Below, piece after piece: positions 1 through 64,000 of a stretch of DNA of 64,000 nt. The stretch comes from Lactobacillus hominis DSM 23910 = CRBIP 24.179. Lineage in GTDB: Bacteria > Bacillota > Bacilli > Lactobacillales > Lactobacillaceae. Location of the stretch: contig NZ_CAKE01000002.1 in NCBI RefSeq assembly GCF_000296835.1, forward strand, positions 124,001-188,000, given 5' to 3'. How positions within the stretch are numbered: the stretch's first letter is position 1; the number at the start of each line of letters is the position of its first letter. The position numbers and the translations under genes are program-made. Below the pieces are notes generated by a model. The model ran no database searches. It saw only the letters and a list, made by a program, of their open reading frames with translations, and was not told where the DNA came from.

Positions 1-483
1 ACGAATACCTTTGCCCTTGTAAGGTTCTGGTGGACGGACATCACGAATTTCTGCCGCAAATTGACCAACAACTTGCTTAGAAATTCCTTCAATTTCAATT
101 GAAGTTGCAGAAGGAGTTTTAACAGTAATACCTTCTGGAGCTTCAAATTCTACAGGATGTGAGTAACCAACGTTCAAAGTTAACTTCTTACCTTGAGCTA
201 CTGCACGATATCCAACACCGATTAAAGTTAATTTCTTAACATATCCATCGGTTACACCTTCAATCATTGAAGCTAAGTTTGCTCTTTCAGTACCGTGAAG
301 AGCTTTATCTGCTTCACTTGAACGAGAAAAATGAATTTCACCATCTTTTTGTTCGAAGGTAATACGTGGATCAAAATATCTAGTAAGTTCACCCTTTGGT
401 CCCTTTACAGTAATATCATCACCATTTTTGGTAACAGTGACTGTATCAGGAACTTCGATGACCTTTAAACCAATTCGGCTCAT
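1..483 (-). CDS. rplF: 50S ribosomal protein L6 (partial, C-terminus beyond window)
   Basis: This is the large-subunit protein L6, which sits near the sarcin-ricin loop and the factor-binding site. Reading the minus strand from the ATG at 483 gives [17 protein letters not shown], the standard L6 opening, and 161 codons run to the window edge without a stop. L6 is normally about 176 residues, so only the last 15 or so are missing. A GAAAGGAG-type ribosome binding site precedes the start. It follows rpsH by 24 bases in the spc part of the ribosomal operon. The identification is secure. Confidence 0.97.
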
Positions 484-507
484 TTATTGTTCTCCTTTCT
501 GTCAAAA

Positions 508-906
508 TTACCAAACATAGGCAATAACTTCGCCACCGACATTCTTTTCTCTAGCTTCTTTATCAGTAATTACACCAGCAGAAGTAGAAATGATTGCGAT
601 GCCAAGACCGTTAAGAACCTTTGGTAAGTTTTCAGCGCTAACGTAGTTTCTTAAACCTGGTTTAGAAATACGCTTTAAGCCAGAAATTACACGTTCATTG
701 TTTGGTCCATACTTCAAAAAGATTTTAATCATACCTTGTTTATTGTCTTCTTCAACTTGGTAATCACGAATAAAACCTTCTTGTTTTAAGATCTCACTAA
801 GTGATTTTTTCATTGATGATGCAGGAATTTCAACTGAATCATGTCTTGCCATGTTAGCGTTTCTGATTCTAGTTAAGTAATCTGCGATCGGATCAGTCAT
901 GACCAT
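508..906 (-). CDS. rpsH: 30S ribosomal protein S8
   Basis: S8 binds the central domain of 16S rRNA and nucleates assembly of the platform. The 132-residue product opens [18 protein letters not shown] and ends with the conserved GGEVIAYVW, so it is full length. The ATG at 906 has AGGAGG eight bases upstream, which favours it over the internal ATG two codons later. It lies between rpsN and rplF in the usual Firmicutes order. In other bacteria S8 is the translational repressor of the spc genes, but nothing here shows that directly. Confidence 0.98.
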
Positions 907-929
907 TTAATTTACCTCCTTACCGTTTA

Positions 930-1115
930 TTACCAACTTGCCTTTTTAAGACCAGGAATTTGACCCTTGTGTGCTAAGTCTTTTAAGCAAATACGGCATA
1001 ATTTAAACTTGCGGTAAACAGAGTGTGGACGACCACATCTTTCACAACGAGTGTATTCACGAGATGAGAACTTAGCAGGACGATGATTTCTGACGATTTG
1101 TGATGTTTTAGCCAT
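930..1115 (-). CDS. rpsN: 30S ribosomal protein S14, zinc-binding type Z
   Basis: S14 belongs to the head of the small subunit. The product has only 61 residues and carries CxxC at 24/27 and CxxC at 40/43, the zinc ribbon of the short form; the zinc-free form is about 89 residues and lacks these cysteines. It sits between rplE and rpsH in the standard order. The zinc-free paralogue, often kept elsewhere by lactobacilli for zinc limitation, is not in this window. Contrast the cysteine-free type B L31 at 41276. Confidence 0.98.
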
Positions 1116-1129
1116 TAATGTCCTCCAAA

Positions 1130-1672
1130 TTATTTAGCAAAAGGCATACCAAAATCTGCAAGAAGTTCACGAGCTTCTTCATCAGTATTGGCAGTAGTTA
1201 CAATAACAACGTCCAAACCTCTTACGCGGTTTACTTTATCATAATCGATTTCTGGGAAAATCAATTGTTCTCTGATACCTAAAGTGTAATTACCACGACC
1301 ATCAAATGATCTTGAGCTAACACCACGGAAATCACGAACTCGAGGAAGTGAAACGTTGATTAATTTATCTAAGAAATCATACATTCTATCTCCTCTAAGA
1401 GTTACCTTAGCACCAATAGACATACCTTCACGTAAACGGAAGTTTGCGATGGATTTCTTAGCTTTAGTAATCAATGGCTTTTGACCAGAGATAAGTGTAA
1501 GTTCTTCAACTGCTTCGTCTAAGTTCTTAGCGTTTGAAACAGCATCACCAACACCCATGTTTAAAACGATCTTTTCGATCTTAGGAATTTGCATTACAGA
1601 ATTGTAATTAAACTTTTCATTTAAAGCTGGAGCAATTTCTTTTGAATATTTTTCAGCTAAACTATTTGCCAT
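1130..1672 (-). CDS. rplE: 50S ribosomal protein L5
   Basis: L5 binds 5S rRNA and forms part of the central protuberance. The 180-residue product has the conserved [15 protein letters not shown] segment near residue 30 and the C-terminal [16 protein letters not shown], and it is full length for the family. It starts 14 bases after rplX, with GAGGGAGGACTC in front of the ATG. It is co-transcribed with the flanking ribosomal protein genes. Confidence 0.98.
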
Positions 1673-1686
1673 TTGAGTCCTCCCTC

Positions 1687-1929
1687 CTATTTCTTATCTT
1701 TTTTACTTGCTTTTTCAATAACTTTAACATTAGAAGCGTGGATTGAACCTTCCTTTTCAACTACGCCACCGTTAGCGTTAGTTTGTGAAGGCTTTTCGTG
1801 CTTCTTGATTTTGTTGACACCTTTGACAACGACACGGTTAGTTTTGGCGTTGACTGAAAGAACAGTGCCTTCCTTGCCTTTATCCTTACCGGCAATAACC
1901 TTTACTTTGTCACCTGTTTTAACAAACAT
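1687..1929 (-). CDS. rplX: 50S ribosomal protein L24
   Basis: L24 is one of the assembly-initiating proteins of the large subunit and lies close to the exit tunnel. The 80-residue product begins with the KOW motif ([19 protein letters not shown]) and continues with [14 protein letters not shown], both typical. It is somewhat shorter than the ~100 residue average because of a short C-terminal tail, as in other lactobacilli. A plus-strand open frame over the same bases is a shadow of this gene. Confidence 0.97.
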
Positions 1930-1949
1930 CAGTGCACCTCCCTAAATTT

Positions 1950-2318
1950 TTATAATACTTCAGGAGCAAGAGAAACGATCTTCATAAAATCGTTCTCACG
2001 CAGTTCACGAGCAACTGGCCCAAAAATACGAGTTCCACGAGGACTCTTATCAGCGTTAATAATAACTGCTGCATTTTCGTCGAACTTAATGTATGAACCA
2101 TCTTCACGACGTGCACCTGATTTTGTTCTAACAATAACTGCCTTTACGACGTCACCTTTTTTGACAACGCCACCTGGTGTTGCTTGTTTAACAGTAGCAA
2201 CGATAATATCACCAATATTACCGGTCTTACGCTTAGAACCACCTAAAATTTTAATAACTAGAAGTTCTCTTGCACCGGAGTTGTCAGCAACCTTTAAACG
2301 GCTTTCGTGTTGGATCAC
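1950..2318 (-). CDS. rplN: 50S ribosomal protein L14
   Basis: L14 lies at the subunit interface and forms a bridge with 16S rRNA. The 122 residues match the family length, from [20 protein letters not shown] to the [15 protein letters not shown] end, with the signature [24 protein letters not shown] in between. It lies between rpsQ and rplX in the conserved order. The start is supported by GGGGAGG in the bases just upstream. Confidence 0.98.
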
Positions 2319-2351
2319 TAGTATATCCTCCCCTCAAAAAAATCCGTAATA

Positions 2352-2618
2352 TTAAACAGACTTCTTAACGATCTTAGTTAAACGGTAACGCTTCGCATGT
2401 GATAATGGACGGGTTTCCATGATACGAACAGTATCGCCAATTTTAGCTTCGTTGTTTTCATCGTGAGCGTAATATTTCTTTGAATACTTAATACGCTTCT
2501 TGTAAACAGGGTGGTTCTTGTAAGTATCAACAACAACAGTGATAGTCTTATCCATCTTGTCAGAAACAACGCGACCTTGATATACGTGACGACGGTTTCT
2601 TTCGTTAGTTTCGCTCAA
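2352..2618 (-). CDS. rpsQ: 30S ribosomal protein S17
   Basis: S17 is a primary 16S-binding protein with an OB fold. The 88-residue product shows the conserved [17 protein letters not shown] segment near residue 16 and the YDH-like [29 protein letters not shown] stretch in the second half. It directly follows rpmC in the operon. An overlapping 63-codon frame on the same strand has no ribosome binding site and is spurious. Confidence 0.98.
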
Positions 2619-2639
2619 GTTAATTACTCCCTTCCAATA

Positions 2640-2837
2640 CTAATCGTTACTTAATTCTTTTTCGCTAAGAATTGTTTTAATTCTAGCAATATTCTTACGG
2701 ACTTGTCTCAAGCGAGCGGTGTTCTCTAATTGACCCGTTGCTTGTTGGAAACGCAAATTAAAGAGTTCTTCTTTGTATTGCTTTTCCTTTTCTAACATTT
2801 GATCAGTGGTTAATGCTCTGATATCTTTAGCCTTCAT
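2640..2837 (-). CDS. rpmC: 50S ribosomal protein L29
   Basis: L29 lies beside the peptide exit tunnel and contributes to the chaperone/SRP docking site with L23. The ATG at 2837 gives 65 residues starting [14 protein letters not shown], the usual length and opening. AGGTGG eight bases upstream fits this start. The in-frame GTG at 2849 overlaps that ribosome binding site and is rejected. The start overlaps the last 11 bases of rplP, so translation of the two is probably coupled. Confidence 0.95.
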
Positions 2838-3264
2838 TAGATTCGCCACCTACTTCCGAACTCTTCTTAACAAACTTAGTCTTGATTGGGAGTTTGTTTG
2901 ATGCAAGTCTTAATGCTTCACGAGCAACGTCTTCTGAAACGCCACCGATTTCAAACATAATCTTGCCTCTTTTAACAACTGCAACCCAACCAGCTGGTGC
3001 ACCTTTACCAGAACCCATACGAACACCAACACCTTTAGCAGTGTAGGATTTTTGTGGGAAGATTCTAATCCAAACACGTCCACCACGCTTCATGTAACGA
3101 GTCATAGCTACACGAGCAGCTTCGATTTGTCTATTAGTAATCCAGTGAGATTCAACAGCTTCTAAACCATATTCACCAAATGCAATAGTTTTACCGCCTT
3201 TGGCTTCACCACGCATCTTACCGCGGAATTCACGACGGTGCTTTACACGCTTAGGTACTAACAC
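2827..3264 (-). CDS. rplP: 50S ribosomal protein L16
   Basis: L16 helps position the aminoacyl-tRNA at the A site. The 145-residue product opens [19 protein letters not shown] and contains the conserved [27 protein letters not shown] region. It begins two bases after the rpsC stop, and its 3' end overlaps rpmC. Length and both termini fit the family. Confidence 0.98.
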
Positions 3265-3266
3265 TA

Positions 3267-3938
3267 TTAGTTTCCTCCCTTCGCTTTCTTAGAAGTAGGC
3301 TTGTTCTTACGTTGTGGTAAAATTTCACCACGGTTGATCCAAACCTTAACTCCAATTTGACCATAAGTAGTATTTGCTTCTACCCACGCATAGTCAATGT
3401 CAGCTCTTAAAGTATGAAGTGGAACACTACCTTCAGTGTGCCATTCTCTTCTGGCCATATCTGCACCGTTTAAACGACCTGCAGTTTGTACCTTAATACC
3501 TTTAGCGCCAGAACGCATTGATCTTTGAGTTGCTTGACGCGTTGCACGTCTGAAAGCAATTCTTGCTTCAAGTTGACGAGCAATGCCTTCGCCTACTAAT
3601 TTAGCGTCTAAATCAGGCTTCTTAATTTCAACAATATTAATGTGAACATTCTTCTTAGTTAAAGCGTTGAGTTCTTTTCTTAATGCTTCAACTTCTTTAC
3701 CACCTTTACCAATAACCATACCTGGTTTAGCAGTGTGGATAGAAATATTAATTCTGTTTGCGGCACGTTCAATTTCAACAGTTGATACTGATGCGTCAGC
3801 TAACTTATCGGAGATAAACTTTCTAATACGTAAATCTTCATTTAAAGTGTTAGCGTAATCTTTATCTGCGTACCACTTTGCTTCCCAATCACGGTTAACT
3901 CCGAGACGGAAACCATTTGGGTTAATCTTTTGACCCAT
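3267..3938 (-). CDS. rpsC: 30S ribosomal protein S3
   Basis: S3 forms part of the mRNA entry channel and helps unwind structured mRNA. The 223-residue product starts [24 protein letters not shown] and carries a KH domain with the GxxG loop (VIGKGGKEV) near residue 77. The C-terminal half has the conserved [21 protein letters not shown]. It is flanked by rplV and rplP as expected. A short lysine-rich tail ends the protein. Confidence 0.98.
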
Positions 3939-3952
3939 TCAATTTACCTCCT

Positions 3953-4306
3953 TTAATCGTTCTTTTCTGAAACTACAACGACTACGTGGCTGGTTCTCTT
4001 GTTGATTGGAGAAGCCATACCTTTAGCACGTGGACGGAATCTCTTCAAAGTAGCACCTTCATTTACATATGCTTCTGATACGTAAAGATTTGCACTTTCA
4101 AGATCGTAGTTGTGTTCTGCGTTAGCAATTGCTGACTTCAAAACTTTTTCAACGATAGGGGAAGCTGCTCTTGGAGTGAATTGCAAGATAGCTAATGCTT
4201 CAGCAACGCTCTTTCCGCGAATAAGGTCTACAACCAAGCGGGCTTTTCTAGGAGCGATTCGAACAGTTCTTGCTTCAGCTTTAGCTGAATTGATTTGTTC
4301 TGCCAT
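3953..4306 (-). CDS. rplV: 50S ribosomal protein L22
   Basis: L22 lines the exit tunnel next to L4, and its beta-hairpin loop is where macrolide-resistance insertions arise in other bacteria. The 117-residue product has the conserved [16 protein letters not shown] near residue 17 and [18 protein letters not shown] at the hairpin. No duplication is visible in the hairpin. It lies between rpsS and rpsC. Confidence 0.97.
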
Positions 4307-4326
4307 TTAAATGTTTCTCCTTTCTA

Positions 4327-4614
4327 TTATTTACCTGCGGTAGTAGTTGCCTTATCAGCAACTTTGTGGCCATGGAAAGTTCTAGTTGGTACGAATTCAC
4401 CTAACTTGTGACCAACCATGTCTTCAGTAATGTAAACTGGAACATGTTTTCTACCATCGTAAACAGCTATTGTAAAACCAACAAAAGAAGGGAAAATAGT
4501 TGAACGACGGGACCAGGTTTTAATTACTTGCTTCTTTTCGGAACCTTCTTGGGCTTCGATTTTCTTTAAAAGGCTTGCATCTGCAAAAGGACCCTTTTTA
4601 ATACTACGGCTCAT
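4327..4614 (-). CDS. rpsS: 30S ribosomal protein S19
   Basis: S19 is a head protein contacting the A-site finger. The 95-residue product opens [18 protein letters not shown] and carries the conserved [18 protein letters not shown] block near the C-terminus. It follows rplB by 21 bases, with an AGGAGG ribosome binding site. No anomalies are seen. Confidence 0.98.
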
Positions 4615-4635
4615 TAATTAACCTCCTTTGTTTAA

Positions 4636-5472
4636 CTATTTGTTACCCTTACGGTGACGAATAATAAGCTTTTCACTTCTTGCCTTAGAGTTTCTAGTCT
4701 TGATACCACGAGACTTCTTACCCCATGGAGTCATTGGTTGTGGACGTCCTACAGGAGCCTTACCTTCACCACCACCATGTGGGTGATCGTTAGGGTTCAT
4801 TACAGAACCACGTGATTGAGGACGCTTGCCAAGCCAACGACTACGACCAGCTTTACCTAATTGAATTAATGAGTGTTGTTCGTTACCTACTGAACCTACA
4901 GTAGCACGGCAAGTTGATAAAATACGACGTACTTCACCACTTTGTAATCTTACCAAAGTGTATTTACCATCATTACCAAGAACTTGAGCAACAGTACCAG
5001 CACTTCTTACCAATTGACCACCCTTACCAGGTTTCAATTCGATGTTGTGAACTTCAGTACCAGCTGGGATTGCAGATAATGGTAACGCATTACCTGGCTT
5101 AATGTCAGCGTTAGCACCTGATTCAACAATGTCGCCAACTTTAAGGCCCTTAGGAGCAATGATGTATGCTTTGATACCGTCAGTGTAATGAAGAAGTGCA
5201 ATGTTAGCAGATCTGTTTGGATCATATTCAATCGCCTTTACAACTGCCTTTACATCATCCTTATTACGCTTGAAGTCAATAATACGGTATTTTTGCTTAT
5301 GTCCACCACCACGGTGTCTTACAGTGATGTGGCCGTATGAGTTACGACCAGCGGTATGACTTTGTGATTCAAGTAAAGTCTTTTCAGGCTTTTTCTTGGT
5401 AATTTCAGCAAAATCTGAAGAAGTCATATTACGTCTGCCGTTTGTGGTTGGCTTATATTTGATAATTGCCAA
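4636..5472 (-). CDS. rplB: 50S ribosomal protein L2
   Basis: L2 is required for subunit association and lies close to the peptidyl transferase centre. The 278-residue product shows [18 protein letters not shown] near residue 43 and the highly conserved [18 protein letters not shown] near residue 227. The histidine of that loop is the residue studied for peptidyl transfer. Full length, between rplW and rpsS. Two other frames inside it are shadows. Confidence 0.98.
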
Positions 5473-5488
5473 TTGACTGACCTCCTAT

Positions 5489-5788
5489 TTACTTATCTTC
5501 TTTTTCATCATTGAAGATCTTAATGTCATTAGAATCTTCAGTTAATGTTACGATTGCTTTTCTACGACGAGCAGTCTTACCAGTGTAACGGCCGACTCTC
5601 TTATTTTTGCCACGAACATTCATGATGTTTACGCCTTTAACTTTTACGTCAAAGATTTCTTCAACAGCATCACGAACTTGAGTCTTGGTAGCTGATACAA
5701 GTACATCAAAAGTGTACTTTTTATCATCCATTAAGTTCATTGACTTTTCGGTAACTACAGGCCGTAAGATGATATCACGTGCATCCAT
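5489..5788 (-). CDS. rplW: 50S ribosomal protein L23
   Basis: L23 is the main docking site for trigger factor and SRP at the tunnel exit. The 99-residue product contains [19 protein letters not shown] near the N-terminus and the extended basic loop [20 protein letters not shown]. Its ATG shares one base with the rplD stop (TAATG at 5790-5786), the classical arrangement for translational coupling. The rest is standard. Confidence 0.98.
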
Positions 5789-6405
5789 TATGCCAAAACC
5801 TCCTCAATTCTCTTAAGTGCGTCTTGAGTTAATAACAATTTTTCGTAGTTAACCGCATCAACAATATTTAAACCTTCAACAGGGATTACCTTAACATTCT
5901 TAAGGTTCTTACCTGATAGCTTAACATTTTCGTTATCAGAAATAATTAAAACCTTGCCTGAAGCTTTTGCACTATCTAAGATTGTCTTTAAATCTTTAGT
6001 CTTTGGTGCGTCTAAAGTAAGTTGGTCAAGAACGATTAAATCGTTGTCAGCCACTTTTTGAGAAAGAACTGACTTCATAGCCAAGCGACGTGCTTTACGT
6101 GGCATGTCGATCTTGTATGAACGAGGGGTAGGACCAAATACAACACCACCGCCACGCCATTGTGGAGCTCTAATGGAACCTTGACGAGCACGACCAGTAC
6201 CCTTTTGTCTCCAAGGCTTCTTACCACCGCCACGAACAGCTGATCTATTCTTTACAGCAGAAGTACCTTGGCGCTTGCCGGCTCTTTGTCTAATGATTGC
6301 GTCGAAAACAACACTTTCGTTAGGTTCAATACCGAAGATTTCTTCGTTTAAATCTACATTACCAGCAGATTTACCTTTTTGATCGATAACTTGTAAATTA
6401 GCCAT
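5788..6405 (-). CDS. rplD: 50S ribosomal protein L4
   Basis: L4 reaches into the exit tunnel and, in E. coli, also represses its own S10 operon at the leader. The 205-residue product carries the tunnel loop ([23 protein letters not shown]) near residues 66-88, with the lysine/glycine positions linked to macrolide sensitivity unaltered as far as can be judged. Whether it acts on the leader at 7387-7537 is open. Confidence 0.97.
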
Positions 6406-6419
6406 TATACTCCTCCTTC

Positions 6420-7049
6420 CTATTTAGCAGCCTTTGCAGCTGACTTAACAATAATTAATGAGTTTTTAGCTCCTGGAACGTTACCCTTAATTAAAAGTAC
6501 GTTCTTTTCAGGAACAACTTTTTCAATTACTAAATTTTGAACAGTGACTGTCTTGCCACCCATGTGACCAGGTAACTTCTTACCCTTAGGTACACGGTTA
6601 ATGATTGAACCCATTGAACCTGGAATTCTGTGGTATCTTGAACCGTGGGTTTCAGGACCTCTTGATTGGCCCCAACGCTTAATGTTACCTTGAGTACCAT
6701 GACCCTTTGAAGTTCCAGTAACGTCAACTACGTCACCTTCACTAAATGAGTCCACCGTGATTTCTGAGCCGACTTCGTAATCCTTAAGCTCAACATCGCG
6801 GATTTCCCGAATGAAGCGCTTAGGTGAAGTCTTTGCTTTTGCAGCATGACCTTTGGCAGGCTTGTTGCTCAAAACTTCGCGCATGTCTTGGTAACCTACT
6901 TGAACTGCTTCGTAACCGTCTGACTCGTTAGTTTTAACTTGTAAAACTACGTTAGGGGTTGCTTCGATAACAGTTACAGGAACCAAAACACCTTTATCAG
7001 TGAAGATTTGAGTCATGCCGACCTTTTTTCCTAAGATTCCTTTGGTCAT
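6420..7049 (-). CDS. rplC: 50S ribosomal protein L3
   Basis: L3 is an early assembly protein whose loop reaches the peptidyl transferase centre. The 209-residue product starts [20 protein letters not shown] and contains the conserved [29 protein letters not shown] block followed by [11 protein letters not shown]. It lies between rpsJ and rplD. The start is preceded by GGAGG. Confidence 0.98.
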
Positions 7050-7077
7050 GATTACACCTCCATATGTGTTTTAAAAA

Positions 7078-7386
7078 CTATAACTTAATCTCGATATCTA
7101 CGCCGCTTGGTAAATCAAGCTTCATCAATGAATCTACAGTCTTTGGTGTAGGATTCAAAATGTCGATTAAGCGCTTGTGCGTACGAATTTCAAATTGTTC
7201 ACGTGAATCCTTGTTCTTGTGTGGTGAACGTAAAACAGTGAACAAAGTTCTTTCAGTAGGCAATGGAACTGGTCCAGAAATTTCTGCTCCAGTTCTTTGC
7301 GCAGTAGCTACGATCTTAGCAGCTGATTCATCGAGAATACCATGTTCGTAAGACTTTAATCTAATACGAATTTGTTGACTTGCCAT
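7078..7386 (-). CDS. rpsJ: 30S ribosomal protein S10
   Basis: S10 is a head protein of the 30S subunit and, as NusE, a transcription antitermination factor. It is the first gene of the operon. The 102 residues open [22 protein letters not shown] and include the conserved [29 protein letters not shown] region. The start follows AAGGAGGTTATTAG. The plus-strand open frame over this gene is a shadow. Confidence 0.98.
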
Positions 7387-7537
7387 CTAATAACCTCCTT
7401 CGTCTTCTTTAAAAGATGACTAGCTCGGCAAAAATTACCGACATACCTCTGTGGCAATGCAGCCTGGTGTGCCGCAACCTTTTGCGTCTAAGCATAAAAA
7501 ATTGTGCACGACAGTATCCACCTGTCCAAATTGCACG
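7387..7537 (-). promoter_or_regulatory. structured 5' leader of the S10 operon
   Basis: About 150 untranslated bases separate the operon promoter from rpsJ. On the minus strand they contain a nested inverted repeat (GTGCA...GACAG...CTGTC...TGCAC, about 7536-7504) and a short stem CGGTAA/TTGCCG just before the ribosome binding site (about 7435-7421). Long structured leaders on this operon are used for L4-mediated feedback in enterobacteria. A comparable role here is an inference from position and folding only. Confidence 0.5.
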
Positions 7538-7543
7538 TTTATT

Positions 7544-7572
7544 ATTGTACTGTGTCCTTCCTTAAATATCAA
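7544..7572 (-). promoter_or_regulatory. promoter of the S10-spc ribosomal operon
   Basis: On the minus strand TTGATA (7572-7567) and TACAAT (7549-7544) are separated by exactly 17 bases. This is a near-consensus sigma-A promoter immediately upstream of the rpsJ leader and downstream of the fusA terminator, and the only strong candidate in the gap. Confidence 0.85.
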
Positions 7573-7605
7573 GGGTTTAAACGATATTTCTTAAATTTTT
7601 TCAAT

Positions 7606-7640
7606 AAAAAAAGAAAGTAGCTACCTACTTTCTTTCTTAT
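7606..7640 (-). terminator. terminator of the str operon (after fusA)
   Basis: GAAAGTAG and CTACTTTC pair around a four-base loop, extended by flanking A/T bases, and on the minus strand the stem is followed by TTTTTTTATTG. It ends the rpsL-rpsG-fusA transcript just before the S10 promoter. Confidence 0.85.
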
Positions 7641-7655
7641 TTATATAGAAATTAA

Positions 7656-9755
7656 TTATTCAGCAGATTCATTTCCACCGCGTTTTTTAATAATTTCTTC
7701 TTGAATTGACTTAGGAGTTGGTGAATAGTGATCGAATACCATAGTAAATGTACCACGACCTTGAGTTGATGAACGCAAAGTAGTTGCGTAACCAAACATT
7801 TCAGATAATGGAACAAATGAATTGATTACCTTAGCACCGGCTCTATCTTCCATACCTTCCATAGAACCACGACGTGCAGTAATTGACCCCATTACATCAC
7901 CTAAGTATTCTTCTGGAGTGGTTACTTGAACCTTCATAATAGGTTCCAAGATAACTGCGCCAGCCTTAGAAGCGGCGTTTCTCAAAGCAAGAGAAGCAGC
8001 AACCTTGAAGGCAGCTTCTGATGAGTCGACTTCGTGGTAACTACCATCGTAAAGCTTAGCCTTAACGTCGATCAATGGGTAGCCTGCAAGAACACCATTC
8101 TTCATAGCTTCCTGTAAACCGGCATCAACTGAAGGAATAAATTCACGAGGAACAACACCACCAACGATGGCATCTTCAAATTCGTAGCCTTTACCTTCTT
8201 CATTTGGAGTAAAGTCGATCCAAACATCACCATATTGACCTTTACCACCAGATTGACGAACGAACTTACCTTGTGCCTTAGCTTCCTTAGTAAAGGTTTC
8301 ACGGTAAGCAACTTGTGGTTCACCGATAGTAGCTTCAACGTTAAATTCACGCTTCATACGTTCAACCATGATGTCCAAGTGCAACTCACCCATACCAGAA
8401 ATCAAAGTTTGCCCAGTTTCTGGGTTAGTTTCAGCACGGAAAGTTGGGTCTTCTTCAGTAAGCTTTTGTAAAGCAACATCCATCTTATCACGATCAGCTT
8501 TTGACTTAGGTTCAACAGAAACTTGAATAACTGGATCTGGAACTTTCAAACTTTCCAAAATAAGTGGGTGATCTGGATCGGTTAATGAATCACCAGTAGT
8601 AGTGTTCTTCAAACCAATGGCACCAGCAATATCACCAGAGAAAACTTCAGGAATTTCAGTTCTTGAGTTAGCGTGCATTTGAAGCAAACGACCTACACGT
8701 TCACGTGAGTTCTTTGAAGCGTTTAATACGTAAGAACCTGATTGAAGTGAACCAGTGTAAACGCGGATGAAAGTTAAACGACCTACAAATGGGTCTGTAG
8801 CAATCTTAAATGCTAAAGCAGCAAATGGCTTGTTGTCATCTGCCATAAGTTCAACTTCGTCACCAGTCTTAGGATCGTGAGCAACATAAGGCTTAACATC
8901 AAGTGGTGATGGCAAGTAATCAATAACACCATCAAGCATCATTTGAACACCCTTGTTCTTAAATGCTGAACCAGCATAAACTGGGAAGAATTCCAAGTTC
9001 AAAGTAGCCTTACGGATAGCTGCCTTTAATTCATCGTTAGAAATTTCTTCTCCGCCAAGGTATTTTTCCATGATACCGTCGTCAACGTCAGCAACAGCTT
9101 CAATCAATTCGTTACGACGCTTAGTTGCTTCTTCTTTGTACTCATCAGGAACTGGAACAGTATCCCATTTTGAACCAAGCTTATCCTCATCATAGATATC
9201 AGCAACCATGTTGATTAAGTCGATAACACCTTCAAAAGTATCAGCCGAACCAATTGGCATTTGAACTGCATGTGCGTTTGCGTTTAAACGTTCATGAAGT
9301 GACTTAACTGACTTGTCAAAGTCAGCACCGATTTTATCCATCTTGTTAACGAAAACAATACGAGGAACACCGTAAGTTTCAGCTTGACGCCAAACATTTT
9401 CAGTTTGTGGTTCTACACCAGCTTGAGCATCAAGAACAGTAACAGCACCATCAAGAACACGGAGTGAACGTTCTACTTCGATAGTAAAGTCAACGTGTCC
9501 TGGGGTGTCGATAATATTAATTCTGTGGTCTTTCCATTGAGCAGTAGTAGCTGCTGAAGTAATAGTAATACCACGTTCCTTTTCTTCATCCATCCAGTCC
9601 ATTTGTGAATCACCTTCGTGAGTTTCACCAATTTTGTGAATTTTACCGGTATAGTACAAAATACGTTCAGTAGTAGTAGTTTTACCGGCATCGATGTGGG
9701 CCATGATACCAATATTACGTGTTTTTGCTAATGGAAATTCACGTTTGTTAGCCAT
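7656..9755 (-). CDS. fusA: elongation factor G
   Basis: EF-G is the cytoplasmic GTPase that drives ribosomal translocation and, with RRF, recycling. The 699-residue product has all GTPase motifs: [14 protein letters not shown] (P-loop, residue ~19), ERGITI (G2), DTPGHVDFT (G3), NKMDKIGAD (G4) and GSAFKNKG (G5). Domains II-V follow at normal length, ending in the usual GGNESAE tail. It is third in the str operon after rpsL and rpsG, and the tuf gene often found next is not here because a terminator follows. Confidence 0.98.
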
Positions 9756-9790
9756 AAGATTATATCTCCTTTAAAAACTACCGATAACAA

Positions 9791-10261
9791 TTAGAAGCGG
9801 TAGTGAGCAAATGCACGGTTTGCTTCTGCCATTCTGTGAACATCTTCACGCTTCTTAACTGCTGAACCAGTATTGTTAGCAGCATCCATAATTTCGTTGG
9901 CAAGACGTTCATCCATAGTATGTTCATTACGTAAACGTGCGTAAGACACAATCCATCTTAAGCCAAGAGTAGTTCTTCTTTCAGGACGAACTTCTACAGG
10001 GATTTGGTAGTTAGAACCACCGATACGGCGAGCTTTAACTTCCAATACTGGCATAACATTGTTCATTGCTTCTTCAAAAACATCAACTGGTTCTTTACCA
10101 GTCTTGTCTTTAATGATGCCAAAAGCATCGTAAAGAATAGATGAAGCTTTTGCTTTTTTACCATCAACCATTAAGTGGTTAATTAACTTAGTAACCAATT
10201 TAGAATTGTAAACTGGATCTGCTAAAACATCTCTTTTAGCAACATTACCTTTTCTAGGCAT
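9791..10261 (-). CDS. rpsG: 30S ribosomal protein S7
   Basis: S7 nucleates assembly of the 30S head and contacts the E-site tRNA. The 156-residue product opens [23 protein letters not shown] and carries the conserved [21 protein letters not shown] block near residues 85-105. It lies between rpsL (15 bases upstream) and fusA (35 bases downstream). Length and order are standard. Confidence 0.98.
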
Positions 10262-10276
10262 TCGAAATTCCTCCTA

Positions 10277-10684
10277 TTAGTCCTTCTTTGCACCGTACTT
10301 AGAACGGCTTTGCTTTCTACCATCTACACCTGCAGTATCCAAAGCACCACGAACGATGTGGTAACGAACACCAGGAAGGTCCTTTACACGACCACCACGA
10401 ATTAAAACAACGGAGTGTTCTTGTAAGTTATGACCAATACCAGGAATATATGCAGTAACTTCAGTCATGTTTGAAAGACGTACACGAGCGTACTTACGTA
10501 AAGCTGAGTTAGGCTTCTTAGGTGTCATAGTACCTACACGAGTTGCAACACCACGCATTTGTGGAGCTGGGTTGTAGTTCATTTCCTTCTTCATGCTGTT
10601 GTAAGCATAGTTCAAAGCTGGTGACTTTGATTTAGTCGTCTTTGAGTGACGGCCTTTTCTAACCAATTGGTTAATTGTTGGCAT
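10277..10684 (-). CDS. rpsL: 30S ribosomal protein S12
   Basis: S12 sits at the decoding centre and influences accuracy. The 135-residue product contains [19 protein letters not shown] near residue 54 and [17 protein letters not shown] further on. Lysines are present in both the PKKPNS and VKDLPG loops where streptomycin-resistance substitutions occur, so the sequence looks wild type there. It is the first gene of the str operon. Confidence 0.98.
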
Positions 10685-10729
10685 TAAATTTTCCTCCTAA
10701 TTTTTGTTCACACATCCGGGAGTTTCTTT

Positions 10730-10757
10730 TTGACCTCACGAATATCATATTTATATG
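10730..10757 (+). promoter_or_regulatory. candidate comC promoter facing the rpsL promoter
   Basis: TTGACC (10730-10735) and TATATG (10752-10757) are spaced 16 bases apart on the plus strand, upstream of comC. Within it lies ACGAATA (10738-10744), seven of eight bases of the streptococcal com-box TACGAATA, so an alternative-sigma reading is also possible. It overlaps, face to face, the rpsL promoter. Candidate only. Confidence 0.4.
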
Positions 10758-10767
10758 CACAAAAGCT

Positions 10768-10796
10768 AGTTTAACGCGAATTTTAATTGAGGTCAA
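10768..10796 (-). promoter_or_regulatory. promoter of the str operon (rpsL-rpsG-fusA)
   Basis: On the minus strand TTGACC (10796-10791) and TAAACT (10773-10768) are 17 bases apart, about 85 bases upstream of the rpsL start. The -35 lies in TTGACCTCA, which is repeated inverted at 10730-10738. Confidence 0.8.
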
Positions 10797-10851
10797 CAAT
10801 AAAAAAATAAAAATCATGATTTTTTACGTAATATACATTGGAGGTAAACAC

Positions 10852-11520
10852 ATGTATATGCAATTTTTTAATTTTTTTATCGGCGCTTGTATTGGCTCTC
10901 ATGCTCTAGTAGTTGTTAATCGCTACGAAACCAAAGATTTTTTATTTGGCTCTTCTAAATGCGATAGCTGTCAAACTCCTTTAACTATTTTAGATGAAAT
11001 TCCAATTTTTTCTTACTTAATAAAAAAAGGTAAATGCTCTTTTTGTAATAATCTTATCCCCATCAGCTGTCTTTATACAGAAATAATCAGTGGCCTTTTA
11101 TTTCTTTCAATCAATATTTTTTCACTTTCTGGATTTTACAGCGCGTTATTTACTTATTTTATTTTGTTAATTGGAATTTTTGACCTAAAAGATCAAGAAT
11201 TTGAAATAAACCTTCTGTTCATCCCCACTATAATTGCGCTTTTTTCCCCTATTTCTGCATATCATTATTTTAATATTGCTGAATTGCTGAGCTTTGGGAT
11301 ATTTTTAGCTACTTTTTTATTAATGAATTTATTAAATAAACTAGGCGGTGGCGATACATTAATTTTTATCATTCTTTATCTATTTCTAGGCTATCAAACA
11401 ATTTATATTCTTTTATACGCTTGTTTAAGTTTTATGGGCTACTGCATATTTACTAAGCAAAGACAAGCTGCAGCATTCATTCCTTTTATAATAATAGGAT
11501 TAATCTTTACTAATGCATAA
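10852..11520 (+). CDS. comC: prepilin peptidase (A24), competence type
   Basis: Prepilin peptidases are membrane aspartyl proteases that cut and N-methylate type IV-like prepilins, in Gram-positives the ComG competence pseudopilins. The ATG at 10852, with TTGGAGG eight bases upstream, gives 222 residues. The product has an N-terminal membrane segment, then CDSC and CSFC pairs in a cytoplasmic loop, then several hydrophobic helices. The two catalytic aspartates are plausible in GIFDLKDQE and in GGGDTLIF (GxGD-like). Frames beginning further upstream lack a ribosome binding site. The comG partners are not in this window. Base composition is more AT-rich than in the ribosomal neighbours. Confidence 0.88.
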   Translation: MYMQFFNFFIGACIGSHALVVVNRYETKDFLFGSSKCDSCQTPLTILDEIPIFSYLIKKGKCSFCNNLIPISCLYTEIISGLLFLSINIFSLSGFYSALFTYFILLIGIFDLKDQEFEINLLFIPTIIALFSPISAYHYFNIAELLSFGIFLATFLLMNLLNKLGGGDTLIFIILYLFLGYQTIYILLYACLSFMGYCIFTKQRQAAAFIPFIIIGLIFTNA

Positions 11521-11556
11521 AAAAGAGACGTCTCATTACGAGACGCCTCTTTTTAA
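11520..11556. terminator. bidirectional terminator between comC and rpoC
   Basis: AAAAGAGaCGTCTC and GAGACGcCTCTTTT form a strong hairpin with loop ATTAC. T-runs on both sides allow termination of comC on the plus strand and of rpoB-rpoC on the minus strand. Confidence 0.9.
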
Positions 11557-11576
11557 CACAAATGTTTTAATTAAGC

Positions 11577-14500
11577 TTATTGCTTTGAACTATCTTTTGA
11601 ATTATCAGCAGCGGCTAATTTCTTTTCAATATCTGCAATTGAGTATACAGATTCTTTAGCTTTTTGTTCCTTCTTCATGTTCTCAGGTGGAATATCTGCT
11701 TTTGGTTCCATCTCACGATATACTGGCATACCAGTACCAGCTGGGATGATCTTACCAATAATAACATTTTCCTTAAGTCCAAGTAATGGATCATTCTTAC
11801 CTCTAATTGAAGCATCAGTAAGAACACGAGTAGTTTCCTGGAATGAAGCAGCTGATAAGAAACTGTTAGTCTCAAGAGCGGCCTTAGTAATACCCAAAAT
11901 AACGCTTTGTGCAGTTGCTGGAATACCACCAGAAATAATGACTTGCTTGTTACGGGCTTTGAATTCTCCAATATCCATAAGTTCACCTGGTAAGATATCA
12001 GTTTCACCTGGATCAAGAATTCTAACTTTTTGAAGCATTTGACGAGCCATTACTTCGACGTGTTTGTCGGCAATTTCCACACCCTGCATTCTATAAGCCT
12101 TTTGAATTTCGCTAAGAATATACTTCTCAGTAGTCAAAGCATCACGAACTCTAATTAATTCCTTAGGATCGATAGAACCAAGCGTTAATTTGTCACCACG
12201 TTCAATTTGATCACCTTCTGCAACTGCAACTGAGGCAGTGTAAGGAACATTATAAGTTCTAGTATCAGTTTGACCCTTAACAGTAATTTCACGAGTGTGT
12301 TCTGCTGGATCCTCTTCAATAGCAGTAACTTCACCGGTAACTTCGGAAATTGTTGCACGACCTTTAGGGTTACGAGCTTCAAACAATTCTTGAACACGAG
12401 GAAGACCTTGAGTAATATCAGCAGCACCGGCAACACCACCGTTGTGGAAGTTACGCATAGTCAACTGAGTACCAGGTTCACCGATTGATTGGGCAGCAAC
12501 AGTACCTACTGCTTCACCAACTTCAACATCTTCACCAGTAGCTAAGTTCATACCGTAACATTTCTTACATACACCATGTTGAGTGTTGCAAGTAAATACG
12601 GAACGGATAGTAACTTCAGTTACACCAGCATCAACAATCTTATGAGCCATATCTTCGGTCATCATAACATCTGCTGGGCAAATTACTTCGTGGGTTTCAG
12701 GATCGTAAACACTCTTAGCAGTGTAACGACCAACTAAACGATCGAATAATGGTTCGATCATTTCGTCCCCTTCAGTAATTGCGTGTACAGTAAGACCACG
12801 ATCAGTACCACAATCTTCTTCACGAATGATAACGTCTTGAGCAACATCAACCAAACGACGAGTTAAGTAACCAGAGTTTGCGGTCTTCAAAGCCGTATCA
12901 GTCATACCCTTACGAGCACCGTGTGTGGACATGAACATTTCCAAAACTGACAAACCTTCACGGAAGTTTGAAGTAACAGGAATTTCCATCATTCCTCCGT
13001 TAGGAGCAGCCATAAGTCCACGCATACCAGCTAACTGAGTAAAGTTAGAAATGTTACCACGAGCACCAGAATCGGCCATGATAGTAATTGGGTTACGTGG
13101 AGCATGGATTTGCGCGATTTCATTTTGAACAGTATCTTTACAACTATTCCAAATACTAATTACTCGATCGTGTCTTTCTTCATCAGTAATCAAACCACGA
13201 CGATATTGCTTAGAAACAACATCAACCTTCTTACGAGCTTGGGCTACAATGTCATCTTTATCAGTGATTGTAGGAATATCTTCAACCCCAATAGTTAATC
13301 CAGAAGTAGTACATACTGTGTAACCTAATTCCTTCAAATCATCAAGGTAATCAGAAGTTCTTTGAACTTTGTAGTCTTTATAAATTTGGGCAATAGAATC
13401 AGACAAGAAGCCCTTCTTGAATGCTTGGCCTAACTTCATATTGTCCAATTTTTCGTGAATATCTTCACCTGGTTTTAAGAAATACTTTTCATCCAATGGA
13501 TGAGTTAGGTTTTCTTGAGTTGGATCATTTACATAGTAGAAGTTCTTAGGGAAGATCATGTTAAATACAAGTTTTCCGTAAGTAGTAACAAAAATACCAT
13601 GTTCTTGACCCTTTGGCCATGGCTTTTCAGGCATAGAATCAGCTGCAAGACCAATTCTAGTATGGAAGTGAATATCACCATTTTCATAAGCAATAGTTGC
13701 TTCTTGTGGTGAATCAAAGATCATTCCTTCGCCTTCACGACCACGTTCTGATTGAGTTAACCAGAAGTTACCTAAAACGATATCCTGTGATGGAGTAACG
13801 ATAGGCTTACCATCCTTAGGTGCCAAAATGTGGTGAGCTGCAAGCATCAATAAACGTGATTCAGCAACAGCTTCATCAGATAATGGAACGTGAATAGCCA
13901 TCTGGTCACCATCGAAATCGGCATTGTAAGCTTCACAAGCAAGTGGGTGCAAACGAATTGATTTACCTGGCACTAAAACAGGTTCAAATGCTTGAATACC
14001 CAAACGGTGAAGAGTAGGGGCACGGTTCAAAAGAACCGGTCTTTCCTTAATAACATCTTCTAAGATGTCCCAGATATCGTCATCTTCACGATCAATTTTG
14101 CGCTTAGCATTTTTAATGTTAGATGCTAAACCACGTTCAACTAATTCATGCATTACAAATGGCTTGAATAATTCCAAAGCCATTGGACGAGGAACACCAC
14201 ATTGATAGAACTTCAATTTTGGTGAAACGTCGATAACTGAACGACCAGAATAGTCAACACGTTTACCTAATAAGTTTTGACGGAAACGTCCTTGCTTACC
14301 TTTAAGCATGTGAGAAAGTGACTTAAGTGGACGATTACCTGGTCCTACAACTGGACGACCACGACGACCGTTATCAATTAATGCATCAACAGCTTCTTGG
14401 AGCATACGCTTTTCATTTTGAACAATAATACGTGGTGCATTCAAGTCAAGCAATCTCTTTAAACGATTATTTCTGTTAATAACACGTCTGTACAAATCGT

Positions 14501-15263
14501 TCAAATCAGAAGTAGCGAAACGTCCACCATCCAATTGAACCATTGGGCGAAGATCAGGTGGGATAACTGGAATACAATCCATAACCATCCATTCAGGCTT
14601 GTTACCTGAGTTCTTGAAAGCATCAAGAATATCTAATCTTCTGATTGCTCTTGTTCTCTTTTGTCCAGTAGCAGTCTTTAATTCTTCTTTTAAAGCCGCA
14701 ACTTCTTTATCAATATCTACTTTTTCAAGAAGTTCTTTAATGGCTTCAGCACCCATTTTAGCTTCAAAACGGTTACCATATTTAGCCTTTTCTTCACGAT
14801 ATTCAGCTTCAGTTAAAAGTTGCTTATCTTCTAGATCAGTGTCACCAGGATCAATAACAATATAAGCTGCAAAATAAATTACTTCTTCTAATGATCTTGG
14901 AGAAACGTCTAAAACTAATCCCATACGTGATGGAATGCCCTTAAAGTACCAAATGTGTGATACAGGAGCTGCTAATTCGATGTGACCCATGCGTTCTCTT
15001 CTAACTTTAGAAGAGGTTACTTCAACACCACAACGATCACAAACGATACCACGGTACCGAACCCCCTTGTATTTACCACAGGCACATGACCAGTCTTTAG
15101 TTGGTCCAAAGATTCTTTCATCAAATAGACCATCTTTTTCTGGCTTTAAAGTACGATAATTGATAGTTTCAGGCTTCTTAACTTCACCATAAGACCAACT
15201 TCTGATCTTGTTTGGAGAAGCCAAACCTATTTGCATACTTTCAAACTTATTTACGTCGATCAA
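11577..15263 (-). CDS. rpoC: DNA-directed RNA polymerase beta' subunit
   Basis: The beta' subunit carries the catalytic magnesium site of RNA polymerase. The 1228-residue product has the N-terminal zinc cluster (Cys60, 62, 75, 78), the invariant NADFDGDQM catalytic loop near 446-452, and the second zinc site (cysteines near 818, 891, 898 and 901 in [11 protein letters not shown]). [14 protein letters not shown] lies just before the catalytic loop. It follows rpoB by 19 bases. The C-terminal tail after residue ~1190 is lysine-rich and variable, as in other lactobacilli. Confidence 0.98.
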
Positions 15264-15282
15264 AAGTTTAACCTCCTGCTAA

Positions 15283-18200
15283 TTACTTAGAAACCTTGTC
15301 ATCAGATGCAGAATCAGCTGATCCAGACTCTTGTGGAGTTTGGTTGTCTTGCTGCGTCTTATTTTTTTCAGTTTCTTCGGCTAACTTCTTCTTTTCTTGT
15401 TGCTCAGCCATCTTAGATAATGTATCGATGTTGAAGTGCTCATTAGAATCATCATCCATATCGCGCAATTCGATTTCTTTGTGATCCATATCTAAGACCT
15501 TGATATCCAAGCCAAGAGATTGTAATTCTTTTACCAATACTCTGAATGATTCAGGAACGCCTGGTTTTGGAATTCTTTCTCCCTTAACAATAGCTTCGTA
15601 TGCCTTAACACGTCCTACAACGTCATCTGACTTGTAAGTCAAAATTTCTTGCAAAGTGTAAGCAGCACCGTAAGCTTCAAGAGCCCAAACTTCCATTTCA
15701 CCGAAACGCTGTCCACCAAATTGTGCTTTACCACCAAGTGGTTGTTGAGTAACAAGTGAGTAAGGCCCAATTGAACGAGCGTGGATCTTGTCATCAACCA
15801 TGTGAGTTAACTTCAAGTAGTACATAATACCTACTGAAACACGGTTGTGGAATGGTTCACCAGTACGTCCATCATAAAGAACAGTCTTACCGTCTTTACC
15901 AATACCAGCTTCACGAACCATCTTCCACATATCATCTTCAGAAGCACCATCGAATACTGGAGTAGCTACGTGAATACCTAATTGCTTAGCAGCAATACCT
16001 AAGTGTAATTCAAGAACCTGTCCGATATTCATACGTGATGGCACACCCATGGGGTTCAAACAAATGTCAACTGGACGACCATCTGGTAAGTAAGGCATAT
16101 CTTCTTCAGGACAAACCAAAGCAATAGTACCTTTATTACCGTGACGACCAGACATCTTGTCACCAACTTGTATCTTACGTTTTTGAACAATGTAAACACG
16201 AACCATCTTGTTTACACCAGGTGGTAATTCGTCGCCAGCTTCACGTGTGAAGACTTGAACGTTTTGAATAATTCCACCACCACCATGTGGTACACGGAGT
16301 GAAGTATCACGAACTTCACGTGCCTTTTCACCAAAGATTGCGTGAAGTAAACGTTCCTCAGCTGATAATTCAGTTACACCCTTTGGAGTAACTTTACCAA
16401 CTAAGATATCGCCATCATGAACTTCTGCACCAATACGAACAATACCATCTTCGTCAAGATCCTTAAGTGCATCTTCACCAACGTTAGGAATTTCGCGAGT
16501 AATTTCTTCAGGTCCTAACTTAGTATCACGTGATTCTGATTCGTAATCTTCAATATGAATGGAAGTGTAGACATCGTCTTTAACCATTCTTTCTGAGATC
16601 ATAACAGCATCTTCGTAGTTGTACATGTTCCAAGTCAAGAATGCGATAATTGGGTTTTGACCTAAAGCCAATTCACCATTGTCCATTGCAGGACCATCCG
16701 CAATAACTTCACCAGCTACTACTTCTTCGCCTTGCTTAACGTTTGGAGTTTGGTTGTAGTTCTTAGTTGCGTTAGAACGACGATACTTTTCAAGAACATA
16801 TTTATCTAGTGTCTTGTCTTCTCTTCTAACTCTAATTTCATTAGCATCTACATATTCAACAACACCAGGTGCTTTAGCTAAAATTGCATCCCCTGAATCG
16901 TGAGCAGCACGGTACTCCATACCAGTACCAACAATTGGTGCATGTGGATTAATCAAAGGAACAGCTTGACGTTGGTGGTTAGCTCCCATCAAAGCACGGT
17001 TAGAATCATCGTTTTCAAGGAAAGGAATACATGCAGAAGTTACAGAAACTACTTGCTTTGGAATAACGTCCATGTAGTCAATCTTATCAGGCGTAACTTC
17101 CAAGTTTTCTTCCTTATGACGAGCTAAGACGATCTTATCTTTGAATGATCCATCTTCATTCAATGGAGCGTTGGCACCAGCGATGATGTAGTTATCTTCA
17201 ACATCGGCAGTCAAGTAATCGATCTTATCAGTTACTTTGTGAGTATCCCAAGATACACGACGGTATGGTGTTTCAATAAAACCATACTTGTTAACAATAG
17301 CGTAAGTTGCTAAAGAGTTAATCAAACCAATGTTAGGTCCTTCGGGAGTTTCGATAGGACATAAACGACCATAGTGAGTATAGTGCACGTCACGAACTTC
17401 ATATCCAGCACGATCACGTGACAAACCACCAGGCCCTAAGGCAGACATACGACGCTTGTGAGTTAACTCACCAAGTGGGTTATTTTGGTCCATGAATTGT
17501 GACAATTGTGATGAACCAAAGAACTCTTTAACTGAAGCTACAACTGGACGAATGTTGATTAATTGTTGTGGAGTTACAGTTGCAATGTCTTGAGTTGACA
17601 TTCTTTCACGAACTACACGTTCCATACGAGCTAAACCAATTCTAAATTGGTTTTGAAGTAATTCACCAACACGACGAATACGTCTGTTACCTAAGTGATC
17701 AATGTCGTCAGTAGTACCAATATTATCTTGAAGTGCAAAGAAGTAGTTAATTGAACTTAAAACATCAGCTGGAGTTAAGTGTTTTACATCTTCGCCAATG
17801 TGTCCGTTAGACATTAACTTAATTACACGTTCAGGATCTACTTTAGAGTAAACTTTAATTTCTTGAACAGTTACAGGATCTGGAAGAACTCCTTCTTTAG
17901 ATGGTTCATAAGTCACCATCTTAAAGTCATCACGATCAAGATATGGAGATAATTTATCCATTACTTCGTGGGTAACTACAGTACCCTTCTTAGCGATAAT
18001 TTCACCAGTATCAGGATCTGCTAAAGTTTCTGCTAAAGTTTGTCTTAACAAACGGTTCTTTAATGATAACTTCTTATTAATCTTGTAACGACCAACAGGT
18101 GCTAAATCATATCTTCTTGGATCAAAGAAACGTGCATAAAGCAATGATCTTGATGAATCAGTAGTCTTCGGTTCACCAGGACGTAATCTTTCATAAATAT

Positions 18201-18918
18201 CCTTCAAAGCTTCAGCTACACGAGAATCAGCTGGATTTTTATGAATATCTTTTTCCAAAGTGAATTTGAGTGAATCGCTATCGCCAAACATTTCAGCAAT
18301 TTCGCTGTCTGATCCAAATCCTAAAGCACGGATTAAAATAGACAAAGGTAATTTACGAGTTCTGTCGATACGGACAAAGGCTAAGTCCTTAGCGTCAGTT
18401 TCGTATTCAAGCCATGCACCTCTGTTAGGAATAACAGTGGTGCCAAAAATTTGTCGACCATTTTTATCAAAATCAGAGTGGAAATATACACCAGGTGATC
18501 TAACTAACTGAGAAACAATAACTCTTTCGGCACCATTGATTACGAAAGTACCAGAATCAGTCATCAATGGGAATTCACCAAAGAATACATCTTGAGTCTT
18601 AATTTCACCAGTTTCATGGTTGGTTAATCTCAAAGTTACGTGTAAAGGTGCAGAATAGTTAGCATCGTGATCACGAGCTTCTTCAAGAGTGTATTTGGGC
18701 TTCAAAAGTTTATAATCAACAAACTCAAGTGAAAGTTTTCCTGAGAAATCTGAAATTGGCATAATGTCATCAAACATCTCGCGAATACCTTCATTTAGAA
18801 ACCACTTGTATGATTCGGTTTGTACATCAGTCAAATTAGGAAGCTTCAAAACTTCTTTAATTCGTGAGAAGCTACGTCTTGTCCGATGACTACCATAGTT
18901 CACAGCGTGTCCTAACAA
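15283..18918 (-). CDS. rpoB: DNA-directed RNA polymerase beta subunit
   Basis: The beta subunit forms one pincer of RNA polymerase and the rifampicin pocket. The product is about 1211 residues. The rifampicin region reads [18 protein letters not shown], with the usual Asp, His and downstream Ser positions intact. The start is uncertain. AAAGGA lies eight bases before a TTG at 18918, giving [16 protein letters not shown], which I prefer. The ATG at 18927 abuts the same AAAGG and has no other ribosome binding site, and the ATG at 18948 would add an unlikely leader. The acidic, glutamine-rich tail is typical of the genus. Confidence 0.95.
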
Positions 18919-18948
18919 AGAAAACATCCTTTCTTGTGCAAAGATCAA

Positions 18949-19085
18949 ATATTACATTTGTGTTACATTTATCAAAAAGCCTATTTTTGGGTACAAAAAA
19001 ACAAAAACAACAATAAAGTCGTTTTTGTTTTATCATTCTGCTGGACAATAGATCAGCAAAATCCTGAATTTCAGCCTTTTAAACA
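18949..19085 (-). promoter_or_regulatory. rpoB leader with internal terminator (Lacto-rpoB-type region)
   Basis: Between the promoter at 19091-19119 and rpoB the minus-strand transcript would form CTGAAATTCAG, then TTTTGCTG/CAGCAGAA around a 10-base loop (about 19056-19031), then ACAAAAACGAC/GTTGTTTTTGT (one mismatch) followed by seven T's (19030-18994). That last hairpin is an intrinsic terminator. It could end clpC, or act as an attenuator for rpoB. A conserved structured leader called Lacto-rpoB is known at this place in Lactobacillales, but I cannot confirm the match without a covariance model. Confidence 0.55.
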
Positions 19086-19090
19086 GCAAT

Positions 19091-19119
19091 ATTCTACTAT
19101 TTTCTCTTTAATTTGTCAA
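19091..19119 (-). promoter_or_regulatory. promoter of rpoB-rpoC
   Basis: TTGACA (19119-19114) and TAGAAT (19096-19091) on the minus strand are separated by 17 bases, starting three bases after the clpC stop codon. It is a near-perfect consensus and the best promoter in the gap. Confidence 0.85.
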
Positions 19120-19121
19120 AG

Positions 19122-21596
19122 CTAAGAATTTTTGACTAAAGATTTTTCTTTAGCTTGTTCAATTTTAAATTTAATTTTACCTTGATGAGCTCCAACTTTT
19201 AGAACTTGACCAGCCTTTAACTGACCGCTAATTAAGTATTGTGCAATAGGATCTTCAAGGTCTTTTTGAATAGCCCTTCTTAATGGACGAGCACCATTTT
19301 CTGGATCAAATCCATCCTTAGCTAACACATCTAAAGCAGCTGGAGAAATTTTCAAAGTTACATCTTGATTCTTTAAACGAGTAACCAAGCGATGGGTTAA
19401 AAGCGTTACAATTTGACGCAATTGCTTTTTGTTCAAGCTATCAAATGAGACAACTTCATCAATTCTATTCAAGAATTCTGGTCTGAAGAATTGCTTAGTG
19501 GCTGCCTCAATCTTATCTTTTTTGACTTGATTCAAATCAGCATTATCTGCTGCAAACCCGACTGTCTTATCTTCCTGAATCGATCTTGAGCCAAGGTTAG
19601 AAGTCATAATAATAATTGTATTTCGGAAGTCGACTTTTCTTCCTTTAGAATCAGTTAAAAAACCTTCATCAAGAACTTGTAAAAGTAAATTAAATACATC
19701 TGGATGAGCTTTTTCTACTTCATCAAGTAAAATAACTGAATATGGATTGCGACGAACTCTTTCAGATAATTGTCCGCCTTCTTCATAGCCAACATAGCCT
19801 GGAGCTGAACCGATTAGCTTGCTAGTAGCAATTTGATCCATATATTCAGACATATCCACTCGAATGATATTTTTTTCAGATCCAAATACAGCATCCGCTA
19901 GCGCTTTAGCCAATTCAGTCTTACCTACACCAGTTGGACCTAAGAATAAGAATGAACCAATTGGACGATTTTCATCCTTTATTCCGCTTCTGCTTCTTCT
20001 AATGGCACGGCTAACAGCACTTATTGCCTTATTTTGACCGATAACTCTTTCATGCAAAATTGCTTCTAAGTTAGCTAAACGCTTAGTTTCGCTCTTTTTC
20101 ATGCGAGTTACAGGAATTCCAGTCCATTGAGCTACAACTTTAGCAATTTGAGCTTCGTCAACAACAGCAGTTTTGGCATTTTTAGCCGTTAATTTTTCAT
20201 TTAAAGCTTCACGTTGCATTTGAAGCTCATCTTCTTGTTCATGAAGCTTAGCTGCTTGAACAAAGTTTTGATTTTCTGCAGCTTGCTCTTTTTGAGTAAT
20301 CGTTTGCTTAATTTGAGTATTTAACTTTATAAGCTTTGGATCAACCTTGCCTTTGGCAGTAATTTTAACTGCGGCACTAGCTTCATCGACTAAGTCAATA
20401 GCTTTATCTGGTAAAAAGCGATTAGAAATATATCTAGTTGATAAATCAACAGCAGCTTCTAAGGCATCTTCGTTGATACGCACATTATGATAAGCTTCAT
20501 ATTTTGGACGCAAACCTTCCAAAATCTTTACAGTTTGCTCTTTAGTAGGTTCACCAATTTTTACTCTTTGAAAACGACGAGCTAATGCTTGATCTTTTTC
20601 AATATATTTTTGATATTCATCAAAAGTAGTGGCACCTATCATTTGAATATCACCTCGAGCAAGCGATGGTTTCAAAATGTTAGAAGCATCGATTGCCCCT
20701 TCTGCACCGCCAGCCCCAATAAGAGTATGCATTTCATCAACAAACAAAATTACAGAGCCGTCTTGATGAATCTCATTAAGGATCTTTTTCATTCGATCTT
20801 CAAATTCACCACGATACTTAGTTCCTGCAATCAAACTCCCCATATCAAGAGCCATTACTCTTTTATGAGCTAAGTCTTCTGGAACTTGACCATGAACAAT
20901 CGCTGCAGCGATACCTTGAGCCACTGCAGTTTTTCCTACGCCAGGTTCTCCCACTAAAACCGGATTATTTTTAGTTCGACGAGATAAAATTTGAATTACT
21001 CTTTTAATTTCTTTATCGCGTCCAATTACTGGATCAATGCCGCCTTCGCGAACACGCTTATTCAAATTAACTGCCACTTTATCAAGATTAGGAGTAAGCG
21101 ATTTAGAGCTATCATTTGTATTAGTCATATTTTGACTGGTAAAATCACTCGAGCTAGAATCGTTATTGCCTAATTCCTCATTAATCTCATCAATCAAAAT
21201 TTGTGGATCCAAACCTATATTTTTCAAAATAAGACTAGCTAAAATCTGGTTACTTGCTAGTAAACCTAAAAGAATATGATTAGTTTCGATCTCGCTAGAA
21301 CCAACACTATTAGCTTTTTGTTTAGCATAATTTAATACTAAATCTAGTCGTGGCGACATCTCCATGTATGTTGCCTTAGGGCTGGAACCATAACCTGTAT
21401 AGCGTTCTATTTCTTCTCTAACTAAGGTTGGCGTGACCCCATTTTCGCGCAATAACTTTCCAGCATTCCCATTAGCTTCTATAACTAATGCTAATAAAAC
21501 ATGCTCAGTTCCAATAATTCGATGATGAAAGTTTTGTGCCTGTTCTCTTGCAATTTGTAATACATCTCTAGCACTATTGCTATATGATTTTTCCAT
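19122..21596 (-). CDS. clpC: ATP-dependent Clp protease ATP-binding subunit ClpC
   Basis: ClpC is a Hsp100 unfoldase that feeds substrates to ClpP and needs adaptors such as MecA. The 824-residue product has a double Clp_N repeat (residues 1-~140), a first AAA module with GEPGVGKT near 216, a coiled middle domain with a UVR-like stretch near 430-460 that distinguishes ClpC from ClpA/ClpE, and a second AAA module with GPTGVGKT near 553. It stands alone here, without the ctsR-mcsAB genes of Bacillus. No pair of CtsR heptads (GGTCAAA) is evident upstream. Confidence 0.95.
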   Translation of the reverse strand: MEKSYSNSARDVLQIAREQAQNFHHRIIGTEHVLLALVIEANGNAGKLLRENGVTPTLVREEIERYTGYGSSPKATYMEMSPRLDLVLNYAKQKANSVGSSEIETNHILLGLLASNQILASLILKNIGLDPQILIDEINEELGNNDSSSSDFTSQNMTNTNDSSKSLTPNLDKVAVNLNKRVREGGIDPVIGRDKEIKRVIQILSRRTKNNPVLVGEPGVGKTAVAQGIAAAIVHGQVPEDLAHKRVMALDMGSLIAGTKYRGEFEDRMKKILNEIHQDGSVILFVDEMHTLIGAGGAEGAIDASNILKPSLARGDIQMIGATTFDEYQKYIEKDQALARRFQRVKIGEPTKEQTVKILEGLRPKYEAYHNVRINEDALEAAVDLSTRYISNRFLPDKAIDLVDEASAAVKITAKGKVDPKLIKLNTQIKQTITQKEQAAENQNFVQAAKLHEQEDELQMQREALNEKLTAKNAKTAVVDEAQIAKVVAQWTGIPVTRMKKSETKRLANLEAILHERVIGQNKAISAVSRAIRRSRSGIKDENRPIGSFLFLGPTGVGKTELAKALADAVFGSEKNIIRVDMSEYMDQIATSKLIGSAPGYVGYEEGGQLSERVRRNPYSVILLDEVEKAHPDVFNLLLQVLDEGFLTDSKGRKVDFRNTIIIMTSNLGSRSIQEDKTVGFAADNADLNQVKKDKIEAATKQFFRPEFLNRIDEVVSFDSLNKKQLRQIVTLLTHRLVTRLKNQDVTLKISPAALDVLAKDGFDPENGARPLRRAIQKDLEDPIAQYLISGQLKAGQVLKVGAHQGKIKFKIEQAKEKSLVKNS

Positions 21597-21651
21597 TGCG
21601 CACCGCCTTACTTTACTATATTTTTATAAGTAACAACATGAGTTAGTAAAT

Positions 21652-21680
21652 ATTCTAAATCTTGCTTATCTCATTGTAAA
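21652..21680 (-). promoter_or_regulatory. clpC promoter
   Basis: TTTACA (21680-21675) and TAGAAT (21657-21652) on the minus strand are 17 bases apart, 55 bases before the clpC start. No CtsR or CIRCE operator overlaps it that I can see. Confidence 0.7.
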
Positions 21681-21715
21681 ATACTTTTTATTTTCTTAAA
21701 AATATTGTAACAATA

Positions 21716-21746
21716 AAAAGATCCTGACAAAAATCAGGATCTTTTA
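21716..21746 (-). terminator. terminator after the small gene at 21749
   Basis: AAAAGATCCTGA and TCAGGATCTTTT form a perfect 12-bp stem with loop CAAAAA. On the minus strand it is followed by a T-rich tract. It separates the small gene from the clpC promoter. Confidence 0.88.
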
Positions 21747-21748
21747 CT

Positions 21749-21979
21749 TTATTGGAGATCATCCCATTGAATTGAAAGAGCTGGCGTTTCATTATAAGGA
21801 ATCTGCTCATCTAATTGCATTGGATAGATAGCTGCAATTTCATATGGAGACAAATTTTCTTTAAAGTGCTTTGCTTTTTCAATATCTTTGGATGCGTACA
21901 AAATATCAACTAAACCATTCTTCTGAGTAGAATCATGGTTTACACTTGCGTGCATAACTACATAAATTCTTTCTTTCAT
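21749..21979 (-). CDS. conserved small protein of unknown function
   Basis: I do not recognise a named family. The 76-residue product starts MKERIYVVMHASVNHD, is acidic at the end, and has no membrane segment or cysteine. Its composition and the helix-strand pattern around KDIEKAKHFKENL suggest a soluble cytoplasmic protein. The ATG at 21979 is preceded by GGAAGGA at eleven bases. An ATG 13 codons upstream (22018) is possible, but a -10-like TAGGAT lies only about ten bases before it. It has its own terminator and stands between clpC and tRNA-Pro. Confidence 0.65.
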   Translation of the reverse strand: MKERIYVVMHASVNHDSTQKNGLVDILYASKDIEKAKHFKENLSPYEIAAIYPMQLDEQIPYNETPALSIQWDDLQ

Positions 21980-22089
21980 AGTAATCTTCGTCCTTCCAGG
22001 TGCTTTGGAATAGCTCATTAAGAGCCTAACTTTATCCTAGCACGGAATTAAAGAAAGAAAAATGTTTTTTGTACGAAAATATTTACTAA

Positions 22090-22163
<74 letters not shown>

Positions 22164-22165
22164 GG

Positions 22166-22200
22166 GAACAAAAAAAGACTCACGCTTCGGTGAGTCTTTT
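22166..22200 (-). terminator. terminator between tRNA-Gly and tRNA-Pro
   Basis: GACTCAC and GTGAGTC, flanked by matching A- and T-runs, form a strong hairpin followed by seven T's on the minus strand. It lies after tRNA-Gly and before tRNA-Pro, which has no evident promoter of its own. Confidence 0.85.
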
Positions 22201-22204
22201 ATAC

Positions 22205-22279
22205 TGGAGCGGAAGACGGGATTCGAACCCGCGACCCCCACCATGGCAAGGTGATGTTCTACCACTGAACTACTTCCGC
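22205..22279 (-). tRNA. tRNA-Gly (anticodon GCC)
   Basis: Acceptor GCGGAAG/CTTCCGC, D-arm TAGTTCAGTGGTAGAA, anticodon stem TCACC/GGTGG with loop TTGCCAT (anticodon GCC) and T-arm GCGGGTTCGAATCCCGT give a complete cloverleaf. The 3' CCA is encoded (22207-22205), unlike in the neighbouring tRNA-Pro. Confidence 0.97.
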
Positions 22280-22291
22280 AGTACATTTACT

Positions 22292-22349
22292 AGTATAGCA
22301 AAACATCTTTTGATTGCAAGCATTTTTTTGAAAAATTTTTCAAAAAAAT
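22292..22349 (-). promoter_or_regulatory. tRNA-Gly promoter with upstream A/T palindrome
   Basis: TTGCAA (22319-22314) and TATACT (22297-22292) on the minus strand are 16 bases apart. Directly upstream of the -35, positions 22349-22322 are a perfect 28-bp palindrome of A and T tracts (core AAAAATTTTT). A-tracts at this place commonly act as an UP element for stable RNA promoters. That role is inferred. Confidence 0.7.
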
Positions 22350-22372
22350 AGGCTGCCTTTTTAGACAACCTA
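22342..22372 (-). terminator. lysS terminator
   Basis: TAGGTTGTCT and AGGCAGCCTA pair over ten positions (two G-U) around AAAA, followed on the minus strand by seven T's. It ends the lysS transcript. Confidence 0.85.
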
Positions 22373-22383
22373 ATTTTATGAGA

Positions 22384-23955
<1,572 letters not shown>

Positions 23956-24957
23956 TTAATGTTTTTGCCTTGCTTCATATTTTTCCACAAAATCATCTAG
24001 TAAGTCAAAAACTTCTTGTTTAGTCCAAACATCATTTATTTTAGCACGAGTACGAGCAGAACGGGGAATTCCCTTTAGATAGTATGCAGCTTGACGTCTA
24101 AATTCAGGAACAGCAATCTTTTCGCCTTTAAGTTCAATTAAGCCATTTAATTGCTGTTTAGCAGTTTCTACCTTTTGCGCCACAGTTTGTTCTGGTAGCT
24201 TTTCACCAGTATCTAAGTAGTGAACCATATCTTTTAAAATCCATGGATTTCCTAAAGCTGCTCTTCCCACCATAACTGCAGTTGCTCCAACTTCATCTAG
24301 CATTTGCTTAGCTTTTTCAGGAGTAGTTACATCCCCATTTCCAATAAACGGAATCGACAAATGGTCCGCAACGTCTTTTAAAGTTTCCCAATCTGCTTCA
24401 CCCATGTACATTTGCTTTCTAGTCCTGCCGTGCATAGCTACTGCACTAGCGCCAGCTTCTTGAGCTGCTAAAGCATTTTCGACAGCGAATATATGACGTT
24501 GATCCCAACCGGTTCTCATTTTTACTGTAACTGGCTTTTTGACATTTCTGACTACAGCATGCACCATTTGATAAATCTTATTTGGATCAAGTAACCACTT
24601 AGCGCCTGCATCGGTTTTAGTAACCTTGGGCACAGGACAGCCCATATTGATATTGATAATATCTGCCGCTGTATTTTCATCAACATAGTGAGCAGCTTGG
24701 ACTAAAGTTTCTTCACTACCACCAAAGATTTGAATACTCATTGGGTGTTCACGAGGATCAACTTGCAGCATGCTCAAAGTTTTTTTATTACGATAAATAA
24801 TGCCGTGATCAGAAATCATTTCACAGACAACTAATCCGGCACCGAATTCTTTACACACCACTCTAAAAGCAGCATTAGAAATACCTGCCATTGGAGCAAC
24901 AACAACTTGATTTGGAATCTCAATTTCTCTAATTTTCCAGCTTTTACTCACATGCAT
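23956..24957 (-). CDS. dusB: tRNA-dihydrouridine synthase B
   Basis: Dus enzymes are flavoproteins that reduce uridines in the tRNA D-loop. The ATG at 24957, with AAAGGAG five bases ahead, gives 333 residues. A TIM barrel opens with VVAPMAGISNAAFR; the catalytic cysteine is in NINMGCPVPKV and the FMN-binding region is GNGDVTTPEKAKQML. An earlier in-frame ATG (24990) has no ribosome binding site. The hslO-dusB-lysS arrangement is common in lactobacilli. Confidence 0.95.
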   Translation of the reverse strand: MHVSKSWKIREIEIPNQVVVAPMAGISNAAFRVVCKEFGAGLVVCEMISDHGIIYRNKKTLSMLQVDPREHPMSIQIFGGSEETLVQAAHYVDENTAADIININMGCPVPKVTKTDAGAKWLLDPNKIYQMVHAVVRNVKKPVTVKMRTGWDQRHIFAVENALAAQEAGASAVAMHGRTRKQMYMGEADWETLKDVADHLSIPFIGNGDVTTPEKAKQMLDEVGATAVMVGRAALGNPWILKDMVHYLDTGEKLPEQTVAQKVETAKQQLNGLIELKGEKIAVPEFRRQAAYYLKGIPRSARTRAKINDVWTKQEVFDLLDDFVEKYEARQKH

Positions 24958-25028
24958 ACTCCTTTCAAAATCACTAAACAATTCTACCAAAAAAGCAACT
25001 ATTAGACTATCTTTTTGTTAGTAACTAT

Positions 25029-25907
25029 TTAATCTTTTTGTTCAGCTAAAATTTTCTTTAATTCATCTTCTGAAAAATGATATTTATTTTTGCAAAAACG
25101 GCAAACCAATTCAGCTCCATGATCTTTTTCAATCATTTCTTTTAAGTCCGCTGGCTTTAAAGTTTTCAAAATATCAGTATATTTTTCTTTAGAACAATCA
25201 CATGCAAAAGCAACTTCTTGTTTATCTAAGATTTTACAATCATCGCCTAAGATTTGCTCGGCTAATTTTTCCGGAGTCAAGCCATCAAGAAGCAAAGTAG
25301 ACAAATGCGGCAATTGTTTAATCTTCTTTTCTACTTTTGCCAGCAATTCATCACTTGCTCCTGGCAAAGCCTGCATCATGAAGCCGCCAGCTGCTCCAAT
25401 TGAATTATTTGGTTCAACAAAAACTGACAATCCAACCGCAGATGGAATTTGTTCTGACTTAGCCAAATAATATGTAAAGTCTTCAGCTATTTCGCCACTA
25501 ACAATTGGAACTTCACCTGTGTATGGCTTATTTAGGCCTAAATCTTTGGTTACTTGAAGCCATCCTTGACCAACCGCTTTAGCAACATCGATATGACCAT
25601 CTTTTCTTGGCGGAAGAGCAATATGTGGATTTTGAACAAATCCTTTTACTTTTAAATCAGCTTTTGCAGTTACCACACAGGCTCCCACTGGTCCATTACC
25701 TAGTAATCTTACAGTTAATTCATCTTTATCTTTTAACAAGGCTCCTGCCAAAAGTAAACTTCCAATCATCGTTCTGCCCAAAACAGCCGATGATGCACTC
25801 CAAGTATCATGACGCTTTTGTGCTTCGTTTACTAAGTCCTTAGCAGTTATTGCAAGAAAACGGAGATTTTTTGTTTTATCAATCGCTTTAATTAAATAAT
25901 CATTCAT
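25029..25907 (-). CDS. hslO: 33 kDa redox-regulated chaperone Hsp33
   Basis: Hsp33 is a cytoplasmic holdase activated by oxidation of a zinc-bound cysteine cluster. The 293-residue product starts MNDYLIKAIDKTKNLRFLAI and has the zinc ligands as CDC near residue 238 and CRFC near residue 270. The chosen ATG at 25907 has AGAGGA upstream. A longer frame to 25946 would run through the ftsH terminator and is rejected. It lies after ftsH as in many Firmicutes. Confidence 0.95.
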   Translation of the reverse strand: MNDYLIKAIDKTKNLRFLAITAKDLVNEAQKRHDTWSASSAVLGRTMIGSLLLAGALLKDKDELTVRLLGNGPVGACVVTAKADLKVKGFVQNPHIALPPRKDGHIDVAKAVGQGWLQVTKDLGLNKPYTGEVPIVSGEIAEDFTYYLAKSEQIPSAVGLSVFVEPNNSIGAAGGFMMQALPGASDELLAKVEKKIKQLPHLSTLLLDGLTPEKLAEQILGDDCKILDKQEVAFACDCSKEKYTDILKTLKPADLKEMIEKDHGAELVCRFCKNKYHFSEDELKKILAEQKD

Positions 25908-25920
25908 TTTGTTTCCTCTA

Positions 25921-25950
25921 AAAAAAATAGAGCTTAATAGCTCCATTTTT
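25921..25950 (-). terminator. ftsH terminator
   Basis: GGAGCT/AGCTCT with loop ATTA, followed by ATTTTTTTT on the minus strand, lies just after the ftsH stop and directly before the hslO ribosome binding site. The short stem suggests partial read-through into hslO. Confidence 0.7.
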
Positions 25951-25954
25951 AATC

Positions 25955-28123
25955 TTATTCTTTATCATCTGTACTGTCACTAGAAGTGTGTTTGTTTGAA
26001 TCACTATCTTGTGCATCTTCAGATTTCTTGTCTGCATCCTCATTTTCAGATGGAGGATTCAATGGAATATCATCGATATTTCTGTGATCATCTGGAAGTG
26101 GATGAATATCTTCTTTATCATCCTTGCTTTCAGTTTCTTCACGTTGATGATCGCGTTTTTCCATTGCAGCTTTGGCTTCTTCATAAGTTGAAGCTTTATT
26201 TTCACTTGGAAATTCACTATCATCGTTTTCTGGCATCTTACCAGTCTTAAACAATGAAAGAATTTGCTTTTCATTCAAAGTTTCATACTTAAGAAGAGCT
26301 TCAGCAATGACTTTATGAGTTTCTCTGTGAGATTTAATAATCTCAACGGCCTTGTCATAACCTTCATCAAGAATCTTCTTAACAGCCTCATCAATCTTAG
26401 CTGCAGTAGCTTCACTATATGGTTTTACACCAAATTCGCCTTGCATACTTGGAGATTCTAATTCAGTCATTCCGACATCAGTCATACCGTATTGAGTAAC
26501 CATGCTGCGTGCAATGTTAGTTGCTTGTTCAAAGTCGTTTGAAGCACCAGTTGATTTATCACCAACTACGATTTCTTCACCGGCACGACCACCCATTAAT
26601 CCAGCTACTTGTTCCATTAATTGGTGTCTAGTAAGCAAGTTTTCATCTTCCTTAGGAAGCATGATGTTGTATCCGCCAGCTCTACCACGGGGAACAATAG
26701 TAACCTTACGCACAGTTCTTGAATCGCTTAAAACTAATCCAACAATTGCGTGACCAGCTTCGTGGAAAGCAACGCGTTTTCTTTCTGATGCAGAAATAAC
26801 TGTATCTTTCTTAGCGGGTCCAGCAATAACTCTATCTTCTGCTTCATCAATATCAGATGCTGTAATTTCTGTCTTATTACGTCTAGCAGCAACTAAAGCC
26901 GCTTCGTTCAAGACGTTTTCAAGATCTGCACCAACAAAGCCTGGAGTTTGACGAGCCACTTCTTTCAAATCAACGTCTGAAGCAAGTGGTTTATTTTTAG
27001 CATGGACTCTTAAGATTGCTTCACGACCTTTTACGTCTGGACGACCAACTAAAACCTTACGGTCAAAACGACCTGGACGCAATAAAGCAGGGTCAAGGAC
27101 GTCGGAACGGTTAGTAGCTGCCATAACAATGACACCTTCATCGCCTTCAAAACCATCCATTTCAACAAGCAATTGGTTTAAAGTTTGTTCACGTTCGTCA
27201 TGTCCACCGCCAACACCGTTGCCACGTTTACGTCCAACGGCATCGATTTCGTCGATGAAGATGATACTTGGAGCATTCTTTTTTGCAGTTTCAAACAAAT
27301 CACGAACACGAGATGCACCAACACCGACAAACATTTCAACAAAGTCTGATCCAGAAATTGAATAAAATGGTACGCCAGCTTCACCAGCAACCGCACGTGC
27401 TAGTAAAGTTTTACCAGTACCCGGAGGACCCTCAAGCAATACACCAGCCGGAATTCTAGCGCCTAACTTAGTGTATTTGGATGGATTCTTCAAGAATTCA
27501 ACAATTTCAACAAGTTCTTGCTTTTCTTCTTCTTCACCAGCTACGTCAGAAAAACGAACTTTATTTTTACTTGGATCTTGTGGTTTAACATGAGACTTAC
27601 CAAAGCTCATCATGCCACCGCCACGGCCTTGTCCACCTTGGTTCATCATCATCCAAAGCATTACGATGAAGATTAAAGTGGGTACAAGCATTACGATAGT
27701 GGAAATCCAAGTACCTGATTGAGATTCCCCTTGGCCAGAAATTGTAGCTCCAGATTTTTGAGCTAAATTAGAAACGTTCTTAACCATGGAATCATTTTGC
27801 AACATTGTAGTACTGAAGCGATCTACGCTTGAATTACCAGTTGCGCTACCAAAGAAGTCTAAACTATTATTCTTTTGATTCTTAGCTTTATGTGCTGATT
27901 TATAAGTTCCAGTTACGGTGTAAACACCGTTAGCTGGCTGAATATTGATGCTCTTGACTTTATTAGCCTTCAAATCCTTAACAAGAGTTGAATAACTAAT
28001 ATTTTCTGAGGAACCGCCTGATCCTGATCCACCTACGAACCAGTTAATTCCTCCCAAGAGGATCACGAAAACCAAAATATAGAAAAGACCGTTTGATAGC
28101 AGCCTATTTCTTCTATTTTTCAT
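25955..28123 (-). CDS. ftsH: ATP-dependent zinc metalloprotease FtsH
   Basis: FtsH is a membrane-anchored hexameric AAA protease that degrades damaged membrane and regulatory proteins. The 722-residue product has an N-terminal membrane segment (~11-29), an extracellular domain, a second membrane segment (~142-163), Walker A GPPGTGKT near 231, the AAA second region of homology, and the zinc site HEAGH near 452. The last ~80 residues are highly acidic and low-complexity, longer than in Bacillus. It lies downstream of tilS without the usual hpt gene between them. Confidence 0.97.
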
Positions 28124-28161
28124 ATTGAACCTCCATGAAGTTTCTCGGAATTACTCTCAAA

Positions 28162-28170
28162 ATTTTACCA
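28162..28170 (-). promoter_or_regulatory. ftsH promoter (extended -10)
   Basis: On the minus strand TGGTAAAAT (28170-28162) is an extended -10 (TGn plus TAAAAT) about 40 bases before the ftsH start. No good -35 is present, which fits an extended -10 promoter. Confidence 0.5.
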
Positions 28171-28191
28171 TAAAAATCAAATTTTCCCTAA

Positions 28192-29490
28192 TCATTTAAA
28201 CGAATCTTCACAATTTGAGAAAATATTATATCGAATATATTTTTTATCAAATTTTTGCCACTGATAGACATGTTCAACAAATAAAATTTGCTGGTTATTT
28301 TTGATAGCTAAGCATCGATTTCTAAGCTGTTTTGGAATACCGACTTCAGCAAATTTTTTCTTAGATTTTGCTTGTTTATCATTTGCAAGCTCAAGTTTCT
28401 CACCTGCAATAACGCTGCCAGCTTTTAGCTGCAAATTAGGTTCATTATAAAAAAAACCTACTGTCTGCATCTGAGGAACCTTTTCTTTTAAAGATACAAG
28501 ATACTTTTTTCCTCTAAATAAGAATTCTTTATCTAATTGAATCGGTTGCATAGGACTATCTGCAAATTTATTTTTGGTGATAAAAAATCTATGACGATAA
28601 AAGAAAATACTAAAGCCATCTTTTTGCCAAATATTTTCATCTATCTCGCTAAAGTGAACTTGCTGATGCCATTTATTTAAAATTAACCACTCAAAATATC
28701 GCCTTTTTTGCTCAAGCGACAGGCCACTTAAATCCGCCATATTTCCAGTTATACTATCTAAAAAATAGCTTGGTGCCTTAATTGATGAAAACAAACTACT
28801 TTGATCATTTTCTAGCTCATCTTCACTTTCAAGAAAACGCATCGCATTTTTCACTAAGCCAGAATTTTCTTTTTTTAGCAGTGGCACTATATGGTGTCGA
28901 ATTCGATTGCGCAATACATCATCTTCAAAATTAGTTTGATCTTGAATAAAATCAATTTTATTTTTCTCATCGTACTGCTCTAATTCCTGCTTTGACCAAT
29001 ATAGTAGCGGTCGCAATACACTGGCTTGTCCAAATTTTCCAATCTGAATCAGTGAATTCATTTCTTGAACTCTACCTGAACGTACAAATTTAAGCAAAAT
29101 ATTTTCAATTAAATCATCCCCATGATGAGCAGTTAATAAATAATCAATCTGCTCACTAGCAATAATTTCTTTAAAAAAATCATACCGAAACTTACGTGCA
29201 GCCGCTTCTATTCCTACTTGTGGCTGCAGATCTTTTGCCCACTTCTTGTGATAAATTCTTAAATTATACTTTTGACAATAACGATCTAATAACTCATTTT
29301 CTAAGTAACTATCGCGTCTTAAATTGTGATCCACATGCCCTACAACGATTTGCAATTCAGGCTGTGGCACTAACTTACGCATCATATCCAGTAGTGCCAT
29401 AGAATCTGGCCCTGCACTAGTAGCAATTAAAAACTTTTTTTGATTAATAGCTAAATCATTTTTAGCAAAAAAATCTGCTAGTTTTTTCAT
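28192..29490 (-). CDS. tilS: tRNA(Ile)-lysidine synthetase
   Basis: TilS converts the CAU anticodon wobble base of tRNA-Ile2 to lysidine so that it reads AUA. The ATG at 29490 (GAGGA upstream) gives 432 residues. The PP-loop SAGPDS is near residue 30, and the catalytic VGHVDHNLR and TAHHGDDLIENILLKFVRSGR segments follow. A C-terminal substrate-binding domain makes up the rest. Frames beginning further upstream overlap the preceding terminator. An essential gene in its usual neighbourhood. Confidence 0.95.
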   Translation of the reverse strand: MKKLADFFAKNDLAINQKKFLIATSAGPDSMALLDMMRKLVPQPELQIVVGHVDHNLRRDSYLENELLDRYCQKYNLRIYHKKWAKDLQPQVGIEAAARKFRYDFFKEIIASEQIDYLLTAHHGDDLIENILLKFVRSGRVQEMNSLIQIGKFGQASVLRPLLYWSKQELEQYDEKNKIDFIQDQTNFEDDVLRNRIRHHIVPLLKKENSGLVKNAMRFLESEDELENDQSSLFSSIKAPSYFLDSITGNMADLSGLSLEQKRRYFEWLILNKWHQQVHFSEIDENIWQKDGFSIFFYRHRFFITKNKFADSPMQPIQLDKEFLFRGKKYLVSLKEKVPQMQTVGFFYNEPNLQLKAGSVIAGEKLELANDKQAKSKKKFAEVGIPKQLRNRCLAIKNNQQILFVEHVYQWQKFDKKYIRYNIFSNCEDSFK

Positions 29491-29502
29491 AAGTTTCCTC
29501 AT

Positions 29503-29529
29503 AAAAAAAGCGACCAACCGGTCACTTTA
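29503..29529 (-). terminator. terminator overlapping the end of the S1-domain gene
   Basis: AAAGTGACC/GGTCGCTTT with loop GGTT, followed by seven T's, on the minus strand. It overlaps the stop codon of the S1-domain gene and lies just before the tilS ribosome binding site. Confidence 0.75.
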
Positions 29530-29874
29530 ATCAATATTTTCTTTTAATGTCTTAATTTCACGTCTTGAATCATTAAGTAATTCAGTTAAGCTTTTAGAAA
29601 AATCCGCCTTATTATTATAACTATTAGTTGGATCAATCAAGTCAGGATCATTGACTCTAGCTAAAGATAAGGCGATTTTTCCACGGTAGTTATTAAAAAT
29701 AACTACTCGAATTTCATCGCCTTGACTAATCTTTTTCCGTTGACTTGCCCATTTATCGCCAAAATCTTTGTGATGAATCAAGCCATGGTGATGGTGAGGC
29801 AAATCAACAAAAACACCGAGTTCAGTAACATTATTAACTTTTCCGGTAATTCTTAATCCAATCGGAAATTTCAT
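29527..29874 (-). CDS. S1 RNA-binding domain protein (YabR-like)
   Basis: The 115-residue product is a single S1 domain: GLRITGKVNNVTELGVFVDL opens the OB fold, followed by HHHHGLIHHKDFGDKW and IALSLARVNDPDL. The last 35 residues are charged. Its ATG shares one base with the divIC stop (TAATG). It corresponds in position and type to Bacillus yabR, next to divIC. Binding to RNA is inferred from the fold, and the target is unknown. Confidence 0.85.
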   Translation of the reverse strand: MKFPIGLRITGKVNNVTELGVFVDLPHHHHGLIHHKDFGDKWASQRKKISQGDEIRVVIFNNYRGKIALSLARVNDPDLIDPTNSYNNKADFSKSLTELLNDSRREIKTLKENID

Positions 29875-30251
29875 TAATTATTATCCTCTTTTTCTGGGAT
29901 ATTATAAATTGCCTCTCCAGGCTTAGAATAATAGAACTTGTAGCGAATTACCTTGCCAACATAGTTAGGGTCTTTTAAATCTTTACTTTGAGCTTCAAGC
30001 TTTTTACTCTTTTGCTTAATCTTATTTAATTGAACGCGACTTGCTTCAACTTGAGAATTAATACGATTAGTTTGAACATGGACCATAATTAATTGAATGC
30101 CAAAAAAGACGAAGATAATGGCAAAAATTGCAAATATTCTATTTCTACGTACTCGATGTACTTCTTTAACTTTTCGTGCTGCTTTTCTTTGCAGGCGTGC
30201 AATTCTTTCTTCGTCGCTTAAAGCATTATAAATTCTAGGGCCCTTGTTCAT
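29874..30251 (-). CDS. divIC: cell division protein DivIC/FtsB-like
   Basis: DivIC/FtsB is a bitopic divisome protein that works with FtsL and DivIB to activate septal wall synthesis. The 125-residue product has a basic cytoplasmic start, one membrane segment (~41-60, IFAIFAIIFVFFGIQLIMV), a coiled coil (~65-92) and a short external domain with a YYSKPGEAIYNIPE end. Its place between the S4 gene and the S1 gene matches the Bacillus order. Confidence 0.9.
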   Translation of the reverse strand: MNKGPRIYNALSDEERIARLQRKAARKVKEVHRVRRNRIFAIFAIIFVFFGIQLIMVHVQTNRINSQVEASRVQLNKIKQKSKKLEAQSKDLKDPNYVGKVIRYKFYYSKPGEAIYNIPEKEDNN

Positions 30252-30352
30252 GAGCTTAACCCACCTTCATTAATTTTGACTAATAACATGATAATTAAAT
30301 TTTATTTCATTATACAACACTCTTAATATAACACCTATTTAAAGAAATGTCA

Positions 30353-30595
30353 TTAGTCAATTAGCTCATATAGGTCACTTGCTTCAGCTTTTTTTGTAGT
30401 TTCTCTAAGATCACGAACTTTAGCCTTTAACTGTTTATTTCCGAAACCGATTTCAATAACGTCGCCCAATTTCACATCATAGCTAGACTTTACTACCCGG
30501 TCATTTACTTTCACTCTGCCTTGATCAGCCATTTCTTTAGCGACAGTACGTCTTTTTACTAATCTAGAAACTTTTAAAAATTTATCTATTCTCAT
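30353..30595 (-). CDS. rqcP: S4-domain RNA-binding protein RqcP
   Basis: RqcP (YabO in Bacillus) binds stalled 50S subunits and helps RqcH add alanine tails during ribosome-associated quality control. The 80-residue product is an S4 domain: MRIDKFLKVSRLVKRRTVAKEM followed by GRVKVNDRVVKSSYDVKLGD. The ATG at 30595 has AGGTG six bases upstream. A GTG three codons earlier lies inside that site and is rejected. It follows mfd closely. Confidence 0.88.
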   Translation of the reverse strand: MRIDKFLKVSRLVKRRTVAKEMADQGRVKVNDRVVKSSYDVKLGDVIEIGFGNKQLKAKVRDLRETTKKAEASDLYELID

Positions 30596-30607
30596 ATTTT
30601 TCACCTA

Positions 30608-33600
30608 TTATCTTTGTACAATTTCTTGTACTTTATTTAAAAACTCTTTTATTTCATTGAATAACTGTCTAGAAGACATCTTATCTGACACTTCTAAAAC
30701 GACATTCATCCTTTGTTTCGGATCCATATTCACACGCGCACGCATCGTGACATGTTCCAAAGCTTTGAAGACATTGGGTCCTTCAAGTTCTTGCGTTGCC
30801 TTATTATTAAAAATAATTTGAATATGTTTATCTTTTTGCACAATACTTAAAGCTTGTGCTTTATCTGCCTCAGCTTTCAAAGTAGAAACATTTAACAGAT
30901 TTTCCACTGCAACTGGGTAATCTCCAAAACGATCAATCAATTCATCTGCAATTTCATCAGCCTGCTTACGAGTATCAATTTCTTTAATTCGCTTGTAAAA
31001 TTCAATCTTTTGCTCTTGATCGCCAATATAATCATCAGGAATATAGGCTTCAAAATCAAACTGAACTTCAGCATTAGTCTTAGCAATGATTTTTTGTCCC
31101 TTTCTCTTTTTAACTGCTTCATCTAGCATTTGAGAATATAAATCATAACCGACGCTGTCAATAAAGCCATGTTGCTGCTGACCAAGCATATTTCCTGCTC
31201 CACGAATTGACAAATCACGCATAGCAATTTTAAAGCCAGATCCTAATTCCGTAAAATCTCGAATGGCGCTTAATCGTTTTTCGCCAACTTCGGTCAAAAC
31301 CTTATTAGGTTGGTACAAAAAATATGCATAAGCTAGTCGCGCGCTACGACCAATGCGTCCGCGCAGTTGATATAACTGACTTAAGCCATAGCGGTCTGCA
31401 TCTTCGACAATCAAAGTATTAGCATTTGGCATATCAACTCCAGTTTCAATAATGGTCGTCGTTACCAAAATATCAAATTCATTTTTGACAAAACGATACA
31501 TGATATCTTCTAGTTGATTTTCACTCATTCGGCCATGGATATATTCAATTTTGGCTTCTGGGATTAATTCTTGCAGCTGACTAACCACCTTATCAATGTC
31601 ATCAATTCGATTATGCAAGAAAAAGACTTGACCATTACGTTTCATTTCACGCAAACAAGCTTCGCGGACGATACTTGGCATCTCTTCCATTACGTAAGTC
31701 TGGATTGGATAACGGTTAGTCGGCGGAGTTTCCATAACAGATAAATCTCTAACGCCAACCATCGACATATGCAAAGTTCTAGGAATCGGCGTAGCCGTTA
31801 GCGTCAAGACATCGATATTAGCCTTTAGCTGTTTTAATCTTTCCTTGTGCTTAACACCAAAGCGCTGCTCTTCATCAATGATTAATAAGCCTAAGTCCTT
31901 AAATTTTACGTCTTTAGACAAAATTCTGTGTGTTCCAACCACAATGTCAATTTGCCCATCTTTGAGCTTTTCTATGATTTCTTTAGCCTCGCTATCGCTT
32001 TGAAAACGTGATAGCATTGCTGCTCTGACTGGAAAATCTTTGAAACGGTCCTGCATTGTTTCAAAGTGCTGCTGAGCTAAAATCGTAGTTGGCACTAAAA
32101 AAGCAACTTGTTTACCATCACGAATTGCTTTAAAAGCTGCTCGCAATGCAACTTCTGTTTTACCAAAACCAACGTCGCCAACAACTAAGCGATCCATCGG
32201 ACGAGGTGATTCCATATCTGCTTTAATTTCTTTAATCGATCGAACTTGATCTGCAGTTGCTTGATATGGAAATGAATCTTCAAAAGCTCTTTGCAATTCA
32301 TCGTCTTTACTAAAAGCATATCCTTTTTCTGATTCACGCTTTGCATATAAGTCAATCAGGTCGTCCGCAATATCTTCAACTTTAGACTGGACCCGCTTTT
32401 TAGTTTTCGCCCATTCGCTGCCGCCTAATTTATTAATATGTGGCACGCGTCCTTCAGAAGCTACGTATTTTTGTACTAAGCCTAATTGATCGGCAGGAAC
32501 AAACAATTGATCATGATGCTGATAAGTAATCGTGATATAGTCGCGCTTTTTGCCATCAACTTCTAGCGTTTTAATTCCTTCAAAACGGCCAATTCCGTGA
32601 TTGACGTGAACTACATAGTCGCCTGGCTTAAGTTCAGTATAATTTCTTAATCTTTGTGCATTTTCTAAAGTCTTAATCCGCTTTTTGTGGTGTTTTTTCT
32701 GATTGAATAATTCGCGCTCAGTAATATAAATTAAGTTTACGGTTGGCAGATTAAATCCAGTCTGAAAATCACCAATAATTATTTGAGTTTGTCCTTCTTG
32801 AATTTGATCTGCACTGACAATCGGAATATCCAACCCATAATCGACAAAATTTTGCTGAATTTGTTGGGATCGCAATTTAGAGTCAGCTTGAATAACCACG
32901 GTTTGCTTTTGAGTGTGAAATCTTTTTACCTCAGTCTTAATTAAAGGCATCTGACTAAAGAACTGCTCAACTTCGCGGCTAGTAAAGTTCAGCAATTGAT
33001 CAAACTTTAATCTCCCCATCCCTTTTTGGAATAAAGAAAAATACAATCGATTTTGCTTTGACTTTCTTAAGACATTTGTAAAATTGCTGCGCAATTTCTG
33101 ACTATCAAGCATTGCTCCAGCTTTAATTTCTTCAGAGATAAAGCTTTCATTTTGAGCATCAACGTCATTAACGTTTTTTTGAATTAAAGGCCAATCATCA
33201 AATAAAAGTAGGCCATCATCTGCTAAATAATCTAAAAGAGAATATGATTTTGGCAGTAAATAATCTACTAAAAATGAATAATTTTCAGGTAAATGTCCCT
33301 GCTTTAAATCATCTAAGGGCAAAGAAAAATGATTGTTGACCGCCTTTTCATCAGCTGTAGAATCTTGAATATCTTTCTCAATTTTTTTCACGGCCTCTGC
33401 AATATCGTCTTGAGAAAAAACACGGTCCAAAGCTGAACTAATCGATACTTGTTCAATACTTTCTAAACTTCTTTGCGTTGCCGCATCAAAACGTTTAATC
33501 GTATCTATTTCATCGCCGAAAAATTCAATTCGCACTGGATCTTGATTTTGCAATGGATAAATATCTAAAATATCCCCACGCAAAGCGAATTCTCCTGGAC

Positions 33601-34102
33601 GCGCCACAATACTATCGCGTTTATAGCCGTTTGCAATCAGCCAATTCGTTAAGTCCTTCAAATCATGCTCTTGACCAATTTCAAAAGTTTTATTTGCCTT
33701 AGCAAATAATTCAGGATCAGAAAGCTGATACTGCAAACCTTGCGGCGTAGCAATAATTATTCCTGTTCTTTGCTGAAGCAAAAAATTCAAAGTCGAAATT
33801 CGCTCGCTTAATTCATCAAAAGATGCTACTGCAGCTTGCGTAGCCAAAGTGCTATCCACTGGAAAAGCATGGACTATATCTTCAGATAAAAAAGCGGACA
33901 ATTCATTTTGCAGTCTTTGAGCTTTATCTTCATTTTCTTCAACTAACAATAATGGCTTATTTTGCCTTTGCAAAATTTGTTTAATAATTACGCTAAAAGC
34001 CCCACTATTTACTCCAGTAAGCAGAGATTTTTTATCGTGAGGCAATTGATTAATAAAATTGTTTAATTGTTGATCTTTTTCAATTATTTCTGAGATTTGC
34101 AT
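30608..34102 (-). CDS. mfd: transcription-repair coupling factor
   Basis: Mfd removes RNA polymerase stalled at lesions and recruits UvrA. The 1164-residue protein has a UvrB-homology region in the first third, a CarD-like polymerase-interacting domain (GDYVVHVNHGIGRFEGI near 495), a RecG-like helicase with Walker A GDVGFGKT near 640 and a DEEQ box, and the RGAGNMLG translocation motif. It begins just after the pth stop, in the conserved pth-mfd pair. Confidence 0.97.
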   Translation of the reverse strand: MQISEIIEKDQQLNNFINQLPHDKKSLLTGVNSGAFSVIIKQILQRQNKPLLLVEENEDKAQRLQNELSAFLSEDIVHAFPVDSTLATQAAVASFDELSERISTLNFLLQQRTGIIIATPQGLQYQLSDPELFAKANKTFEIGQEHDLKDLTNWLIANGYKRDSIVARPGEFALRGDILDIYPLQNQDPVRIEFFGDEIDTIKRFDAATQRSLESIEQVSISSALDRVFSQDDIAEAVKKIEKDIQDSTADEKAVNNHFSLPLDDLKQGHLPENYSFLVDYLLPKSYSLLDYLADDGLLLFDDWPLIQKNVNDVDAQNESFISEEIKAGAMLDSQKLRSNFTNVLRKSKQNRLYFSLFQKGMGRLKFDQLLNFTSREVEQFFSQMPLIKTEVKRFHTQKQTVVIQADSKLRSQQIQQNFVDYGLDIPIVSADQIQEGQTQIIIGDFQTGFNLPTVNLIYITERELFNQKKHHKKRIKTLENAQRLRNYTELKPGDYVVHVNHGIGRFEGIKTLEVDGKKRDYITITYQHHDQLFVPADQLGLVQKYVASEGRVPHINKLGGSEWAKTKKRVQSKVEDIADDLIDLYAKRESEKGYAFSKDDELQRAFEDSFPYQATADQVRSIKEIKADMESPRPMDRLVVGDVGFGKTEVALRAAFKAIRDGKQVAFLVPTTILAQQHFETMQDRFKDFPVRAAMLSRFQSDSEAKEIIEKLKDGQIDIVVGTHRILSKDVKFKDLGLLIIDEEQRFGVKHKERLKQLKANIDVLTLTATPIPRTLHMSMVGVRDLSVMETPPTNRYPIQTYVMEEMPSIVREACLREMKRNGQVFFLHNRIDDIDKVVSQLQELIPEAKIEYIHGRMSENQLEDIMYRFVKNEFDILVTTTIIETGVDMPNANTLIVEDADRYGLSQLYQLRGRIGRSARLAYAYFLYQPNKVLTEVGEKRLSAIRDFTELGSGFKIAMRDLSIRGAGNMLGQQQHGFIDSVGYDLYSQMLDEAVKKRKGQKIIAKTNAEVQFDFEAYIPDDYIGDQEQKIEFYKRIKEIDTRKQADEIADELIDRFGDYPVAVENLLNVSTLKAEADKAQALSIVQKDKHIQIIFNNKATQELEGPNVFKALEHVTMRARVNMDPKQRMNVVLEVSDKMSSRQLFNEIKEFLNKVQEIVQR

Positions 34103-34103
34103 T

Positions 34104-34661
34104 TTAATTATATTGATTCATCAAATACTGGGCATCTTTGCCACTAACAAAATCCTCAATAATCTTTTCGCTAGTTTCAAATGCTTGGTCCATTTGTTTT
34201 TGCTGCTCTCCTGCAAAAGGAGTCAAAACCCATGAAACTACGCTTTGTTTTTGAGGATGCTGAATTCCAATTTTTAAGCGATTAAATTCAGTGGTACCTA
34301 AACAAGCAATAATGCTTTTAATTCCATTATGACCACCTGATTTACCATTTTTTCTAATTCTAATTTTACCAACTGGCATATCCATATCATCATGAATTAC
34401 CAGTATATCTTCGGGTTTAATTTTGAAGAAATTGGCTATTTGGGCAATTGATTTTCCCGAATCATTCATATAAGTTTGCGGTTCGAGAAAAATCACATCT
34501 TTGCCATTAATTTTTTGCTTAGTCCAAAATCCTTCAAATTTATCCTTATCAAGAGTTAAATTACTATCTTTTAAATAATGATCTAAAGCCATGAAACCAG
34601 TATTATGCTTAGTTTTTTCATATTTTTGTCCTGGATTACCCAAAGCTGCAATTAACTTCAT
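34104..34661 (-). CDS. pth: peptidyl-tRNA hydrolase
   Basis: Pth rescues tRNA from prematurely released peptidyl-tRNA. The 185-residue product starts MKLIAALGNPGQKYEKTKHNTGF, with the catalytic histidine in KHNTGF near residue 20. LVIHDDMDMPVGKIRIRKNGKSGGHNG carries the conserved Asp. I choose the second of two close ATGs because it matches the family opening; AAGGAG lies upstream of both. It is first in the mfd operon. Confidence 0.95.
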   Translation of the reverse strand: MKLIAALGNPGQKYEKTKHNTGFMALDHYLKDSNLTLDKDKFEGFWTKQKINGKDVIFLEPQTYMNDSGKSIAQIANFFKIKPEDILVIHDDMDMPVGKIRIRKNGKSGGHNGIKSIIACLGTTEFNRLKIGIQHPQKQSVVSWVLTPFAGEQQKQMDQAFETSEKIIEDFVSGKDAQYLMNQYN

Positions 34662-34700
34662 TATCATTTTTCTCCTTAAACTAGTTTAGTTAGCGTGATG

Positions 34701-34709
34701 ATTATAGCA
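34701..34709 (-). promoter_or_regulatory. pth promoter (extended -10)
   Basis: TGCTATAAT on the minus strand is a perfect extended -10, about 40 bases before pth. It is divergent from the ldh promoter some 45 bases away. Confidence 0.6.
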
Positions 34710-34728
34710 CATAGGTAATTTGTTCTGC

Positions 34729-34758
34729 TTTAAAAATACATTTTAGATATGATATAAT
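34729..34758 (+). promoter_or_regulatory. ldh promoter
   Basis: TGATATAAT (34750-34758) is an extended consensus -10, with a weak TTTAAA (34729-34734) 18 bases upstream of the hexamer. It precedes ldh by about 45 bases. Confidence 0.65.
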
Positions 34759-34782
34759 CTTTATTGTTAAAAAAATCACTAA

Positions 34783-35775
<993 letters not shown>

Positions 35776-35792
35776 TCTTAAAATTAAATTTT

Positions 35793-35825
35793 AAAAGAGC
35801 ATTTGGAAACAAATGCTTTTTTATT
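35793..35825 (+). terminator. ldh terminator
   Basis: GCATTTG/CAAATGC with loop GAAA, flanked by AAAAG and TTTTTTATT, shortly after the ldh stop. Confidence 0.88.
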
Positions 35826-35916
35826 ATCCTTTAAATTGATAGAATAGATTTGAGATCATGCTAAATTAAAACTTTTTACAGGTATTTAATTATACTTTAA
35901 TTTATTTTGCTATTTA

Positions 35917-35925
35917 TGGTATAAT
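35917..35925 (+). promoter_or_regulatory. promoter of the CBS-domain gene (extended -10)
   Basis: TGGTATAAT is a perfect extended -10 about 40 bases before the gene at 35963. The -35 is poor. Confidence 0.6.
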
Positions 35926-35962
35926 TTCAATTAAATTTATCAATTTACGGAGGCGTCACTTA

Positions 35963-36646
35963 ATGCTTATTAAATCTCTGGTTTATAAAAAGAATTATTT
36001 AACAACTGTTAATGAAAAGGCTACTCTTGCAGAAGCACTTAAAATTCTTGAAGACTCTGGTTTTCGTTGTGTTCCTATCTTAGATGATACTGGCACAATT
36101 TTTAGAGGAAATATCTACAAGATGCATATCTACCGTCATAAATCTCAAGGCGGAGATATGAATTTACCTGTTACCTATTTACTTAAAAATGCAACTAAGA
36201 CCATCAAGGTAGATTCACCATTCTTCCGAGTTTTCTTCAACATCAAGGACTTACCTTACATTGCAGTCTTAGATGAACAAAATCACTTCTACGGAATTTT
36301 AACCCACTCTCGTTTATTAGATATGCTTTCAGACGCTTGGAACATCAACAATGGATCTTATGTTTTAACCGTCTTATCTGACAATGATCGTGGTAATTTG
36401 GTAAGAATGTCAAAGATCATTTCTAAGTATACTAATATTGCTGGATGCTTAACTTTAGACGTAAAAACTGGCGAATTAGTAAGACGTAACCTTTTCACTT
36501 TACCAGTTGGTGTATCGCGCGATACTATGGAAACTATCGTCAGAAAGCTAGAAAAGAAAGGTTTTGTTGTTGCTGAAATTGAAGACCTTCAATCAGGAAT
36601 GACAATCAGAAGCGATGAAAAGCCGGGCGAATTCTTAGCAGATTAA
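35963..36646 (+). CDS. cbpA: CBS-domain protein, CbpA-like c-di-AMP-binding
   Basis: The 227-residue cytoplasmic product has two CBS repeats (about residues 10-60, with DSGFRCVPILDDTGTIFRGNIY, and 75-128, with LPYIAVLDEQNHFYGILTHSRLLDML). A C-terminal domain follows with an ACT-like pattern (residues ~135-215). This layout matches the lactobacillal/streptococcal family annotated as cyclic di-AMP binding protein CbpA. Ligand binding is inferred from the family and cannot be seen in the sequence. GGAGGCG precedes the ATG. It is monocistronic, between ldh and alr. Confidence 0.75.
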   Translation: MLIKSLVYKKNYLTTVNEKATLAEALKILEDSGFRCVPILDDTGTIFRGNIYKMHIYRHKSQGGDMNLPVTYLLKNATKTIKVDSPFFRVFFNIKDLPYIAVLDEQNHFYGILTHSRLLDMLSDAWNINNGSYVLTVLSDNDRGNLVRMSKIISKYTNIAGCLTLDVKTGELVRRNLFTLPVGVSRDTMETIVRKLEKKGFVVAEIEDLQSGMTIRSDEKPGEFLAD

Positions 36647-36663
36647 TCGTTTCAAAAGCTAAT

Positions 36664-36707
36664 TAAAAGAACTACTCAGTTTTAAAATTACTGAGTAGTT
36701 CTTTTTT
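36664..36707. terminator. bidirectional terminator between cbpA and alr
   Basis: AAAAGAACTACTCAG and CTGAGTAGTTCTTTT form a 15-bp stem. T-runs on both strands serve the convergent genes on either side. Confidence 0.92.
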
Positions 36708-37844
36708 CTAAAATTTTGCTTCTTTATAAACGCGAGGCAAACGATCACTTAAAAGACATGCAATTTCATAATGAATTGTATTAGCACGATCAGCCACCCG
36801 CTTAATAAAGTTAGGAGCTTGTGGATTATCCGAAATAAGTTCTACCTTGGTACCCACTGGCATTTCTTTAGGTAATAAAACCATACATTGATCCATACAT
36901 ACACGTCCGACAATTGGACAATAAGTATCGCCCACCTTGATCTCAAGTCCCTGCATCGAACGTTGCCAGCCATCTGCATAACCCACAGGAATTGTGCCAA
37001 TCCATTGATCAGAATCGGCTTGATAAGTTACGCCATATCCTACTCCATAGCCTGAATGAATTTGCTTTACAAAAGTTAATTCAGAAGTAAAGGTCATGGC
37101 AGGTTTTAAACTAACTTGGGAAGCAAGATCCTTGTTATTAGGCGCAGATGACGGATTAAGACCATACATTGCAATCCCATAGCGGACAATATCACTTTTT
37201 ACAGGTCGTTTAAAAATACTTGCAGCACTATTATCCACATGGATGTACTTAGGTTTAATAGTAAGCAAGTCTTTCATATGATTGAATCGCTTTACTTGGT
37301 ATTCAAAATATGAAGTATCTGCAGAATCTGCTTTTGAAAAGTGGGTAAACATCCCCTCAACTTCAAAATTAGGATTATCTTTTAAAAATTCATTAGCTTT
37401 GACAAATTCATCGTCTTCGCTAAAACCAATTCTTCCCATACCTGAGTCAATGCCTAGATGAATTTTTAGCTTTGAATTTTCACTAGTTAAATAAGATTGT
37501 GCCTTTTCAAGCCAAGATAAACTTCCGACTGTTAATGAAATATCTTTTTGACTAGCTAAAACTGCCCATTTTTCAGGAACTATACCTAACACCAAAATCG
37601 GCTTAGGGATACCGTACCTTCTTAATTCTAGCGCCTCATCTAAAGTTGCTACACAAAAGCCAGTTGCTCCAGCTCTTAAAGCCGTATTTGCCACAGCAAT
37701 TGCTCCGTGACCATAAGCATTAGCTTTAACTACCGCCCAAAGCTGTTGGTCTTGATCTAAGTTCTTCATTTCATTTTGAACATTTTGTCTAATTGCATCT
37801 AAGTCAACATTTATTTGTGCTGGCCTGTGAATTGCAGGTATCAT
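36708..37844 (-). CDS. alr: alanine racemase
   Basis: Alr makes D-alanine for peptidoglycan and teichoic acid. The 378-residue PLP enzyme has the cofactor lysine at 40 in [11 protein letters not shown], the PLP-phosphate region with [11 protein letters not shown], and the second-domain catalytic tyrosine region [10 protein letters not shown]. It starts five bases after the acpS stop, an arrangement (acpS-alr) widespread in Firmicutes. Confidence 0.97.
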
Positions 37845-37849
37845 TAAAA

Positions 37850-38209
37850 TTAACCTTCCTCTAACAAGACTTGCGTTACCACATATTTTTTTTCATGTGA
37901 AATGCTAACAAAAATTTTACCACTAAATTTAGTAGACGTCATAATGGGATGCCCTATTTCATCTTGCAAAATTTCTATATCTTTAAAGCCCACTTCTCTT
38001 CCCAATCCTGTTCCATATGCCTTTGAAAAAGATTCTTTGCAAGAAAAACGACCGCCTAGATATTCAATTTGACGTTGTCTGGTATATTCCTTATACTGCT
38101 TAAACTCATTTGAAGTTAAGACTCTTTTAGCAAAACGATCTCCTAATTTTTCTTGTAATTTTTTAACTCTCTCTAAATCTAAAATATCAATTCCAATTCC
38201 TCTAATCAT
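37850..38209 (-). CDS. acpS: holo-[acyl-carrier-protein] synthase
   Basis: AcpS transfers 4'-phosphopantetheine from CoA to apo-ACP. The 119-residue product opens [17 protein letters not shown], with the metal-binding Asp at residue 8, and has [18 protein letters not shown] with the Glu/Lys pair near residue 58. It lies directly upstream of alr. Confidence 0.96.
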
Positions 38210-38233
38210 TTTTTGTCATTTTCCCTTTTAAAC

Positions 38234-38260
38234 AAAAAGACGCCAAATGGCGTCTTTTTT
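38234..38260 (-). terminator. cshA terminator
   Basis: AAAAAGACGCC/GGCGTCTTTTT with loop AAAT (ATTT on the minus strand), directly after the cshA stop and before acpS. Confidence 0.9.
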
Positions 38261-38261
38261 A

Positions 38262-39731
38262 TTAATCTTTTTTCTTAATCACGAAATCATGATTTTTGTT
38301 GTTATGACGACTGCCGCGCTTAGAATTTGGTCGACGACGATATTTACTATTGCGATCACCATTATGTTTAAAGTTTCGTCTTGAGCGTGAGTGTGAATAA
38401 TCGCGTTTTGCCTTGTATGGCAATGGTTTTTCTGGCGTAATCTTAACTTTTACGCTATCAGCATCTTTTGATAGATCCTTGAGTAATGCCGCAACTAAAT
38501 CAACAGCAGAATAGTCATCTAAGAGCTTTGCAGCACCTTCAGTATACTTACTCAAATCACCATCTAAAAGCTCCTGTACCTTTTTATTTGCAGCGCTCAA
38601 TTGGCCTTTGAAAGCCTCTTCATCAGAAGGTGGACGAAGTGGCATCATCTTTTTATGAGTTAGATTTTCAATCGTTCTCATATAGCCAATTTCATTTGGC
38701 GTTACAAAGGTAACGGACATACCGTTTTTACCAGCACGACCAGTTCTACCGATCCGGTGAACGTAAGAGTCGGGATCTTGCGGAATATCATAGTTGTAAA
38801 CGTGACTTACGCCTGAAATATCTAATCCACGAGCTGCCACATCAGTAGCAACTAAAATATCGAGCTTTCCTTTACGAAATCTCTTAAGTACGCTCATACG
38901 CTTGTTTTGAGATAAGTCCCCATGAATTCCAGCAGCATTATAGCCACGTGCTTGCAAGCCACGAGTTAATTCATCAACTCTACGTTTAGTTCTACCAAAC
39001 ACTACTGCTAAATCCGGATTTTGAACATCAATTAAGCGACATAAAATATCAAACTTTTCATTTTCTTTAGCGCGTACAAAGTATTGATCGATTAAGTTAG
39101 CAGTTAATTCTTTACCCTTAATTTGAACAATCTCTGGATCATGCATAAATTTTTCACTAATATGCATAATTGGCTTAGGCATTGTTGCAGAAAATAAAAG
39201 TGTTTGATGCTTACTTGAAGCGTATTTCAAAATACTTTCAATATCTTGAATAAAGCCCATGTCAAGCATTTCATCGGCTTCATCTAAAACAATTGTTTTA
39301 ACTTGAGAAATATCAATTGTCTTGCGCTTCAAGTGGTCAAGCAAACGACCTGGCGTACCTACTAAAATAGCAGGAGTTTGTTTTAAAGCATGAATTTGAC
39401 GTCTAATATCAGCTCCGCCATAAACTACTTGAACACGAGCTTTTTCGTCACGTCCTAGTCTAAACAATTCTTCTTGAGTTTGAATAGCTAATTCACGCGT
39501 AGGTTCAATAACAATCGCTTGGATTGAATCATGCTGCTTATCTAAATTTTGTAAAATTGGCAAACCAAAAGCAGCAGTTTTTCCTGTACCAGTTTGAGCT
39601 TGTCCAATTACATCATCACCCTTTAATGCCAAAGGGATTGTTTGAGCCTGAATTGGAGTAGCTTCTTCAAAACCAGCACGCTTAATTGCCTTTAAAATCT
39701 CTGGCTTTAAGCCTAATTCTGAAAATTTCAA
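38262..39731 (-). CDS. cshA: DEAD-box RNA helicase CshA
   Basis: CshA remodels RNA in degradosome and ribosome assembly and in cold adaptation. The 489-residue product has the Q motif (residues 2-27), Walker A AQTGTGKTAAF near 43, DEAD near 150, SAT, and HRIGRTGRAG near 326. The C-terminal ~50 residues are very basic and Arg/Asn-rich (RRRPNSKRGSRHNNKN), likely an RNA-binding tail. The murF-cshA-acpS-alr order is common in lactobacilli. Confidence 0.94.
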   Translation of the reverse strand: MKFSELGLKPEILKAIKRAGFEEATPIQAQTIPLALKGDDVIGQAQTGTGKTAAFGLPILQNLDKQHDSIQAIVIEPTRELAIQTQEELFRLGRDEKARVQVVYGGADIRRQIHALKQTPAILVGTPGRLLDHLKRKTIDISQVKTIVLDEADEMLDMGFIQDIESILKYASSKHQTLLFSATMPKPIMHISEKFMHDPEIVQIKGKELTANLIDQYFVRAKENEKFDILCRLIDVQNPDLAVVFGRTKRRVDELTRGLQARGYNAAGIHGDLSQNKRMSVLKRFRKGKLDILVATDVAARGLDISGVSHVYNYDIPQDPDSYVHRIGRTGRAGKNGMSVTFVTPNEIGYMRTIENLTHKKMMPLRPPSDEEAFKGQLSAANKKVQELLDGDLSKYTEGAAKLLDDYSAVDLVAALLKDLSKDADSVKVKITPEKPLPYKAKRDYSHSRSRRNFKHNGDRNSKYRRRPNSKRGSRHNNKNHDFVIKKKD

Positions 39732-39746
39732 ATATCTAATTCCTTC

Positions 39747-41114
39747 CTAAAGCAGACGATCTAGAACTTTTTCTAGATGCATGCCATGAGATCCTTTAAG
39801 CATCACAATATCGTCTTGCTTAATGTCATTCTTCAAATCTTCAATCATTCTATCCATACTTTCTTGTGGATAATAATGAATATTATTTTTGCTGTACTTA
39901 GTAGTTAAAGCATCAGCTAAATTTTTCATTTCTGGGCCGTAAAGATATACTTCATCAATAATTGTTGGATCAAGTGCACTAGCTAAGCTTGCGTGCAATT
40001 GTGGTGCAGCATCGCCCAATTCGAGCATATCTCCTAAAACAGCAATTCTGCGGCCACCTTCTTTAATTTTTACTTGGCCAAAAGAAGTAAGTACTGCTTT
40101 GGCAGCTGTTGGGTTTGAATTATAAACATCATCCATAATCGCTTCGCCAACATCGCCTTTTTTCCACTGCATTCTATTTGCCGTAGGGGTAAATTTACTT
40201 AAGGCTTGAGCGATTTCTTCATCGCTTTCATGGAAATGACGTCCTACGCTAATTGCAGCCATTGCGTTAGAAACATTGTGCTTACCAATCATTGGAATGG
40301 TAAATTTTTCATCTGAATTATTAATCTTAAATGACGCATGGTGCATGTAAGACTTCCACTCAGTAGCATAGACAGTATCATCTTCTTCAAAGCCAAAAGT
40401 TGATTTACTTTGCTTAATCTTTTTAGCACGTTCAGCTAAAAGTGGTTCATCGCCATTATAGATAAATTTACCATCTGCTTTAAGAAAATCAGTAATTTCC
40501 ATCTTGGCGTCGGCAATCTTATCGCGTGTCCCAAAGAATTCGATGTGTGCCTCACCAATCATGGTAATCACGCAAACATCTGGCTTAACTAAACTACTTA
40601 AATGATGAAGTTGACCTGGACGATCCATTCCCATTTCCAAAACTAAAATTTCAGTAGATGGCTTCATCTCTAAAATAGTTACAGGAACACCAATTTCGTT
40701 ATTGAAATTAGCTTGAGTCTTATGAACATTGAAGCGTTTGGATAATACTGCTGCAATCATATCCTTGGTGGTAGTTTTACCATTTGAACCAGTAATTCCC
40801 ACAACAGTTGGGTTTACCTTGTTCAAATAATATTGAGCCAAATCTTGCAAAGCAGTAAGTGGATCATCTACTTCAATTACTGGAATTGACTCAGGCTTAT
40901 TTGGATGGCCTTTCTTCCACAAAGTAGCCTTTGCTCCATGACTAATCGCATTAGCTACAAATTCATGTCCATCTCTTTGTCCTGCTAATGGAACAAATAA
41001 AGAATTATCAGTCGCCTTTCTAGAATCAAAAACAACTGATGTAATAACAGTATCTTCGCCTTTACTTAAATCGCTATTAAGAGCACTAGCGATCTCTGCG
41101 AGTTGCATTTTCAT
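39747..41114 (-). CDS. murF: UDP-N-acetylmuramoyl-tripeptide--D-alanyl-D-alanine ligase
   Basis: MurF adds D-Ala-D-Ala to complete the cytoplasmic peptidoglycan precursor. The ATG at 41114 gives 455 residues. GITGSNGKTTTKD is the ATP-binding loop near 108, with NNEIGVPVTIL after it and DDVYNSNPTA and GDMLELGD in the C-terminal part. A TTG six codons upstream lies in the GGGAG site and is rejected. Its partner alr, two genes downstream, supplies the D-alanine used to make its dipeptide substrate. Confidence 0.95.
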   Translation of the reverse strand: MKMQLAEIASALNSDLSKGEDTVITSVVFDSRKATDNSLFVPLAGQRDGHEFVANAISHGAKATLWKKGHPNKPESIPVIEVDDPLTALQDLAQYYLNKVNPTVVGITGSNGKTTTKDMIAAVLSKRFNVHKTQANFNNEIGVPVTILEMKPSTEILVLEMGMDRPGQLHHLSSLVKPDVCVITMIGEAHIEFFGTRDKIADAKMEITDFLKADGKFIYNGDEPLLAERAKKIKQSKSTFGFEEDDTVYATEWKSYMHHASFKINNSDEKFTIPMIGKHNVSNAMAAISVGRHFHESDEEIAQALSKFTPTANRMQWKKGDVGEAIMDDVYNSNPTAAKAVLTSFGQVKIKEGGRRIAVLGDMLELGDAAPQLHASLASALDPTIIDEVYLYGPEMKNLADALTTKYSKNNIHYYPQESMDRMIEDLKNDIKQDDIVMLKGSHGMHLEKVLDRLL

Positions 41115-41151
41115 AAATTCTATTACTCCCAATCAAAATTGCATATAGCCT

Positions 41152-41180
41152 ATTATACTTACTTTATAGTCGTAAGCCAA
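41152..41180 (-). promoter_or_regulatory. murF promoter
   Basis: TTGGCT (41180-41175) and TATAAT (41157-41152) on the minus strand, spacing 17, about 40 bases before murF. Confidence 0.82.
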
Positions 41181-41223
41181 ATTGAGCTTTTCAATCGATC
41201 GTCATATTTTAAGGCAAAACGTT

Positions 41224-41258
41224 AAAAAAGAGCAGCCCCACACGGAACTGCTCTTTTG
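41224..41258 (-). terminator. rpmE2 terminator
   Basis: AAAAGAGCAG/CTGCTCTTTT around a 12-base loop, followed by TTTTTT on the minus strand, shortly after rpmE2. Confidence 0.85.
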
Positions 41259-41275
41259 GTAGAAACCAAGAAATA

Positions 41276-41527
41276 TTAGTTCTTTGAAGAAATACCGTAC
41301 TTCTTGTTGAATTTTTCGATACGTCCATCTGCTTGAGCAAATTTTTGCTTACCAGTGTAGAATGGGTGTGAATCTGATGAAATTTCAACACGAACTAATG
41401 GGTAAGTCTTACCTTCGTAATCAATTGTTTCAGTTGGCTTCAAAGTTGAACCAGCTAAGAACTTAGCACCAGTTGCTGAGTCCATGAAAACAACTTCTTG
41501 GTAATCTGGATGAATGCCTTGTTTCAT
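41276..41527 (-). CDS. rpmE2: 50S ribosomal protein L31 type B
   Basis: L31 bridges the central protuberance to the 30S head. The 83-residue product starts [20 protein letters not shown] and contains no cysteine, which identifies the zinc-independent type B form. The ATG at 41527 has AAAGGAG nine bases ahead; a start seven codons earlier would begin inside the upstream region and is rejected. It is monocistronic with its own promoter and terminator. Confidence 0.95.
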
Positions 41528-41586
41528 AATTTTAATCTCCTTTGCCATGATCAGTCTTTCAGATCATAGATTAATATGACTAATTA

Positions 41587-41615
41587 AGAATAGCACCTTC
41601 AGTCACTAATTTCAA
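41587..41615 (-). promoter_or_regulatory. rpmE2 promoter
   Basis: TTGAAA (41615-41610) and TATTCT (41592-41587) on the minus strand, spacing 17, with TG one base before the -10. Confidence 0.75.
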
Positions 41616-41671
41616 GGAGTTTTTATATTATCTTCCCGGTTAAACTTGCCTTAAATTACTTATTTTAAAAT

Positions 41672-42220
41672 TTAAATATCTATCTTAAAAGGCGAAAGTG
41701 GATAGCCTAATTCATTGTAAAGTCCAATATCTTGTGGATAATTTTGATAGCCATAAGAAACTTGAAGTAAATCCTTTGTCTTGAGGGAGATATACAAACA
41801 ATTCTTCTTCAAATTATCATTCTTAATTTCTAGTTCTTTTGTACCAGGCTTAAACTTGAGTTTTAACACTGCTTTTCCACATAGATTGAGCTCCTCACAA
41901 CGAGTAATTTCAATTTTTAATTCACCATGTGTATAACTAAGCTTTTTCACAAATGGAGTTCCGGCATAATCGCCTCCACTAATGATTCTTCCTAGTCTCA
42001 ATCCCATTTTCTTTTTATGAGTTGGATGAATATTATGTTCTTCTCCGCCATCCACAAATGAAACTAAGTCTGTATTAGGTATTTGAAGTGATATCTTTAA
42101 TTGCACCTGTCTAATTAAAGCAGCTGAGTCTTTAGGATAATCGCTATATCCAGGAAGTTGAATAATTTTAACAGGCAAAGATGAATCTCTTAATTCAGTA
42201 CGCCAGGTATTAATTAACAG
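41672..42220 (-). pseudogene. C-terminal remnant of a sialate O-acetylesterase-like SGNH hydrolase
   Basis: About 182 codons on the minus strand are open without a natural start. They read LINTWRTELRDSSLPVKIIQ, then IRQVQLKISLQIPNTDLVSF, then HNIHPTHKKKMGLRLGR. The Asp/His dyad of the family's DIHPxxK block appears as NIHPTHK, and the remaining C-terminal beta region follows. Such esterases (sialate 9-O-acetylesterase type) are normally 500 or more residues, so the N-terminal two-thirds, including the catalytic Ser, is gone. The 5' end is fused to a gntR fragment at about 42220. A shorter ATG-started frame (42178) exists, but I see no good ribosome binding site. Non-functional by inspection. 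Confidence 0.75.
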
Positions 42221-42367
42221 CGGCAGTTCGAATTGTAATCCGACTCACATTGTAAGAATTAGCTAAGTCGTACTCTTTTGGCAATTGGTCATTAGGTTTA
42301 TATTCGCCTGAAGTGATTAACTCCTCAAACGCTGAGCAATTAATAAATATTTAGGCGTTTCTTTCAT
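42221..42367 (-). pseudogene. N-terminal remnant of a GntR-family regulator, frameshifted
   Basis: From an ATG at 42367 the minus strand reads MKETPKYLLIAQRLRS. After a one-base frame change near 42330 it continues LITSGEYKPNDQLPKEYDLA and SYNVSRITIRTA. This is the winged-helix start of a GntR regulator (LPxEydLa...VSRiTvR). It stops where the esterase remnant begins, so the ligand-binding domain is missing. Both pieces together look like the two ends of a lost regulator/hydrolase locus joined by a deletion. Confidence 0.75.
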
Positions 42368-42442
42368 TTACTCATCTTCATTCTAAATTTGTCATATCAA
42401 ATTTATGCTATCATGAAAAATAATAACTGATACTTTTGAAAC

Positions 42443-44044
42443 CTATTTTTCTTCCCTAACTTTTTGATTAATCGCAATTAATTCAGCATCGATTTTTCTT
42501 AAAGAACTAGCTAAGGCATAACGATAAATAATAAACGAAATAATGGCAATCACAACAAAGTCCCAAGGATATTGAATCAAGTTAATGCCACCAAAGCCAA
42601 CGCTGCCTAAATAAGACATAATCGACATAAGAATCAAATATACAATAAGCCAAGCTGCATGTTTAAGCTCTTGTTTAAACGTTTTTTGTTTAAACTTAAT
42701 TTCGTAATAGAGATAAATCGGAATTCCTAAGGCAATTACAAAAATCACTTGAATTGTCGTTGGCCACATCGTCCAATAAATTGCTAAACTCGTCAAAATA
42801 AACGTAATTGGGGCTAACAACTTCATGTAATTTGGATGATATGGCCGCTCTAAATTAGGTGCTATTTTTCTAAGCGACATCACAGTAACGGGGCCAGTTA
42901 AATATGCAATTAATGTAGCCGCTGTAATAACTGTTGCAAGTAAGTTCCAATTTCTAAACACGCTAACTAAAATCATGGCCAAAACCAAGTCGGCTATCAT
43001 AGCAAAACGCGGTACTAAATAACGACGATTTATTCTTCCAAGCCACGCTGGTAAGTGCTTATTGTGCGTCATTGCAGCTAAAGCACGAGATGCTGTTGCC
43101 ACAAAAGCTACTCCTGTTCCAAATGGTGACACAAATGCATCTATGTAAAGCAAAACTACCAACCAATTAATTCCTAACAAAATGGCAATATCCGCAAACG
43201 GTGAACTAAAGTTAATTCCGTGCCAGCCTTTACTTGCAATCATACTTGGATCAACTGCACCAATAAAAGCCACTTGGAGCAAAACATAAATCGCTGCAGT
43301 AACCAGCATTGAAATCATTACCCCACGAATAATATTTTTGCGCGGATTATCTAACTCTCCTCCAATATTAATGACAGTTTGAAAGGCATCATAAGACATA
43401 ATAATGCCAGCACCACTAGCTGCTTCAAAAATTGCCCGACTTCCATAAGGCATAAAGCTATGAAAATCAGTGCCAAAATTGCTTGGATGAAAGCCTGAAA
43501 TAATCAGCATGACGATAGTTAAACTAGGCAACAAAACTTTAAAAACAGAAATCAAATTCGTAAAGTGCGTCATAATCTTTACCGACCAAAAATTAATCAA
43601 AGTAAAAATTAACATAAACAAAAAGACAACTGCCAAACCTTGCGTCGTAATATTGCCATTGCGCATAAAATGTTTAGTCCAATTAGCCCAACTCCATGGC
43701 CAAGAAGACATATATTGCACAGCTGCTACTGCTTCCATTGGAACTAGCGTAACAAGCGAAATCCAATTAGCCCATGCTGCAATAAATCCAAGTAATGGGC
43801 CGTGGCTATATTGAGCATACTTACTCATTCCGCCGCTTTCCGGAAAACTAGTTCCCAATTCTACGTAAGTCAAAGCAATTGCAATAATGATGACAGCCCC
43901 GATAATCCAGGACAAAATTGCCGCCGGACCTGCAATTCTTGCTGCAGATCCTGAGCCAAACAACCAGCCTGAACCAATCAATGAGTTAAGCGCCAGCATT
44001 ACTGCTGAAAATAAACTAATTTTATGAACTTTATTTTTCTTCAC
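42443..44044 (-). CDS. APC-superfamily amino acid permease
   Basis: The product is a 533-residue polytopic membrane protein with about 12-14 hydrophobic segments. SAVMLALNSLIGSGWLFGSG at the start is the conserved first helix of APC transporters, and ELGTSFPESGGMSKYAQYSHG matches the second. Substrate cannot be read from the sequence. It starts 26 bases after the ABC ATPase gene, so it is probably the fourth gene of the attenuator-controlled operon and may carry the same amino acid (Trp or another aromatic). I choose the GTG at 44044, eight bases after GAGGA. Two earlier GTGs (44059, 44050) are alternatives. Confidence 0.8.
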   Translation of the reverse strand: MKKNKVHKISLFSAVMLALNSLIGSGWLFGSGSAARIAGPAAILSWIIGAVIIIAIALTYVELGTSFPESGGMSKYAQYSHGPLLGFIAAWANWISLVTLVPMEAVAAVQYMSSWPWSWANWTKHFMRNGNITTQGLAVVFLFMLIFTLINFWSVKIMTHFTNLISVFKVLLPSLTIVMLIISGFHPSNFGTDFHSFMPYGSRAIFEAASGAGIIMSYDAFQTVINIGGELDNPRKNIIRGVMISMLVTAAIYVLLQVAFIGAVDPSMIASKGWHGINFSSPFADIAILLGINWLVVLLYIDAFVSPFGTGVAFVATASRALAAMTHNKHLPAWLGRINRRYLVPRFAMIADLVLAMILVSVFRNWNLLATVITAATLIAYLTGPVTVMSLRKIAPNLERPYHPNYMKLLAPITFILTSLAIYWTMWPTTIQVIFVIALGIPIYLYYEIKFKQKTFKQELKHAAWLIVYLILMSIMSYLGSVGFGGINLIQYPWDFVVIAIISFIIYRYALASSLRKIDAELIAINQKVREEK

Positions 44045-44070
44045 TCTCACATTCCTCACATTAACTATTT

Positions 44071-44832
44071 TTATTCAAAAAAGTTATATAAATCAGAAAC
44101 TTGTAGCTTTTCCTTTTCTTCTTGATTAATATCTGCTTTTACTTTTCCATCTTTTAATACTAACAAGCGATTACCATACTTTAAGGCATCTTCCATATGG
44201 TGGGTAATCATTAAAGCTGTTAAATGATCTTGCTTTATCTTTTGATCAGTAACATTTAACAAATTTTGGCTAGTATGCGGATCTAGTGCAGCCGTATGTT
44301 CATCCAAAAGTAAGATATCTGGTCTTTTAATTGTGGCCATTAAAAAGCTTAAAGCCTGTCTTTGACCGCCGGAAAGTCCTGATACAAAAGTATTCATCCT
44401 ATTTTCTAAGCCATTATTCATGCTCTTGGCTAGTTCAATAAATTCAGGAATTTTCGGCTTTAATTTTCGCAAAGTAAGCGGCTTACGCATCCCTCGCTTA
44501 GTTGCTAGCAATAAATTTTCAGCCACTGTCATTCTGGGAGCTGTCCCAAGTTTTGGATCTTGAAAGACTCTGGCAATAAATTGCGTTCTTTTTTCTTCAT
44601 TCCATTTAGTAATGTCTGCGCCATTATGCATAATACTGCCACTAGACGGGCGCAGATTGCCAGCAATTGTGCTTAATAAAGTAGATTTACCAGCACCATT
44701 AGTTCCGATAATTGTAATAAAATCGCCAACGTTAATCTTTAAGTTAATACCTTTTAAAATCGGAATCACTTGTCCATCTGCGCTCTTAACCGTAGTTTTG
44801 ACATCTTTAAGCTCTAAAATCGGTTCAGTCAT
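44071..44832 (-). CDS. trpZ: ABC transporter ATP-binding protein (TrpZ-like)
   Basis: The 253-residue cytoplasmic ATPase has Walker A GTNGAGKST near residue 43, signature LSGGQRQALSF near 150 and Walker B ILLLDEHTAALDP. It overlaps the permease gene by eight bases and completes an importer of the PF04392 type. The name follows the predicted tryptophan system trpXYZ of other Firmicutes. Specificity here rests on the Trp codon in the leader, so it is inference. Confidence 0.8.
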   Translation of the reverse strand: MTEPILELKDVKTTVKSADGQVIPILKGINLKINVGDFITIIGTNGAGKSTLLSTIAGNLRPSSGSIMHNGADITKWNEEKRTQFIARVFQDPKLGTAPRMTVAENLLLATKRGMRKPLTLRKLKPKIPEFIELAKSMNNGLENRMNTFVSGLSGGQRQALSFLMATIKRPDILLLDEHTAALDPHTSQNLLNVTDQKIKQDHLTALMITHHMEDALKYGNRLLVLKDGKVKADINQEEKEKLQVSDLYNFFE

Positions 44833-45724
44833 GCTTTTTTATTCCCTTCATAATCGGTCTTTTAATATCTAGCACTTTTTCCAGTTGCGGAAGCATCATA
44901 CAAATTGCTAAAACAATTGATGAAATTAGGTTCAAATCATTAGCAGAAAAACCTAGTTGCAAAACTGCCAATAAAATCAAACGATAAATAATACTCCCGA
45001 CGCTAACGGCCACTAAACGCTGATTTAATGTTAATTCGCCAAACGCTACTTCGCCAATAATTATGGAAGCTAAAGCAATAACAATCGTCCCAATTCCCAT
45101 ATTAATATCAGCATAACCATTATTTTGCGCTATCAATGCGCCACATAAAGCCACAATACCGTTAGAAAGCATTAAGCCAACAATTACCATAGAATCAGTG
45201 TGAACACCAAGCGATCTGGCCATAATTGGATTATCGCCTGTTGCAATAAATGCTTGTCCATAATCCGTATTTAAGAAAAATACCAATAATAAAGTAATAA
45301 CTGCAACAATCAAAAGCCCTAACGCAACGCTATCAAAATATTGCGGCATGCTTCTCAAAAATGGATTCGAAAACAAAGTCTTTTTGCCTAATAAAGAAAC
45401 ATTTGATCCGCCCATTATGCGCAAATTAATCGAATAAATTGCTGTCATGGTCAAAATTCCCGCTAATAAAATGGGGATTTTTCCCTTTGTATAAAGAAGG
45501 CCTGTAATTAAGCCAGCTAGCATCCCGCTGGCTAGTGCAATGATAGTGGCTAAACCTGGATCCATTTTTTGTGAAATACAAGATACAGCAACTGCAGCTC
45601 CTAAAGGAAATGTTCCTTCCACAGTCATATCCGCAAAATTCAAAATTCTAAAAGTTAAGTACAGCCCTAAGCCTAAAAGTGCCCATAATAAACCTTGCCC
45701 AATAGCTGAAACTATTAAATTCAT
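44825..45724 (-). CDS. trpY: ABC transporter permease (TrpY-like)
   Basis: The 299-residue product is a BPD_transp_2-type permease with about eight or nine membrane helices (for example residues 4-23, 33-50, 57-78, 125-150). The GLYLTFRILNFADMTVEGTFPLGAA start is typical of the family paired with PF04392 binding proteins. Its ATG overlaps the binding-protein stop as ATGA (45724-45721), so translation is coupled. Confidence 0.85.
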   Translation of the reverse strand: MNLIVSAIGQGLLWALLGLGLYLTFRILNFADMTVEGTFPLGAAVAVSCISQKMDPGLATIIALASGMLAGLITGLLYTKGKIPILLAGILTMTAIYSINLRIMGGSNVSLLGKKTLFSNPFLRSMPQYFDSVALGLLIVAVITLLLVFFLNTDYGQAFIATGDNPIMARSLGVHTDSMVIVGLMLSNGIVALCGALIAQNNGYADINMGIGTIVIALASIIIGEVAFGELTLNQRLVAVSVGSIIYRLILLAVLQLGFSANDLNLISSIVLAICMMLPQLEKVLDIKRPIMKGIKKHD

Positions 45725-46713
45725 CGATAAATCACTCCTTGCTTTTCACATTGCTGCATAAAGTTTTCTGGAACATGGATATTTAACTTTCGTGCTTGCT
45801 TGAGATTTACCACAGGTTGACCTTTTTGAACCCGTTTAATTGCAAGTGAGCTAACCTTTCTACCATGTAAAATATCGACCGTCATATCTGCTGTTAATTT
45901 TCCTAATTCATATTGATTGACGCTATAGGTAGCTAAACCGCCTTGCTTAACCATATTAGCTGCCGCTGGAAAAATAGGCTTACCAGCTGCATTAGCATTT
46001 TTAACTAAAGTTTGAATTGCTCCAGCAATCGTATTATCAGTCGGCACAATAACTGCGTCTACTTGACTAAACATTTGCTCGGAAACTTGATTTAAGTCGT
46101 TGCTGTTGGCAATTGAAAAAGCCTTTAAATGAATATGCTGCTTTTTACATTCATGTTCAATTTCGTGAAAACCAGAAACTGCTGACATATCACTAGAAGT
46201 GTAAATTACCCCTAAAGTCTTTAAATCAGGCATAAATTCTTTGATTAAATGTAGCTGCTGTTTAATTGGCGCTGCATCAGATACTCCCGTGACGTTAGAA
46301 TTGGGATGTTTAAGATTTTTAACTAAACCGCTAGCTTTTGGATCCGTCACTGCACCTAGTACAATCGGAATATCGCTTGTGGCATTTGCTAGAGCTTGCC
46401 CTGCTGGAGTTGTAATTCCAACTAACACTTTACTGTGATTATCAATTAACCGAGTCGCCATTGTCCGTAAATTACTTTGATCGTTGTTGGCATTTTGATA
46501 ATCGATTTTTATATTTTGACCATTACGATAGCCTTTTTGCTTTAATCCATCTAAAAAGCCATCGTAAATTTCATCTAAAGATGGGTGGTGCATTAGTGTT
46601 AAAACACCTACTTCAGGAATTTTTGACTGGCTTTTTTGATTTTGATCCTCTTTAAAAAATGCAACTGCTAAAAAAATTGCAATTATCGCAATTAAGCCGT
46701 ACATTCGCTTCAT
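45721..46713 (-). CDS. trpX: ABC transporter substrate-binding protein (PF04392, TrpX-like)
   Basis: This is the extracellular binding component of the importer. The ATG at 46713 with TTTGGAGG upstream gives 330 residues. An uncleaved anchor or signal (residues ~4-20, GLIAIIAIFLAVAFF) has no lipobox cysteine. The PF04392 core follows: VGVLTLMHHPSLDEIYDGFLDGL, PIVLGAVTDPKASGLVKNL and DAVIVPTDNTIAGAIQTLV. Longer frames run into the attenuator and are rejected. Homologues are usually annotated as Trp- or Tyr-type transporters. Confidence 0.85.
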   Translation of the reverse strand: MKRMYGLIAIIAIFLAVAFFKEDQNQKSQSKIPEVGVLTLMHHPSLDEIYDGFLDGLKQKGYRNGQNIKIDYQNANNDQSNLRTMATRLIDNHSKVLVGITTPAGQALANATSDIPIVLGAVTDPKASGLVKNLKHPNSNVTGVSDAAPIKQQLHLIKEFMPDLKTLGVIYTSSDMSAVSGFHEIEHECKKQHIHLKAFSIANSNDLNQVSEQMFSQVDAVIVPTDNTIAGAIQTLVKNANAAGKPIFPAAANMVKQGGLATYSVNQYELGKLTADMTVDILHGRKVSSLAIKRVQKGQPVVNLKQARKLNIHVPENFMQQCEKQGVIYR

Positions 46714-46728
46714 ATTTTTCCTCCAAAC

Positions 46729-46946
46729 AAAAATAGGGACCTGCATGAAGGTCCCTACTAGCTTGTTTAAAGAAAAAGACCTACATGTTTCTTCCATGCA
46801 GGTCACACCAAAATACACAACCGGCACAGATACAATCTGAAAACTTCAGGTTGTATCTACTGCTCACAACCTGATTACCGGCTAGGCCAACGTTTATTAA
46901 CAAAGAAAGCTTGTGTATTCATAATTACTACTCCTAAAAAATTATT
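46729..46946 (-). promoter_or_regulatory. attenuator leader of the trpXYZ operon with tandem terminators
   Basis: After the leader peptide the RNA can form either CAGGTTGT/ACAACCTG (46873-46866 with 46854-46847) or the longer AGATACAACCTGAA/TTCAGATTGTATCT (46858-46845 with 46841-46828, one mismatch); they share a strand. Two intrinsic terminators follow: GACCTGCATG/CATGTAGGTC plus TTTTTCTTT (46804-46769) and TAGGGACCT/AGGTCCCTA plus TTTTT (46757-46729). The first terminator's 5' arm is also perfectly complementary to 46747-46738 in the second. AATACACAA in the peptide (46919-46911) complements TTGTGTATT (46820-46812). The T-box AGGGTGGTACCGCG element is not seen. Confidence 0.75.
46875..46922 (-). 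CDS. 15-residue leader peptide with a single Trp codon
   Basis: Minus-strand ATG at 46922, preceded by TTTAGGAG at a good distance, encodes MNTQAFFVNKRWPSR and then TAA. One Trp codon followed by Pro lies three codons before the end. The first regulatory hairpin begins two bases after the stop, so a ribosome paused at Trp or at the stop would cover it differently. This is the layout of a transcription-attenuation peptide. Expression is not proven. Confidence 0.65.
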   Translation of the reverse strand: MNTQAFFVNKRWPSR

Positions 46947-46952
46947 ACCATA

Positions 46953-46981
46953 AGTATAAATAGAGTTTTTTTATCTGTCAA
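46953..46981 (-). promoter_or_regulatory. promoter of the trpXYZ operon
   Basis: TTGACA (46981-46976) and TATACT (46958-46953) on the minus strand with 17-base spacing. Back to back with the pepD promoter. Confidence 0.88.
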
Positions 46982-46987
46982 ACTTTT

Positions 46988-47017
46988 TTGGCATAAATGC
47001 TAATTTTTTCATACAAT
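46988..47017 (+). promoter_or_regulatory. promoter of the dipeptidase gene
   Basis: TTGGCA (46988-46993) and TACAAT (47012-47017), spacing 18, 35 bases before the gene. Divergent from the trpX promoter. Confidence 0.7.
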
Positions 47018-47052
47018 GTAGATATAGAATTTAAGAAAGGACCACATAATTT

Positions 47053-48468
47053 ATGAAACAAACCGAATGTACCACAATTTTAGTTGGTAAAAAAGCAACT
47101 ATCGATGGCTCAACTATGATTGCTCGTAGTGAAGACGGCGGACGCACTATTATTCCTGAACGCTTTGATGTAGTTATGCCAGGCGATCAACCTAAACATT
47201 ACGAAAGCGTCATCAGCCACCAAAAAATTGACGATGCCGATCTTTTAGAAAATCCACTTCGTTATACTAGCGCCCCTGATGCATCTGGTAAAAATGGTAT
47301 CTGGGCTGCTGCTGGTATTAATTCAGACAACGTAGCCATGACCGCTACCGAAACAATTACAACCAATTCTCGCATCCAAGGAATCGATCCATTACTTGAA
47401 GAAGGCGGGTTAGGTGAGGAAGATTTTGTTACTTTAACTTTACCTTATATCCACAATGCTCGCGAAGGCGTTATGCGCGTAGGTTACTTATTAGAAAAAT
47501 ACGGCACTTACGAAATGAACGGGATGGCCTTTTGCGATAAAGATGAAATTTGGTATTTAGAAACTATCGGTGGTCATCACTGGGCTGCGCGTCGCATCCC
47601 TGATGATGCATATGTTATCGCCCCTAACCGTTTGAACATTGATGAATTCAAATTTGACGATCCAGACTTTATTGCAAGTCAAGATTTAGAAAATTTAATT
47701 GCAGAATATCATTTAAATCCTGATCTTAACGGCTATAATTTGCGTCATATTTTTGGTTCATCAACTATCAAAGACGCTCACTACAATAATCCACGTGCTT
47801 GGTATATCCACAACTTCTTTGATCCTGATTTTGGTGGCGATCCTAGCGACCAAGACCAACCATTTATCTGCCATGCAAACCGTAAAATCAGTATTGAAGA
47901 TATTAAGTGGGCTGAAAGTTCTCACTACCAAGACACTCCTTTCGACGCTTACGGTGATCAAGGTACACCTGAACAAAAAAAGACTTTTCGTCCAATTGGT
48001 ATTAACAGAAACTTTGAAACTCACATTTTACAAATTAGAAATGATGTTCCAGAAAAAATTGCTGGCGTTCAATGGTTAGCATTTGGACCAAATACCTTTA
48101 ATAGTATGGTGCCATTTTACACTAATATCACTACTACTCCAGCTAGTTTTCAAACTGGACCTAAATTTGATTTAAATAAGATTTTTTGGCTAAATAAATT
48201 AACTGCTCAATTGGGTGACACAAATTTCCGCGTTTACGGCGAACTAGAAGCTGACTTTGAGCAAAAGAGCTTGGCTCAATGCCACAAGATCCAACATGAA
48301 ACTGACAAAGAAGCTGAAAATTATTCTGGCGATGAACTTCAAGATAAACTTAATGAAGCAAATCAAAAGATGGCTAACACTGTCTACAATAATACTGTTG
48401 AATTATTAGGAAACATGGTCAATGAGGGCCACAGTTTAATGACCTTAAAATATGACTTATTAGACTAA
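47053..48468 (+). CDS. pepD: C69-family dipeptidase
   Basis: C69 dipeptidases are cytoplasmic N-terminal-nucleophile hydrolases that split a range of dipeptides, part of the peptide-based amino acid supply of lactobacilli. The 471-residue product begins MKQTECTTILVGKKATIDGS; Cys6 would become the nucleophile after loss of the pentapeptide. SEDGGRTIIPERF and EIWYLETIGGHHWAARRIPDD are typical. AAAGGACC precedes the ATG. Its divergent neighbour is the amino acid importer. Confidence 0.93.
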   Translation: MKQTECTTILVGKKATIDGSTMIARSEDGGRTIIPERFDVVMPGDQPKHYESVISHQKIDDADLLENPLRYTSAPDASGKNGIWAAAGINSDNVAMTATETITTNSRIQGIDPLLEEGGLGEEDFVTLTLPYIHNAREGVMRVGYLLEKYGTYEMNGMAFCDKDEIWYLETIGGHHWAARRIPDDAYVIAPNRLNIDEFKFDDPDFIASQDLENLIAEYHLNPDLNGYNLRHIFGSSTIKDAHYNNPRAWYIHNFFDPDFGGDPSDQDQPFICHANRKISIEDIKWAESSHYQDTPFDAYGDQGTPEQKKTFRPIGINRNFETHILQIRNDVPEKIAGVQWLAFGPNTFNSMVPFYTNITTTPASFQTGPKFDLNKIFWLNKLTAQLGDTNFRVYGELEADFEQKSLAQCHKIQHETDKEAENYSGDELQDKLNEANQKMANTVYNNTVELLGNMVNEGHSLMTLKYDLLD

Positions 48469-48485
48469 TATTCAGTCAAATAACA

Positions 48486-48535
48486 AAAAGAAACTACTAG
48501 TTTTGATAATTTCAAACTGGTAGTTTCTTTTTATA
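48486..48535 (+). terminator. pepD terminator
   Basis: AAAGAAACTAC.AGTTT pairs with AAACT.GTAGTTTCTTT (one mismatch), followed by T's. Confidence 0.85.
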
Positions 48536-48546
48536 AGCATATATTT

Positions 48547-48575
48547 TTGCAAGTTTGTATAGTTTTAAATATAAT
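48547..48575 (+). promoter_or_regulatory. promoter of the P-type ATPase gene
   Basis: TTGCAA (48547-48552) and TATAAT (48570-48575), spacing 17, about 40 bases before the start codon. Confidence 0.75.
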
Positions 48576-48616
48576 AAAAATTATCTCAAGAATAAGAAAG
48601 GAGTGATATATCCTTT

Positions 48617-51268
48617 ATGGATAATCACAGGTCACAGCTGTGGCATAGCCAAGAAATCGCTGCAGCTTATCAAAATTTAAACTCAAGTCAAACCGGCTTA
48701 AGCCAAACAGAAGCTAAAAAGCGTTTAAAAGCTTTAGGCTATAACGAATTAAAACAGCATCCACCTAAATCGTTATCGGCACTGCTCAAAGAGCAAATCT
48801 GGGATCCCATGATTTTTATATTATTTGCGGCTAGCGTTACTAGCGCTTTATTAAATGAATGGGTCGAATCCGTCGTCATTTTTTTAATTATTGTTGTAAA
48901 TGCCCTAATTGGTATTATTCAAGAAAAAAAGGCACAAAGTTCACTTGATGCTTTAAAAAATATTGCTGCTCCACAAGCAAGAGTTCTTCGCAAGCATTTG
49001 CAAATAATTCCAGCAAGAGAGTTAGTAATTGGCGATATTGTTGAATTAAGACAAGGCGACATGGTGCCAGCTGATCTTAGATTAATTGAAAGTGCAAATT
49101 TGCAAGTCCAAGAAGCGCCATTAACTGGTGAAGCAATGGCAGTAGATAAAAAAGCTGACATGCTTTTGACTCAAGATAGCGCTCTAGCAGACCAAATAAA
49201 CATGGCTTTTGCTTCATCAACTGTCACTAATGGTCGCGCTAAAGGAATTGTAGTTGCTAGCGGTATGGATACCCAAGTTGGTAAAATTGCTCGCTTACTT
49301 GATAACCAAGATAATATTGAAACACCGTTAAAGAAGAAACTAAATAGCGTTGGCAAAATATTAACTGTGATTGGCTTGATCGTCTGTTTTGCAATATTGG
49401 GAATTGGAATTGTTTATGGCAGACCAATTTTACCGCAATTTTTAGTAGCTATTTCTTTAGCTATTTCAATCATTCCAGAAGGTTTACCTGCTAGTGCAAG
49501 TATTGTCATGGCCCTATCTGTTAAGCGTATGGCTAAACAAAATGCCTTGATCAAAAAATTACCAGCAGTAGAAACCTTAGGCAATGCTACAGTAATTTGC
49601 AGTGATAAAACTGGTACTTTAACGCAAAATAAGATGACCCTCACGCACCTAGCAGTCGACCATGATTTTTCCCGTCAAACTTTGCAAAGTATCGATAAAT
49701 TAAAACAAAATACTGCTAGTAAAGAACTAGCGCTTGCAGCAAGCTTATGTAATGATGCTAGCTTTGATAATCAGCATGAAAAAATAATTGGCGATCCTAC
49801 TGAAGCTGCACTTTTAAGCTTAACCAAGCAATTAAAACTTGATCTGGCAAAACTTAGAAAACAATATCGGCGGATTGGCGAAAAGCCATTTGATTCAAAA
49901 CGCAAACTTATGACAACAGTCCATCAAGTTAATAAACAAAAAGTTGCTTATACCAAAGGAGCGCTTGATGAACTACTTTCTCGTTGCGACAAAATCTTAA
50001 TTGACAATCAAGAAATTGAATTAACTGCAGATAAAAAAGCGCAAATTTTAGCATTAAATGAACTAATGGCTAATAAAGCATTGCGCGTTCTAGGTTTTGC
50101 TAAGCGTGCCTTATCTGATTATCCTAAAGACTACAAATTAGAACAAAACTTAACTTTCATCGGAATCGTTGGGCTTATCGATCCACCTCGACTTGAGGCT
50201 TTCGATGCTGTAAAAACCTGCCAAAAAGCTGGTATTAAAACAATCATGATTACTGGCGATCACAAATTAACAGCCATTGCTATTGCGAAGAAATTACATA
50301 TTTTTCAAGATGGCGATTTAGCAATTTCTGGTCAAGAACTAAACAAGATGACTGATTTAGAGCTAGATAAAGCAGCTAAAAAGATCACAGTTTTTGCACG
50401 AGTATCGCCAAGTGATAAATTACGAATCATTGAAAGTTTAAAACGTAGCCAAGAAGTCGTCGCAATGACTGGAGACGGCGTCAACGATTCACCAGCTTTA
50501 AAAGCAGCCCATATCGGAATTGCTATGGGAAAAAACGGGACAGATGTTGCTAAGCAAGCTTCAGATATGATCTTGCTTGATGATAGCTTTAGTACTATTG
50601 TTAGTGCTATTAAAGAAGGTAGACGCGTTTATCGCAATATTCAAAAAATAATCCATTTCTTATTAGTTGGAAATATTGCTGAAATTTTATCATTAACAAT
50701 AGCTACCATTTTTAATTGGGATGCACCGCTGCTCGCCCTCCATATCCTTTGGGTAAACTTAGCTACTGCTACTTTGCCTGCTTTAGCTTTAGGCGTAGAT
50801 CCAGCTACAAAAAATATCATGCAGTTTAAACCTGTAAAATCAGGTACTTTATTTGAAAAAGACTATGTTAAGCAGATTCTTTCTCAAGGTATTTTTGTGG
50901 CCTTCCTAACCTTAAGCGCCTTCGGGATTGGCTCAATGCAAAATTACGCTACCGGGCAAACAATGGCGTTTGCAGTTTTAGCATTGTGTCAAATTTTACG
51001 TAGCTTTAGCCTGCATTCCAATGTTGAGGCCATAAGCAAAAGCAGTCTTTTGCAAAATCCATGGTTAATTATTTCGTCTTTAATTTCCACCATTTTTATG
51101 GGAATAATTTTATTTACACTACAATTGCAAACTCTCTTTCACCTAACTTCACTTAGTCTTTTTAATTGGCTAACTATTTTAGCTTTAGCTAGCTTTTCTA
51201 TGATTCATGTGGAATTAGGAAAGATACAAAAAAGAATGCGATTAAAACAAAAGATAGTCATCGACTAA
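48617..51268 (+). CDS. cation-transporting P-type ATPase (Ca2+/PMR1-like)
   Basis: The 883-residue membrane pump has an N-terminal cation-ATPase domain, helices M1-M2 (~55-95), and the actuator domain with PLTGEAMAV (the usual TGES is TGEA here). M4 carries IPEGLPASASIVMAL, which fits Ca2+-type pumps. The phosphorylation site is CSDKTGTLTQNK near 332, the hinge TGDGVNDSPALKAAHIGIAMG near 620, and a C-terminal membrane bundle follows. Calcium or manganese export is the likely role. Monocistronic, between pepD and an orphan RelE-like gene. Confidence 0.9.
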   Translation: MDNHRSQLWHSQEIAAAYQNLNSSQTGLSQTEAKKRLKALGYNELKQHPPKSLSALLKEQIWDPMIFILFAASVTSALLNEWVESVVIFLIIVVNALIGIIQEKKAQSSLDALKNIAAPQARVLRKHLQIIPARELVIGDIVELRQGDMVPADLRLIESANLQVQEAPLTGEAMAVDKKADMLLTQDSALADQINMAFASSTVTNGRAKGIVVASGMDTQVGKIARLLDNQDNIETPLKKKLNSVGKILTVIGLIVCFAILGIGIVYGRPILPQFLVAISLAISIIPEGLPASASIVMALSVKRMAKQNALIKKLPAVETLGNATVICSDKTGTLTQNKMTLTHLAVDHDFSRQTLQSIDKLKQNTASKELALAASLCNDASFDNQHEKIIGDPTEAALLSLTKQLKLDLAKLRKQYRRIGEKPFDSKRKLMTTVHQVNKQKVAYTKGALDELLSRCDKILIDNQEIELTADKKAQILALNELMANKALRVLGFAKRALSDYPKDYKLEQNLTFIGIVGLIDPPRLEAFDAVKTCQKAGIKTIMITGDHKLTAIAIAKKLHIFQDGDLAISGQELNKMTDLELDKAAKKITVFARVSPSDKLRIIESLKRSQEVVAMTGDGVNDSPALKAAHIGIAMGKNGTDVAKQASDMILLDDSFSTIVSAIKEGRRVYRNIQKIIHFLLVGNIAEILSLTIATIFNWDAPLLALHILWVNLATATLPALALGVDPATKNIMQFKPVKSGTLFEKDYVKQILSQGIFVAFLTLSAFGIGSMQNYATGQTMAFAVLALCQILRSFSLHSNVEAISKSSLLQNPWLIISSLISTIFMGIILFTLQLQTLFHLTSLSLFNWLTILALASFSMIHVELGKIQKRMRLKQKIVID

Positions 51269-51282
51269 GGATAAAAAATGCT

Positions 51283-51325
51283 AACCACCTCAGACTAGAA
51301 AACAGACCTGAGGTGGTTTTTATTT
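51283..51325 (+). terminator. terminator of the P-type ATPase gene
   Basis: AACCACCTCAG/CTGAGGTGGTT, 11-bp stem with a 14-base loop, followed by TTTTATTT. Confidence 0.88.
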
Positions 51326-51439
51326 ACTTATTTTCCAAATATAATTTATTGCTACGAGGAAACTCAATTTTTTGTAACTTCTTTAGCCTTTTCAAAACTT
51401 CTTCATTAAAATAGAAACTAAAGAGAGCGTGAAATATCA

Positions 51440-51754
51440 ATGAATGTAACTTTTTCTAATAAGGGTTGTAAGGCTTTCTTTAAAAAATATCCTCATAACT
51501 TTGAAGAAGCAAAAAGAAAAATCGAAAAAGCAATTGCTGTTGAAATCAAAACGAATATGAAAAAAGTTAAACTAGCAACTAGAAATAAAGTTAATGGTCT
51601 TTCTTGCTATGAAATGCGTTTAAATTTAGGAAAAATCGGCTCCGTTCGTATCGCCTTTACTCTTGAAAAAGATCAAGCGATTGTTTATTATCTAACGACA
51701 ATTCTGCAAAAAGATAAGTTTAGCAAGGCATTAGATAAAGCTTTATTTAATTAA
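51440..51754 (+). CDS. RelE/ParE-fold toxin-like protein, orphan
   Basis: The 104-residue basic product has the order of helices and strands seen in RelE/HigB-type toxins: an N-terminal helix pair, then KKVKLATRNKVNGLSCYEMRL, IGSVRIAFTLEKDQAIVYYL and a C-terminal helix. These proteins usually cut ribosome-bound mRNA. No partner antitoxin lies within 100 bases on either side: upstream is a terminator, downstream an independent basic protein. Only a weak AGAGAG ribosome binding site is present. The call rests on pattern and size, so it is tentative. Confidence 0.5.
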   Translation: MNVTFSNKGCKAFFKKYPHNFEEAKRKIEKAIAVEIKTNMKKVKLATRNKVNGLSCYEMRLNLGKIGSVRIAFTLEKDQAIVYYLTTILQKDKFSKALDKALFN

Positions 51755-51774
51755 TAAAATTCAAACTCTTTACC

Positions 51775-51803
51775 TTGGCATTGAATAAAAATATGTCTAT
51801 AAT
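51775..51803 (+). promoter_or_regulatory. promoter of the basic protein gene at 51846
   Basis: TTGGCA (51775-51780) and TATAAT (51798-51803), spacing 17. Confidence 0.82.
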
Positions 51804-51845
51804 AGTACGGCGTATAGTTACAAAATAAGGGGTGAATTTCTGATC

Positions 51846-52367
51846 ATGAAGCGTATAAACTACACTAGAAAACATCACATGTACTTAATGAACCATAAAA
51901 ATGGTGACGTCATTGAAGTAAAGATGGATAAGAAGAACAAATCATTCAAGAAGATTCGACTTTATCGTCAAGATGGTTTAGGAAACTATTATCTAGATCC
52001 GCATGCAGAATTTAAAGAAAAAGATCAGAATAGTTTAGCCACCAAAGAAAATATCGTTGAGGCCGGTAAAAAAGTTAGTCGCCACGTGGCTAGTCCTCAT
52101 CACTGGCACCACAAGGTTAGACCGATCTTTAACGCAGATCATAAGATTATTGACTTTGAGCCACGATTGAATTTAAAACATCATACTCAAGTTCAAAATG
52201 CGAAAAGATATTTGCGCCACTTAGAAAATAATCATGCTGATTTTCTTTTCCGCAAGAACAATAAAGGCTACTTAAAAGCACCTTGGAATTATGTCAAAGA
52301 CGTCATCTATGAAGACCGCAATAAAGAAATGGTCTTAGCTCATAAAGTACACAAGTTAACCAAATAA
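51846..52367 (+). CDS. uncharacterised basic protein
   Basis: I do not recognise a family. The 173-residue product is rich in Lys, His and Arg, has no signal or membrane segment, and contains HVASPHHWHHKVRPIFNADH in the middle. The composition suggests a nucleic-acid-associated cytoplasmic protein, but there is no motif to prove it. It has a consensus promoter, an AAGGGGTG ribosome binding site and its own terminator, so it is a real, independently expressed gene. Confidence 0.7.
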   Translation: MKRINYTRKHHMYLMNHKNGDVIEVKMDKKNKSFKKIRLYRQDGLGNYYLDPHAEFKEKDQNSLATKENIVEAGKKVSRHVASPHHWHHKVRPIFNADHKIIDFEPRLNLKHHTQVQNAKRYLRHLENNHADFLFRKNNKGYLKAPWNYVKDVIYEDRNKEMVLAHKVHKLTK

Positions 52368-52368
52368 G

Positions 52369-52404
52369 AAAAAATGTCTGGAAAAAAATCTAGGCATTTT
52401 TTAA
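52369..52404 (+). terminator. terminator of the basic protein gene
   Basis: AAAAATG.CT pairs with AG.CATTTTT around a 12-base loop, followed by T's. It directly follows the stop codon. Confidence 0.65.
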
Positions 52405-52463
52405 TTTTCATAGATTTATAAACCTGCTGCACTAAAAAATAAAATGAAAGAGATTAAATATCA

Positions 52464-52768
52464 ATGGAACTTAAAGAATTAACTATAATCAATGACATCG
52501 AAATGAAACAACTTCTTACTACTTGGGAAAGCTCAGTAACTGCAACTCATAATTTCCTTGTTGGAAATGTTATTTGTGAATGCCACTAAACGCGTTAGCA
52601 AAAAGTTGCTCACTTATCCAATACCATGTTGGTCAATTAGCTGTTAACGAACAGAATCCTGCAGCTAAGGGATTTTATGAACATATGGGATTTGAGGTAG
52701 TCTCCCGCTCGCCCCTTGACGATCAAGGTAACCCTTACCCAATTTTAAATATGGTTTTGCTTTATTAG
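52464..52768 (+). pseudogene. GNAT acetyltransferase remnant
   Basis: From ATG 52464 the frame reads MELKELTIINDIEMKQLLTT and stops after 38 codons. In another frame from about 52580 it resumes QLAVNEQNPAAKGFYEHMGF and QGNPYPILNMVL, the C-terminal half of a GNAT protein (VNEQNPxAxxFYxxxGF). A third frame between them contains KKLLTY, the usual stretch just before. The central acetyl-CoA-binding part is largely deleted and the frame is broken at least twice. A functional enzyme is not possible. Confidence 0.8.
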
Positions 52769-52803
52769 AGTAATTTCTCCATTTCATCTCCCATCTCTTT
52801 TTC

Positions 52804-52832
52804 TTGCTTACAAATTTAAAAAAGCTTATAAA
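52804..52832 (+). promoter_or_regulatory. candidate oxc promoter
   Basis: TTGCTT (52804-52809) and TATAAA (52827-52832), spacing 17, about 75 bases before oxc. Confidence 0.55.
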
Positions 52833-52908
52833 TAACTTGAACGCATCTTTATTTGGAATAGCGCTTTTGAACAATAGCAAGATTTATCATTACCATGGAG
52901 GTTTTGTT

Positions 52909-54645
52909 ATGGTAGATGACTCTTTAAATAGAACCGGTGCCAGTTTATTAATTGACGCACTGCAAGCAAATGGGATTAACAATTTATATGGAGTTGTAGG
53001 AATTCCAATCACCGATTTAGCAAGACTAGCTGAATTGAAAGGTATGAAATATTATGGCTTTCGTCGTGAAGACTCAGCTGTAGATGCAGCTGCTGCTGCT
53101 GGATTTTTAACTAAAAAACCTGGTGTAGCTATGACTGTATCTGCTCCAGGTTTTTTGAATGGACTAACAGCTTTAGCACAAGCTACTAAGAATTGCTTCC
53201 CATTAATTATGATTTCAGGATCTTCAGAACGTCACATTATTGACTTGTCTCAAGGTGACTATGAAGGATTAGATCAATATAATACTGCTAAACCATTTTG
53301 CAAGAAAGCTTATCGTATTGATAGAGCTCAAGACGTGGGAATTGCAGTTGCACGTGCTATTCGCACAGCCGTTTCGGGTAGACCAGGTGGGGTTTATCTT
53401 GACTTACCAGCTGACACTATTGCTCAACTTAATAATGATCTTGGTGAAAAGAACATGGGTGTTTACAGGTTAGTTGACCCTGCTCCATTACAGCAGCCAA
53501 GCGATGAGGCAATTAATCGTGCCGTTGACATCATAAAACAAGCTAAGAAACCTTTAATCATTCTTGGTAAAGGTGCTGCTTATGATAGAACTGAAAAACA
53601 AGTTCAAGAATTAATTAACCAGACTGATATTCCATTTTTGCCAATGTCCATGGCTAAAGGTGTTGTGCCTGATGACGATAAGCACTCTGCATCTGCAGCT
53701 CGTTCATTATCATTAAAGGGTGCCGACGTTGTTATTCTAATTGGTGCTAGATTAAACTGGATGCTTTCATACGGGAACGCACCACAATTCAACCCAGATG
53801 CTAAATTCATTCAATTAGATATTGATGCAACTCAATTTGATTCTGCACAAAAGATCTCTGCCCCACTTCAAGGTGACTTAACCTCTACCTTAAACAAATT
53901 AGTTCCAGCTCTTACTGCAACTGGATATAAAACCCCTTCTGACTGGCTTGATGCAATTGCTCAAGATACTGCCAAGAATGATGCTAAGTTTGCTAAGAGA
54001 ATTAAAGCCGGCGAAACTAATCCAAAATTCGGTTACTACGGAGCTATTGAACCAATTAATGACTACTTCCAAGAACATCCTGATACCTACCTGGTAAGTG
54101 AAGGTGCTAATACACTTGATATTGGTCGTGACATGATCGGTATGAAACTTCCTCGTCATAGACTTGATACTGGTACTTGGGGAGTCATGGGCGTTGGCAT
54201 GGGTTATGCTATCGCAACTGCTATTGAAACTGACAAGCATGTTGTTGCTTTAGATGGTGATAGTGCTTTTGGTTTTGATGGTATGGATGTTGAAACAATG
54301 TGTCGCTACAACCTCCCAATTACTGTTGTAGTTATTAACAATGGTGGTATTTACAACGGTGTTGAAAATGTTGTTCCTAATCAATTAGGTCCAACTACTC
54401 TTGATCCAACTGCTAGATACGATTTAATTGCTAAGGCATTTGGCGGTGACAATTACTACGTTACTAATTATCAAGAAATGAAAGATACTTTTACTACAGC
54501 TGTTGAATCTGGTCGTCCCAACATTATCAATGTTCAAATTGATCCATCAATGGGTAAGGAATCTGGACATATTGGTAATTTAAACCCAACATTAAACTTA
54601 AAACCTCTTGAAGAAGCAGAAAAAGAGAAAAGCGAAAAGGAGTAA
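52909..54645 (+). CDS. oxc: oxalyl-CoA decarboxylase
   Basis: Oxc is a thiamine-diphosphate enzyme that turns oxalyl-CoA into formyl-CoA and CO2. The ATG at 52909 follows GGAGG by seven bases and gives 578 residues. The N-terminal TPP domain has the cofactor-activating Glu near residue 54 (RREDSAVDAAAA). The central domain and C-terminal TPP-binding motif GDSAFGFDGMDVETMC...NNGG begin near 449. The next gene is its partner frc. Earlier in-frame starts have no ribosome binding site. Oxalate degradation gives acid tolerance in gut lactobacilli. Confidence 0.95.
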   Translation: MVDDSLNRTGASLLIDALQANGINNLYGVVGIPITDLARLAELKGMKYYGFRREDSAVDAAAAAGFLTKKPGVAMTVSAPGFLNGLTALAQATKNCFPLIMISGSSERHIIDLSQGDYEGLDQYNTAKPFCKKAYRIDRAQDVGIAVARAIRTAVSGRPGGVYLDLPADTIAQLNNDLGEKNMGVYRLVDPAPLQQPSDEAINRAVDIIKQAKKPLIILGKGAAYDRTEKQVQELINQTDIPFLPMSMAKGVVPDDDKHSASAARSLSLKGADVVILIGARLNWMLSYGNAPQFNPDAKFIQLDIDATQFDSAQKISAPLQGDLTSTLNKLVPALTATGYKTPSDWLDAIAQDTAKNDAKFAKRIKAGETNPKFGYYGAIEPINDYFQEHPDTYLVSEGANTLDIGRDMIGMKLPRHRLDTGTWGVMGVGMGYAIATAIETDKHVVALDGDSAFGFDGMDVETMCRYNLPITVVVINNGGIYNGVENVVPNQLGPTTLDPTARYDLIAKAFGGDNYYVTNYQEMKDTFTTAVESGRPNIINVQIDPSMGKESGHIGNLNPTLNLKPLEEAEKEKSEKE

Positions 54646-54650
54646 TTAAA

Positions 54651-56009
54651 ATGAGCGAAAATGAAAAAAATGAGCAAAATGAATATGCTCCACTAAAAGG
54701 AATTAAAGTCATCGACTGGACTCAAGTACAATCTGGTCCTTCATGTACACAACTTTTAGCATGGTTAGGTGCTGAAGTTATAAAAATTGAACGTACTAAT
54801 ACCGGTGACCCAACTAGAAACGAATTGCTTGATATTAAAGATTCTTGGAGTCTTTACTTCTTACAATTAAACGCAAACAAGAAGTCTTTAACTGTTGATA
54901 TCAAGGCTCCAGAAGGTAAAAAGATTATGTACGACTTAATTAAGAAAGCCGACGTATTCGTAGAAAACATTGCTCCTGGTTCAGCTGATAGAAATGGGTT
55001 CGGCTGGGATAAACTTCACGAATTAAATCCTAGATTAATTTATGCTTCATTAAAGGGCTTCAACCAAGGTTCACGTTTTGAAAACGTTAAAGCCTTTGAA
55101 CCAGTTGCTCAATCTGCTGGTGGGGCTGCCTCTGCTACTGGTTGGAACAAAGGAAAAGATAATGTTCCTACTCAGTCAGCTGCTGCGTTAGGTGATTCAA
55201 ACTCAGGGATGCACTTAGCAATCGGTATTTTAGCAGCGCTACTTCAACGTGAACATACTGGTGAAGGTACTTTTGTTTACCAATCAATGCAAGATGCAGT
55301 ATTGAATCTTTGCCGTATTAAATTACGTGACCAAATCATGTTAGATAACTTAGGTGCTCTTCCTCACTATGCTGTTTACCCTGACTGGAAGTGGGGTAAG
55401 GCAATTCCTCGCTCAGAAAACACTGAAGGCGGTCAAGTTATTGGCTGGACTTACAAGGCAAAAGGCTGGGAAACTGATCCAAACGCTTACGTTTACATTG
55501 TTGTTCAAAACGAAAACAAGAAATGGGACAAGCTATGTGAAGCAATGGGTCACCCAGAATGGGAAACTGATCCAAGATTCGTTGATTGGCAACACCGTCA
55601 ATTACACAAAGAAGAACTTTACCCACTAATCGAAGAATATACTAAGCAATACGATAAATACACTCTAACTAAAGAACTTGGTGCTGCTGGTGTTCCTGTT
55701 GGTCCTATTCTTGACTGGCATGAACTTGAAAACGATCCTGACTTAAATAAAGATGGTTCCATCGTCACTATTAATCAAGGTGGCAATCGTGGCAACTTTA
55801 AGACTATTGGTTTGCCATTTACTCTTTCAAACTACAAGCCAGTTTATGATAAGGCTCCAGATTTAGGCGAAAACAACAAAGAAATTTTATCTAAATTGGG
55901 CTATGATCCTGATCAAATCGAAGATCTTGTTAATAAAGGCGTTATTTCTAAAGCTAAAGGGCCAAAGAATCCGCGCACTAAAGTAATTATTGATGGGAAA
56001 GAGCAATAA
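54651..56009 (+). CDS. frc: formyl-CoA:oxalate CoA-transferase
   Basis: Frc moves CoA from formyl-CoA to oxalate, so with Oxc it forms a cycle that consumes oxalate and a proton and releases formate. The 452-residue class III CoA-transferase starts with a charged NEKNEQNEYAPLKG segment. It has GIKVIDWTQVQSGPSCTQLL near residue 18, the catalytic Asp near 182 in LGDSNSG, and SMQDAVLNLCRIKLRDQ. It begins six bases after oxc with AAAAGGAG. No oxalate transporter gene is adjacent. Confidence 0.95.
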   Translation: MSENEKNEQNEYAPLKGIKVIDWTQVQSGPSCTQLLAWLGAEVIKIERTNTGDPTRNELLDIKDSWSLYFLQLNANKKSLTVDIKAPEGKKIMYDLIKKADVFVENIAPGSADRNGFGWDKLHELNPRLIYASLKGFNQGSRFENVKAFEPVAQSAGGAASATGWNKGKDNVPTQSAAALGDSNSGMHLAIGILAALLQREHTGEGTFVYQSMQDAVLNLCRIKLRDQIMLDNLGALPHYAVYPDWKWGKAIPRSENTEGGQVIGWTYKAKGWETDPNAYVYIVVQNENKKWDKLCEAMGHPEWETDPRFVDWQHRQLHKEELYPLIEEYTKQYDKYTLTKELGAAGVPVGPILDWHELENDPDLNKDGSIVTINQGGNRGNFKTIGLPFTLSNYKPVYDKAPDLGENNKEILSKLGYDPDQIEDLVNKGVISKAKGPKNPRTKVIIDGKEQ

Positions 56010-56028
56010 TTACGAGTTAAATTTTGTG

Positions 56029-56099
56029 CAAAAAACAGTTAGATTAATTTCCAATGTCATTAAGTGAAGGCATTGGATTAATTTCTAACTGTTTTTTTA
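56029..56099 (+). terminator. terminator of oxc-frc
   Basis: AAAAAACAGTTAGA and TCTAACTGTTTTTT form the outer stem, TCCAATG/CATTGGA the inner one, separated by an internal loop in which both strands read ATTAATTTC-like sequence. A T-run follows. Confidence 0.85.
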
Positions 56100-56163
56100 G
56101 TATGTCATTCATTTTCAAATATTAATAAAGATATGTCATTACAATAATTTGTTACACATCCTA

Positions 56164-57312
56164 CTATTTTTCGGAAATTATCCCATCCTTATATTTAACT
56201 TTTAACTTAATAACCCGATCCATGTGGACTAAGTTAGGATTTTGACGATACAAAGCTGTTGCAGATTCAAATAATAGATAGATTTCCCCATCTTTACCAA
56301 TAATCTGCTCTAAATATGGCGGCAAAATAATAGTCTTATCTGCTTGATTTAAATCAAGATTATAGTTTGGCTTGTTCAACTTATTTCTAAAAACTAGCAG
56401 CTGAGAATTGAAATCGCCGTATGACTCAGATAATAAAATATCGTTTCTATCAAAACTGATACCTTGTATTTGAGAATATGTTGACCAATTTTCCTCCGGA
56501 ATAGCTAAATCATTTTCATACTTGTCTTTCTTAAATAAGCCCTTTTTGTTTAATCTATAGCCAAAAAGCTGACCACCATGAATTTTATCAAAATATCCTA
56601 CATAGATTTTACTTTTATGATATGTCAAATAAGATGTTCTTAAAGGTGCTGCTAGATTAGTTCCATGTTTAAATTTTATAGGTCTTTTTTGTTTTTTGAT
56701 ATTATATTTCTCCAATTCCTTTAAACTCAAAGATTGAACCTGAGCACGTTGATATTGATTAATTGTTGCAACCCATAGTCGATCATGATCATCATCATAG
56801 GTAATGCCACCCACATGATCAATATTATTCAGAGCGATAGTTTTTATAAAACGTCCAGTTTTAAAATCTAACATCCAAAGAACTGAATCAAATGTTTTAC
56901 TTTTACTATAGGCTGAAATAATCAAATATTTGTGATGAATGATGGCCAATCCTTGTGGATCCATGTCATATGCTATTCCAGGCTGACCTTGATTAGGCGA
57001 AGTATATTTAATAGCAGCCGATTGAATTAGTCCCGGAATCACATAAAAAGTCGGTTTTTGTTTAAAATTTAAATTTTTATAGACATCAGGATAAGTTTCA
57101 AATAGTACTGATTTGAAGTCCTTAGTAGAATAAGATGCGGGACGAGTACTAGTATTGTCAACTAATGCGGGCTGCGATTTTATAGAGGAATGATGGGGCA
57201 CTTCTTTCTTTTTATAATTAGTCCAAAGCATAAAAAATATTACACATAAGGCTAAAATGATCATTGAAATAATCCAATAATATAACTTTTTGGATATATT
57301 TTTATTTAACAC
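56164..57312 (-). CDS. membrane-anchored propeller-like protein of unknown function
   Basis: I do not recognise a named family. The 382-residue product has a basic start, one membrane segment (~13-31, WIISMIILALCVIFFMLW) and a long outside domain. Repeated strand-rich blocks (DPQGLAIIHHKYLIISAYS, HVGGITYDDDHDRLWVATIN, QIQGISFDRNDILLSESYG, LEQIIGKDGEIYLLFESATA) resemble the blades of a beta-propeller. GTG at 57312 is the start, with GAGGG ahead. The C-terminus is complete. A surface sensory or binding role is only a guess. Confidence 0.6.
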   Translation of the reverse strand: MLNKNISKKLYYWIISMIILALCVIFFMLWTNYKKKEVPHHSSIKSQPALVDNTSTRPASYSTKDFKSVLFETYPDVYKNLNFKQKPTFYVIPGLIQSAAIKYTSPNQGQPGIAYDMDPQGLAIIHHKYLIISAYSKSKTFDSVLWMLDFKTGRFIKTIALNNIDHVGGITYDDDHDRLWVATINQYQRAQVQSLSLKELEKYNIKKQKRPIKFKHGTNLAAPLRTSYLTYHKSKIYVGYFDKIHGGQLFGYRLNKKGLFKKDKYENDLAIPEENWSTYSQIQGISFDRNDILLSESYGDFNSQLLVFRNKLNKPNYNLDLNQADKTIILPPYLEQIIGKDGEIYLLFESATALYRQNPNLVHMDRVIKLKVKYKDGIISEK

Positions 57313-57478
57313 CCAATATCCCTCACTTTAGTTTAATAGTCTTTATTATCTATTCTAAAATATTCTTTGCTAACTATCATTTTAATATGCTGATTCATGC
57401 TAGAATCTAAAGGGTTTAATTTGATTTGATTTTACAATTGGCGTAAACATTTCAAATAAATATAAGGTTTAATTAATT

Positions 57479-57997
57479 ATGATCGAAATCAAAAAAATAA
57501 CTGCAAATAATAAAAATGATATTAACTTACCCAATCAACCATTCAAAATTTGGGGTAAATTAATTCCAAGTCTTAATAATGAAAAATGGGATTACAAAAT
57601 TCATAAGTTTGCTAAAACATTTCAACAATGTTTTCCAAATGAGAATTACCAACATGATCCAAATTTAATTTATATTGGTGCCTATGATAATAACCACTGC
57701 ATCGGACTAGCTATTTTTAGTAAATCTATGTTCAATTACTTATACTTAGATGATCTAAAAATTGATATAGATTACCGAAGGCGTCATATCGGTAGTCGAT
57801 TAATTGAAGCCGGCTTAAGCGAAGCAAAACAGCTAAACTTACAAGGAATTTACACAATCGCTCAAGATAATAATCTATCAGCTTGTCTTTTTTATTTAAA
57901 TAATAAATTTGAAATTGGTGGTTTTAATAATCGCGATTATTGTGGAACTGCTCAAGAAGGAAAAGCAGATATCTATTTTTATCGAGATTGTAAGTAA
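57479..57997 (+). CDS. GNAT acetyltransferase, streptothricin acetyltransferase-like
   Basis: The 172-residue product is a complete GNAT fold. YRRRHIGSRLIEAGLSEAK near residue 99 is the acetyl-CoA loop (R-x-x-H/G-I-G), and AQDNNLSACLFYLNNKFEIGGF is the conserved fourth block. The blocks GAYDNNHCIGLAIFSKSM, YLYLDDLKIDIDYRR and the IGGFNNRDY end resemble SatA/YyaR-type streptothricin N-acetyltransferases. Substrate is not certain. It ends at one of the repeated GCAATTGCGAGC-type terminators. Confidence 0.75.
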   Translation: MIEIKKITANNKNDINLPNQPFKIWGKLIPSLNNEKWDYKIHKFAKTFQQCFPNENYQHDPNLIYIGAYDNNHCIGLAIFSKSMFNYLYLDDLKIDIDYRRRHIGSRLIEAGLSEAKQLNLQGIYTIAQDNNLSACLFYLNNKFEIGGFNNRDYCGTAQEGKADIYFYRDCK

Positions 57998-58028
57998 AAG
58001 CCCGCAAAGTTAATTGCGAGCTTTTTTG
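57996..58028. terminator. repeated terminator, copy 1
   Basis: AAAAGC.CGCAA pairs with TTGCG.GCTTTT around AGTTAA, with T-runs on both strands. It serves the convergent GNAT and yjdF genes. Nearly the same hairpin recurs at 59917, 61913 and 62315. Confidence 0.88.
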
Positions 58029-58030
58029 CA

Positions 58031-58440
58031 TTAATGACCGCGATGCTTTTCTCGGCGTTTAGTTCGTTTTTGTAAGAAACGTCCTTCTTGTTCTTCTCGT
58101 TTCCTATCCTTATTTGCCTTTTTCTTGGCTATCTTTGACTGCTCAAACTGCTTTTTCAATGCTTGTTGAGCTTTGGTACCAATATTTTTCTTTTTTGTAG
58201 CCTTATGAGCCAATCTTTGTGCTCTCTTAGGATTAACAGGATGAATCTTTTCTTCACTGTAGTTTGATAAAAATGCAGTTTCGAATACTGAAAGTTTACT
58301 AGCTTAAGTATCTCTGACATATGTGGCAGGGATGCTCCTAAATTAACCTGTGCTACTTCATAATTAGCGCCATCAATCCGTTCAAAAATTGCTTTATAAA
58401 ACGGATCATCAAAAATAATAGTCAATTCACCTTTAATCAT
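58031..58440 (-). pseudogene. yjdF: YjdF-family protein (DUF2992), frameshifted
   Basis: The first part from ATG 58440 reads MIKGELTIIFDDPFYKAIFERI and AQVNLGASLPHMSEILKL. After a frame change near 58300 the C-terminal part reads FETAFLSNYSEEKIHPVNPK, then AQRLAHKATKKKNIGTKAQ and a lysine-rich end REKHRGH. Together they make one full-length YjdF protein (~136 residues). Each half alone lacks the rest. Function of YjdF is unknown, but it lies under an azaaromatic-sensing riboswitch in many Firmicutes. Either a true pseudogene or a one-base sequence error. Confidence 0.82.
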
Positions 58441-58581
58441 AATGCGTTCCTCCTAATAAAACTTATTAGGAAAGACGGACATCCTAAGGGGGGGGGAAGG
58501 TTACTGATATAAAGTTATAAACTATACATTCGGACTACCAACCGAATTGTGTTTTTACTTTTCTTATAAAAAAGTATAACA
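58441..58581 (-). promoter_or_regulatory. yjdF promoter and probable yjdF riboswitch leader with a nine-G tract
   Basis: An extended -10 TGTTATACT (58581-58573) starts a ~125-base leader before yjdF. The leader holds the stem ATTCGG/CCGAAT (58548-58527), then AACCTTCCCCCCCCC (nine C on the minus strand, 58496-58488) and the hairpin CCTAATAAG.../TTATTAGG before the AGGAGG site. The yjdF RNA motif is the expected element at this place. I cannot align it to the consensus by eye, so the assignment rests on context. Confidence 0.5.
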
Positions 58582-58649
58582 TACTGCTATATTACTCGAA
58601 CTTACGTTTTGATATAATGATATAAAATAAACGAAATTGAGGTTATATT

Positions 58650-59546
58650 ATGCCAAGAAAAAGAATGTGTACAACTACAGAGCTCATACAGCATCTTAAG
58701 TCTAAAGGTATAACATTTAGTTACATGGATACTGCTGAAGCTCAACACATGTTAGATACAACTAATTACTATTTCAAGTTAACCTCTTATAGAAAAAATT
58801 TTGCTAAAGATAATGATGAAAAATATATCAATTTAGACTTTGCATATTTAACAGATTTAGCTGCTATCGATGCGCAATTAAGAGAATACCTTTTAGAACT
58901 TACATTAGATATAGAACATGGTATTAAAACATTTATCATTACTAACATCTCTAACAATTCAACAGAAGATGGCTATTCAATAGTCCAAGAATTTAAAAAT
59001 AAATATCCTGCACAATACGAACACACTTTAACTCAGCTAAATAAAAATAGATATTTACATGATTTATATAAAAAGTATCATTCAAATATGCCAATTTGGG
59101 TATTTATGGAAATTTCTTCTTTCGGTGTTTTATCATTATTCACTGATTTTTACTATAAAAAATATAAAACTAAGAATCTTAGACAAATTCACGCTCACTT
59201 AAAGTTTTGTAAAAACATTAGGAACGCATGTGCACATAGTGATCCATTTTTAATAAACCTTTTCTCGGATAAAGAATTTTTACGTCATCCATCTGCACCA
59301 GTTATGTCTATTGGAGAAAAGATGAATATCTCCAAAGAATACATTACTGATTTGAAAATAAATGATTTGATTTCTACTTTTTATCTTCATCGAAAGATTC
59401 AAAGCTCTAAATTGGCAGAGCATAGAGTAAGAGAAGGAAAACGACTTCTAAATAGATTTAATCGACATAATGAATGGTATTCTGAAAATCAGAAGATTAA
59501 TACTTTTATATCAATTCTTGCTAAACTAATTGACTATCTAAGCTGA
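58650..59546 (+). CDS. Abi_2 (AbiD/AbiF-type) abortive infection protein
   Basis: Abi_2 proteins stop phage growth by killing or arresting the infected cell. The 298-residue cytoplasmic product has LLELTLDIEHGIKTFIITNI near residue 92 (the conserved IEHxxK block) and KNIRNACAHSDP near residue 190. There R-x4-H fits the catalytic motif of HEPN ribonucleases. Length is normal for the family. It has its own promoter region (TATAAT at 58613-58618) and a GAGG ribosome binding site. A promoter for a small RNA begins inside its last codons. AT content is higher than in housekeeping neighbours, consistent with transfer. Confidence 0.85.
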   Translation: MPRKRMCTTTELIQHLKSKGITFSYMDTAEAQHMLDTTNYYFKLTSYRKNFAKDNDEKYINLDFAYLTDLAAIDAQLREYLLELTLDIEHGIKTFIITNISNNSTEDGYSIVQEFKNKYPAQYEHTLTQLNKNRYLHDLYKKYHSNMPIWVFMEISSFGVLSLFTDFYYKKYKTKNLRQIHAHLKFCKNIRNACAHSDPFLINLFSDKEFLRHPSAPVMSIGEKMNISKEYITDLKINDLISTFYLHRKIQSSKLAEHRVREGKRLLNRFNRHNEWYSENQKINTFISILAKLIDYLS

Positions 59547-59558
59547 AAAGTCTAATAT
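59530..59558 (+). promoter_or_regulatory. promoter inside the 3' end of the Abi gene
   Basis: TTGACT (59530-59535) and TAATAT (59553-59558) with exactly 17 bases between. It overlaps the last codons and stop of the Abi gene and points into the short interval ending at the terminator at 59654. Confidence 0.6.
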
Positions 59559-59564
59559 AGTGAA

Positions 59565-59655
59565 CGAGGAAATAACGGTTAGACCGTTAGCTAATTAAGA
59601 CAATAGTTAAGATTGGTTATAGAAAAAAGCTCCAACAATAGTTGGGGCTTTTTTG
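59565..59655 (+). ncRNA. candidate small RNA downstream of the Abi gene
   Basis: Between the promoter above and a strong terminator (AAAAAAGC.CCAAC/GTTGG.GCTTTTTT, 59623-59654) lie about 60 bases with no ORF. They form AACGGT/ACCGTT around TAG (59574-59588), followed by two imperfect repeats, TAATTAAGACAA and TAGTTAAGATTG. Transcript size would be about 90 bases. Some Abi/HEPN toxins are paired with neighbouring RNAs, so this could be its antitoxin or guide. That is inference. Confidence 0.45.
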
Positions 59656-59704
59656 TATTCCATTTAACCAAAAGTAAATCTGACAACCTAATGTACTAAA
59701 AAAA

Positions 59705-59842
59705 TTAGGCATTCTCAATTCCTTCTAATCTAGCATATTTGTAAATTACGGCTGAATCTTATGAGCGAACTTCCCGAAAACCATTTTCTACAGGTTGCTC
59801 ATCACCTTTTTTCACCAACGAAACCATTTTTTCTTCTTTCAT
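59705..59842 (-). pseudogene. small ORF interrupted by one in-frame stop
   Basis: Minus-strand ATG at 59842 reads MKEEKMVSLVKKGDEQPVEN, then GFREVRS, then TAA, and continues in the same frame DSAVIYKYARLEGIENA to a second TAA. The uniform amino acid character on both sides of the stop suggests a 45-residue protein broken by a nonsense mutation. I do not recognise the family. Confidence 0.4.
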
Positions 59843-59916
59843 TTTGCCTATTCGTATATTAATTACGTAAAAAAGATGATTATTTTTTAGAGATTTTAAA
59901 ATTGTAAACTAATAGT

Positions 59917-59943
59917 TCGCAAAATCAATTGCGAGCTTTTTGA
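59917..59943 (-). terminator. repeated terminator, copy 2
   Basis: GTTCGCAA/TTGCGAGC around AATCAA with T's on the plus side. Imperfect copy of the repeated hairpin, next to the end of the remnant at 59947. Confidence 0.6.
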
Positions 59944-59946
59944 CTT

Positions 59947-60066
59947 ATTCGTCTTCTTTTACAAAAAATTTCATTAGTAGTTTATTATGCTGAACCTTTT
60001 TTATAAATTGATTTTTACTATCTTCTTCAAATACTCAGTAATCATACTTCTTAAACCATAAATAAT
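59947..60066 (-). pseudogene. C-terminal remnant of an unidentified protein
   Basis: Just after doc the minus strand reads VNYLWFKKYDY, then a TGA, then VFEEDSKNQFIKKVQHNKLL, then MKFFVKEDE and TAA, all in one frame. There is no start codon or ribosome binding site. It looks like the end of a gene whose front was replaced when the AbrB-Doc pair came in. Function unknown. Confidence 0.35.
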
Positions 60067-60474
60067 TTACTTATTACTCCTTACACTATTTTTCTCCAAA
60101 AATACTGCTACTTTTTGCATCATCTCTTCTGAATCTGCACTTGTAGTTACACTCAGCATTAATGCGATACCTTGAGATTTTGAAACTTTTAAACCATATC
60201 CATTTAATTTTAAAAATAATTTCGTTATCACATATGCTGTTCTCTTATTTCCATCCGTAAAAATATGTTTTTTAGTACTTTTTTGCAAAATAAAAGCAGC
60301 TTTTAACCATAAACTTGGATATAATTCATGTCCAAAAAGAACCATTTGTGGCTGTTCAATAATTACACTTAATCCTTCGGGGTATTGAATAACTTCTTGC
60401 TTTTCGCCAGTAAATTCTAGAACTCTTTTGTTAACATATATCAAATCGCTAGAAGATAAATATCTATATTCCAT
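60067..60474 (-). CDS. doc: Doc-type toxin (Fic/Doc family)
   Basis: Doc toxins phosphorylate EF-Tu using an inverted Fic reaction and stop translation. The 135-residue product has the motif HIFTDGNKR at 70-78 (Doc consensus HxFx[D/N]xNKR), with YLSSSDLIYVNKRVLEFTGE at the start. Length matches Doc (about 126) and not full Fic enzymes. It starts one base after the stop of the AbrB-like gene, a typical toxin-second operon. Confidence 0.9.
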   Translation of the reverse strand: MEYRYLSSSDLIYVNKRVLEFTGEKQEVIQYPEGLSVIIEQPQMVLFGHELYPSLWLKAAFILQKSTKKHIFTDGNKRTAYVITKLFLKLNGYGLKVSKSQGIALMLSVTTSADSEEMMQKVAVFLEKNSVRSNK

Positions 60475-60475
60475 T

Positions 60476-60727
60476 TTACAAATCCTTTAATGCTTGAATT
60501 AAATCTGCATCTTCATTTAAGATCTCACTAACTTCTTTCTTTACATCCTCTGATACTTCAGGCATTTTTTTAAATGTAATTGACATCCCATCTGGAGAAA
60601 CCTCTTTGATTACCTGATCTCCAGGCTTAACTTTAAAGATAGCCGTATCTTGCTTAGTTAATCTGATTGCTTCTGAATTTCCTGCTTTAAAAACTTTGGC
60701 TGTTTTATTATCCTTCAAAAAGTCCAT
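60476..60727 (-). CDS. AbrB/MazE-type antitoxin
   Basis: The 83-residue product has the swapped-hairpin pattern of AbrB-like DNA-binding antitoxins: AKVFKAGNSEAIRLTKQ, then FKVKPGDQVIKEVSPDGMSI. An acidic C-terminal half (VSEDVKKEVSEILNEDADLI) would wrap the toxin. It replaces the usual Phd partner of Doc. The ATG at 60727 follows GGGAGG by seven bases; a GTG five codons earlier lies in that site. Autorepression at the divergent region is expected by analogy. Confidence 0.85.
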   Translation of the reverse strand: MDFLKDNKTAKVFKAGNSEAIRLTKQDTAIFKVKPGDQVIKEVSPDGMSITFKKMPEVSEDVKKEVSEILNEDADLIQALKDL

Positions 60728-60812
60728 AAGACTACCTCCCACTCATTTTGTGTGATTACATTTTATCATTTTGTAGATACATATAGCATCATTTAGCCTA
60801 TAAAAAGGTATT

Positions 60813-60879
60813 TGCAACTAATAGTTGCGTGCTAAGCAATCAAAAAGTGGTTGTCTGCAACTAAGATTTTTTATAAATT
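60813..60879. promoter_or_regulatory. TGCAACTA operator repeats and XRE gene promoter
   Basis: TGCAACTA occurs at 60813-60820, inverted at 60822-60828 (GCAACTAATAGTTGC, a perfect 15-bp palindrome), and again at 60855-60862. The last copy overlaps a plausible promoter TTGTCT (60851-60856) / TAAATT (60874-60879) of the XRE gene, so it could be the autoregulatory operator. It also lies upstream of the antitoxin gene on the other strand. Confidence 0.5.
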
Positions 60880-60911
60880 AAGATCAATAAAAACAGAAAG
60901 GACGATCTATT

Positions 60912-61904
60912 ATGAGATTAGGTCAAAAAATCGCAGACTTGCGGAAAAAGAATAATCTTTCTCAAGAAGGCTTAGCTGAAATAATGAACGTTAGCCGCCA
61001 AGCTGTTTCAAAATGGGAAAGTGAACAATCAATTCCAGATATTGAAAAAATAGTTAATTTATCAGAATTATTTGGTGTAACAACTGATTATCTATTAAAG
61101 AGCGGCGAACCTTCATTTGAACTTAAAAATGAAGATATTAATGATAAAGATAAATTACCTGTTTTATCTGATGAACTAGTTAAAAAATATTTAGCTGCTA
61201 GTCAGAAAAGTTCCAAATTACGTGCTTTAGCTATTGCCTTAATTATTTTTAGTCCTGTGTGGATATGTTTTGCATGTATCTTATCTATCTTCTTCAACCA
61301 CGGCAGTCACTATGAAACTCCTCTAACTTTCACAATTTCTCTCAGTGGCTACGTAGCAGCTATTATTACTATTGCCATTGCATTGGGACTTTTTATTTAT
61401 AGTCTATTAAATATGCGTGAGTTTGAACAAATCAAAAAGCAAAACTTTGATTTGACTGAAGAGAGAAAGAAATTAGAGTTCACAATTAAATTATTTCACC
61501 AAAATAATGATAAATACATAGTCTTCGCTAGTATTTTAGCCGTTTTAAGTATTATCGGACCAATGATTAATGGGTTCAGTAATTTTTCAAGCTCCAACAT
61601 AGGATTTATTATTACCTGGGGAATAACTTTTATAATTTTTAGTGGTGCTTCATATTTATTTACTTTCTATTTATTCCAAAGAAATTATCTTTCTACCCTA
61701 ATTAAGCATAAAAAGCATTTGCCAATTAAGCTCCACAGATTGTTTGTCTATGGCAGTTGGATTTATGCTTTCTTCATTTTAGGAATTACTTATTTTATCC
61801 GTTACTATACTTACAATATATTCAACGCTGATAATATATTATATTTAGGTTTTATTGTTTACTGTCTATTTACGTACTTCTTTATCAAAGAAAAAGCTGA
61901 ATAA
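60912..61904 (+). CDS. XRE-family regulator with membrane domain
   Basis: The 330-residue product has an N-terminal helix-turn-helix (residues 4-60: LGQKIADLRKKNNLSQEGLA, MNVSRQAVSKWESEQSIPDI) followed by about six membrane helices (near 98-121, 130-156, 197-217, 226-250, 277-297, 306-322). Such membrane-tethered Xre proteins occur widely in lactobacilli, often next to the genes they control, possibly sensing membrane state. The divergent neighbour is the AbrB-Doc pair. AAAGGA lies nine bases before the ATG. Confidence 0.85.
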   Translation: MRLGQKIADLRKKNNLSQEGLAEIMNVSRQAVSKWESEQSIPDIEKIVNLSELFGVTTDYLLKSGEPSFELKNEDINDKDKLPVLSDELVKKYLAASQKSSKLRALAIALIIFSPVWICFACILSIFFNHGSHYETPLTFTISLSGYVAAIITIAIALGLFIYSLLNMREFEQIKKQNFDLTEERKKLEFTIKLFHQNNDKYIVFASILAVLSIIGPMINGFSNFSSSNIGFIITWGITFIIFSGASYLFTFYLFQRNYLSTLIKHKKHLPIKLHRLFVYGSWIYAFFILGITYFIRYYTYNIFNADNILYLGFIVYCLFTYFFIKEKAE

Positions 61905-61912
61905 CTATCTAA

Positions 61913-61945
61913 AAAAAAGCCCGCAAATTAATTGCGAGCTTTTTT
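61913..61945 (+). terminator. repeated terminator, copy 3
   Basis: AAAAAAGC.CGCAA/TTGCG.GCTTTTTT around ATTAA, directly after the XRE gene. Near-identical to copy 1. Confidence 0.88.
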
Positions 61946-61980
61946 AATTTGATCATATTTATTTACGAACGAATTTTCGA

Positions 61981-61986
61981 TATAAC
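61981..61986 (+). promoter_or_regulatory. candidate -10 for the holin-like toxin mRNA
   Basis: TATAAC, with a poor -35 (TTTATT, 61958-61963), would start an mRNA near 61993 with an ~80-base leader. The leader contains CCTC/GAGG stem material (62030-62040) before the toxin. Weak evidence. Confidence 0.35.
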
Positions 61987-62074
61987 ATTTATCGCAGAAA
62001 GTTTTATGAGCGGCGGTTATTTTTCCTCCCAGAGGTGAGGCCTATGGTCAATATACTACAGAAAGGGTTCAACC

Positions 62075-62164
62075 ATGTCGGTTTACGAAAGCATTTCTTT
62101 AATGCTTTTATTTGGTACGTTTGTGTTAGCTTTGCTAACCTACATCGACCACCACAAAAAATAA
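62075..62164 (+). CDS. holin-like toxin peptide (Hol_Tox family), type I toxin
   Basis: A 29-residue peptide beginning MSVYESISLMLLFGTFVLAL and ending in THH-type polar residues and two lysines. One membrane helix (residues 7-23) with a charged tail matches the putative holin-like toxin family of Firmicutes (MSxYExLxLMLxFGTFxLALLTYI). GAAAGGG lies seven bases ahead of the ATG. Overproduced peptides of this kind damage the membrane. The convergent RNA at 62158-62286 is its likely antitoxin. An overlapping 52-codon frame from 62044 is probably a shadow. Confidence 0.8.
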   Translation: MSVYESISLMLLFGTFVLALLTYIDHHKK

Positions 62165-62217
62165 AAACGCCGCTCTACTTACATAACTTTGGCGAGTTAT
62201 AGAGCGTCGTTTTCTAC
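62158..62217. terminator. shared bidirectional terminator of toxin mRNA and antisense RNA
   Basis: AAAACGCCGCTCTA (62164-62177) pairs with TAGAGCGTCGTTTT (62200-62213, one mismatch), and inside it ATAAC pairs with GTTAT. Flanking T-runs on both strands fit convergent transcripts. Confidence 0.8.
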
Positions 62218-62268
62218 GATTTTTATAATATCGACCACCGCTCTTAAAGCGGGCTGCAAGGAGATCAT
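62197..62268 (-). CDS. possible 23-residue peptide inside the antisense RNA
   Basis: AAAAGGAG, five bases, then ATG (62268) opens MISLQPALRAVVDIIKIVEN and three more residues before TAA. The ribosome binding site lies in the stem AAGGAGAT/ATCTCCTT, so translation would be low unless it opens. An amphipathic, valine/isoleucine-rich peptide with no known family. May be coincidence. Confidence 0.3.
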   Translation of the reverse strand: MISLQPALRAVVDIIKIVENDAL

Positions 62269-62292
62269 CGGATCTCCTTTTTCTTTATACAA

Positions 62293-62301
62293 ATTATACC
62301 A
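62293..62301 (-). promoter_or_regulatory. promoter of the antisense RNA (extended -10)
   Basis: TGGTATAAT on the minus strand is a perfect extended -10. It lies between guaA's terminator and the antisense RNA. Confidence 0.7.
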
Positions 62302-62314
62302 TATTTTTTCAAAA

Positions 62315-62345
62315 TAAAGCCCGCAAATCTAATTGCGAGCTTTAC
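62315..62345 (-). terminator. guaA terminator (repeated terminator, copy 4)
   Basis: AAAGC.CGCAA/TTGCG.GCTTT around a seven-base loop, with TTTATTTTG on the minus strand, thirteen bases after the guaA stop. Confidence 0.8.
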
Positions 62346-62357
62346 TTATATATTATA

Positions 62358-63911
62358 TTATTCCCACTCAATTGTGGAAGGTGGCTTACTGGTAATATCG
62401 TAAACTACGCGGTTGATGTGATCACATTCATCTACGATTCTTGTAGAAATTTTACTCAATACATCCCATGGTAATTTAGCAAAGTCAGCAGTCATCCCAT
62501 CAATAGAAGTTACTGCACGGATACCGATGGTATAGTCATAAGTACGACCATCTCCCATTACACCAACTGAACGAATACCTGGCAGAACAGTAAAATATTG
62601 CCAAACATCTTCTTGAAGTCCTGCTTTTTTAATTTCATCACGTAAAATTGCATCACTTTCGCGCACAATCTTAAGCTTATCTTCAGTAACTTCGCCAAGA
62701 ACGCGAATTCCAAGACCTGGTCCTGGGAATGGCTGACGCCATACTAAATCATGCGGAATGCCTAATTTTTCGCCAAGAACGCGAACTTCATCTTTGAACA
62801 ATTTACGAAGTGGCTCAATTAATTCAAAATGCATATCTTTAGGAAGTCCACCCACATTGTGGTGAGACTTAATTGTTTGAGCAGTGTTAGTACCCGATTC
62901 AATGACATCAGTGTACAAAGTACCTTGAGCTAAGAAATCAACATCCTTAAGCTTTTTAGCCTCTTCATTAAAGACCTCGATAAATTCTTTACCAATGATC
63001 TTACGCTTTTGTTCAGGATCTGTAACGCCCTTCAATTTATTCAAAAATCTTTCTTGTGCATTAACACGAATAATGTTTACACCAAGATCCTTGTTCAAGG
63101 CTTGCATTACTTGGTCGCCTTCGTCTTTACGCAGCATCCCGTGATCAACAAAGATTGCTGTCAATTGATCACCAATTGCCTTATGGAGTAGAGTTGCCGT
63201 AACACTTGAATCTACCCCACCAGAAAGACCTAAAATAACTTTCTTCTCACCAACTTTTTGACGGATTTCATCAACTTGCATGTCAATAAAATCGTTCATC
63301 GTCCAATTAGCTTTAGCACCGCAAACCTTAAAAGCAAAGTTCTTTAAAATATCTAAACCATATTCTGAATTACGAACTTCAGCGTGGAATTGAATACCAT
63401 AGAATTTCTTTTCATCATTGGCTATTGCAGAAATTGGGCAATTCTTACTCTTAGCAGTTACTTTGAAACCTGCTGGAGCTTTAGTGACTAAATCGCCGTG
63501 ACTCATCCAAACATATTGCTCTTTTGGCAAATCGCTAAACAAAACAGCATTTGGATCAGTAACTTCAATATCAGCACGACCATATTCTGAGTTATCGGCT
63601 TTTTCAACCTTACCGCCTAAGTCGTAACTCATTAATTGCATCCCGTAACAAATACCCAAAATTGGAATACCCAACTTAAATATTTCTGGATCAACTTTCA
63701 AAGCACCATCATCATAAACACTGTTAGGACCACCGGAAAAAATAATCCCTTTAGGCTGCATTTGCTTGATCTTATCAATGCTTAAATCATGCGGTAAAAG
63801 TTCTGAATAAATACCAAAGTCACGAATTCGACGAGTAATCAATTGATTATATTGACTACCAAAATCTAAGACAATAATTTTATCAAAGTCGCTAAGATTT
63901 TTCGTTGCCAC
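62358..63911 (-). CDS. guaA: GMP synthase (glutamine-hydrolysing)
   Basis: GuaA converts XMP to GMP with glutamine as ammonia donor. The 517-residue enzyme has the class I glutamine amidotransferase domain (Cys88 in GICYGMQL, His in FHAEV), the PP-loop GLSGGVDSS near 230 and the dimerisation domain ending [10 protein letters not shown]. The start is GTG at 63911, eight bases after AAAGGAG. In a purine-scavenging lactobacillus it serves nucleotide interconversion. Confidence 0.97.
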
Positions 63912-63946
63912 TTTTTTGCTCCTTTTCTGATCTACATTTTTAATTA

Positions 63947-63975
63947 ACTTTACTAGGAAAAAATTAAAAGGTCAA
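63947..63975 (-). promoter_or_regulatory. guaA promoter
   Basis: TTGACC (63975-63970) and TAAAGT (63952-63947) on the minus strand, spacing 17, about 35 bases before the GTG start. No purine riboswitch fits in the short leader. Confidence 0.8.
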
Positions 63976-64000
63976 TCAAAAAAATGATTCTCGCTCAAAA

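Follow-up and report, generated by a model that had tools for sequence, protein, structure and literature searches.

The trpB RNA motif ahead of a Lactobacillus hominis tryptophan importer is best read as a ribosome-mediated attenuator with interchangeable sensor codons

How the genes of a tryptophan importer are switched on and off is the question raised by a leader of Lactobacillus hominis DSM 23910 = CRBIP 24.179, found in a window (the whole stretch of DNA analysed) of 64,000 nucleotides. The product of the first gene behind this leader scores above the NF041285 cut-off and is a TrpX equivalog. The host genome (99.93% complete) gave no trpB match in a search that was positive in 14/14 control genomes; the cell is therefore likely to rely on Trp import. 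An earlier note, made from the sequence alone, had proposed that the importer is preceded by a leader-peptide attenuator containing a Trp codon, and the analyses reported here bear this out. On inspection of the sequence, all leader elements are on the minus strand, at the place where that note had put them, and the RNA carries, from 5' to 3', promoter, Shine-Dalgarno (SD) site, leader ORF, segment b2, hairpin P1 (arms c and d), linker e, terminator T1 (arms f and f'), terminator T2, and the SD and ATG of trpX. The features are as follows.

46953..46981, minus strand: promoter TTGACA-17-TATACT, 11/12 consensus bases
46931..46935, minus strand: Shine-Dalgarno AGGAG of the leader ORF, from the sequence
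46875..46922, minus strand: leader ORF of 15 codons, MNTQAFFVNKRWPSR followed by a stop; an SD-led ATG ORF with Trp is present in 161/174 RF04312 loci
46911..46919, minus strand: segment a, AATACACAA, partner linker e2, a 9-nt complement
46887..46889, minus strand: sensor codon TGG (Trp, codon 12), from the sequence; Phe/Tyr, His or Ile codons in relatives
46876..46883, minus strand: segment b1, end of the ORF, partner linker e1, from partner swapping
46866..46874, minus strand: segment b2, TCAGGTTGT, partner c (5' arm of P1), from partner swapping and spacing from the sensor codon
46767..46864, minus strand: match to Rfam RF04312 (trpB ncRNA motif), 48.5 bits, E 1.1e-5, gathering score 59
46828..46858, minus strand: hairpin P1, arms c and d, from the RF04312 alignment, compensatory changes and partner swapping
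46824..46831, minus strand: predicted antiterminator strand d, ATCTGTGC, partner f (46791-46804), from d:f stability and a scan peak near the sensor codon
46812..46826, minus strand: linker e1/e2, 3' of P1, able to pair back to the leader ORF, from partner swapping and sequence
46778..46804, minus strand: terminator T1 (f:f'), from terminator search, RF04312 alignment, compensatory changes and partner swapping
46732..46759, minus strand: terminator T2, from terminator search and a second hairpin in relatives
45721..46713, minus strand: trpX, Trp ABC importer substrate-binding protein, NF041285 456.5 bits (cut-off 390), PF04392
44825..45724, minus strand: ABC permease, PF02653, 83.8 bits
44071..44832, minus strand: ABC ATPase, PF00005, 103.4 bits

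Most parts of this layout had been described in the earlier note and were found again. The promoter it had called consensus is the best in the scanned region, in which promoter-like sites are not in excess (12 vs 13.5 expected), and the ORF with its AGGAG site is present as described (46922..46875 and 46935..46931, minus strand), its peptide ending RWPSR-stop. The hairpin TCAGGTTGT/ACAACCTGA begins directly 3' of the leader stop codon, and because ACAACCTGA is common to this hairpin and to P1, the two are mutually exclusive, as had been claimed. The two tandem terminators (46804..46778 and 46759..46732) stand in a region with 8 terminator-like sites, vs 2.8 +/- 1.6 in shuffles, and GACCTGCATG in the 5' arm of T1 and CATGCAGGTC in the 3' arm of T2 are, again as claimed, perfect 10-nt complements (46732-46804, minus strand); a longer third hairpin formed by these two arms is possible. 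In relatives, a second terminator-like hairpin was detected at 33/33 genus-set loci (shuffles 7/99) and at 85/141 other loci (shuffles 26/423). The complementarity noted earlier between AATACACAA inside the peptide-coding region and TTGTGTATT further downstream extends over 9 nt, a length attained in a fraction of 0.003 of 2000 shuffles. Elsewhere in the window, an azaaromatic (yjdF) riboswitch (RF01764, 58459-58568, minus strand, 84.2 bits) and an rli28-like RNA (RF01492, 61971-62145, plus strand, 54.2 bits, gathering score 45) were observed.

With a relaxed threshold, the leader matched RF04312, its score lying under the gathering cut-off of the family; the alignment runs end to end (model positions 1-107 of 107) and includes P1 and the terminator hairpin. 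This family, the 'trpB motif' (SRC-39-1), was published in 2024 with >900 representatives in Firmicutes and Fusobacteria, most commonly 5' of an uncharacterised amino acid ABC transporter (PMC11109978). Our searches with RF04312, and with the model R1 introduced below, covered genus, order, class and phylum samples and one clostridial family; weak RF04312 matches in the host genome itself (L002-L008) were set aside. RF04312 was present in 32/61 genomes of the genus sample at E 1e-3, in 134/295 genomes and 39/74 genera of the order sample at E 1e-4, in 4/245 genomes of the class of one clostridial match at E 1e-4, and in 3/398 genomes of the phylum sample at E 1e-5. Matches over the gathering score occurred in 0/61 genus-sample and 52/295 order-sample genomes. 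In the Rfam searches, relaxed threshold included, the T-box model RF00230 gave no match over the window leader, in line with the earlier claim that no T-box is present. It is of note that 18 T-box matches were obtained in the host genome (E of 0.01 or lower), all away from the leader, and therefore the T-box search works. Nor was a T-box found over the attenuators of 20 relatives searched with Rfam (one lies elsewhere in L345), and RF02863 gave no gathering-score match in the window.

The ORF is a conserved part of these loci. Among 174 RF04312 loci, 64 taken straight from the searches and 110 retrieved from match lists, 161 carry an SD-led ATG ORF that contains a Trp codon and stops 0-36 nt 5' of the motif, vs 16 of 3480 dinucleotide shuffles to which the same finder was applied. 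Loss of the ORF in relatives, one of the findings that the earlier note had named as counting against an attenuator, is not what the family displays. RF04312 loci without Trp carry other codons in the corresponding place; one locus, L129, has a stretch with Trp for which no start codon was found. The stop codons of the 172 ORFs found are TAG in 98, TAA in 42 and TGA in 32. Over all Trp leaders (n=166), one Trp codon is present in 71, two in 94 and three in 1, so that the single Trp codon of the window, part of the design that the earlier note had called unusual, is not out of the ordinary here. The residue after the first Trp of the C-terminal Trp cluster is Q in 144, R in 10, H in 5, N in 3 and P in 1 of these 166 leaders; checking the Trp-Pro codons for conservation, as the earlier note had proposed, hence revealed that they are not conserved. 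The codon at this place is CAA in 144/166 Trp loci and never CAG, for which RNA pairing, an effect of the peptide and codon bias are candidate causes.

Further loci were found with R1, a covariance model that spans P1 to T1 only and excludes the ORF; the window sequence is among its inputs, and the R1 score of the window is accordingly not independent. In the order sample, R1 matched at least 195/295 genomes and 62/74 genera at E 1e-3; beyond Lactobacillales, where matches are sparse, it matched 14/279 class genomes, 13/22 genomes in one clostridial family and 3/358 phylum genomes, one of the latter chance-like. The RNA is spread mostly over Lactobacillales, with some Clostridia. The R1 loci followed comprise 13 new places among the matches listed in the order sample and 27 from 39 genomes, which were chosen since most had several R1 matches and in which weaker rows were left out. 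In all, 49/81 R1 rows were used, the antisense rows being left out together with the sense rows L260, L267 at 1739 and L253 at 4616, and 43/80 loci of the follow-up set have a used match. Two chance-like loci, L140 and L181, were kept in the resulting set of 256 distinct loci (L181, labelled Phe/Tyr by rule, being excluded from the geometry and scan counts), and the chance-like L358 was never added. Where several ORFs occurred at one R1 locus, the choice favoured sensor-like residues; most loci had a single SD-led ORF.

Across the 256 loci, the sensor codons were Trp in 166, Phe/Tyr in 71, His in 14 and Ile in 2, with no leader found in 3, and they fit the gene behind (gene families were assigned by checking representatives with NCBIfam and the remainder by blastp cluster). 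For example, trpB follows a Trp leader in 6/6 cases, aroE a Phe/Tyr leader in 11/11, ilvE an Ile leader in 2/2, and hisZ, hisS or hisD a His leader in 14/15, the remaining one being without a detected ORF. TrpX-type binding proteins (n=212) stand behind 156 Trp leaders, 55 Phe/Tyr leaders and 1 locus without a leader found. A PLP-dependent aminotransferase and a sodium-dependent transporter (one each) both have leaders that are Phe/Tyr by rule, and two genes reading as permeases have Phe/Tyr leaders. The remaining loci comprise one with a reverse transcriptase ORF (L040, Trp), the two that are likely chance (L140, L181) and three without a gene found. The leaders thus contain codons of the amino acid made or imported by the genes they precede, as leader-peptide attenuators do, Phe/Tyr being putative substrates of the TrpX paralogs. 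Since Phe/Tyr, His or Ile codons occur where the gene behind concerns those amino acids, codon starvation is indicated as the signal.

The binding proteins themselves divide along the same line. Behind Phe/Tyr leaders, 4/4 proteins tested scored 285-333 bits with NF041285, under the cut-off of 390, vs 456.5 bits for the window protein, the one tested behind a Trp leader. A FastTree phylogeny was built with 110 proteins (79 labelled Trp, 31 Phe/Tyr) representing the 211 labelled binding proteins; a single change (support 99) accounts for the labels, vs 27 changes on average for shuffled labels, and the two leader types occupy opposite sides of one branch; L345 and L349 had been removed from this cluster because their sequences read as permeases. 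In the tree set, the binding-protein subfamily is predicted by the leader codon in every case.

A few loci show arrangements of their own. Six (L200, L252, L267, L272, L276 and L278) contain two binding-protein genes, each with its own Phe/Tyr-type attenuator; some of these attenuators are Phe-rich and some Tyr-rich, a difference in sequence that may separate Phe from Tyr importers. At L040, the ORF behind T1 reads, from its own sequence, as a group II intron-like reverse transcriptase. Two intact-looking Trp leaders (L043, L068) have no sense gene detected behind them and are possibly remnants or RNAs of their own. An M-box riboswitch (L307, 1339-1505) and an RNase P RNA (L126, 1671-2035) share loci with attenuators.

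The pairings of the RNA were assessed by partner swapping among 54 divergent representatives, of which 5.4 would be expected in the best tenth. P1 (47/54) and T1 (46/54) were strongly favoured, with compensatory changes in 16/19 of their base pairs in the alignment, and co-evolution was also evident for b2:c (24/54) and for the pairing of linker and ORF (b1:e1, 20/54; a:e, 17/54). The candidate antiterminator d:f reached the best tenth in 6/54, with no clear co-variation; it is stable (mean -9.9 kcal/mol) and conserved in sequence. Among pairs outside the model, the counts were 1 for b2:d, 2 for a:f, 2 for a:d, 5 for b1:f, 6 for mid:e, 4 for b2:e and 6 for c:f, and slightly above chance for b1:d (9), b1:c (8) and b2:f' (8). 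An antiterminator formed by b2 and f in lactobacilli was rejected, as this pair shows no co-evolution (1/54).

The spacing of sensor codon and b2 is likewise kept. The distance from the first base of the Trp codon to the start of b2 has a median of 15 nt (5-95%: 10-21) at 163 loci, and a sensor codon is located 10-22 nt 5' of b2 in 153/166 Trp, 68/70 Phe/Tyr, 13/14 His and 2/2 Ile loci, all these distances being bounded by the start of the b2 search, set 3 nt after the first sensor codon or, in Trp loci, 9 nt before the stop. Unlike the sensor codon, the stop codon varies in its place. Going by ribosome footprint figures, the leading edge of a ribosome stalled at the Trp codon lies at about the start of b2.

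Together, these data argue for ribosome-mediated transcription attenuation by codon starvation as the explanation of the window leader, a reading to which we assign a probability of about 0.9. A ribosome would translate the 15-codon leader behind RNA polymerase and, when charged tRNA-Trp is scarce, would stall with TGG in the A site and its leading edge at about the start of b2. b2 would then pair with c, the 5' arm of P1, which would leave d, the 3' shoulder of P1, free to pair with f, the 5' arm of T1; T1 would be blocked and the importer genes transcribed. When Trp is plentiful, the ribosome would reach the stop codon and cover b2, so that P1 forms and f is left available for the formation of T1, with T2 presumably acting as a second terminator. 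In RNA that is not translated, the linker could pair back to the ORF (a:e2 and b1:e1), presumably keeping the switch off. Expression of the importer in the cell would, on these grounds, respond to Trp.

Folding with the ribosome placed at successive positions is in agreement with part of this scheme. The scans cover 158/166 Trp, 32/70 Phe/Tyr, 14/14 His and 1/2 Ile loci, terminator detection having failed for the remainder. In the favourable setting, where RNA 3' of the ribosome alone is free to fold, up to the T1 loop, the modelled antiterminator of the Trp loci averaged 0.58 with the A site at Trp vs 0.28 at the stop, and P1 0.28 vs 0.78. The antiterminator was higher at Trp than at the stop by >0.05 in 138/158 loci, the opposite being the case in 10/158 (p 4e-25). 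Phe/Tyr loci behaved similarly (up 25, down 3 of 32), with a plateau that covers the sensor cluster, and the His loci gave no significant difference in this setting (up 8, down 4 of 14, p 0.43). In the window, the antiterminator hardly moves (0.49 at Trp vs 0.44 at the stop); P1 goes from 0.34 to 0.87, so that more P1 is predicted by the model with the ribosome at the stop. The scan maximum fell within -1..+2 codons of the sensor in 141/158 Trp (54.9 expected), 28/32 Phe/Tyr (18.8) and 8/14 His loci (5.1), and exactly at the sensor or the next codon in 57/158 Trp (30.2 expected) and 25/32 Phe/Tyr loci (14.0); for His loci the exact count, 3/14 vs 3.6 expected, was not significant.

That antitermination is higher when the ribosome occupies the sensor codon than when it has reached the stop is thus a prediction of the modelling that depends on the folding set-up. 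With the complete terminator, T1 was about 0.92 at every ribosome position and there was no discrimination; therefore, the effect rests on co-transcriptional competition. With 5' RNA also free to pair and the transcript ending at the T1 loop, the antiterminator of the Trp loci was 0.28 at Trp vs 0.15 at the stop, and a ribosome at codon 3 gave more (0.35) than one at the sensor codon. In this setting the window showed no difference between sensor and stop, and the outcome for His loci was footprint-dependent (p 0.004, 0.078 and 0.67 for three footprints). Because the scan effect is small or absent in these other settings, the mechanism is argued by comparison, folding having a supporting part only.

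Other explanations have to account for the same comparison. The reading first proposed for RF04312, a strong riboswitch candidate in print (PMC11109978), is direct binding of a small ligand by the RNA, with an incidental ORF. The conserved P1 would suit such an RNA, but the ORF is kept in 161/174 loci, and its codons differ according to the gene behind on an unchanging hairpin design; moreover, the authors left most of their candidates, this one included, untested and did not exclude a classic attenuator for it (PMC11109978). We regard direct ligand binding as very improbable. TnaC-like sensing of Trp in the ribosome was suggested by the earlier note; in such an arrest, free Trp in the ribosome and a Trp-Pro peptide would stall the ribosome at the stop codon, and the RWPSR end of the window peptide resembles this. 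TnaC-type arrest peptides have conserved Trp and Pro residues, and TnaC switches genes on in high Trp. However, Pro follows the first clustered Trp in 1 of 166 Trp leaders, Phe/Tyr, His or Ile codons take the corresponding place elsewhere on the same RNA design, and induction in high Trp would be odd for an importer. The suggestion was therefore abandoned, and we give it even less credence than ligand binding.

That the short terminated RNA might act in trans as an sRNA, its place ahead of the importer being secondary, is brought to mind by RF02863, a family named as an Enterococcus sRNA that matches 4 relatives, and by the two Trp leaders that have no sense gene detected behind. Yet nearly all loci lie ahead of fitting amino acid genes and their codons follow the gene, and a role in trans would not exclude attenuation too; as the explanation of the leader, it has only a very slim chance. 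T-box control by uncharged tRNA-Trp would be expected from the homologous trpXYZ importer of Streptococcus suis, which is T-box-controlled (PMC9382623), but the T-box model that finds 18 sites elsewhere in this genome leaves the leader unmatched, and we consider this the most improbable reading of all. These sequences are best explained by ribosome-mediated attenuation in which a common RNA chassis accepts different sensor codons.

In the classical trp and his leader-peptide attenuators of Proteobacteria, an ORF that includes codons for the regulated amino acid is combined with mutually exclusive hairpins and a terminator, and the position of the ribosome decides the outcome. The leaders reported here resemble them in the amino acid codons of the ORF, the exclusive hairpins, the terminator and, as proposed, the deciding role of ribosome position, but differ in their RNA design, in that one chassis serves several amino acids, and in often having one or two Trp codons. 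A his leader-peptide attenuator is described in PMC9413887, and Firmicutes His leaders, in which His codons precede hisZ, hisS paralogs or his operons and a terminator and antiterminator are present, have been reported (PMC2965389, PMC9413887); compared by description only, these are like the chassis in His codons, place and terminator/antiterminator. Branched-chain leaders have been reported in Staphylococcus and Listeria (PMC5794164, PMC5864092). Like the T-box (RF00230), the chassis would be a widespread Firmicutes attenuator with a swappable codon, the specifier codon in the T-box and the sensor codon here; unlike it, the T-box reads tRNA directly, without translation. With published RF04312, it shares P1, the terminator hairpin, a predicted antiterminator in the right shoulder of P1 and a location 5' of trpB or of amino acid ABC transporter genes, and it differs from the account in the parts of PMC11109978 devoted to the motif, which present a possible riboswitch and describe no ORF, in the sensor-codon ORF, b2:c, the pairing of linker and ORF, and the codon swaps.

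RF02863 ('Enterococcus sRNA 2410') lay, in the Rfam search, over the attenuator in 4/9 Phe/Tyr-labelled loci among the 20 relatives, namely L209 (Enterococcus gallinarum), L166, L308 and L316; listed as an sRNA gene, it thus matches chassis members that are Phe/Tyr leaders. The number in its name suggests that it corresponds to E. faecium sRNA_2410, a 195-nt RNA seen by RNA-seq and as two transcripts by Northern blot (PMC5593968). By analogy, a 195-nt RNA with two transcripts is what a terminated leader would look like. It is likely that RF04312 and RF02863 belong to a single, widespread family of attenuators that parallels the T-box but is read by ribosomes, and whose Trp, Phe/Tyr, His or Ile codons suit the gene behind. 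Ribosome-mediated attenuation and His leaders in Firmicutes are already known. In the open-licence literature searched, 'trpB motif' was found in PMC11109978 alone and 'RF04312' in none, and we found no description there of an RF04312 sensor ORF, a chassis for several amino acids or the kinship of RF02863, which other print may hold. As far as these searches show, the RF04312 sensor ORF, the chassis with Trp, Phe/Tyr, His or Ile codons and the belonging of RF02863 to it are new.

If this reading is true, the leader codons report the substrate of uncharacterised importers, and a Phe/Tyr leader would mark the TrpX-like protein behind it as a Phe/Tyr importer. An orphan riboswitch candidate with >900 published representatives would gain an explanation that can be tested, and an enterococcal RNA now catalogued among the sRNAs would seem to be the same attenuator. 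Lactobacillales, for which T-boxes are usually invoked, would also gain a leader-peptide attenuator of modular design.
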